This document shows, one piece after another, positions 1-35,023 of a DNA stretch of 35,023 nucleotides (position 1 is the stretch's first letter; each line of letters starts with the position of its first letter). The notes beneath the pieces are model-generated. The model searched no databases, had not been told where the DNA came from, and saw only the letters and a program-made list of their open reading frames with translations. Location: the NCBI GenBank assembly GCA_902779165.1, contig CACZAN010000044.1, positions 1 through 35,023 on the forward strand. The letters are read 5' to 3'. Source of the stretch: an uncultured Bacteroidales bacterium. Lineage in GTDB: Bacteria; Bacteroidota; Bacteroidia; Bacteroidales; Bacteroidaceae. A program made the translations under genes and the position numbers.

Positions 1-1015
1 ACCCCATCGACCTCACGCCCAGTGCCGACGGTACGGTGTGGACACTCAGCACGATGCCCGAATACGACGTCGAGCTGGAAGTGACATACTACACCGATGC
101 CGAACTCGACCAGATGGCAGCCGATGAAGTCATCGCCAAGATAACAGCCATCGGCACCGTGACCTACACTCCTGAGAGCAAGGCCCTCATCGACGCAGCA
201 CGCACGGCCTACGACGCGCTGACCGCCGCCCAGCAGGCACTCGTGACAAACTACTCGACGCTGACCGATGCCGAGACCACCTACGCCACCGCTGAGGAGA
301 CCGCCTACACCGAGGGCGTAGAGCTGACCAAGAACCCCGACGGCACGTGGACACTCGCCGCAACTCCCGCCTTCGACGTGGAGCTGGAGGTGGAGTATGA
401 GACCGCGTCACCCTGACGCGCACGCTTGCCGCCGGTTCGTGGAATACGTTTGCTGCTCCGTTCAGCACCGCTATCCCCGAAGGCTGGACCGTGAAGGAAC
501 TCAGCAGCGCAACGTTCGCAGACGGAACGCTGACCCTGAACTTCGCCAATGCTGCCAGCATCGAGGCAGGCAAGCCCTATCTGGTGAAGGTCGCTGCCAA
601 CGCCGACCTCTCCACAGCACCCTTCACGGGAGCCATCGTGAGCAAGGATGCACAGCCCTTCACCTCGACCGACGTCGATTTCATCCCCACGCTGGGCGCA
701 ACGACCATTCCCGCTGGCGACACGAAGGCCGTGCTCTTCCTGGCAGCCAACAATACGCTGCTGAACCCCTCGGCACTGCCCGCCAATATGAAGGGCTTCC
801 GCGCCTACTTCCAGCTGAAGGGCGAGGCTGCCAGTCTGGCCCGCGCCTTCAGCATAGACTTTGGCGGCGGCGAGACCACTGGCATCATTGCCATTGGCAC
901 TGACAGAGCAGCCAGCACCGACAATGCCACCTACACACTGGACGGCCGCCGCATCAGCAAGGCCACACAGAAGGGTGTCTATATTCAGAATGGTAAAAAG
1001 GTAATCATCAAGTAA
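1..1015 (+). pseudogene. C-terminal part of a repeat-rich surface protein, frameshifted
   Basis: The reading frame is open from the window edge, so the N-terminus lies outside. Two similar modules are visible: one at 3-96 containing DLTPSADGTVWTL and DVELEVTYY, and one at 313-401 containing ELTKNPDGTWTL and DVELEVEYE. A helical Ala-rich segment (YTPESKALIDAARTAYDAL) separates them. The first frame stops at 416, but homologous-looking sequence (RVTLTRTLAAGSWNTFAAPF) continues in the next frame to 1015. Adding one C to the CC at 403-404 would restore a continuous protein. The end (YTLDGRRI...GVYIQNGKKVIIK) is the C-terminal signature common in Prevotella exported proteins and resembles a type IX secretion sorting tail; that role is inference. 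The frameshift may be a sequencing error. Confidence 0.75.
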
Positions 1016-1033
1016 AGCAAGGAGGACACAGAT

Positions 1034-1237
1034 ATGAAAAAGAAAGTAATCGATTTTAATCGCTTGCCTAAGCAAGAATATCAGAAACCCGCGATGGAGG
1101 TCATAGAGTTGCAGCACAAGAGCCAGATTCTGGCCGGGTCTGTAACGAGCGTTAAGACCACGGGCCTTGACGACGACCTGATTCTTCCCGAGGACGAAGA
1201 GCCTAAAAGTGGCAATCCCTGGGAGTTTGCTTGGTAA
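1034..1237 (+). CDS. Small acidic hypothetical protein with leader-like N-terminus
   Basis: 67 aa, function not known. The gene has an AAGGAGG site 9 nt before the ATG, which is unusually strong for this phylum and supports the start. The N-terminus is basic (MKKKVIDFNRLPKQEYQKP) and is followed by the conserved-looking run AMEVIELQHKSQILAGS; the C-terminal half is acidic and ends in WEFAW. Short Bacteroidales proteins with a YxKPxMxVxEL...LLAGS pattern often sit beside surface protein genes; this is recollection, not a search result. The pattern resembles a leader plus a processed tail, but no modifying enzyme gene is nearby. It lies 18 nt after the surface protein and shares its terminator, so the two are probably cotranscribed. 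Confidence 0.7.
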   Translation: MKKKVIDFNRLPKQEYQKPAMEVIELQHKSQILAGSVTSVKTTGLDDDLILPEDEEPKSGNPWEFAW

Positions 1238-1261
1238 TTATTTGTACCATAGTTAATCATC

Positions 1262-1305
1262 ATTCGGGGACGGAGCACTTTCGTATGCTTCGTCCCCGAA
1301 TTTTT
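1262..1305 (+). terminator. Rho-independent terminator
   Basis: A stem of about 16 bp pairs ATTCGGGGACGGAGCA (1262-1277) with TGCTTCGTCCCCGAAT (1286-1301), with one G-T wobble, an 8-nt loop and a T run. It ends the surface protein and small peptide unit. Confidence 0.9.
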
Positions 1306-1463
1306 ACATCAAATCCAGTATATCCCTAAAGAAAGCCTCGACAGTCCGTTGCATTAACCCCCAAAATCTACACTTTCTCATCCATTTTGTGCTTGGCTTC
1401 GAGCCGTACTACTCCTCGGCAAGAGCGGTCAACAAAGAACCATCGATTAGGAGTTCCAGGAAA

Positions 1464-1565
1464 TTCCACTGCTGGAACTGGCGAATTCCAGCAGTGGAAT
1501 TCGTGAGTTCCAGCAGTGGAACTCGCCAGTTCCAGCGGTGGAATTCGCCAGTTCCAGCAGTGGAA
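1464..1565 (+). repeat. 22-bp periodic repeat with one inverted unit
   Basis: The 14-bp core TTCCAGCAGTGGAA (one copy has CGG for CAG) starts at 1486, 1508, 1530 and 1552, exactly 22 nt apart. The 8-nt linkers are TTCGTGAG, CTCGCCAG and TTCGCCAG. A fifth core at 1464-1477 is the exact reverse complement, TTCCACTGCTGGAA, and keeps the same 22-nt phase. The inverted unit can form a 14-bp stem with any direct unit. No gene covers it; the open frames across it are by-products of the repeat. Confidence 0.85.
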
Positions 1566-1649
1566 CTCGACAGCACACCCTATCTGCAGGCGGAGAATAT
1601 GATGCGCTGAAGTGGTAGTCTTCCTACATCTTTCGCCACGATTCAGCAG

Positions 1650-1739
1650 AAAATCTACTGCAAAAAGCACCCTTTTCAAAAAATCTACTGCAATATATCT
1701 CATTATAGTTCAGTATATTGCAGCGATTTGCAGTAGATT
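1650..1739 (+). repeat. 14-bp direct repeat plus inverted partial copy
   Basis: AAAATCTACTGCAA occurs at 1650-1663 and 1680-1693, 30 nt apart. GCAGTAGATT at 1730-1739 is an inverted copy of its core, so the second and third copies can pair across about 36 nt. No gene is seen here. Confidence 0.6.
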
Positions 1740-1799
1740 CAGTTCATTTTTTTCATGTTTTTAAATTTATTGCGCGTGCTCGTGTGGAATCATTAGACC

Positions 1800-1853
1800 A
1801 TCGATTTGTGTTAAAGCATCGATTTGTGTTAAAGCATCGATTTGTGTTAAAGC
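1800..1853 (+). repeat. Three tandem copies of an 18-bp unit
   Basis: ATCGATTTGTGTTAAAGC is repeated exactly three times, head to tail. The unit is a multiple of three, so any frame through it repeats (RFVLKH), but I see no gene. Together with the neighbouring repeats it fills the gene-free stretch 1306-1932. Confidence 0.9.
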
Positions 1854-1932
1854 ATTTCAGTCCAATTCCTATCATATCTTTAAATAATCCTAATTGTTGG
1901 CACAAAAGTACTGATAATCGATGAAAAATGAG

Positions 1933-1940
1933 TAAATTTG
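1933..1940 (+). promoter_or_regulatory. Candidate promoter -7 box
   Basis: TAAATTTG fits the Bacteroidetes -7 consensus TAnnTTTG and lies 31 nt before the next start codon. I see no convincing -33 element. Confidence 0.45.
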
Positions 1941-1971
1941 CCCCGTTTTACAACATGGTTTAAGAGAAACA

Positions 1972-2502
1972 ATGGAACAATTTGAAGATAAGCTGCACCA
2001 GGATCTGCACCAGTTCCTGCAGTCAATGAAGGAGGTTGATGAACGTCTGCCGGAGTGCTTCGATGTTGAAGAAAAGTGGGAAGAGATAGCCCAGGCCTAT
2101 ATCCCAGATGGTATCCGTGAGTTTCAGAACTATCCCTCAGCTTCGCTCGGTTGGATGATGTATATTGGCATGGCTGTCGCTAAGTTCTGGGATGCCGAAT
2201 GGGAAATATACTCAAAGATTGATAACCTCTATGCCTACATGCGAGACAAGAGGGGCTACGATGCAATGGACGAATATGTCCGTGAAGATGTGCTGTTGCT
2301 GAGAGACGTTGACTATACCGAGTTGGAGAAACTGGTTGGTGAATGTGCCTCACGTGTCTACAATGCCTTGATGCATCAGCGTATAGAGCCTGGAACCAAG
2401 GAGGCTTTTGATGCCTATGTCACTTGTCTGCATCAACTCTACCTGTTTGGAGCCGCCATGCAGTTGAACAGAATGGGCTATCACATGACTAAAATGAACT
2501 GA
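1972..2502 (+). CDS. Conserved hypothetical protein (Bacteroidales)
   Basis: 176 aa, soluble and mostly helical by eye, with no signal peptide or clear transmembrane segment. Recognisable stretches are SASLGWMMYIGMAVAKFWD in the middle and LYLFGAAMQLNRMGYHM at the end. I have seen similar proteins only as uncharacterised Bacteroidales proteins and give no function. Its stop codon overlaps the start of the following DUF1294 gene by one base (TGATG), so the two are likely translationally coupled and perhaps functionally linked. Confidence 0.8.
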   Translation: MEQFEDKLHQDLHQFLQSMKEVDERLPECFDVEEKWEEIAQAYIPDGIREFQNYPSASLGWMMYIGMAVAKFWDAEWEIYSKIDNLYAYMRDKRGYDAMDEYVREDVLLLRDVDYTELEKLVGECASRVYNALMHQRIEPGTKEAFDAYVTCLHQLYLFGAAMQLNRMGYHMTKMN

Positions 2503-2783
2503 TGCACGACCACGGCTACCTACATATCGCCCTCATCTACCTCGCTGTCATTAACGTGGTCACTTTCTTCGTGTACGGTATTGACAAGTGGAAAGCCAAG
2601 AAGTCTAAGTGGCGTATAAGAGAGACTGCATTAGTGGGCTTGGCTGTACTTGGTGGTAGTATTGGAGCTTGGTTAGGAATGAAAGTCTGGCATCATAAGA
2701 CCCAGCATAAGAAATTCAAGTATGGTGTCCCAGCTATTATCATTATTCAACTCGCATTAATCGTCTATTTTGTAAGTAGGTGA
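2502..2783 (+). CDS. DUF1294 family small membrane protein
   Basis: 93 aa. The family signature is clear: YGIDKWKAKKSKWRI, then GGSIGAWLGMKVWHHKTQHKKF and a final hydrophobic helix. Hydrophobic segments lie at about residues 8-24, 42-60 and 74-91, with the basic DKWKAKK and HHKTQHKK stretches between them. It is probably an inner-membrane protein; the family has no established function. The start overlaps the previous stop codon. Confidence 0.9.
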   Translation: MHDHGYLHIALIYLAVINVVTFFVYGIDKWKAKKSKWRIRETALVGLAVLGGSIGAWLGMKVWHHKTQHKKFKYGVPAIIIIQLALIVYFVSR

Positions 2784-2950
2784 ACGACATTAGTTATATG
2801 TACTCAACTTTCGCTCGCTCGAACTTTGTTCGCTTCGACTCTTCGAAGAACCATTGTCAGATGCCTACGGCATCACTTGCAAAATTTGAACATTCTATAG
2901 AACCCACCTATAAAGAAGTCTTTTGTTCAGACCCGATAAAATGAAAGAAT

Positions 2951-3337
2951 ATGGAATCAAGAAAACATATAGCAGCAGAGAAAAAGAGGTGCAATAGTCA
3001 CAACTGCGCCCAAGCCATCCTCCATACTTATGCCGATATTGCAGGGATAAGTGAGGATGAAGCCATGAATATTGCAGGGGCTTTCGGCGGTGGTATGGGT
3101 AATATGGAAGGAACTTGTGGCGCACTCGTTGGGGCAGGTCTTGTCTTAGGAATAGTCAACAAGGACAAGGTGAAGTCCATGAAACAGATGCGGCAGATTA
3201 TGACCAAGTTCCAGGAGAGAAACGGAGCCACTCAATGCAAGCTACTAAAAGGTGTAGGAACAAAGGTGGTGCTGCGTGAATGTCCCGACTGTGTAGCTGA
3301 TGCAGCAGAGTTCCTTGAAGAACAATTAAATGGGTAG
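2951..3337 (+). CDS. C_GCAxxG_C_C family redox-type protein
   Basis: 128 aa. The spaced cysteines match the C_GCAxxG_C_C family: CNSHNC at residues 14-19, the Gly-rich AFGGGMGNMEGTCGALVGAG with Cys56, a Cys near residue 97, and CPDC near the C-terminus. The GGGMG...GTCGALVGAG loop is the family core. Members are thought to be redox-active or metal-binding, but the substrate is unknown. There is no signal peptide, so a cytoplasmic location is likely. yaaA, an oxidative-stress gene, begins 9 nt downstream, which fits a shared redox role; that link is inference. Confidence 0.88.
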   Translation: MESRKHIAAEKKRCNSHNCAQAILHTYADIAGISEDEAMNIAGAFGGGMGNMEGTCGALVGAGLVLGIVNKDKVKSMKQMRQIMTKFQERNGATQCKLLKGVGTKVVLRECPDCVADAAEFLEEQLNG

Positions 3338-3346
3338 GATTCAAAT

Positions 3347-4144
3347 ATGCAGATAATACTCGCTTCCGCAAAGATAATGAATGACAAGCTAAAGTCTGTT
3401 CTCAGCGTTAGTCTGTCATTACCTCGTTTCCAGGATGAGGCTCAGGCTTTTGCTAAGAATATGGCTCAGTATTCTACAGAGACGATTGCCGAAATGCTGG
3501 GCTGTAGTCAACAGATTGCCGTTCAGAACAGGATGCGGTATGTGGGATTCTTTGAAGATGCTCCCAAACTTCCAGCTATCCTCGCTTATCACGGCCAAGC
3601 ATACAAACATCTGAAGGCTGAGACTCTGAATGTTGATGACCTCAATAATGCTCGTGGAAAGTTATGGATAACATCTTTCCTATATGGGCTACTTCGTCCG
3701 CTTGATGGAATTCTGCCTTATCGGATGGAAGGTAATGTAGAACTCCCGAGCGGAGAGGGGCAGAATATGTTTGGCTTCTGGAAGAATCGCCTGACGGATG
3801 TTCTTATAGACAGTGTGAAGGCTGATGACGGAATTCTGATACACCTTGCTACCGAGGAATTCCAGCACCTGTTTGACTGGCAGCGCGTCCGTAAGGAGAT
3901 CCGAGTCATTCAGCCATTGTTCTATATAAGAAAAGGGAACGACTTGAAGATCCAGGCTGTATGGGCTAAGACATGCCGGGGAGCAATGACACGATTCATC
4001 ATTCAGAATCGAATCACGAACCCCGATGACCTTGCTTCTTTCTCTTATGAGGGCTTTGGATACGAACCCACATTAGGAGCGCTCGGCCCTATGGGACGCT
4101 TGCTAAAGCAAGAACCAGATTATCCGCATTTTATCAAGCAATAA
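3347..4144 (+). CDS. yaaA: Peroxide stress protein YaaA (DUF328/UPF0246)
   Basis: 265 aa, close to the usual family length. It opens with MQIILASAKIM, the counterpart of the family's MxxxxSPAKxM start, and has the diagnostic core YGLLRPLDGILPYRMEG near residues 113-130, then FWKNRLTDVL and a C-terminal FSYEGFGYEP. In E. coli YaaA lowers free iron and DNA damage during peroxide stress and binds DNA. It follows the cysteine protein by 9 nt and is likely cotranscribed with it. Confidence 0.93.
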   Translation: MQIILASAKIMNDKLKSVLSVSLSLPRFQDEAQAFAKNMAQYSTETIAEMLGCSQQIAVQNRMRYVGFFEDAPKLPAILAYHGQAYKHLKAETLNVDDLNNARGKLWITSFLYGLLRPLDGILPYRMEGNVELPSGEGQNMFGFWKNRLTDVLIDSVKADDGILIHLATEEFQHLFDWQRVRKEIRVIQPLFYIRKGNDLKIQAVWAKTCRGAMTRFIIQNRITNPDDLASFSYEGFGYEPTLGALGPMGRLLKQEPDYPHFIKQ

Positions 4145-4179
4145 CCAGAATAGAGCAAGAGTAGCACACCGTCCGAAAG

Positions 4180-4464
4180 ATGATAAAGCATTTATTCAAC
4201 AAGATCAAGACATGGCTACAGTCGCTATCATTCCGTACAGGTGTGATAGTCTTACTATGCTGCATCCCTTTCTATATACTCTCCTTTGCCCAAATGCTGC
4301 TCCCAATAAGTGCTGCTGCAAAAGGTGTGTTATGGACTATACTCTTCGGGCTGGCTAAGACTTGTCAGTATGGTGGTCTGACAATTCTTGGAATTGAGGG
4401 CTACAATCGGTTGAAGAATTGGATTAAACGGAGAAAAGACGATGGAGTAGATGAAGTATATTAA
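4180..4464 (+). CDS. Small two-helix membrane protein
   Basis: 94 aa. An amphipathic basic N-terminus (MIKHLFNKIKTWLQSL) precedes two hydrophobic segments at about residues 20-42 and 47-70; the tail is basic then acidic (NWIKRRKDDGVDEVY). The layout resembles the short proteins annotated as transporter suffix domain, but I am not sure of that assignment. It starts 35 nt after yaaA and ends 4 nt from the end of the convergent rhodanese gene. Confidence 0.7.
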   Translation: MIKHLFNKIKTWLQSLSFRTGVIVLLCCIPFYILSFAQMLLPISAAAKGVLWTILFGLAKTCQYGGLTILGIEGYNRLKNWIKRRKDDGVDEVY

Positions 4465-4468
4465 GCTA

Positions 4469-5413
4469 TTAATTTCCTTCCGGTTTCGTGGATAATAATG
4501 GTTTTATCTCTCGTTCAAAGATTCCCCTCTCGACAATCCTGTAGTGTGGCCGATATGCCTCACGATATTCTGGAGAATGACTGATTGCGTATTTTCCGAC
4601 AGTGAGGATGCTGTCGATAAACTCACCATCTTCCTGATAGCAGGGAATGGTTAGCTGCATTTGGTCAATAGTTCCTATAATCATGTGCCATTGGTCTCGC
4701 CAGGATTCTACTGAAGGTCTCCTGTCTGAGTTTGCGCTACGGATAAAAGCATCAAGCAGCAAATCCTCTGAAACCTTGTTCTCCTTGACGGCTCTGATAC
4801 TAACTCGCACATACTGGCCATCAATTCCGCATGGCTCATAGTACCATGGCATCAGGTCATCAAGGCTTGTGGACTGGAGTTCTTCGTCCAAGTAGGACTT
4901 TACCCTCTGCTTGTCCGAAACCAGGTGCTCGGCTCCCATGTAGTCCTGAAAACAGGACTTATAGATGTCGAGTAACCGGGACTTAGGATAGGTTTCGAGC
5001 TGTTGATGAACGAAGTCCTGTATTTCTTGAACCGAAGAACAGACAGGCATTCCAACTTCTTTCCATGCAAGAATGCCACCTTTGAGATTAACGCACTTAT
5101 AGCCTATATCAGCCAATTTTCCAGCTGCATTAGCAGATCTACGACCACTTCTACAATAGACGGCAATCTTCTTGTCGACAGGGAGTGCTGCTTTTGCTTT
5201 CTCCACAAAATCACTTTGTCCCTGGTCGATAAGGATAGCTCCCTTGATGTGTCCTTCAGCAAATTCAGCCGCAGTACGGACATCAAGCACCACGACGTTA
5301 GAATCTGTTATCAGTTCAGAGAAACCTTGAACGTCAGTGTTCTCGAAGTTTTGTTGGCCACAGGCTGATGTTAGTCCTAGTGTAGCCAGTAGGCAGGTGA
5401 GAATATTCTTCAT
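4469..5413 (-). CDS. Exported rhodanese-like protein with an extra C-terminal domain
   Basis: 314 aa. The N-terminus (MKNILTCLLATLGLTSACGQ) looks like a lipoprotein signal with Cys18 as the lipidated residue, although the lipobox (TSAC) is loose. Residues about 25-125 form a rhodanese domain: VVVLDVRTAAEFAEGHIKGA, then the active-site loop CRSGRRS with Cys87, and GGILAWKEVGMPV. Such domains move sulfane sulfur or act as thiol relays. Residues about 130-314 form a second region (YLDEELQSTSLDDLMPWYYE, SVESWRDQWHMIIGTIDQM, YRPHYRIVERGIFEREI) that I do not recognise and that is absent from simple rhodaneses. It is likely periplasmic or membrane anchored. Confidence 0.85.
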   Translation of the reverse strand: MKNILTCLLATLGLTSACGQQNFENTDVQGFSELITDSNVVVLDVRTAAEFAEGHIKGAILIDQGQSDFVEKAKAALPVDKKIAVYCRSGRRSANAAGKLADIGYKCVNLKGGILAWKEVGMPVCSSVQEIQDFVHQQLETYPKSRLLDIYKSCFQDYMGAEHLVSDKQRVKSYLDEELQSTSLDDLMPWYYEPCGIDGQYVRVSIRAVKENKVSEDLLLDAFIRSANSDRRPSVESWRDQWHMIIGTIDQMQLTIPCYQEDGEFIDSILTVGKYAISHSPEYREAYRPHYRIVERGIFEREIKPLLSTKPEGN

Positions 5414-5442
5414 ATCATCTTATATTTCGATAAGTAGGTAAT

Positions 5443-5450
5443 CAAATTTA
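5443..5450 (-). promoter_or_regulatory. Candidate -7 box for the rhodanese gene
   Basis: Reads TAAATTTG on the minus strand, 29 nt before the start codon. No clear -33 element. Confidence 0.4.
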
Positions 5451-5756
5451 TTTTACATTATTTCCAGTAGGTGTGTTTGCGTATTTTATCACTCTTCGGC
5501 GTATCTTTTCCTCTTCCTCTCAGTTACTTAGCCCGCTAAGTTCCTTCGAAGAAAAGAAAAATCTGCATCCAAATAGAAGATAAAATACATTGAACTAATT
5601 ATGATCACCTACTTAAATTATGGAATATGGTCACTTCGTTACAGCCAATTACCTCGCCCCACCATAATTGCGGAACTCACAAAAAAAGATTCCCTGCCAC
5701 GTCCCCATATTTAGGTGGCCGTCTTCTAATAGAGTGAGTAGTGCCTCTTATGAAGC
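5451..5756. other. Intergenic, no gene seen
   Basis: Roughly 300 nt between the rhodanese gene and the tRNA. I found no supported open frame or RNA; it is AT-rich with scattered short inverted words such as GTAGGT and ACCTAC. Confidence 0.5.
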
Positions 5757-5783
5757 AAAACTGGAGCCCATTGGCTCCAGTTT
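5757..5783 (-). terminator. Terminator of the tRNA gene
   Basis: On the minus strand AAACTGGAGCC pairs with GGCTCCAGTTT around a short loop, directly after the tRNA 3' end, and finishes in a T run. Confidence 0.85.
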
Positions 5784-5784
5784 G

Positions 5785-5869
5785 CGGAGGGAGAGGGATT
5801 CGAACCCCCGGTGCCTCTCGGCACGACGGTTTTCAAGACCGTTGTAATCGACCACTCTACCATCCCTCC
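5785..5869 (-). tRNA. tRNA-Ser (anticodon UGA)
   Basis: 85 nt on the minus strand. The acceptor arm GGAGGGA pairs with TCCCTCC and the discriminator is G. The anticodon arm is ACGGT-CTTGAAA-ACCGT, giving anticodon TGA, which reads UCA. The T arm holds the invariant GTTCGAATC. A long variable arm (GCCGAGAGGC) marks it as class II and so as serine. CCA is not encoded. Confidence 0.96.
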
Positions 5870-5908
5870 AAAGAGGCAAAAAAGCGGGCGTTGGCACTTT
5901 TGCGGGTG

Positions 5909-5916
5909 CAAAGGTA
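5909..5916 (-). promoter_or_regulatory. Promoter -7 box for tRNA-Ser
   Basis: TACCTTTG on the minus strand, a strong match to TAnnTTTG, 39 nt upstream of the mature tRNA 5' end. Confidence 0.55.
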
Positions 5917-6108
5917 GGCAAAATAATGAAAAGTGGGAAAAGAAAGATGAAAAAGTTTAGTGTTTGATGGCTAAAAACCAAAGTTTTTCCTTTTCTGCAT
6001 TATTTTTCGCACAATTTTTCCCATTTTTGCACACGCAATAACGGCCATCTGTGCCCCATGCTCCCTTTTTTACTCATTTAGTTTTTACTCTTTCACTTTT
6101 ATATAGCA

Positions 6109-6750
6109 ATGTATACCACGCTCATCTTCGACCTCGATGGCACACTCACTGACAGCGGTCTTGGCATCATGCGCTGTGCTCAGTTTGCCCTCAGCCATTT
6201 CGGCATCCATGTTGAAGATTATACCACCTTGCGCAACTTCGTAGGTCCTCCCCTCGAGGATTCCTTCATCGACTTCTACGGCTTCACACCTGAGCAGGCT
6301 GACGAAGCCGTAGGCATCTATAGAGAACGCTATTTTACCACCGGCGTCTATGAGAACGAGGTTTATCCGGGCACCGTCGAGGCCCTGCAGGAACTGCAGC
6401 GTCGTGGCTATCGTATGGGCATCGGTTCCAGCAAGAATGTGCCTATGGTCATCGAGGTCCTTCGCTATTTCAATCTCGCCCCTTATTTCGAATTCATCGC
6501 AGCCCGCGATCCCGACGGGCTGCTTCACTCCAAGGCCGATGTTCTCCGATATGCCCTTGAGCACTTCCGCCTTGATCCCGCCAGCACCCTGATGATAGGC
6601 GACCGCTACCACGATATCGAAGGTGCCCACGCCGTTCATCTTCCTGCCGCAGGTATCCTCTGGGGAGGCTACGGTACCCGCGAGGAAATGGAACAGTACC
6701 AGGCCGAATATATCCTCGATACGTGGCAGGAGCTCCTCGATCTTCTCTGA
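6109..6750 (+). CDS. HAD-superfamily phosphatase, phosphoglycolate phosphatase-like
   Basis: 213 aa, the usual size for this subfamily. All four HAD motifs are present: DLDGT at 8-12 with nucleophile Asp8 and acid Asp10; the motif II serine in GIGSSKN (104-110); Lys142 in HSKAD; and GDRYHD at 164-169 with Asp165 and Asp169. The cap helices (residues about 15-85) and overall pattern match Gph-like phosphatases, which hydrolyse small phosphate esters. Substrate cannot be settled from sequence. It stands alone, upstream of the ribosomal gene cluster and separated from it by the rpsL promoter. Confidence 0.88.
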   Translation: MYTTLIFDLDGTLTDSGLGIMRCAQFALSHFGIHVEDYTTLRNFVGPPLEDSFIDFYGFTPEQADEAVGIYRERYFTTGVYENEVYPGTVEALQELQRRGYRMGIGSSKNVPMVIEVLRYFNLAPYFEFIAARDPDGLLHSKADVLRYALEHFRLDPASTLMIGDRYHDIEGAHAVHLPAAGILWGGYGTREEMEQYQAEYILDTWQELLDLL

Positions 6751-7030
6751 TGCCGGTGGCAGCTTGTCGAGGACTCTTTCTTGTGTTTTCGTTGGGACAG
6801 CCGTCGTGCGTGCGCGCGCGAACATTATTTATTTTTATATAAACGCCGATGGCAAATGGTCCGTTTATTTGCTCTTTATGGTCGTTGGGATGACGAAAAG
6901 TGGCACTCGGCACTTAACACTGTATGCGCCTAAAGTGTCATTTTTCGCTCTTTGTAGTGTTAAACATTCTTAAATTATCAGAAAAATGCACTTGTTTTGT
7001 GCTTTGAAGGCGTTTTTCTGGGCAGAGGGC
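6751..7030. other. Intergenic upstream of the rpsL promoter
   Basis: About 280 nt with no supported gene. It holds an alternating GTGCGTGCGCGCGCG tract near 6805-6820 and AT-rich DNA leading into the promoter of the translation gene cluster. Confidence 0.5.
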
Positions 7031-7061
7031 ATTGTTATTTGAGGATTTTTGTCTACCTTTG
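7031..7061 (+). promoter_or_regulatory. Promoter of the rpsL-led translation superoperon
   Basis: The -33 element ATTG (7031-7034), a 19-nt spacer and the -7 box TACCTTTG (7054-7061) match the Bacteroidetes promoter pattern well. The predicted start near 7068 gives a leader of about 78 nt containing GCCCGAATGGGC and GGGCATAATGTGCCC, two short overlapping inverted repeats that could serve leader control. I saw no equally good promoter inside the cluster. Confidence 0.7.
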
Positions 7062-7145
7062 CAGCCCGAATGGGCATAATGTGCCCGTTTGCATCGTCTT
7101 TTGACTCAAAAATATACAATATATAATAATAAAAACAAAAAACAA

Positions 7146-7529
<384 letters not shown>

Positions 7530-7653
7530 TTAAAGAGGTTTTGTGTTGTATAAACGCGGTTGAGTAAATGCGGCCACCCCCTCGTGATGAGGACAGCGGC
7601 ATTGAAGAAAACAAACGAATACAGCCAAACAGAATTAAAAATCACACAAAACA

Positions 7654-8130
7654 ATGCGTAAAGCTAAACCAAAGAAACGTCAGGTACTTCCCGATCCCGT
7701 ATATGGCGACGTGAAGGTATCGAAGTTTGTCAATCATCTGATGTATGATGGCAAGAAGAGCATCTCCTATCGTATCTTCTATGATGCTCTGGAAATCGTT
7801 AAGAACAAGATGCAGAACGAGGAGAAGACTTCCCTCGAGATTTGGAAGGAAGCTCTTCAGAAAGTAACCCCTCAGGTGGAAGTAAAAAGCCGCCGTATCG
7901 GTGGTGCTACATTCCAGGTGCCGACGGAAATCCGTCCCAGCCGTAAGGAGAGCGTAAGTATGAAGAACCTCATCCAGTATGCCCGTAAGCGTGGCGGCAA
8001 GACTATGGCCGACAAGCTTGCTGCTGAGATCATGGATGCATACAATGAGCAGGGTGGTGCCTTCAAGCGTAAGGAGGACATGCACCGTATGGCAGAGGCT
8101 AACCGTGCATTCGCACATTTCCGCTTTTGA
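7654..8130 (+). CDS. rpsG: 30S ribosomal protein S7
   Basis: 158 aa, full length. S7 nucleates assembly of the 30S head by binding the 3' domain of 16S rRNA. Typical features are [15 protein letters not shown], the [21 protein letters not shown] segment (20 or so residues of the beta-hairpin) and KMADKL-like [12 protein letters not shown]. The 124-nt gap after rpsL is longer than most in the cluster and has a small CCTC/GAGG hairpin at 7580-7592; in E. coli this gap holds the S7 autoregulatory site, and a similar role here is only a possibility. Confidence 0.98.
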
Positions 8131-8168
8131 TTTAAGTAGAAAGGTTTTTTCAAGATAACACAAGAAGA

Positions 8169-10286
8169 ATGGCAAAACAAGATTTGCATCTGACCCGTAA
8201 TATCGGCATCATGGCACACATCGATGCCGGCAAGACAACTACGTCTGAACGTATCCTCTTCTATACGGGTCTGACACATAAGATTGGTGAGGTGCACGAC
8301 GGCGCTGCCACCATGGACTGGATGGCCCAGGAGCAGGAGCGCGGTATCACCATCACCTCTGCTGCCACGACAACGTTCTGGAAGTGGAACGACAACAAGT
8401 ACAAGATCAATCTCATTGACACTCCGGGACACGTGGACTTCACCGCAGAGGTGGAGCGTTCACTGCGTGTGCTCGACGGTGCTGTGGCAGCCTACTGCGC
8501 AGTTGGTGGCGTGGAGCCCCAGTCTGAGACCGTGTGGCGTCAGGCAGACAAGTACAACGTCCCCCGTATCGGATATGTAAACAAGATGGACCGCAGCGGC
8601 GCCGACTTCTTTGAGGTCGTTCGCCAGATGAAGGATGTGCTGGGCGCTAAGGCTGTGCCCGTGGTCATCCCCATCGGCGCTGAAGAGAACTTCAAGGGCG
8701 TCGTGGACCTCATTAAGATGAAGGCTATCCTCTGGCATGACGAGACGATGGGCGCTGAGTACAGCGTTGAGGAGATTCCCGCCGACATGGTCGACGAGGC
8801 TCAGGAGTGGCGCGATAAGATGATTGAGACCGCCGCTGAGTACGACGAGGCTCTCATGGAGAAGTTCTTCGACGACCCCAGCAGTATCACTGATGCAGAG
8901 ATCCTCGCAGCTCTTAGGGCTGCCACGGTGAGCATGGAGATTACTCCTATGCTCTGTGGCTCCTCCTTCAAGAACAAGGGCGTGCAGACGTTGCTCGACT
9001 ACGTTTGTGCTTTCCTGCCCAGTCCTCTGGACACCCCGAATGTGGTGGGCGTGAGTCCTGACACCGGTGAGGAAGAGGATCGCAAGCCCTCTGAGGACGA
9101 GAAGACCTCTGCCCTTGCCTTCAAGATTGCTACCGACCCGTATGTGGGACGCTTGACTTTCTTCCGCGTGTATTCCGGTAAGGTCGAAGCCGGCAGCTAT
9201 ATCTACAATCCCCGTAGCGGGAAGAAGGAGCGCGTGAGCCGTCTCTTCCAGATGCACAGTAACCACCAGAACCCCGTGGACTGCATCTCGGCAGGTGATA
9301 TCGGCGCAGGCGTAGGCTTCAAGGATATTCGCACCGGTGACACTCTCTGCGACGAAGACGCACCCATCGTGCTCGAGAGCATGGACTTCCCCGATCCCGT
9401 AATCGGTATCGCTGTGGAGCCCAAGACGCAGAAGGATCTCGACAAGCTCAGCAATGGCCTCGCCAAGCTGGCAGAGGAAGACCCCACCTTCACTGTTCGC
9501 ACCGACGAGCAGAGCGGCCAGACCGTTATCAGCGGTATGGGCGAGCTGCACCTCGACATCATCATCGATCGTCTGAAGCGCGAATTCAAGGTGGAGTGCA
9601 ACCAGGGTAAGCCTCAGGTGAACTACAAGGAAGCAATCACCAAGACCGTGAACCTGCGTGAAGTATATAAGAAGCAGTCTGGCGGCCGCGGTAAGTTCGC
9701 TGACATCATCGTGAACGTGGGTCCCGTGGACGACGACTTCGAAGGCACCGGCCTGCAGTTCGTCAACAGCGTCACGGGCGGTAACATCCCCAAGGAGTTC
9801 ATCCCCGCTGTTCAAAAGGGCTTCGAGAGCGCCATGAAGAATGGTGTGCTCGGTGGCTTCCCGATGGACAGCCTGAAGGTGGAGCTCGTGGACGGATCGT
9901 TCCACCCCGTGGATTCCGACCAACTGTCCTTTGAGATCTGCGCCATCCAGGCTTATCGCAATGCCTGTGCACAGGCTAAACCCGTGCTGATGGAGCCCAT
10001 CATGCGACTGGAGGTGGTGACACCCGAGGAGAACATGGGTGACGTCATCGGCGACCTCAATAAGCGTCGCGGACAGGTGGAAGGCATGGATACCAGCCGC
10101 AGCGGTGCCCGCATCGTGAAGGCTATGGTGCCCCTGGGCGAGATGTTCGGCTATGTGACGGCACTGCGTACCATCACCTCCGGACGTGCCACCAGCAGCA
10201 TGACCTATGACCACCACGCTCCTGTTTCCAGCAGCATCGCCAAGACTGTGCTGGAGGAAGTCAAGGGCCGTGTTGACCTCGTCTGA
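8169..10286 (+). CDS. fusA: Translation elongation factor G
   Basis: 705 aa. EF-G is the GTPase that drives tRNA and mRNA translocation. The GTPase motifs are intact: AHIDAGKTT (16-24), RGITI (58-62), DTPGHVDF (84-91) and NKMD (138-141). Domains II to V follow, including the conserved [18 protein letters not shown] in domain III and [10 protein letters not shown] near the end. It begins 38 nt after rpsG. tuf, which follows fusA in many bacteria, is not here; S10 comes next, as I recall for Bacteroidetes. Confidence 0.98.
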
Positions 10287-10295
10287 CGAGATCAA

Positions 10296-10346
10296 AGTGG
10301 AGAGTGAAGAATGAAAAGTGAAATAAGAATTCATTATTCATTATTC
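10296..10346 (+). repeat. Heptameric AGTGAAR/TCATTAT repeat runs
   Basis: Directly after fusA are four heptamers on a shared theme (AGTGGAG, AGTGAAG, AATGAAA, AGTGAAA), followed by two TCATTAT units. The two runs are roughly complementary and can fold back on each other. Short 7-nt repeats of this kind are scattered in some Bacteroidetes genomes; that is recollection. Confidence 0.5.
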
Positions 10347-10361
10347 GTGAAGTAAAAGGGT

Positions 10362-10404
10362 AGGGGGTGGCCGAGCAAATGACTCTTCGGCGCCCAACCA
10401 CCCT
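10362..10404 (+). promoter_or_regulatory. Intercistronic hairpin between fusA and rpsJ
   Basis: AGGGGGTGG (10362-10370) can pair with CCACCCT (10398-10404), and CCGAG with CTCTTCGG, giving a two-part stem in the 162-nt gap. With no T run after it, it looks like a processing or regulatory structure rather than a terminator. Function is inferred. Confidence 0.4.
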
Positions 10405-10448
10405 AAGTAAAGTAAAATAGTAAATAAGTTAAATCGTAAAATCAAATC

Positions 10449-10754
10449 ATGAGTCAGAAAATCAGAATCAAACTGAAGTCTTATGACCACAACCTCGTGG
10501 ACAAGTCCGCAGAGAAGATTGTGAAGACAGTGAAAGCTACCGGCGCTATCGTGAGCGGACCTATCCCCCTTCCCACCCACAAGCGTATCTTCACCGTTAA
10601 CCGTTCCACCTTCGTTAACAAGAAGGCCCGCGAACAGTTCCAGCTCTGCAGCTACAAGCGTCTCATCGACATCTATTCGAGCACCGCTCAGACTGTGGAT
10701 GCATTGATGAAACTCGAATTGCCCAGCGGCGTGGAAGTAGAGATCAAAGTCTAA
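10449..10754 (+). CDS. rpsJ: 30S ribosomal protein S10
   Basis: 101 aa, normal length. S10 sits in the 30S head and is also NusE, a partner in antitermination. Recognised by [20 protein letters not shown], the central loop [20 protein letters not shown] and the C-terminal [11 protein letters not shown]. First gene of the S10 cluster; gaps on both sides are long and carry possible hairpins. Confidence 0.98.
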
Positions 10755-10834
10755 TTAAAGCGTAGGAAGGCCTGGGGTGTTTAGGCATCCTGGGAGTACC
10801 TATAGAAAATAATCAAATTAATTAAATTAAAGAA

Positions 10835-11369
10835 ATGCCAGGATTATTAGGAAAGAAAATCGGAATGACTTCCGTTTTCAGTGCCGACGGCAAGAACGTG
10901 CCGTGCACTGTTATCGAATTAGGTCCTTGACACCACCAAGCCTATGCTCGGACACTTCGCTAAGAGCGGTACAACACCCAAGCGCCACTTGGCCGAGTTC
11001 ACAGGTTTCGAAGAGGTCAACCTCGGTGACACCATTACCGTGGAGCTCTTCGCTGACACCGCATTCGTCGATGTCATCGCCACCAGCAAAGGTAAAGGCT
11101 TCCAGGGCGTCATGAAACGTCATGGCTTCGGCGGCGTAGGTCAGACCACGCATGGTCAGGACGACCGCGCCCGCAAGCCGGGTTCCATCGGTGCCTGCTC
11201 GTATCCCGCCAAGGTTTTCAAGGGACTCCGCATGGGCGGACAGATGGGTTCTGAGCGTGTGACTACGCACAACCTGCAAGTGTTAAAGGTTATTCCCGAG
11301 CACAACCTGCTCCTCATCAAGGGCAGTATTCCCGGGTTCAAAGGTTCAATCGTAAGCGTTATTAAGTAA
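10835..11369 (+). pseudogene. rplC: 50S ribosomal protein L3, broken by an internal deletion
   Basis: The gene starts normally ([20 protein letters not shown], 10835) and runs to VIELGP, then meets TGA at 10928. The rest of L3, from [20 protein letters not shown] to GSIVSVIK, follows in another frame to 11369. The expected linking block after the GP motif, usually about 27 residues of the CVVTQVKT...DGY...LGF type, is missing. The total of 535 nt is about 83 nt short of a 205-aa L3. L3 is essential for 50S assembly and lines the peptidyl transferase region, so true loss is unlikely and an assembly or strain-collapse error near 10926-10930 is favoured. Confidence 0.85.
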
Positions 11370-11370
11370 G

Positions 11371-12000
11371 ATGGAAGTCAGTGTATTGAATATCAAAGGT
11401 CAGGACACCGGTCGTAAGGTAGTCCTGAGCGATGCAGTCTACGGCATTGAGCCCAATGACCACGCTATTTATCTCGATGTCCGCCTCTTCCTCGCCAACC
11501 AGCGTCAGGGTACTTCCAAGGCCAAGGAACGCTCCGAAATCAGCGGTTCTACCCGCAAGCTCGGACGTCAGAAGGGCGGCGGCGGTGCTCGTCGTGGTGA
11601 CATCAATTCCCCGGTACTCGTCGGCGGTGCCCGCGTCTTCGGACCTCAGCCCCGCGACTATGGCTTCAAGCTTAATCAGAAGGTACGTCGTCTCGCCCGT
11701 AAGAGTGCCCTCGCCTACAAGGCTCAGGAGGACGCAATTATTGTCGTTGAAGACTTCACTTTTGACGCTCCGAAGACCAAAAACTTCATTGAAGTCATAA
11801 AAAATCTTAAAATTGATGGCAAGAAAGCACTTTTTGTTTTGCCAGGTGTAGATAAAGCTGTATATTTGTCGGCTCGAAACATCGAGAAGGCCAAAGTTAT
11901 GGCTGCAGCTGCGCTGAACACCTACAAGGTGCTTGACGCAGACATCCTTGTGCTCACAGAAGGTTCTCTCGCTGTCGTCGAACAAAATCTTAACAAGTAA
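11371..12000 (+). CDS. rplD: 50S ribosomal protein L4
   Basis: 209 aa, full length. L4 binds 23S rRNA and extends a loop into the exit tunnel. The loop is visible as [18 protein letters not shown], and the start [14 protein letters not shown] and end [15 protein letters not shown] fit Bacteroidetes L4. It begins 1 nt after the rplC stop. In E. coli L4 also represses the S10 operon; no matching leader structure was identified here. Confidence 0.97.
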
Positions 12001-12014
12001 AGGGCAATACAACT

Positions 12015-12305
12015 ATGGGATACATTATCAAACCCCTCGTCACTGAGAAGATGACGAAAATCACCGAGAAGCAGAATAAGTTCGGCTTCATCGTGCGTCC
12101 TGAGGCTAACAAGATTCAGATCAAGAACGAAGTTGAGGCCCTGTACAATGTAACGGTTGTAGGAATCTCCACCTGCCGCTATGCCGGTAAGAACAAGACT
12201 CGCTACACCAAGGCCGGTCTCATCAAGGGCCGCACTAATGCCTTTAAGAAGGCTATCGTCACCCTGAAGGATGGCGATACGATCGATTTCTACAGTAACA
12301 TTTAA
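12015..12305 (+). CDS. rplW: 50S ribosomal protein L23
   Basis: 96 aa. L23 lies at the tunnel exit and docks trigger factor and SRP. Signature segments are [11 protein letters not shown] at the N-terminus, [21 protein letters not shown] in the core, and [13 protein letters not shown] in the loop. It begins 14 nt after rplD and ends 7 nt before rplB. Confidence 0.97.
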
Positions 12306-12312
12306 AAAGAAA

Positions 12313-13140
12313 ATGGCAGTACGTAAATTAAAGCCCACAACTCCGGGCCAGAGACACAAAATTATAGGTACCTTCGAAGAGATTACTGCTGCGGTACCTG
12401 AGAAATCTCTCGTCTACGGCAAGCGCTCTACTGGCGGCCGTAACAATGTCGGTAAGATGACTGTCCGCTATATGGGCGGCGGCCACAAGCAGAAATATCG
12501 CTTTATCGACTTCAAACGAGAGAAAGATGGTGTTCCCGCAGTCGTGAAGACCATTGAGTACGATCCGAACCGCTCGGCTCGCATCGCTCTGCTCTTCTAC
12601 GCTGACGGTGAGAAACGTTATATTATTGCTCCTAATGGACTGCAGGTCGGTCAGACCGTGATGTCTGGTGCCGAGGCTGTGCCTGAGGTAGGCAACGCCC
12701 TCCCCCTGCAGAACATTCCTGTCGGTACTGTTATCCACAATATCGAGCTCCGTCCCGGTCAGGGCGCTCTGCTGGTGCGTTCCGCCGGTAATTTCGCACA
12801 GCTCACTTCCCGCGAAGGCCGCTACTGTGTCATCAAACTCCCCTCGGGCGAGACACGTAAGATTCTCAGTGCCTGCAAGGCCACTGTCGGCAGCGTAGGC
12901 AACAGCGACCATGCTCTGGAAGCTTCCGGTAAGGCCGGTCGCAGCCGCTGGCTCGGCCGTCGTCCCCACAACCGCGGTGTCGTTATGAACCCCCACGATC
13001 ACCCGATGGGTGGTGGTGAAGGCCGTCAGAGTGGTGGACATCCCCGTTCACGCAAAGGCCTCTATGCCAAGGGTCTCAAGACTCGTGCTCCGAAGAAGCA
13101 GTCGAACAAGTACATCATTGAAAGAGCTAACAAGAAGTAA
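12313..13140 (+). CDS. rplB: 50S ribosomal protein L2
   Basis: 275 aa from the start [16 protein letters not shown]. The frame is open further upstream to 12271, but that would overlap rplW and add nonconserved residues, so 12313 is chosen. L2 is needed for subunit association and peptidyl transferase activity. The C-terminal conserved segment [20 protein letters not shown] is intact, including the essential His of NPHDHPHGGG-type motifs, here with M in place of the second-last H. Confidence 0.97.
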
Positions 13141-13165
13141 TCACAGTTAAACTCGAAGGAATATT

Positions 13166-13370
13166 ATGAGTCGTTCACTTAAAAAAGGTCCATACATCGC
13201 AGTAAGCCTTGAGAAGAAGGTTCTCGCCATGAACGAGAGCGGCAAGAAGAACGTCGTGAAGACTTGGGCTCGCGCTTCAATGATCAGCCCCGACTTCGTC
13301 GGCCACACGATTGCCTGAGTTCGCTCCCACGCGCAAGTTCGGCGGCCACGCTGGTCAGAAGAAGAAGTAA
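13166..13370 (+). pseudogene. rpsS: 30S ribosomal protein S19, broken by an internal deletion
   Basis: The start is normal ([19 protein letters not shown]) and the frame runs to DFVGHTIA, then meets TGA at 13316. The usual C-terminus EFAPTRKFGGHAGQKKK follows at once, shifted into another frame (13317-13370). The block that should lie between, normally about 22 residues of the VHNGxxFIPVYVxExMVGHKLG type, is missing. At 205 nt the gene is about 65 nt short of an 89-aa S19. S19 is essential and binds 16S rRNA with S13 in the head, so an assembly error is the simplest reading; this is the second such break in the cluster. Confidence 0.85.
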
Positions 13371-13417
13371 GCAGGACCTAAGGATTCTATAACAGAACAT
13401 TTAGAGTATATAATATA

Positions 13418-13816
13418 ATGGGAAAAAGAAAAAGACTTGCAGCTGAAGCAAGAAAGGCTGCACAGAAGACCCAGTACTTTGCCAAGGCCAAAAGCGTGCC
13501 GTCCTCCCCGCGGAAGATGCGTTATGTGGTGGATTTGATCCGCGGCATGGAGGTTAACCGCGCTCTGGCTACACTGCGCTTCAACAAGAAGGCAGCCGCA
13601 GCAGACGTAGAGAAACTGCTCCGCTCGGCTATCGCCAACTGGGAACAGAAGAACGACCGCAAGGCCGAAGAAGGCGAGCTGGTCGTATCGAGAGTATTCG
13701 TCGACGAAGGAGCTACACTAAAGCGCATGCGTCCCGCCCCGCAGGGCCGCGGCTACCGCATCCGCAAGCGCAGCAATCACGTCACTTTGTTCGTTGACAC
13801 TAAAACTAATGATTAA
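13418..13816 (+). CDS. rplV: 50S ribosomal protein L22
   Basis: 132 aa with a basic N-terminal extension ([20 protein letters not shown]) like that of other Bacteroidetes L22 proteins. L22 spans the large subunit and its beta-hairpin narrows the exit tunnel. The hairpin segment [20 protein letters not shown] carries the conserved positions where macrolide-resistance changes occur elsewhere; it looks wild type. Confidence 0.97.
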
Positions 13817-13828
13817 TCTTTAGAAAGT

Positions 13829-14566
13829 ATGGGACAGAAAGTAAATCCTATAAGCAACCGTCTCGGAATCATCCGCGGTTGGGATTCCAATTGGTTTGGT
13901 GGCAAGAACTTCGGTGATTCCATCCTCGAGGACAGCAAGATTCGCAAGTACCTCATGGTACGTCTTGGCGACGCCAGCATCGCTCGCATCGTCATTGAGC
14001 GCACCCTGAAGTTGGTGACTATCACCATCTGCACTTCGCGCCCGGGACTGATTATCGGCAAGGGCGGCGAGAAGGTTGATGCCCTGAAGAAGGAGCTCAA
14101 GAAGATCACCGACAAGGAGATACAGATCAACATCTTTGAGATCAAGAAGCCTGACCTCGACGCTAACATCGTAGGTGCTAACATCGCTAAGCAGGTGGAG
14201 GGCAAGATCGCCTATCGCCGTGCTATCAAGATGGCTATTGCCAATGCTATGCGTGCCGGTGCTGAAGGCATCAAGGTGCTCATTTCCGGTCGTCTGAACG
14301 GCGCTGAGATCGCACGCTCCGAAATGTTCAAGGAGGGTCGTACGCCCCTGCACACTTTCCGCGCAGATATTGATTACTGCCAGACCGAGGCCCTCACGAA
14401 GGTTGGTCTGCTCGGTATCAAGGTTTGGATTTGCCGCGGTGAAGTCTATGGCAAGAAGGACCTGGCACCCAACTTCGCACAGACCAAGGAAACAGGTCGC
14501 TTCGGCGGCAACGAGCGCGGCGCAGGCCGTCGTGGCCCCCGTCGTCCGCGTAACAACAATCGTTAA
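13829..14566 (+). CDS. rpsC: 30S ribosomal protein S3
   Basis: 245 aa. S3 lies at the mRNA entry channel and has helicase-related activity with S4 and S5. It begins [20 protein letters not shown], has a type II KH domain with the [12 protein letters not shown] loop, and ends in an Arg/Gly-rich tail ([18 protein letters not shown]). It starts 12 nt after rplV. Confidence 0.98.
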
Positions 14567-14589
14567 ACCACTGAAAGTACATAATAGTT

Positions 14590-15015
14590 ATGTTACAGCC
14601 GAAAAGAACAAAATACAGAAGACCGCAAAAAGGACGTTGCAAGGGCAACGCCCAGCGCGGCAACCAGCTTGCTTTCGGATCCTTCGGCATCAAGAGCCTG
14701 GACACGCACTGGATTACCGGTCGTCAGATCGAGGCTGCCCGTGTCGCCGTGACGCGTTACATGCAGCGTGAAGGTCAGGTCTGGATCCGAATCTTCCCGG
14801 ACAAGCCCATCACCAAGAAGCCTGCTGATGTGCGTATGGGTAAAGGTAAGGGTGACCCCGTGGGTTACGTCTTCCCCATCACTCCCGGCCGCATCATTTT
14901 CGAGGTAGAAGGTGTACCCTACGAGACAGCAAAAGAAGCTCTGCGCCTCGCTGCTCAGAAGCTTCCCGTTACAACAAAGTTCATCGTTAGACGAGATTAC
15001 GACAAAAACGCTTGA
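14590..15015 (+). CDS. rplP: 50S ribosomal protein L16
   Basis: 141 aa. L16 helps position tRNA in the A site and organises the central protuberance side. It begins [20 protein letters not shown] and contains the conserved [34 protein letters not shown] and [11 protein letters not shown] segments. It starts 23 nt after rpsC and its stop lies 2 nt before the rpmC start. Confidence 0.98.
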
Positions 15016-15017
15016 TT

Positions 15018-15212
15018 ATGAAGACTGCAGAAGTTAGAGCTCTCACCATTGAGGAGCTCGCCGAGAAAATCGAAACGGCAAAGGCACAGTACAATCAGAT
15101 GCTGCTCACCCACGCCGTATCTCCCCTGGAGAACCCTTCCCAGATCAAGGCTGCTCGTCGCGACATCGCTCGTATGATGACCATCCTGACGGAGAAGAAG
15201 AACGCTAAATAA
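15018..15212 (+). CDS. rpmC: 50S ribosomal protein L29
   Basis: 64 aa: MKTAEVRALTIEELAEKI start and a two-helix hairpin ending LTEKKNAK. The ATG at 15018 gives the usual N-terminus; an in-frame TTG 6 nt earlier is less likely. L29 sits near the tunnel exit beside L23. Confidence 0.96.
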   Translation: MKTAEVRALTIEELAEKIETAKAQYNQMLLTHAVSPLENPSQIKAARRDIARMMTILTEKKNAK

Positions 15213-15227
15213 AAAATGGTCTTAAAC

Positions 15228-15485
15228 ATGGAAGCTAGAAACTTAAGAAAGACAAGAACTGGTGTGGTCGTCAGCGACAAAATGGACAAGACCATTGTAG
15301 TGGCTGCCAAGTTCAAGGAGAAACACCCGATCTATGGTAAGTTCGTCCAGAAGACGAAGAAATACCACGCACATGATGAGAAGAACGACTGCCACAAAGG
15401 CGACACCGTTCTGATTATGGAAACCCGTCCCTTGAGCAAAACCAAGAGATGGAGAGTTGTAGAAATCGTTGAAAGAGCTAAGTAA
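15228..15485 (+). CDS. rpsQ: 30S ribosomal protein S17
   Basis: 85 aa from [19 protein letters not shown], the start used by Bacteroides S17. An in-frame ATG at 15216 would add MVLN and cannot be excluded. S17 is an early-binding OB-fold protein of the 30S body; conserved segments are [19 protein letters not shown] and [18 protein letters not shown]. Confidence 0.95.
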
Positions 15486-15487
15486 TT

Positions 15488-15853
15488 ATGATACAGGCAG
15501 AATCAAGATTAGTTGTTGCAGACAACAGCGGGGCTAAGGAATGCCTCTGCATCCGAGTACTCGGTGGTACCAAGCGCCGCTATGCAACCGTCGGGGATGT
15601 CATCGTCGTCTCTGTGAAGAGCGTCATTCCCTCGAGTGAAATTAAAAAAGGTGCTGTGTCGAAGGCCTTGATCGTTCGTACAAGCAAAGAAGTTCGTCGT
15701 GCTGACGGCTCCTACATTCGTTTCGACGACAACGCTTGCGTGCTTTTGAACAATGCTGGTGAGTTGCGCGGCAGCCGTATCTTCGGCCCCGTTGCACGTG
15801 AGTTGCGCGCAGCAAACATGAAGGTCGTTTCCTTGGCACCTGAGGTACTTTAA
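15488..15853 (+). CDS. rplN: 50S ribosomal protein L14
   Basis: 121 aa, full length. L14 forms bridges to the small subunit next to L19. It begins [18 protein letters not shown] and shows the family patterns [20 protein letters not shown] and [11 protein letters not shown]. It starts 2 nt after rpsQ and opens the part corresponding to the spc cluster. Confidence 0.98.
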
Positions 15854-15877
15854 TCATCTTTAAAGATTCAAGAAGTA

Positions 15878-16198
15878 ATGGCTAAATTACATATTAAGAA
15901 AGGCGACACCGTCATGGTCCTGACCGGCAACAGCAAGGGTAAGACAGGAACCGTACTGCGTGTGCTCGTCAAGGAGCAGAAGGCTATTGTTGAAGGCCTG
16001 AACATGGTCTCCAAGAGCCAGAAGCCCAGCGCCAAGAACCCGCAGGGAGGCATTGTGAAGCAGGAAGCCCCCATCCACATCTCCAACCTCAACGTTGTGG
16101 ATCCCAAGACAGGAAAGGCAACCCGCATTGGTCGTAAGTTGAACGCTGACGGCAAGCTCGTCCGTTATGCAAAAAAATCAGGAGAGGAGATTAAGTAA
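15878..16198 (+). CDS. rplX: 50S ribosomal protein L24
   Basis: 106 aa. L24 starts 50S assembly and sits near the tunnel exit. The KOW motif is clear: [20 protein letters not shown]. The stop TAA shares its last base with the rplE ATG (TAATG), so translation is probably coupled. Confidence 0.98.
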
Positions 16199-16752
16199 TG
16201 GCAAATACCGCAAGACTGAAGCAGGAGTATACCGAGCGTATTGCTCCCGCATTGAAGGAAAAGTTCGGCTACACTTCCGCTATGCAGATTCCCGTCCTGA
16301 AGAAGATTGTCATCAATCAGGGCCTGGGCATCGCTACCGCCGACAAGAAGATTATCGAAGTCGCTATCAATGAGCTCACCGCTATCACGGGTCAGAAGGC
16401 TGTCGCCACCGTTTCCAAGAAGGACGTGGCAAACTTCAAGCTTCGTAAGAAGATGCCTATCGGCGTCATGGTGACTCTCCGTCGCGAGCGTATGTATGAG
16501 TTCCTCGAGAAGCTCGTCAAAGTCGCTCTTCCCCGTATCCGTGACTTCAAGGGAATCGAGAGCAAGCTCGACGGCCGTGGCAACTACACCCTCGGCATCC
16601 AGGAGCAGATTATCTTCCCCGAGATCAACATCGATGCCATCGACCGCATCGTTGGTATGAATATCACTTTCGTGACCACTGCACCGACCGACGAGGAAGG
16701 CTACGCTCTCCTCAAGGAATTCGGTCTTCCCTTCAAGAACGCTAAAGACTAA
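16198..16752 (+). CDS. rplE: 50S ribosomal protein L5
   Basis: 184 aa. L5 binds 5S rRNA in the central protuberance and contacts the P-site tRNA. Conserved parts are [10 protein letters not shown], the [20 protein letters not shown] segment and [10 protein letters not shown]. The start overlaps the rplX stop by one base. Confidence 0.98.
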
Positions 16753-16758
16753 GAGAAT

Positions 16759-17058
16759 ATGGCAAAAGAATCTATGAAGGCCCGCGAGGTCAAGCGCGCC
16801 AAGCTCGTTGCCAAGTATGCCGCCAAGCGTGCTGCCCTGAAGAAGATCGTTAACACGGGAGATCCCGTGGAGGCTTTCGAGGCAGCCCAGAAGCTCCAGC
16901 GCATCCCCCGCAACGCCAACCCCATCCGCCTGCACAACCGCTGCAAGATCACAGGTCGTCCGAAGGGCTACATCCGTCAGTTCGGACTCTCCCGTATCCA
17001 GTTCCGCGAGATGGCATCACAGGGACTCATCCCCGGTGTGAAGAAGGCAAGTTGGTAA
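16759..17058 (+). CDS. rpsN: 30S ribosomal protein S14, long form without zinc ligands
   Basis: 99 aa. S14 is in the 30S head near the A site. This is the long, zinc-independent form: it has [20 protein letters not shown] and the terminal [11 protein letters not shown] but lacks the two CxxC pairs of the short zinc form. It starts 6 nt after rplE. Confidence 0.97.
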
Positions 17059-17107
17059 CAAGCGCGCTCAAGGAAAGATACCCCAAGTTACTTTATGTTT
17101 AATATTG

Positions 17108-17122
17108 TCGGCAGAGTGCCGA
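17108..17122 (+). promoter_or_regulatory. Small hairpin upstream of rpsH
   Basis: TCGGCA and TGCCGA form a perfect 6-bp stem with a GAG loop in the 86-nt gap before S8. No T run follows. In E. coli S8 controls the spc operon through an mRNA site; a similar role here is speculative. Confidence 0.35.
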
Positions 17123-17144
17123 TTAATTAAATCAATTCAAACAA

Positions 17145-17540
17145 ATGACAGATCCTATTGCAGACTATCTGACACGGCTCCGCAACGCCATCATGGCTAA
17201 GCACCGCGTAGTGGAGATTCCCGCGTCGAATCTGAAGAAGGAGATCACTAAGATCCTCTTCGAGAAGGGCTACATCCTGAACTACAAGTTCGTTGACGAT
17301 GGCCCTCAGGGCACCATCAAGGTGGCTCTGAAGTACGATGCTGTTAACAAGGTTAACGCCATCAAGAAACTAATCCGTGTGTCCCGCCCCGGTATGCGTA
17401 AGTACACTGGCTATAAGGACATGCCCCGTGTTATTAACGGCCTTGGCGTGGCCATCATCTCCACTTCCAAGGGTGTGATGACCAACAAGGAAGCTGCCGA
17501 GCAGAAGATCGGCGGTGAAGTACTGTGCTACGTTTATTAA
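17145..17540 (+). CDS. rpsH: 30S ribosomal protein S8
   Basis: 131 aa. S8 binds helix 21 of 16S rRNA early in assembly. It begins MTDPIADYLTRLRNA and has the C-terminal pattern GLGVAIISTSKGVMTNKEA followed by GGEVLCYVY. The 86-nt gap upstream is longer than its neighbours and carries a small hairpin. Confidence 0.98.
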   Translation: MTDPIADYLTRLRNAIMAKHRVVEIPASNLKKEITKILFEKGYILNYKFVDDGPQGTIKVALKYDAVNKVNAIKKLIRVSRPGMRKYTGYKDMPRVINGLGVAIISTSKGVMTNKEAAEQKIGGEVLCYVY

Positions 17541-17559
17541 TGTATAGGAGGAATTAACA

Positions 17560-18141
17560 ATGTCAAGAATCGGTAAATTGCCCATAAACATCCCCGCAGG
17601 TGTTGAGATTTCCGTTAACGGCAACGTCGTTACCGTTAAGGGTAAGGAGGGTGTTTTAACCCAAGAGGTTAATCCTTCCATTCAAGTGAACTATGACAAG
17701 GACAAGGCAGAGGTAACGTTCACTATCGACGAGGCTTATGACCCCGAGAACGTCACCCTCAAGCAGAAGCAAGCCTACCACGGCCTCTATCGCTCGCTCA
17801 TCCACAACATGGTGGTCGGCGTCAGCCAGGGCTACACCCGTGAGCTGGAGCTTGTCGGCGTAGGTTACCGTGTGAGCAACAAGGGAAATCTCCTGGAGTT
17901 CGCTCTCGGTTACACCCACCCCATCTACTTCATGCTTCCCAAGGAGATCAAAGTCGAGACCAAGTCTGAACGTAACCAGAACCCCCTGATCATCCTGCAG
18001 TCCTGTGACAAGCAGCTCCTCGGTCAGGTGTGTGCCAAGATTCGTACCTTCCGCAAGCCCGAACCTTACAAGGGCAAGGGTATTCTCTTCAAGGGAGAGG
18101 TCATCCGCAGGAAGTCTGGTAAGTCGGCTGGTGCCAAGTAA
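17560..18141 (+). CDS. rplF: 50S ribosomal protein L6
   Basis: 193 aa. L6 binds near the sarcin-ricin loop and the factor-binding site. It begins MSRIGKLPINIPAGVE and ends in the conserved PEPYKGKGI and KSGKSAGAK segments. The start is preceded by AGGAGG with good spacing, one of the few strong Shine-Dalgarno sites in the cluster. Confidence 0.98.
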   Translation: MSRIGKLPINIPAGVEISVNGNVVTVKGKEGVLTQEVNPSIQVNYDKDKAEVTFTIDEAYDPENVTLKQKQAYHGLYRSLIHNMVVGVSQGYTRELELVGVGYRVSNKGNLLEFALGYTHPIYFMLPKEIKVETKSERNQNPLIILQSCDKQLLGQVCAKIRTFRKPEPYKGKGILFKGEVIRRKSGKSAGAK

Positions 18142-18165
18142 CAGTAACTCTAAAATAGCGTAATC

Positions 18166-18507
18166 ATGACAACGAAAATAGAAAGACGAATCAAGATTAA
18201 GTATAGAGTTCGCAACAAGATCTCCGGAACTGCAGAGCGTCCCCGCATGTCGGTGTTCCGCAGCAACAAGCAGATCTACGTACAAGTCATTAACGACCTC
18301 ACCGGCACCACTCTTTGCGCCGCTTCCTCCCTCGGGATGGAGGCATGCCCCAAGAAGGAGCAGGCTGCCAAGGTGGGTGAACTCATCGCAAAGAAAGCCC
18401 TCGAGGCAGGTATCACCACCGTGGTCTTCGACCGCAATGGTTACCTCTATCATGGGCGTGTGAAAGAAGTTGCAGATGCAGCACGTAAAGGTGGACTTAA
18501 ATTCTAA
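18166..18507 (+). CDS. rplR: 50S ribosomal protein L18
   Basis: 113 aa. L18 binds 5S rRNA with L5 in the central protuberance. Recognised by [39 protein letters not shown] and [20 protein letters not shown]. Confidence 0.98.
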
Positions 18508-18513
18508 ATCATT

Positions 18514-19026
18514 ATGGCAATCAAGAATGTAAAGATCAATAGCGATGTAGAGTTGAAGGACCGCCTCGTAGCCATCAACCGTGTCACCAAGGTGACCAAG
18601 GGTGGCCGCACCTTCACGTTCGCAGCAATTGTAGTAGTCGGCGACGGCAAGGGAATCATCGGTTATGGCCTCGGCAAGGCCGGTGAAGTCACTGCCGCTA
18701 TCGCTAAGGGAGTGGAAGCCGCCAAGAAGAATCTTGTGCAGGTTCCCGTCCTCAACGGCACTGTGCCCCACGAGCAGGCTGCTCACTATGGTGGCGCCGA
18801 AGTGCTCATCATGCCCGCCAGCACCGGTACCGGTGTGGTGGCCGGCGGAGCTATGCGTGCCGTTCTCGAGAGTGTTGGTATCACTGACTGTCTGGCCAAG
18901 TCCAAGGGTTCCTCGAACCCCCACAATCTGGTGAAAGCCACCATCGCAGCCCTCTCTGAGATGCGTGATGCCCGCCAGGTGGCACAGAACCGTGGCATCA
19001 GTGTAGAGAAAGTATTCAGAGGTTAA
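18514..19026 (+). CDS. rpsE: 30S ribosomal protein S5
   Basis: 170 aa. S5 contributes to decoding accuracy and mRNA unwinding. The N-terminal dsRNA-binding-like fold shows [19 protein letters not shown] (with the loop tied to spectinomycin response) and the C-terminal part shows [18 protein letters not shown]. It starts 6 nt after rplR. Confidence 0.98.
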
Positions 19027-19044
19027 CGAAGGAGGTTCAAGACT

Positions 19045-19221
19045 ATGGCAACTATCAAAGTGAAGCAAATCAAGAGCCGCATCGGCGCCCCCAAGAATCA
19101 GAAGCGCACACTCGACGCTATGGGGTTGAGAAAGCTGAATCATGTCGTGGAGCTGGAAGATACTCCCAGCGTCCGCGGTCAGATCCAGACGGTACATCAC
19201 TTGGTGAAGATCGTCGACTAA
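19045..19221 (+). CDS. rpmD: 50S ribosomal protein L30
   Basis: 58 aa: MATIKVKQIKSRIGAPKNQK, then LDAMGLRKLNHVVELEDTP and a C-terminal VHHLVKIVD. This is a complete bacterial L30. It is preceded by GAAGGAGG about 9 nt before the ATG and lies between rpsE and rplO as usual. Confidence 0.97.
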   Translation: MATIKVKQIKSRIGAPKNQKRTLDAMGLRKLNHVVELEDTPSVRGQIQTVHHLVKIVD

Positions 19222-19272
19222 GCTTTCCACAAGTAAACATTAAACTCTAAACTCTTTAACCGACACACGATT

Positions 19273-19716
19273 ATGAAATTAAATACATTGAAACCCGCAG
19301 CTGGTGCCACCAAGTCACGCAAGAGAATTGGTCGCGGTCCCGGTTCCGGCCTCGGTGGAACCTCCACCCGTGGTCACAAGGGTGCCAAGGCACGTTCGGG
19401 TTATAAGAAGAAGATTGGTTTCGAAGGCGGTCAGATGCCTCTGCAGCGTCGCCTGCCGAAGTTCGGCTTCAAGAACATCAACCGCAAGGAGTACCAGCCC
19501 GTGAACCTCGCACAGCTCCAGAAGCTCGCCGAGCAGGGTCTGGAGAAGATCGGACTTGCTGAAATCGTAGCCGCAGGACTGGCCAAGGCTGGTGAGCTGG
19601 TGAAGATTCTCGGCAACGGTCAGCTCACCGCAAAGATCGAAGTCGAGGCTAATGGCTTCTCGAAAACTGCTGAAGCAGCCATCACGGCTGCCGGCGGAAG
19701 CGCAAAAACACTCTAA
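19273..19716 (+). CDS. rplO: 50S ribosomal protein L15
   Basis: 147 aa. L15 is a late-assembly protein that stabilises 23S rRNA domains. The N-terminal Gly/Arg/Lys-rich extension is typical (RKRIGRGPGSGLGGTSTRGH), followed by GFEGGQMPLQRRLPKFGFKN and the globular C-terminal domain. It starts 51 nt after rpmD and ends 15 nt before secY. Confidence 0.98.
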   Translation: MKLNTLKPAAGATKSRKRIGRGPGSGLGGTSTRGHKGAKARSGYKKKIGFEGGQMPLQRRLPKFGFKNINRKEYQPVNLAQLQKLAEQGLEKIGLAEIVAAGLAKAGELVKILGNGQLTAKIEVEANGFSKTAEAAITAAGGSAKTL

Positions 19717-19731
19717 GAACCCTAAGGACTT

Positions 19732-21078
19732 ATGAAAAAGTTTTTTGCAACACTGAAGAACATCTGGATGATTGAGGACCTTCGCATGAAGATCCTCTTC
19801 ACCGTGGCTTTTGCCGCCATCTATCGTTTTGGCTCATTTGTGGTGCTCCCGGGCATCAATCCGAGCCAGCTCGTAGCATTGCGCGAGCAGACCAGCGAAG
19901 GTCTTATGAGCCTGCTGAATATGTTCTCGGGAGGTGCATTCTCCAACGCGTCTGTTTTTGCGCTGGGAATTATGCCTTACATCACGGCCTCCATCGTCAT
20001 CCAGCTGCTGGCAGTCGCTGTACCTTATTTCCAGAAGATGCAGCGCGAGGGTGAGAGCGGCCGTCGTAAGATTAACCAGTACACCCGTTATCTGACGATC
20101 TTCATCCTCCTGTTCCAGGGCCCCGGTTACCTCGTTAACCTGCGCCACATGTCAGGCGGTGCCCTCAGCCCCGCCCTCGACTGGACTTGGTTCATGATCA
20201 CGTCAACCATCATCCTTGCAGCCGGCAGTATGTTCATCCTATGGCTGGGTGAGCGCATCACTGACAAGGGAATCGGCAACGGTGTATCTATGATCATTAT
20301 GTTAGGTATCATCGCACGCCTGCCGCAGGCCTTCGGTCAGGAGGCTGTCAGCCGTCTGAACAACCTCAACGGTGGCGGTCTGGTGATGTTCCTCGTCGAG
20401 CTCGTCATCCTCTTCTGTGCCGTCCTCGCTGCCATCATGCTGACCCAGGGAACCCGCAAGGTCCCCGTGCAGTATGCTAAGCGCGTCATGGGTGGTGGAC
20501 AGCAGATTGGCGGTGCCCGTCAGTACATCCCCCTGAAGCTCTTCGCTGCCAATGTGATGCCTATCATCTTCGCCCAGGCTATCATGTTCCTGCCTATCAC
20601 GCTCTACGGAGCACTCAGCGACGGACAGAACCCCTCGGCACTGATGATTGCGCTTTCCGACCACACCAGCTGGGCATATAACCTGATGTTTGCCGCCCTC
20701 ATCATCATCTTCACGTACCTCTACACCGCCATCACCATGAACCCCGTTCAGATGGCAGAGGATATGAAGCGCAACAACGGGTTCATCCCCGGCGTGCGCC
20801 CTGGTAAGGACACGGCAGACTACATCGACAACGTGATGTCGCACATCATGCTGCCCGGCTCCCTCTTCCTGGCGCTCATTGCCTGCATGCCCGCTTTCGC
20901 CGGCCTGCTGAATGTGCAGCCGGAATTTGCTCAGTTCTTCGGCGGCACCTCGCTGCTCATCCTCGTGGGCGTTGTCCTCGACACCTTGCAGCAGATCGAG
21001 AGCCACTTGCTCATGCGCCATTACGACGGCCTGCTTGAGTCCGGCCGCATTCATGGCCGCGGTATGAGTGCCTACTAA
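19732..21078 (+). CDS. secY: Protein translocase subunit SecY
   Basis: 448 aa integral membrane protein with ten expected transmembrane helices, the channel of the SecYEG translocon. Family landmarks are the start of helix 1 (FTVAFAAIYRFGSFVVLPGI), the plug region MFSGGAFSNASVFALGIMPY, the TITDKGIGNGVS-type segment ERITDKGIGNGVSMI, and the cytosolic loop RNNGFIPGVRPGKDTADYI that contacts the ribosome. It follows rplO, as in most bacterial spc clusters. Confidence 0.98.
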   Translation: MKKFFATLKNIWMIEDLRMKILFTVAFAAIYRFGSFVVLPGINPSQLVALREQTSEGLMSLLNMFSGGAFSNASVFALGIMPYITASIVIQLLAVAVPYFQKMQREGESGRRKINQYTRYLTIFILLFQGPGYLVNLRHMSGGALSPALDWTWFMITSTIILAAGSMFILWLGERITDKGIGNGVSMIIMLGIIARLPQAFGQEAVSRLNNLNGGGLVMFLVELVILFCAVLAAIMLTQGTRKVPVQYAKRVMGGGQQIGGARQYIPLKLFAANVMPIIFAQAIMFLPITLYGALSDGQNPSALMIALSDHTSWAYNLMFAALIIIFTYLYTAITMNPVQMAEDMKRNNGFIPGVRPGKDTADYIDNVMSHIMLPGSLFLALIACMPAFAGLLNVQPEFAQFFGGTSLLILVGVVLDTLQQIESHLLMRHYDGLLESGRIHGRGMSAY

Positions 21079-21099
21079 ACCAAACGCGATCTATCTCTA

Positions 21100-21906
21100 A
21101 TGATATTTCTGAAGACAGAGGACGAGATTGAGCTGATGCGGGCCGCCAATCTGTTGGTGGCCGCGACGCTTGCCGAAGTCGGACGAGCAGTCCGCCCAGG
21201 CATTAGCACAGCTCAGCTCGACCGTCTGGCCGACGAATTTATCCGTGACCACGGAGCTACGCCGACCTTCAAGGGTTTCCCCAATCCCTACGGAGGGCCC
21301 TTCCCTGGCAGTATCTGCACATCCGTCAACGATGTGGTGGTTCACGGCGTACCTTCCGAGGCCACTGTGCTGAAAGATGGCGACATCATTTCCGTCGACT
21401 GCGGCACACTGCTCAATGGCTACAACGGCGACAGCTGCTACACCTTCCAGGTAGGCGAGGTTGCCGAAGACGTCCGTCAGTTGCTGCGTACGACCAAGCA
21501 GTCGCTCTACGAGGGCATAGCCCAGGCAGTAGCCGGGCACCGCATTGGCGACATCAGCTATGCTGTCCAGTCCTACTGCGAAGCCCAGGGCTACGGCGTT
21601 GTCCGTGAGTTCGTCGGTCATGGAATCGGCCGCGAGATGCACGAAGACCCCCAGATTCCCAACTATGGGACTCGCGGTCAGGGCAAGCAGATAAAGAACG
21701 GTCTATGCATCGCCATCGAGCCGATGATTACCCAGGGGAGCCGTGAGGTCTTTATGGCCGAAGACAAGTGGACCATCTACACGCGTGACCACCGGCCCGC
21801 TGCACATTTCGAGCACACCTTGGCCGTCCACCACGGAAAGGCCGATATCCTCTCCTCTTTTGAGGAAATAGAAAAGTTGGAAGCACAACGTAACCAGACA
21901 TTATAA
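21100..21906 (+). CDS. map: Methionine aminopeptidase type I
   Basis: 268 aa. It removes the initiator methionine from new proteins. The five metal ligands are present: Asp100 and Asp111 ([15 protein letters not shown]), His174 ([12 protein letters not shown]), Glu207 (AIEPM) and Glu238 (HFEHT); His82 (VVHGVP) lines the substrate pocket. Placement right after secY, without adk between them, fits the Bacteroidetes gene order as I recall it. Confidence 0.97.
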
Positions 21907-21929
21907 ACAGATCACAACTGATACGAAGT

Positions 21930-22148
21930 ATGGCAAAGCAATCCGCTATTGAGCAAGACGGCCAGATTATGGAGGCTCTTTCCAATGCGATGTTCCGCGT
22001 CGAACTGGAGAATGGCCATCAGATTACGGCCCACATCTCCGGCAAGATGAGAATGCATTATATCAAAATCCTGCCCGGCGACAAGGTCAAGGTAGAAATG
22101 AGTCCTTACGACCTGTCCAAGGGACGCATCGTATTCAGATACAAATAA
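21930..22148 (+). CDS. infA: Translation initiation factor IF-1
   Basis: 72 aa OB-fold protein that binds the 30S A site during initiation. It begins [20 protein letters not shown] and contains [19 protein letters not shown] and [13 protein letters not shown]. The gene lies 23 nt after map and 12 nt before rpmJ. Confidence 0.98.
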
Positions 22149-22160
22149 TTTAGAAAAGAT

Positions 22161-22277
22161 ATGAAAACAAGAGCATCTTTGAAGAAGCGCACCCCCGACT
22201 GCAAGATCGTACGCCGCAAGGGTCGCCTGTATGTGATTAACAAGAAAAACCCGAAGTTCAAAATGCGTCAGGGTTAA
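22161..22277 (+). CDS. rpmJ: 50S ribosomal protein L36
   Basis: 38 aa: [20 protein letters not shown] through NPKFKMRQG. Only one of the classic zinc ligands remains (Cys14); the others are replaced, so this is the zinc-independent type usual in Bacteroidetes. It sits between infA and rpsM as expected. Confidence 0.96.
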
Positions 22278-22311
22278 CGTAAAACGAAAACGTAAATCGT
22301 AATTTCAAAAT

Positions 22312-22692
22312 ATGGCAATAAGAATTGTTGGTGTCGATTTGCCTCAGAACAAACGAGGTGAAATCGCTTTGACCTACATCTTTGGTATAGGTCGCAGTAG
22401 TTCAGCAAAGATCCTGGAGAAAGCCGGTGTCGATAAGGACGTCAAGGTCAAGGATTGGACCGACGAGCAAGCCGGTAAGATCCGTGAGGTCATTGCTGCA
22501 GAGTACAAGGTCGAGGGTGACCTTCGTACCGAAATCACTATGAACATCAAGCGCCTGATGGATATCGGCTGCTATCGTGGTGTGCGTCATCGTCATGGTC
22601 TGCCCGTTCGCGGCCAGAGCACGAAGAACAATGCCCGTACCCGCAAGGGCAAGAAGAAGACCGTTGCAAACAAGAAGAAGGCCACGAAGTAA
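22312..22692 (+). CDS. rpsM: 30S ribosomal protein S13
   Basis: 126 aa. S13 forms the A-site finger bridge in the 30S head. Family segments are [54 protein letters not shown] and a Lys-rich tail. First gene of the part corresponding to the alpha cluster. Confidence 0.98.
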
Positions 22693-22720
22693 TTGAAATA
22701 ATTGAAAACAGAAAATTCAT

Positions 22721-23110
22721 ATGGCAAAGAAAACAGTTGCAGCTAAGAAAAGAAATGTGAAGGTTGACGCCCTGGGCCAGCTTCATGTGCACAGCTCCTT
22801 CAACAATGTCATCGTTTCGCTTGCCAACAGCGAAGGACAGGTCATTTCCTGGTCCAGCGCCGGCAAGATGGGATTTCGCGGTTCCAAGAAGAATACCCCC
22901 TACGCCGCCCAGATGGCCGCCCAGGATTGCGCCAAGATAGCCTACGACCTCGGCCTCCGCAAGGTAAAGGCCTATGTCAAGGGTCCCGGCAACGGCCGTG
23001 AATCCGCCATCCGCACCATTCACGGTGCAGGTATCGAGGTCGTCGAGATCATCGACGTCACCCCGCTGCCCTTCAACGGATGCCGTCCTCCGAAGCGTCG
23101 TAGAGTTTAA
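22721..23110 (+). CDS. rpsK: 30S ribosomal protein S11
   Basis: 129 aa. S11 lies on the platform near the E site. Recognised by [51 protein letters not shown] and the C-terminal [18 protein letters not shown]. Confidence 0.98.
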
Positions 23111-23169
23111 TAATGGGCGTTATATCGTATAACGTGATATTCTAAGTAACGAAAACATTTAAATAGATT

Positions 23170-23775
23170 ATGGCAAGATATACAGGTCCCAAATCTAAGA
23201 TTGCCCGCCGTTTCGGCGAGGCCATATTCGGTCCCGACAAGGTGTTGTCCAAGCGTAACTACCCTCCCGGACAGCATGGCAACAACCGCCGTCGCAAGAC
23301 CTCCGAGTACGGAGTCATGCTTGCTGAGAAGCAGAAGGCAAAGTACACCTACGGCGTACTCGAGAAACAGTTCCGCAATATGTTCGAGAAGGCAGCCCGC
23401 ACCAACGGCATCACCGGTGAGATTCTCCTCCAGAACCTCGAGTGCCGTCTGGACAACGTCGTGTTCCGTCTTGGCATTGCTCCCACTCGCGCCGCTGCAC
23501 GCCAACTCGTCAGCCACCGCCACATCGTTGTCGACGGAAAAGTCGTCAACATCCCCTCCTTCAGCGTCAAGCCCGGCCAGATTGTCGGCGTGCGCGAGAA
23601 GTCCAAGTCCTTGGAGGTCATTGCTGCAGCCCTCGCCGGCTTCAACCACAGCAAGTACCCCTGGATTGAGTGGGACGAGGCTCAGAAGGCCGGCAAGCTC
23701 CTGCACAAGCCCGAGCGCGCAGACATCCCCGAAAATATCAAGGAACAACTCATTGTAGAACTCTACTCTAAATAA
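23170..23775 (+). CDS. rpsD: 30S ribosomal protein S4
   Basis: 201 aa. S4 nucleates 30S assembly and affects decoding accuracy. It begins [17 protein letters not shown] and carries the S4 RNA-binding domain [20 protein letters not shown] to [15 protein letters not shown]. It lacks the CxxC zinc knuckle at the N-terminus. It ends 9 nt before rpoA. Confidence 0.98.
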
Positions 23776-23784
23776 AAACTGATT

Positions 23785-24777
23785 ATGGCGATATTAGCAT
23801 TTCAAAGACCTGACAAGGTGTTAATGGTGGAGGCCGATGACAAATACGGCAAGTTCGAATTTCGTCCGTTGGAGCCCGGCTTCGGTATTACCGTCGGCAA
23901 TGCACTTCGCCGTATTCTGCTTTCTTCCCTGGAAGGTTATGCCATCAATACCGTACGTATCAATGGCGTAGAGCACGAATTCGCATCTGTTCCTGGTGTG
24001 AAAGAAGATGTCACGAACATCATTCTTAACCTCAAACAAGTCCGCTTCCGCCAGGTCGTGGAAGAATTCGAGAACGAGAAAGTCAGCGTCACCGTCGAGA
24101 ACACCACCGAGTTCAAGGCCGGCGACTTCAATAAGTACCTTACCGGATTCGAAGTATTGAACCCCGAGCTCGTCATCTGTCACCTCGATGCCAAAGCCTC
24201 CATCCAGATGGAAATCTCCATCAACAAAGGCCGCGGCTACGTGCCCTCTGAAGAGAATCGAGAGTTCTGCACGGATGTCAACGTCATCCCCATCGACTCC
24301 ATCTACACTCCTATTCGCAACGTAAAGTACGCCGTCGAGAACTTCCGCGTTGAGCAGAAGACCGACTACGAGAAACTCGTCCTCGAAGTCACTACCGATG
24401 GTTCCATCCAGCCGAAGGACGCCCTCAAGGAGGCCGCCAAGATCCTCATCTATCACTTCATGCTCTTCTCCGACGAAAAGATCACCATCGAGAACGTCGA
24501 CACCGAGGGCAACGAAGAATTCGACGAGGAAATCCTCCATATGCGCCAGCTTCTTAAGACCAAGCTCGTCGACATGGACCTCTCCGTGCGCGCCCTCAAC
24601 TGCCTCAAGGCCGCCGACGTCGAGACACTCGGAGACCTCGTGCAGTACAACAAGACGGATCTGCTCAAGTTCCGCAACTTCGGCAAGAAATCGCTCACCG
24701 AGCTTGATGATTTGCTCGAGAGTCTGAATCTGTCGTTTGGAACCGATATTTCAAAGTATAAATTAGACAAAGATTAA
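23785..24777 (+). CDS. rpoA: RNA polymerase subunit alpha
   Basis: 330 aa. The N-terminal domain (residues about 1-235) drives polymerase assembly; it shows [20 protein letters not shown] and the [16 protein letters not shown] segment. After an acidic linker ([14 protein letters not shown]) the C-terminal domain has [20 protein letters not shown] with the conserved DNA-contacting Arg and [18 protein letters not shown]. Complete and in its usual place between rpsD and rplQ. Confidence 0.98.
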
Positions 24778-24785
24778 AATTTCCT

Positions 24786-25304
24786 ATGAGACACGGAAAG
24801 AAATTCAACCACCTGGGCCGTACTGCATCCCACCGCGATGCCATGCTCTCCAACATGGCCACCTCGCTGATCATGCACAAAAGAATCACTACGACCCTCG
24901 CCAAGGCCAAGGCCCTCAAGAAGTTTGTCGAGCCCCTGGTCACCAAGGCAAAACAAGATACCACCAATGCACGTCGCGTCGTCTTCTCTCATCTGCAGAA
25001 CAAGTACGCCGTGACAGAACTCTTCCAGGTCGTTATGCCGAAAGTCGGCGACCGTCCCGGCGGCTACACCCGCATCATCAAGACCGGTTTCCGTCAGGGC
25101 GACATGGCTCCCGTCTGCTTCATCGAGCTCGTAGACTTCGATGAGAACATGGCCAAGACCCAGAAGAAGGCTACGCGCACACGCCGCAGCCGCAAGTCTG
25201 CAGCAGCACCCGCCGCTGAAGCTCCCGCAACCGTCGAGGCAGCAGAGGCTCCCGCCGCTGAAGACACCCCCGCCGAGGCACCTGCCGAAGCAACCAACGA
25301 ATAA
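24786..25304 (+). CDS. rplQ: 50S ribosomal protein L17 with a long Ala/Pro/Glu tail
   Basis: 172 aa. Residues about 1-120 are a standard L17 core ([51 protein letters not shown]), which lies near the tunnel exit. A basic segment ([12 protein letters not shown]) is followed by about 40 residues of low-complexity [10 protein letters not shown]-type sequence. Extended tails are common on L17 in Bacteroidetes. Last gene of the cluster, 9 nt after rpoA. Confidence 0.97.
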
Positions 25305-25326
25305 TTCTTTATTGCACATACAAGCG

Positions 25327-25357
25327 AGAAGGGCAACCCGTGAGGGCTGCCCTTTTC
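25327..25357 (+). terminator. Terminator of the ribosomal gene cluster
   Basis: AAGGGCAACCC and GGGCTGCCCTT form a hairpin with a GTGA loop, ending in TTTTC, 23 nt after the rplQ stop. This is the only clear terminator in the run of genes from rpsL. Confidence 0.85.
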
Positions 25358-25412
25358 AGTCGTATATCCTATTATCATTTCCGACGCTTCGTGTGAAGAG
25401 AATCTCACTTCA

Positions 25413-26027
25413 TTATGGTTTCACACCCGTAATCGTAGCGTACGAAGGTTTCTTGCGGTACAACTCCGTATGAATGAAACCCGCAGCATCAAGAAAATCC
25501 TTCAGCTGCTCAGGTGAATAGACCGTCATGCCCCCGACCATATCAGTCCACACGGAATCGCCTTCCACCACTTCCACCATGATGACGAAGCGTCCGCCGC
25601 TTTTCAGCACACGCCCGACCTCCTGCAGACAATGGCTAAGGTTCGGCCAGAAATAAACAGTCTCCACAGCCGTCACGAGGTCGAACTTCTCATCGTCGTA
25701 TGGCAGTTTCTCGGCTGTTCCCCGACAGACAAACACGCGCTTGTTGAGCATGTCGGCATTCACCTGACGGGCCTTCGCCACGCTCTCTTCCGAGATATCA
25801 ATACCATAGACACACGCGCCATCACTACGTTTGAGTAGTCGTTTCAGCGTGGCGCCTCCACCACAGCCAATATCGAGGATGGTCATCGCCGGACGAAAAG
25901 CCACCAGACTCAGGCCCCAGTTCGTCAGCGGAGCGTGTCCAAAGTTCATAAACCGCAGCATCAGCCGTCCTAAAGTACCCTCAGGCCTTGCGCACTGAGA
26001 GAAGAAAGATTTCAATAGTTTTTTCAT
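25413..26027 (-). CDS. Class I SAM-dependent methyltransferase
   Basis: 204 aa from MKKLLKSFFSQCARPEGTLG. A longer in-frame start at 26105 exists but would include the promoter, so 26027 is chosen. The Methyltransf_11-like fold shows motif I ILDIGCGGGATLKRLLK, motif II GIDISEES, LPYDDEKFDLVTAVETVYFW and the post-motif GRVLKSGGRFVIMVE. The substrate is unknown; the overall pattern resembles small-molecule methyltransferases. It is transcribed alone and converges on the ribosomal cluster terminator. Confidence 0.9.
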   Translation of the reverse strand: MKKLLKSFFSQCARPEGTLGRLMLRFMNFGHAPLTNWGLSLVAFRPAMTILDIGCGGGATLKRLLKRSDGACVYGIDISEESVAKARQVNADMLNKRVFVCRGTAEKLPYDDEKFDLVTAVETVYFWPNLSHCLQEVGRVLKSGGRFVIMVEVVEGDSVWTDMVGGMTVYSPEQLKDFLDAAGFIHTELYRKKPSYATITGVKP

Positions 26028-26074
26028 TGTATTATCTGTTTTAAGTCCTGAATGTAATTCTTGCTTTCCGGCTG

Positions 26075-26105
26075 CAAAGGTACGACAAAAAAAGCGATTG
26101 CACAA
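26075..26105 (-). promoter_or_regulatory. Promoter of the methyltransferase gene
   Basis: Minus strand: TTG (26103-26105), a 20-nt spacer and TACCTTTG (26075-26082), a good Bacteroidetes promoter 47 nt before the chosen start codon. Confidence 0.65.
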
Positions 26106-26274
26106 TACCCAGAAATGACGATTTTAACAATCGGCAAGCATTAACAAACAGCAACGAAAAGCCCCAACGGGACAGCCAGCAGTGGCTGGAGGTCATCGAG
26201 CCGCTGTCGCGGTGGTGGAGATGACAGAATGGTACTGAAATGGGCTGGAACAGTACGGGAAATGAAAAAAGAGG

Positions 26275-26301
26275 GAGATTGTACCGCGATATGAAACAGT
26301 G
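26275..26301 (+). repeat. 27-bp direct repeat, left copy
   Basis: Starts GAGATTGTACCGCG and ends ATATGAAACAGTG; identical to 27460-27486. The two copies bracket the DUF4160/DUF2442 pair. The flanking bases differ, so the identity ends sharply. The rest of 26106-26382 shows no gene. Confidence 0.8.
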
Positions 26302-26382
26302 TCCATGTAAAATAATTCTGAATACCTACTTAATTGGGATGCATCTTTCAAATGATGCAGAGCCGCACTTTTGCTACTCTAT

Positions 26383-26784
26383 CTATGCTGCTACTAATTC
26401 TTCCCCTAATTTGTGAAGATGTTCAAGGATTTCACGTTCACGTTCTTTTGACGGCTTTTTGAATCCGTTTATATAATTCCGAAGCAGCGTGGGATTCAAG
26501 CCTGCTCGACGAGCGAACTCAGCAACATTGATTTCCTTATGGGTTAAGAAGAAACGCTGCAGGGCACTTGGCTCTGCATCTTCATATCCGAAGCTCTCGA
26601 AACTGATGTCCTCATCCAGCTCACGCCAATGAATACCGTCGAAACCAAACATGTACTTGCTGCGCTCCTCATCATTAGCCTGACGCAGTCTGGGATACCA
26701 CAGCAACGATTGCTTATGCTCACGTCCCTCTTCGTCTCTGCCGTAAATATAATCGGCATCAAACCAAATCTCTTTAATCTTCAT
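26383..26784 (-). CDS. DUF2442 protein with helix-turn-helix C-terminus
   Basis: 133 aa. Residues about 1-80 match DUF2442 (MKIKEIWFDADYIYGRDEEG, LLWYPRLRQANDEERSKYMF, GFDGIHWRELDEDISFESF). Residues about 83-130 look like an XRE-type helix-turn-helix (INVAEFARRAGLNPTLLRNY) suited to DNA binding. DUF2442 genes commonly follow DUF4160 genes and the pair is often predicted to act as a toxin-antitoxin or small-partner module; the mechanism is unproven. An AAGGAGG site lies 8 nt before the start codon. The DUF4160 partner just upstream is broken. Confidence 0.85.
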   Translation of the reverse strand: MKIKEIWFDADYIYGRDEEGREHKQSLLWYPRLRQANDEERSKYMFGFDGIHWRELDEDISFESFGYEDAEPSALQRFFLTHKEINVAEFARRAGLNPTLLRNYINGFKKPSKEREREILEHLHKLGEELVAA

Positions 26785-26799
26785 ACCCAGTCCTCCTTA

Positions 26800-27036
26800 T
26801 TATTCAAAATATTCTTTCCAACGTTTTACGATAATATCAGCATTCTCATCTATAACCTTCTTGATCTTCTTATAGTCGTTTGTCTTGATTCCTTGTTTCT
26901 CAAACAATTCGAACTCAGCACCATTCCATATAAACTAGGCCATACCGCCGTTACCCTCTACATGAATGTGTAGTGGCTCGTGCTCTTTACTATAAAAGAA
27001 GAACGAGAATCCGTAGAATCTGAATACTTCTGGCAT
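26800..27036 (-). pseudogene. DUF4160 protein gene interrupted by an amber codon
   Basis: 79 codons including the final stop. The frame gives MPEVFRFYGFSFFFYSKEHE, then PLHIHVEGNGGMA, a TAG at codon 34 (26935-26937), and continues in the same frame with FIWNGAEFELFEKQGIKTND to IVKRWKEYFE. Both halves match the DUF4160 family (FFFYSxEHxPxHVHV, then a terminal W-EYF). Family members usually have Lys or Ala-Lys at the stop position, so one base change from AAG would explain it. Residual function is unlikely unless the codon is suppressed or is a sequence error. Confidence 0.8.
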
Positions 27037-27066
27037 ATTTTCCTTGCTTTTATCGTTTTCTTGGCG

Positions 27067-27098
27067 CAAAGATAGGAATTATTTTCGATACCCGCAAA
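27067..27098 (-). promoter_or_regulatory. Promoter of the DUF4160/DUF2442 pair
   Basis: Minus strand: TTTG (27095-27098), a 20-nt spacer and TATCTTTG (27067-27074). This is an excellent Bacteroidetes promoter 30 nt before the DUF4160 start codon. Confidence 0.75.
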
Positions 27099-27459
27099 TA
27101 ATTGAGCCACTTTTTCTGTTCATCACCTTCTACAATCCTGATTCCTTCAAAAAACGATTCCGTTTTTCGAGGTAAGACTTCGCAGAAGACATGGTTAAGG
27201 TCACTGAACATCAACCCAACCCCACTTACGAGGAAGAGTCGCTTTCTGTGGCAGGGCTGGGATAAGGCTCTGGATCTCACGCGTCAGCAGCCACCATGAA
27301 TCTTGTCATTTCTTGATTTTGTTTTGGATGATTTCTTCTCCCAACTGTTTGCGTAATAAATCATTTTGCAACATGTTCCAGAGTTCATCATCTAATGAGG
27401 CGTAACTTATATTCTCTTTCAACCATTTTGTCGAAGGAGTTATCCCCCATATTTTTTCT
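27099..27459. other. Intergenic region with a possible gene remnant
   Basis: No complete gene is supported. On the minus strand a frame ending at 27306 reads TPSTKWLKENISYASLDDEL, then WNMLQNDLLRKQLGEEIIQN and IKK-stop, which looks like the C-terminus of a real protein, but no start codon is seen and the frame runs into the 27-bp repeat. I do not recognise the family. Confidence 0.3.
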
Positions 27460-27486
27460 GAGATTGTACCGCGATATGAAACAGTG
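27460..27486 (+). repeat. 27-bp direct repeat, right copy
   Basis: Exact copy of 26275-26301, 1185 bp away in the same orientation. See the left copy. Confidence 0.8.
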
Positions 27487-27585
27487 GGGGGCTTTGCGGC
27501 GTGATTTCAAGATAATGGCTCGCGTCCGGGAAATGAATAAATGGCAAACGACGTTGAGCTGATTCACCTACCGGGATGACTGCAT

Positions 27586-27610
27586 AAAAAACTCCCACCG
27601 AAGCGGGAGT
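27586..27610 (-). terminator. Terminator of the tracrRNA
   Basis: On the minus strand ACTCCCGC and GTGGGAGT pair around a TTCG tetraloop closed by C-G, followed by six T. It forms the 3' end of the tracrRNA. Confidence 0.9.
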
Positions 27611-27665
27611 ATAGGTTAAAAACCTTCGGCCAAAGGCCTTATTGTGATAAGATGTAGGAATCTTA
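27586..27665 (-). ncRNA. tracrRNA of the type II-C CRISPR system
   Basis: About 80 nt, minus strand, between the cas9 start and the 27-bp repeat. The 5' end contains the anti-repeat TTCCTACATCTTATCACAAT (27660-27641). Against repeat nucleotides 1-20 it gives 18 pairs, two of them G-U, with a single 2x2 U-U internal loop at repeat positions 9-10: a lower stem of 8 pairs, the loop and an upper stem of 10 pairs, the layout expected for Cas9 recognition. Next come a GGCC-TTT-GGCC element (27638-27628), AGGTT-TTT-AACCT, and the UUCG terminator hairpin. The start near 27665 is inferred from the -7 box. Confidence 0.88.
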
Positions 27666-27670
27666 CGGCA

Positions 27671-27678
27671 CAAAAGTA
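27671..27678 (-). promoter_or_regulatory. tracrRNA promoter -7 box
   Basis: TACTTTTG on the minus strand fits TAnnTTTG and ends about 6 nt before the inferred tracrRNA start. Its -33 region would fall near 27698-27702, inside the cas9 promoter; only a weak TTT is seen there. Confidence 0.6.
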
Positions 27679-27687
27679 GTGGATTAT

Positions 27688-27718
27688 TTTGGTACATGGA
27701 AATTTTGTTGTATCTTTA
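27688..27718 (+). promoter_or_regulatory. cas9 operon promoter
   Basis: TTTG (27688-27691), a 19-nt spacer and TATCTTTA (27711-27718), differing from the consensus only at the last base. It predicts a short leader of about 20 nt before the cas9 ATG. Confidence 0.65.
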
Positions 27719-27745
27719 CCCCCAAATTTAAGACAATTTAATATT

Positions 27746-30700
27746 ATGGAGCGTATTTTAGGTATAGATACTGGAACAAATAGCCTGGGATGGGCTATTG
27801 TTGAGAAAGAGGGTGACTCTTATCGCCTCCTTCACAAAGGTACGAACATTTTCTCAGAAGGTGTGAAGATTGAGAAAGGCATTGAGTCCTCGCGTGCAGC
27901 AGAACGCACTGAGCACAGGGCCGTCCGTCGTCACTATTGGCGCCGGAAGGTTCGTAAGATCAGCCTTTTGAAAATTCTTATTGATAATCATCTGTGTCCT
28001 TCTATTCCCAAGGAAAGCTTACGCGAGTGGCGCTTGAAGAAAGTCTATCCTAAGGACGAGGCTTTCATGAGCTGGCTGCTGACAGAGGATAAGACAGGCG
28101 TGAACCCCTATCACTTCCGGTACTTGTGCTTGACCCAGAAACTTGACCTCTCAAATCCTACACAGCGTTATATCCTCGGACGTGCGCTGTATCACTTGAA
28201 CCAGCGTCGTGGCTTCCTGAGCAACCGCAAGGAAACGACCAAGGCTTCGGAGGGCAACGTGAGTACGGGTATCAGTGAACTTACAGCAGAGATTGAAGCT
28301 GCCGGTTGCACGTATCTTGGTGAGTATTTCTATCATCTCTACGAGAAAGGTGAGAAGATTCGCAAACATTATACAGCCCGTAAGGAACACTATCTGAAGG
28401 AGTTTCGCGCTATTTGTGAGAAACAGTGTCTGGATACAGCGCTCGCAAACAAGTTGGAGGAAGCCATTTTCAGCCAGCGTCCGTTGAAGTCTCAGAAGGG
28501 ACAAGTAGGAACTTGCACCTTTGAAAAAGGCAAGCCCCGTTGTCCGATATCACATCCCTTGTATGAGGATTTCCGTATGTATGCATTTTTGAATAATGTC
28601 AAGATCCAAACTCCTTTCGATGCAGAATTACGACCTTTGGACAAGGACGAGTTGCAGAAGGTCATGCCTTTGTTCAAGCGCAAATCCAAACGAAGCTTCA
28701 ACTTTGAGGACATCGCCAAAAAGCTGGCCCCCAAGAATAGCTACTGCTTCTATAAAGACAATGAGCAGAAGCCCTATCGCTTCAACTACCCGATGGATAC
28801 GTCTGTTTCCGGTTCCATTGTCAATGCACAATTGGAGGATATCTTTGGCGAGAACTGGCTGGATGCCGTCTGTGAAGTTTATACGTTAGGTGCAAGCAAG
28901 AGCCGTTTGGAAATCCTGAATGACATTTGGCATGCCCTCTTCTTCTTCGATGATGAGGACAAACTGAAGGAGTTTGCTATGAACCGCCTACAACTTTCCG
29001 AAGAAGACGCCACGCGTTTCAGTAAAATTTCGATACCCCAGGACTACGCTTCACTGAGTCTCAAAGCCATCTGCAAGATACTGCCTTATATGCGTGATTA
29101 TGGCTTGATTTACTCACATGCCGTCTTCCTTGGAAACTTGAAAGAGGTGCTTCCTTCTCATGTGTGGGGTGTTCCGCAAATGAGACAGGCGGCGATAGAG
29201 AAGGTGATAGAGGTGCTGTTCTCTGTGCAGCAGACCTCCGACAGCCGCACTCAGGAGCAGAGTGTGAAAGAATTCCTTAAAGAGCGTTATCACCTGGACG
29301 ACAAGGCGGTTAATAAGCTCTATCATCCATCAATGATAGACCTCTATCCCCGCGTCCGTCCCAACGACGAGGGCTTGTATCAGTTAGGTTCTCCCCGCAT
29401 CAGCAGTGTGCGTAACCCGATGGCTATGCACTCGCTCTTCCGCCTGCGCAAGGTCGTCAATCTCCTTTTGCAGAAAGGATATATCGACCACGAGACGACC
29501 ATACATATTGAATTCTCCCGTGACCTGAATGATGCCAACCGCCGCTGGGCCATACAGGCTTGGCAGCGTGAGAACGAAAAAGACCGTGAACGTTGCAAGA
29601 AGGAGATAGAGAAACTCTTCAAGGAAGCTACGGGCAGAGATTCTGTTGAGATATCTGATCGCGACATCCTCAAATACCAGCTTTGGGAAGAACAGCATCA
29701 CAAATGTCTCTATACTGGGGAGGAAATAGGGCTGACAGATTTCCTCGGCGAACATCCCAAGTACGACATCGAACACACGGTACCACGCAGCGCCGGCGGC
29801 GACAGCACGAAGATGAACCTCACACTTTGTAGCAGTCGGTATAACCGTGAAGTGAAGAAAACCAAGCTACCCACAGAACTCGCAGAATATGAAGCTATTC
29901 TCCAACGCATCGAGGAGTGGAAAGAACGCTACGAAGACCTCGACCGTCAGATTCGTAAGACGAAAGGAATGCCATCAGCCACCAAGGAGGAGAAGGACAA
30001 GAAAATCCGGCGTCGCCATCTTCTTACATTACAACGCGATTACTGGCGTGGCAAGTACAACCGTTTCACGATGACTGAAGTACCAGAAGGCTTCTCGCGC
30101 CGACAGGGTACAGACATTAGCGTCATCTCGCGCTACGCCCGCCTTTTTCTGAAATCCGTCTTCCCGCACGTATATATAGTAAAAGGTATAGCCACCTCCG
30201 ATTTCCGCAAGATTTGGGGCATCCAGGAAGAATACACCAAGAAGGAGCGTGTGAACCACGTCCACCACTGCATCGATGCCATCACCATTGCATGCATCGG
30301 TCCTGACGAATACGCTAAGTTAGCGCAGTACTATCACGATGAGGAAAACCACGAATGGTACGGGAAATCGAAAGGACAAATCACCCCTCCCTGGGCTAAC
30401 TTTGTTGAGGACATCCACAAGATTCAGGATGAGTTGTTGGTGGCACACTATACGGAAGATAGGATGCAAAAACGTGCAAAGAGATATGTCCGTACGGCTA
30501 AAGGTAAAGTCCTGACAGCAGGCGATTCAGCTCGCGCCTCATTGCATAACGACACCTATTACGGTGCTATCAGCGTGGGTGATGAAATCAAATATGTCGT
30601 CCGTCGGCCTTTGGATGCTTTGGAAGAGAAGGATATAAAGAATATCGTGGATGAGGTTGTGCGGAAGAAGATAGAAGACGCGATTGTAAAATATGGAAAC

Positions 30701-31357
30701 TTGAAGGAGGCATTAGAGCACACCATTTGGATGAACGAGGAGAAACATATTCCTATCAAGAAGGTACGTGTGTTCACTCCTTCTGTTACCCGTCCTTTGA
30801 ATATACGCCAGCAACGCGACCAATCGCGTCATGAATACAAGCGTCAATATCATGTTCAAAACGACCGTAACTATATGATGGCCATTTACGTTGGTCAGAA
30901 TGAGAAAGGAAAGGAGAAACGGGATTTTGAACTCGTCAGCAATCTTGCAGCCGCCAGTCGTTCCAAGAAGAGCGGAGGTGTCCAGCAACCTTTGGCGCCG
31001 ATTGCCAAGAACGGACTCCCGTTGGTCTATCAACTGAAAATAGGAACGATGGTGTTGCTCTATGAAAAGAGTCCTGAGGAAATCTGGACGGCGAGTCAAA
31101 AGGAGATGCAGAGGAGGTTGTATAAGGTGACGGGGTTGTCATCTTTGGTAATATCTTCTTACCACTATGGAACGATTGTATTGGTACATCATCAGGAGGC
31201 AAGACCAAGTTCGGACGTTAAACAGAAGAATGGTATATTTATTTCTGGTGAGGATTTTCGCTCTTCAATCAAACTTTATCACACTCAATTCAAGGCTCTT
31301 GTTCAAGGCTTCGACTTTCAAATCAATGACCTTGGAGAAATACATCGTCTAAGATGA
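27746..31357 (+). CDS. cas9: CRISPR-associated endonuclease Cas9, type II-C
   Basis: 1203 aa from MERILGIDTGTNSLGWA. An upstream in-frame ATG at 27695 lies inside the promoter, so 27746 is chosen. RNA-guided double-strand DNA nuclease. RuvC-I has Asp8; the Arg-rich bridge helix is at about 48-80 (AAERTEHRAVRRHYWRRKVR); RuvC-II is HIEFSRD with Glu589; the HNH site is YDIEHTVPRS with His677 and the matching Asn700; RuvC-III is HVHHCIDA with His841 and Asp844. All catalytic residues are intact. The REC region (about 80-570) is shorter than in 1350-1500 aa Cas9 proteins, and residues about 900-1203 form the wedge and PAM-interacting part. The lack of csn2 and cas4 makes it II-C. Confidence 0.97.
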   Translation: MERILGIDTGTNSLGWAIVEKEGDSYRLLHKGTNIFSEGVKIEKGIESSRAAERTEHRAVRRHYWRRKVRKISLLKILIDNHLCPSIPKESLREWRLKKVYPKDEAFMSWLLTEDKTGVNPYHFRYLCLTQKLDLSNPTQRYILGRALYHLNQRRGFLSNRKETTKASEGNVSTGISELTAEIEAAGCTYLGEYFYHLYEKGEKIRKHYTARKEHYLKEFRAICEKQCLDTALANKLEEAIFSQRPLKSQKGQVGTCTFEKGKPRCPISHPLYEDFRMYAFLNNVKIQTPFDAELRPLDKDELQKVMPLFKRKSKRSFNFEDIAKKLAPKNSYCFYKDNEQKPYRFNYPMDTSVSGSIVNAQLEDIFGENWLDAVCEVYTLGASKSRLEILNDIWHALFFFDDEDKLKEFAMNRLQLSEEDATRFSKISIPQDYASLSLKAICKILPYMRDYGLIYSHAVFLGNLKEVLPSHVWGVPQMRQAAIEKVIEVLFSVQQTSDSRTQEQSVKEFLKERYHLDDKAVNKLYHPSMIDLYPRVRPNDEGLYQLGSPRISSVRNPMAMHSLFRLRKVVNLLLQKGYIDHETTIHIEFSRDLNDANRRWAIQAWQRENEKDRERCKKEIEKLFKEATGRDSVEISDRDILKYQLWEEQHHKCLYTGEEIGLTDFLGEHPKYDIEHTVPRSAGGDSTKMNLTLCSSRYNREVKKTKLPTELAEYEAILQRIEEWKERYEDLDRQIRKTKGMPSATKEEKDKKIRRRHLLTLQRDYWRGKYNRFTMTEVPEGFSRRQGTDISVISRYARLFLKSVFPHVYIVKGIATSDFRKIWGIQEEYTKKERVNHVHHCIDAITIACIGPDEYAKLAQYYHDEENHEWYGKSKGQITPPWANFVEDIHKIQDELLVAHYTEDRMQKRAKRYVRTAKGKVLTAGDSARASLHNDTYYGAISVGDEIKYVVRRPLDALEEKDIKNIVDEVVRKKIEDAIVKYGNLKEALEHTIWMNEEKHIPIKKVRVFTPSVTRPLNIRQQRDQSRHEYKRQYHVQNDRNYMMAIYVGQNEKGKEKRDFELVSNLAAASRSKKSGGVQQPLAPIAKNGLPLVYQLKIGTMVLLYEKSPEEIWTASQKEMQRRLYKVTGLSSLVISSYHYGTIVLVHHQEARPSSDVKQKNGIFISGEDFRSSIKLYHTQFKALVQGFDFQINDLGEIHRLR

Positions 31358-32241
31358 TAAAGCAAACTCTCATGTTCACATTACCAGCCTCGTTGAGTTT
31401 GAAAGACAATCAAATAGTCATTCAGCTCAAAGGGGCAGAGCAAGTTGTGACGCGACCTATAGAAGACATCGGCGTGGTTGTGGTCGAAAATGCACAGGTC
31501 AACTTAACAGTCCCGCTACTTAATGCATTGGTGGATAATAATGTCTCTGTTGTATTTTGCGACAACAGGCAGATGCCCAAATCCATGCTGATGTGTTTGG
31601 ACGGCAATACAACATTGCAAGAAAGTTACCGCTATCAGATAGATGCAACTCAACCCACCAAGAAACAATTGTGGAAGCAACTTGTAGAAAGCAAAATACG
31701 CAACCAGGCAGCATTGCTTCGAAAGCTTGATAAGGATGCAGAAGCGTTGAAACCCTATTTCATGAATGTGAAGTCGGGAGACACGGACAACCGTGAGGGC
31801 TTGGCCTCTCGCCTCTATTGGCCTTTGCTGATGGGAGACGATTTCCGTCGAGAAAGGGAAGGTCCCCCTCCCAACCAGATGTTTAATTATGGTTATTCCA
31901 TACTCAGAGCTGCTGTTGCAAGGGCTCTGATTGGTTCTGGATTATATCCTGCTTTTGGCTTGTTCCATCACAGCCGTTATAATGCATTCCCGCTTGCAGA
32001 CGATGTTATGGAGCCATACCGCCCTTTTGTCGATGAGATCGTCTATCGTATCTATTTCGATGGTGCCGCCTCAGAGCTTGACAAGCAGAGTAAAAGCGAA
32101 CTGCTCAGAGTTCTCTTTGCAGATGTTCAGATGGGGAAATTGACACGGCCGTTGGAAGTAGCACTTTCAATGACAACAGCCTCATTGTTGAAAGTCCTGA
32201 AAGGAGAGCAGGAAAAACTATCTTTACCTGTGCTTGCATGA
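31354..32241 (+). CDS. cas1: CRISPR integrase Cas1, type II
   Basis: 295 aa. Cas1 joins new spacers to the array. The metal-binding catalytic residues are Glu148 (NREGLASRLYW), His205 (GLFHHSRYNAF) and Glu220 (LADDVMEPYRPF), the same spacing as in type II Cas1. The beta-rich N-terminal domain contains GVVVVENAQVNLTVPLL. The ATG overlaps the cas9 stop by 4 nt (ATGA), so adaptation and interference genes form one operon. Confidence 0.97.
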   Translation: MIKQTLMFTLPASLSLKDNQIVIQLKGAEQVVTRPIEDIGVVVVENAQVNLTVPLLNALVDNNVSVVFCDNRQMPKSMLMCLDGNTTLQESYRYQIDATQPTKKQLWKQLVESKIRNQAALLRKLDKDAEALKPYFMNVKSGDTDNREGLASRLYWPLLMGDDFRREREGPPPNQMFNYGYSILRAAVARALIGSGLYPAFGLFHHSRYNAFPLADDVMEPYRPFVDEIVYRIYFDGAASELDKQSKSELLRVLFADVQMGKLTRPLEVALSMTTASLLKVLKGEQEKLSLPVLA

Positions 32242-32579
32242 GTGAGATACGACTCAACGCCTACCATATTATGTGGTTATTTGTGTTCTTTGACTTACCG
32301 GTAATTACAAAGAAAGAGCGTAAGATCGCTGCACTGTTCCGTAAGAACCTGATGAAAGACGGATTTGTAATGCTTCAGTACTCGGTGTATATCCGCCATT
32401 GTGCCTCGTATGAGAGTCAGCAAGTACACATTAAAAGATTGAAAGCACTTATCCCAGAATCAGGTATGGTGAGTATTCTTTCTGTAACTGACAAGCAATA
32501 TAGCGACATAATTAACTTTTGGGGTAAGGAAAAGAAGAAAAATACACCTTCAGAACCCATGCAATTGGAATTATTTTAG
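32238..32579 (+). CDS. cas2: CRISPR adaptation protein Cas2
   Basis: 113 aa. Cas2 bridges two Cas1 dimers in the integration complex. The ferredoxin-like fold starts with the beta strand WLFVFFDLPV carrying the conserved Asp19, then KKERKIAALFRKNLMKDGF, QYSVYIRHCAS and a C-terminal SILSVTDKQYSDIINFWGK. It overlaps cas1 by 4 nt (ATGA) and the array follows after 92 nt. No csn2 or cas4 is present. Confidence 0.96.
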   Translation: MSEIRLNAYHIMWLFVFFDLPVITKKERKIAALFRKNLMKDGFVMLQYSVYIRHCASYESQQVHIKRLKALIPESGMVSILSVTDKQYSDIINFWGKEKKKNTPSEPMQLELF

Positions 32580-32587
32580 TAACTTTG
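32580..32587 (+). promoter_or_regulatory. Candidate CRISPR leader promoter -7 box
   Basis: TAACTTTG directly after the cas2 stop codon fits TAnnTTTG and points into the array, giving about 78 nt of transcribed leader before the first repeat. GTTGTATAAACAAT at 32631-32644 in the leader resembles the two ends of the repeat. No clear -33 element. Confidence 0.5.
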
Positions 32588-32671
32588 CACCAAGAAATAA
32601 ATCTTCATCACCACTTCTTGAGCGTTATTCGTTGTATAAACAATTCATACTCAATAATATTAAAACCTTAG

Positions 32672-34016
32672 GTTGTGGTTTGATGTAGGAAACAGATGAT
32701 AAACAACTGGTGTAAGTGGGGCAACTGCAAGCACCTGTTGTGGTTTGATGTAGGAAACAGATGATAAACAACCTGTAGCTGTTGCCAGGGACGATACCGC
32801 CCGTTGTGGTTTGATGTAGGAAACAGATGATAAACAACTACGAAAGAACGGGTATTGATGGCCGTTAGTTGTGGTTTGATGTAGGAAACAGATGATAAAC
32901 AACTATCTTTGATTTTTACAAAGATTACTTTGGTTGTGGTTTGATGTAGGAAACAGATGATAAACAACTTCGGTAGCGAGCCGCGCGAGGTTTTTGGTGT
33001 TGTGGTTTGATGTAGGAAACAGATGATAAACAACTCCAAAGTTGATTTAAGCGAATAATAACTGTTGTGGTTTGATGTAGGAAACAGATGATAAACAACT
33101 ATAATTGTAAACATTATTCTCAGAAGGTGTTGTGGTTTGATGTAGGAAACAGATGATAAACAACCTTATGAAAATGGAACTTTCATTCCCCAAGTTGTGG
33201 TTTGATGTAGGAAACAGATGATAAACAACAATCAGTGAGAAAAGCACCAGTTAACTCTGGTTGTGGTTTGATGTAGGAAACAGATGATAAACAACAGTCT
33301 GTCATAATTTCCTTTTAATTTATTTGTTGTGGTTTGATGTAGGAAACAGATGATAAACAACCGACAGCGCAACGATGGCGCAGTTTGGCAGTTGTGGTTT
33401 GATGTAGGAAACAGATGATAAACAACGCAAAAGTGCAAAAGTGCAAAAGCACCCCTGTTGTGGTTTGATGTAGGAAACAGATGATAAACAACATCTTTTA
33501 TATATTGCGCGCGTCATAGGGGTTGTGGTTTGATGTAGGAAACAGATGATAAACAACTTGAAGGACGGAACGCTTGTCCCTGCATTGTTGTGGTTTGATG
33601 TAGGAAACAGATGATAAACAACGAAGACTCCTGAAGACATATATTTTCACCTGTTGTGGTTTGATGTAGGAAACAGATGATAAACAACTCAGGGCCAGCG
33701 CCAAGTAGATGCTATCGCGTTGTGGTTTGATGTAGGAAACAGATGATAAACAACATTGACGAGATAGAGGATACGCTACGGCTGTTGTGGTTTGATGTAG
33801 GAAACAGATGATAAACAACTTCGGTGGTGATTCCCTGCGCGGCGGCGGCGTTGTGGTTTGATGTAGGAAACAGATGATAAACAACTTTGATCCTTTGATA
33901 CACGAGTTATATTTGTTGTGGTTTGATGTAGGAAACAGATGATAAACAACCTGCAAGCAATTCGTGAACAGTTGAAATATGTTGTGGTTTGATGTAGGAA
34001 ACAGATGATAAACTAC
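32672..34016 (+). CRISPR. CRISPR array, 21 repeats and 20 spacers
   Basis: The repeat is 36 nt: it starts GTTGTGGTTTGATGTAGG, ends AAACAGATGATAAACAAC, and its ends GTTGT/ACAAC are inverted. Repeats begin at 32672, 32737, 32803, 32868, 32933, 32999, 33064, 33129, 33194, 33260, 33326, 33391, 33457, 33522, 33587, 33653, 33719, 33784, 33850, 33915 and 33981. Spacers are 29 or 30 nt and all differ. Repeats 1-20 are identical; the last has one change (AACTAC for AACAAC, at 34014), marking the old, leader-distal end. The anti-repeat polarity shows that crRNA is read from the + strand, the direction of the cas genes. New spacers should enter at 32708. Confidence 0.98.
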
Positions 34017-34318
34017 GCCCTCATTTTGCTTTGTAAATACATTATCGGTACTGCCAGATTACCAATACTCCTTAAAAATATATGCGCACGCGAACCTTTA
34101 GTTCTATGACTTCAGCAGGTGATGATCATACTGGCAGCTCACATTGAGCTGACGTGTTCGGGTGCGCCACATGTCGCGTGCAACTTCCGGTTCATTTCAT
34201 CCTTTCTCCCGCAAATAAATGGTGCAATCAGCAACAAAAGAGCTCAATATGACGGCAAAAACCATCTACTTGCCCACTTTTTGTCACTTTTAACGCACTA
34301 AAAGCACGAATATACAAG
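34017..34318. other. Intergenic after the array
   Basis: About 300 nt with no supported gene. A 6-bp hairpin CAGCTC-ACATT-GAGCTG lies at 34135-34151, without a T run. Confidence 0.5.
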
Positions 34319-34334
34319 AAAAGTAGTACTTTTG
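34319..34334 (+). promoter_or_regulatory. Toxin-antitoxin promoter with palindromic operator candidate
   Basis: The -7 box TACTTTTG (34327-34334) overlaps a perfect 7-bp inverted repeat, AAAAGTA-G-TACTTTT (34319-34333). A palindrome over the -7 box is the usual site for autorepression by a toxin-antitoxin complex; that role is inferred. Confidence 0.55.
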
Positions 34335-34360
34335 CACTCAGAAACAAGAAAAAAGGCATT

Positions 34361-34606
34361 ATGAGTACAGCAACACTAACAGGTTTACTGCAATACCTCT
34401 ACGGAACACTCACACCGAGCAATATGCGTTGGGTGGGTGAACATCTCATAGAGTACGCCAATAAGGAAGAAGAACAAGCATTGCAGCCATTAACGATGGA
34501 AGAGATAGATGCGATGCTTGACGAAGCTGAAAGCGATTTTGCGGCAGGAAATTATCTCACCCACGACGAAGTGTTTCACCGCCACAATGAAGCCTTAACC
34601 ATATGA
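34361..34606 (+). CDS. Antitoxin of a ParD/ParE-like pair
   Basis: 81 aa, acidic. The N-terminal half (TLTGLLQYLYGTLTPSNMRW) may be the DNA-binding or dimerising part, and the C-terminal half (LTMEEIDAMLDEAESDFAAG, then NYLTHDEVFHR) matches the tail of antitoxins paired with RelE/ParE toxins. The gene precedes the toxin and overlaps it by 4 nt (ATGA), the standard order. The exact antitoxin family is uncertain. Confidence 0.82.
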   Translation: MSTATLTGLLQYLYGTLTPSNMRWVGEHLIEYANKEEEQALQPLTMEEIDAMLDEAESDFAAGNYLTHDEVFHRHNEALTI

Positions 34607-34914
34607 ATATTCATTGGCATAAACGTGCCGTTGCTGCACTGCAACAAGTTGAAGCATACGTCTTGGATAAGTTCGGTGAACAAACACGTCAGGAATTCAT
34701 GGATGAAGTGGATCAGGCGGTACTTGCTTTAGCAAAAACACCTTCCATGGGTAAGAAAGACCCGTTGTTTGCTCATCGTCGTCAGGAATATCGTAGCATA
34801 GTCGTCCGCCGGTTGAACAAGGTAGTATATTATATCAAGGACGATACTATCCATATCGCAGCTTTTTGGGATACTCGACGTGAACCTCAAGCACAGGCTC
34901 GCCAAGTTAAATAG
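34603..34914 (+). CDS. RelE/ParE-superfamily toxin
   Basis: 103 aa. The ParE-like fold is recognisable from the N-terminal MNIHWHKRAVAALQQVEAYV, two helices, then the beta strands EYRSIVVRRLNKVVYYIKDD and IHIAAFWDTRREP. The terminal DTRR-P pattern is typical of ParE-like toxins, which poison gyrase or, in RelE relatives, cleave mRNA; which one applies here is not decidable. It looks intact and is coupled to its antitoxin. Confidence 0.87.
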   Translation: MNIHWHKRAVAALQQVEAYVLDKFGEQTRQEFMDEVDQAVLALAKTPSMGKKDPLFAHRRQEYRSIVVRRLNKVVYYIKDDTIHIAAFWDTRREPQAQARQVK

Positions 34915-34962
34915 TCTCATGGCTAGCCATTTCAATGGCTGGTAATGAGGATGTTAACGGAT

Positions 34963-35020
34963 AGCGTGCCGTAGGTACGCGACAGGGATTTGATGTCGCG
35001 TACCTAAAGGCACGCTTTTT
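34963..35020 (+). terminator. Strong compound hairpin terminator
   Basis: AGCGTGCC pairs with GGCACGCT and, after small internal bulges, AGGTACGCGAC pairs with GTCGCGTACCT, about 19 bp in all, followed by TTTTT. It ends the toxin-antitoxin transcript and could also act on a convergent gene beyond the window. A smaller stem AGCCAT/ATGGCT lies at 34925-34940. Confidence 0.85.
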
Positions 35021-35023
35021 CCT

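What the first reader, a model, noticed from the sequence alone, without database searches (positions are those of the whole stretch)
27586..27665. tracrRNA read directly from sequence, antisense to cas9
Seen: on the + strand, 27641-27660 matches repeat nucleotides 1-20 at 16 of 20 positions. Transcribed from the minus strand it gives 18 pairs with the crRNA repeat (two G-U) and one 2x2 U-U internal loop, then a compact tail with a UUCG-capped terminator. Known: Cas9 guides need exactly this repeat:anti-repeat duplex with an internal bulge. The whole RNA is about 80 nt with a very short 3' tail, which makes it a compact native guide scaffold.
Basis: partly seen in the sequence, partly recalled or inferred. 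Interest (0 to 1): 0.75.

Follow-up and report, generated by a model that had tools for sequence, protein, structure and literature searches.

The report
tracrRNA gene beside a Prevotella-type cas9
This is the small partner RNA (tracrRNA) of an ordinary bacterial CRISPR-Cas9 immune system; the less ordinary part is that its front end, in this and many related bacteria, looks able to fold back and cover part of the stretch that must pair with the guide RNA.

Summary
Minus strand 27586-27667 encodes a tracrRNA: 20-nt anti-repeat (18 pairs with the repeat, two G-U, one 2x2 U-U loop), nexus stem, small hairpin, UUCG terminator. The window and all 33 related cas9 loci examined carry the same RNA in the same place after a TAnnTTTG box; repeat and anti-repeat change together (536 of 600 cells paired; 0 of 10,000 permutations). 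The genome (86% complete) shows one cas9 and no better anti-repeat. Transcription was not testable. Two corrections: it is divergent from cas9, not overlapping, and its tail (50 nt) is average (median 51), so 'unusually compact' fails. Going further, the 5' leader is complementary to the distal anti-repeat, predicting a 5'-terminal hairpin that hides the internal-loop bases and shows repeat-complementary bases in its loop: 78 of 105 loci (related, some duplicate), 30 distinct stems; own pairing beats swapped pairing (0 of 20,000) and a pseudo-leader control shows nothing; 27 of 105 lack it. Its role (gate or end cap) is inferred.

The parts
27586..27667 (-). predicted tracrRNA, about 82 nt
   Evidence: covariance model R1 (built with this site among its 34 rows) matches 27588-27667; ends predicted, not mapped
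27641..27660 (-). anti-repeat, 18 pairs with crRNA repeat nt 1-20, 2x2 U-U internal loop
   Evidence: co-varies with the repeat across loci
27660..27666 (-). 5' arm (GUAAGAU) of a predicted 5'-terminal hairpin that pairs with the distal anti-repeat
27654..27659 (-). hairpin loop UCCUAC, complementary to the crRNA repeat
   Evidence: 6 of 6 nt
27647..27653 (-). 3' arm (AUCUUAU) of the 5' hairpin, inside the anti-repeat and spanning the internal-loop UU
27628..27638 (-). nexus stem-loop GGCC-UUU-GGCC
27613..27625 (-). second small hairpin AGGUU-UUU-AACCU
27586..27610 (-). intrinsic terminator, 8-bp UUCG stem-loop plus U6
   Evidence: stems of 105 loci compared
27671..27678 (-). -7 promoter box TACTTTTG (TAnnTTTG), with a weak -33 element TTTC at 27699-27702, 20 nt apart
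   Evidence: box present in the window and 33 of 33 near relatives
27688..27718 (+). likely cas9 promoter TTTG-N19-TATCTTTA (last base of the -7 box off consensus), interleaved with the tracrRNA promoter
   Evidence: sequence only
27746..31357 (+). cas9, 1203 aa
   Evidence: TIGR01865, 454 bits
31354..32241 (+). cas1, type II
   Evidence: TIGR03639
32238..32579 (+). cas2
   Evidence: TIGR01573
32672..34016 (+). CRISPR array, 21 repeats of 36 nt and 20 spacers of 29-30 nt; last repeat with one changed base

Best explanation
A type II-C tracrRNA gene. Seen in sequence: a TAnnTTTG box, then a stretch of about 82 nt, divergent from cas9, whose anti-repeat pairs with the first 20 nt of each crRNA repeat, followed by a nexus stem, a small hairpin and an intrinsic terminator. 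Inferred: the box drives its transcription, and, by the known pathway, the crRNA:tracrRNA duplex is bound by Cas9 (and probably trimmed by RNase III) and guides cleavage of phage DNA. Further, supported by covariation but not by experiment: the free tracrRNA begins at about its first base with a hairpin in which the leader covers the distal anti-repeat, including the UU that stays unpaired with the crRNA, while the loop displays the proximal anti-repeat that matches the repeat. Most likely role, inferred and much less certain than the rest (about even odds that it has any role beyond capping the RNA end): the hairpin protects the 5' end of the free RNA and is opened when the crRNA repeat pairs with the loop and displaces the leader.
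For: Repeat/anti-repeat covariation over the 30 of 34 loci with a readable array: 536 of 600 cells paired, 10,000 permutations mean 501, max 523. Same site and strand and TAnnTTTG box in the window and 33 of 33 relatives; tail aligned in all 34. Terminator stems differ in sequence yet remain stems. Sole cas9 in the genome. One of eight spacers tested is identical (29/29) to a viral contig. Hairpin: 78 of 105 loci with >=5 leader:anti-repeat pairs, 30 distinct stems, loops 3-16 nt, 4 or 5 nt between the -7 box and the stem in 57 of 68 loci with box and stem; swap test on 26 loci from other families of the order, own -3.10 against swapped -1.60 (sd 0.22), 0 of 20,000; pseudo-leaders from upstream of the box -0.46 against -0.45; loop bases in Watson-Crick runs with the own repeat 367 of 393 in 56 loci, 5' arm 53 of 490.
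Against: No transcript data. The hairpin is weak (-3 to -5 kcal/mol in most) and absent in 27 of 105 loci: in 8 order-level loci the promoter box leaves less than 5 nt of leader, and 5 of the 6 loci with a fully paired anti-repeat lack it (L065, L066, L067, L069, L070; L071 has a weak five-pair fold). By leader-only shuffles 45 of 95 loci are above 0.05. Some of the 30 stems are short and AU-rich. The loop being complementary to the repeat is partly built in, since the loop lies within or beside the anti-repeat.
Confidence: 0.93

Rival explanations
1. The tracrRNA is real, but the 5' hairpin only caps the RNA end (stability against 5'-dependent decay) and has no role in crRNA pairing.
For: The stem starts at the predicted first transcribed bases (4 or 5 nt after the -7 box in 57 of 68); 5' stem-loops commonly stabilise bacterial small RNAs (recalled).
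Against: The hairpin uses the anti-repeat as its 3' arm, and the loop displays at least three repeat-complementary bases in 55 of 56 loci, which end-capping alone does not require; but this is partly a matter of position.
Confidence: 0.4
2. The leader/anti-repeat inverted repeat is a DNA operator between the divergent cas9 and tracrRNA promoters, bound by a regulator, rather than an RNA structure.
For: It sits beside interleaved divergent promoters.
Against: Arm spacing varies from 3 to 16 nt and the sequence turns over while complementarity is kept (30 stems); a fixed operator would keep sequence and spacing.
Confidence: 0.1
3. A degenerate, non-functional anti-repeat or a fragment of an old array.
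For: 16 of 20 identity to the repeat.
Against: Covariation, TAnnTTTG box, nexus and terminator kept in the window and 33 of 33 relatives and matches across the order.
Confidence: 0.01
4. The true tracrRNA lies elsewhere, in the unassembled 14% of the genome, or is a gapped anti-repeat that the search missed.
For: The assembly is 85.95% complete; one search was ungapped.
Against: The divergent position next to cas9 is found in the window and all 33 relatives, and no better anti-repeat is found in the assembly.
Confidence: 0.02

Closest known systems
tracrRNA of type II-C CRISPR-Cas in Bacteroidota (Prevotella intermedia PMC5608340, Riemerella anatipestifer PMC5006608, Flavobacterium psychrophilum PMC10309648; passages read)
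   Same: cas9, cas1, cas2 and an anti-repeat or tracrRNA at the cas9 side; TAnnTTTG is named as the Bacteroidetes promoter in PMC10309648.
   Different: In the passages read, promoters for the P. intermedia tracrRNA could not be strongly predicted, R. anatipestifer gives only a 16-nt anti-repeat, and the F. [quoted passage not shown] none of these passages describes a leader hairpin. Here box, leader, tail and terminator are compared over 105 loci.
tracrRNA groups of Cas9 orthologs (PMC7606464, passages read)
   Same: Repeat:anti-repeat duplex with or without a bulge by clade, nexus-like stem loop, 3' hairpins, poly-U.
   Different: Those passages describe single-guide designs that join 16 nt of repeat to the anti-repeat by a GAAA loop, so the native 5' leader is left out; it is not discussed in them.
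tracr-L of Streptococcus pyogenes (recalled, not read)
   Same: A tracrRNA whose 5' extension has its own function.
   Different: tracr-L uses its 5' part as a guide against the cas9 promoter; here the leader is about 7 nt and pairs with the anti-repeat itself.

Membership tests
tracrRNA | anti-repeat complementary to the CRISPR repeat, outside the array | tested here: met
   18 pairs
tracrRNA | repeat and anti-repeat co-vary between relatives | tested here: met
   30 loci, 0 of 10,000 permutations; relatedness not removed
tracrRNA | located in the cas9 locus | tested here: met
   86 nt from anti-repeat to cas9 start; window and 33 of 33 relatives
tracrRNA | nexus and 3' hairpins after the anti-repeat | tested here: met
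tracrRNA | own promoter and terminator | tested here: met
   sequence only:
tracrRNA | transcribed, bound by Cas9, needed for cutting | not testable with these tools
   needs RNA and biochemistry
any Rfam 15 family, tracrRNA included | match at the gathering score | tested here: not met
   only a tRNA in the window; the five weak hits at 27560-27720 are all far below their cut-offs and none is a tracrRNA model
type II-C CRISPR-Cas | cas9, cas1, cas2 and array, without csn2 or cas4 | tested here: met
   no csn2/cas4 among the six ORFs scanned; the window ends 1 kb after the array
unusually compact guide scaffold | tail shorter than in relatives | tested here: not met
   50 nt against median 51, range 46-66, 105 loci

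The most novel reading that the evidence does not exclude
In Bacteroidales II-C systems the tracrRNA is self-gated: its first transcribed bases fold onto the distal anti-repeat and hold the RNA closed, with a repeat-matching loop as the landing site, so that only the cognate crRNA repeat opens it by strand displacement; the conserved unpaired UU of the guide duplex would be kept because those bases serve the closed form.
Probability: 0.3. Interest if true: 0.65.

Novelty: new variant of a known kind. Interest (0 to 1): 0.42.

Why it matters
It identifies, by sequence, the native second guide RNA for a group of Cas9 proteins in rumen and gut Bacteroidales, shows that the RNA recurs across the order with no matching Rfam model in this scan, and points to a leader structure that single-guide designs leave out and that could control how tracrRNA meets crRNA. 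A direct test is simple: probe the free RNA and compare annealing with and without the leader.

Tried and rejected
Unusually compact scaffold: rejected. Transcript antisense to cas9: rejected; divergent and non-overlapping. A better anti-repeat elsewhere: none found (ungapped). RNAalifold on the MAFFT alignment misaligned the terminator and found little covariation; I counted stems around the loop instead, but those stems were chosen by a search for complementary arms, so that count shows different sequences forming the same stem, not independent covariation, and two of the 105 stems it picked are poor. The model R1 was built on that alignment, so its terminator part is weak. Whole-locus, two-strand search: the cas9-side site was top in 28 of 34; in L048, L050, L053, L060, L062 and L070 another site scored higher; five of those six carry the repeat's own reverse complement (array or stray copies that my exclusion missed) and L048's looks like a degenerate one. 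One search then looked only at the strand opposite cas9. PAM: eight of 20 spacers were scanned; spacer 3 matched 29/29 and spacer 2 27/30, with 3' flanks CACCTATAAG and TGCGCGAAGG; two are too few for a motif, and the three mismatches lie outside the stretch I required to match. A search of the array against phage records gave one weak partial match. The sigma-70 scan found nothing for the tracrRNA, as expected for this phylum. Literature: no leader hairpin was noticed in the titles and abstracts listed (searches listed 20 of 58, 15 of 100 and 15 of 51) nor in the passages read; papers I took to be the main tracrRNA surveys are not held, so it may be in print.

Full report
The locus. The window lies on contig 44 of an 85.95%-complete genome; related cas9 loci come from records titled Prevotella, Prevotellaceae, Bacteroidaceae and Bacteroidales, most of them uncultured. 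It holds cas9 (27746-31357, 1203 aa), cas1, cas2 and a 21-repeat array. The Cas9 family search finds one cas9 in the genome. No csn2 or cas4 was found among the six ORFs scanned, so by gene content this is type II-C.

The observation. Positions 27641-27660 match the repeat at 16 of 20. Read on the minus strand the stretch gives 18 pairs (two G-U) and a 2x2 U-U loop, and is followed by GGCC-UUU-GGCC, a small AGGUU/AACCU hairpin and a UUCG terminator with six U. The strand folds better than 200 of 200 dinucleotide shuffles, and the anti-repeat score of 15 is not reached in 300 mononucleotide shuffles of the upstream region. The terminator scan by itself is not significant (one found, 0.6 expected). 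No site in the assembly matches better apart from the array itself (ungapped).

Relatives. I compared the window with 33 loci: the 21 and 12 regions from the genus set. Of the 139 genus genomes, 15 had a strong cas9 match (E at most 4.9e-188); besides the own genome I left out G106 (same place as L040) and G134 (match over half of cas9 only). In the window and 33 of 33 the strand opposite cas9 carries the anti-repeat within 420 nt upstream; searched on both strands over whole loci it was the top site in 28 of 34. In the window and 33 of 33 a TAnnTTTG box lies just before it. Thirty of the 34 have an array that my script could read; over these, 477 Watson-Crick and 59 G-U pairs fill 536 of 600 cells, more than any of 10,000 permutations (max 523). 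Examples of matched changes are GUAGGAA with UUCCUAC, GUAGAAA with UUUCUAC, GAUGAAU with AUUCAUC and GUUGCGG with CGCAAU. Of the 64 unpaired cells, 50 are the U-U loop (present in 25 of 30), 13 are at positions 19-20, and one is a C8-A mismatch in L050. The repeats are nearly constant over nt 1-14, differ by clade over nt 15-20, where the anti-repeat follows, and vary strongly beyond, where the anti-repeat has ended.

Breadth. A covariance model built from these 34 hits 37 of 399 genomes sampled from the family and 34 of 393 from the order, the own genome counted in both. I fetched 71 of the 77 listed matches; left out were the own-genome hit in each search, G105 and G109 already held, the second hit in G850 and a 67-nt partial hit in G688. 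A cas9 hit by tblastn was found in 61 of the 71 stretches; the ten without are L077, L081, L090, L107, L109, L116, L133, L134, L136 and L140; in L076 it covers 40 residues only and in L085 it lies 1.2 kb away. Together with the 34 this gives 105 loci, not all independent. The terminator arms differ in sequence at each of the seven pairs counted, with changes on both sides (for example CUCCCGC/GUGGGAG, GCCCCUC/GAGGGGC, CUCCGCG/CGUGGAG); since the arms were found by looking for complementarity this shows a kept stem rather than a statistical test. The apex is UUCG in 69 of 105. Tail length from the anti-repeat to the end of the terminator stem is 46-66 nt, median 51, window 50, so the window's tail is average. 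The TAnnTTTG box is found in 88 of 105, against 18 of 93 control windows further upstream.

The leader. The predicted fold of the window RNA pairs the first bases GUAAGAU with AUCUUAU inside the anti-repeat. This covers the UU that forms the internal loop with the crRNA. Over 105 loci, 78 have at least five leader:anti-repeat pairs: 27 of 34 near, 33 of 37 family, 18 of 34 order. There are 30 distinct stems, such as AUAAGAU/AUCUUAU, AAGAUAUU/AAUAUCUU, GAUGUAAA/UUUACAUC and AAGAAAAAA/UUUUUUCUU; loops range from 3 to 16 nt; 4 or 5 nt separate the -7 box from the stem in 57 of the 68 loci with both. Among loci with an NUAAG leader, all nine whose anti-repeat arm ends in C have G opposite it, while those ending in U have G in 17, A in 29, C in 1 and U in 2; three further loci with a C-ending arm have no such leader (L109, L116, L128).

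Tests of the leader. Giving each anti-repeat another locus's leader weakens the fold: all distinct pairs n=73, own -2.92 against -1.93 (0 of 10,000); loci from other families of the order with a leader of at least 5 nt, n=26, own -3.10 against -1.60 (0 of 20,000). Stretches of equal length from upstream of the box show no effect (-0.46 against -0.45, n=56; -0.67 against -0.61, n=14). With leader-only shuffles, 50 of 95 loci are at or below 0.05 and 69 of 95 at or below 0.1. Against the idea: 27 of 105 lack the hairpin, among them five of the six loci whose anti-repeat pairs fully through the loop positions (L065, L066, L067, L069, L070; L071 has a weak five-pair fold), L068 and L072, and eight order-level loci whose box leaves less than 5 nt of leader. 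Relatedness is not removed by any of these permutations, and at least two pairs of loci are the same contig (L074/L047, L075/L045).

What the hairpin could do. In the 56 loci with both a hairpin and a readable repeat, 367 of 393 loop bases lie in Watson-Crick runs of five or more with the locus's own repeat, against 53 of 490 bases of the 5' arm; exchanging repeats among the 17 such loci numbered L095 and up lowers the count from 115 to 64 on average, with 0 of 1,000 reaching it. So the loop shows crRNA-matching bases and the leader is not a copy of the repeat. The duplex with the repeat (-24 kcal/mol) outweighs the hairpin (-4.0 in the window). I read this as a 5'-end structure that the crRNA opens from the loop. 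Whether it matters for stability, for specificity or for timing is open.

The immune function. Eight of the 20 spacers were scanned against 2.9 million viral contigs by exact 19-25-nt stretches; two gave hits: spacer 3 is identical over 29 of 29 nt to a contig stretch (L145), and spacer 2 matches over 27 of 30 (L144). This supports a real phage memory; no PAM can be read from two sites.

Verdict. As a tracrRNA it is a new member of a known kind. The covariation-supported leader hairpin, not found in the papers I could search, is the reason for recording it as a variant; its function is inferred.

Noticed in passing
L077:601-715: An orphan tracrRNA (no cas9 hit in the 3.3 kb held) sits directly against a single complete CRISPR repeat at its 5' end; the same genome has a second copy of the tracrRNA beside a partial cas9 match (L076).
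   Followed up: partly
L060:8189-8269 and L060:9371-9451: Two identical copies of the tracrRNA 1.2 kb apart on the same strand upstream of cas9.
   Followed up: no
L065-L072: By eye on the alignment: in the clade with GATGATGA repeats the tail hairpin carries GATGAA(T) complementary to ATTCATC at the 5' end of the anti-repeat, a possible other way to cover the anti-repeat; six of these eight loci have no internal loop.
   Followed up: no
26275-26301 and 27460-27486: A perfect 27-nt direct repeat, starts 1185 nt apart, just upstream of the tracrRNA locus, with only these two copies in the assembly.
   Followed up: partly
34361-34914: Two short overlapping ORFs after the array that look to me like a RelE/ParE-type toxin-antitoxin pair (recalled resemblance; no NCBIfam match).
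   Followed up: no
27671-27718: The cas9 and tracrRNA promoters appear interleaved: the likely cas9 -33 element lies between the -7 and -33 elements of the tracrRNA.
   Followed up: partly
33064-33148: This stretch of the array matches the end of a 5.6-kb unannotated phage record MT838156.1 at 75.6% over about 85 nt, perhaps a repeat-like sequence carried by a phage.
   Followed up: no
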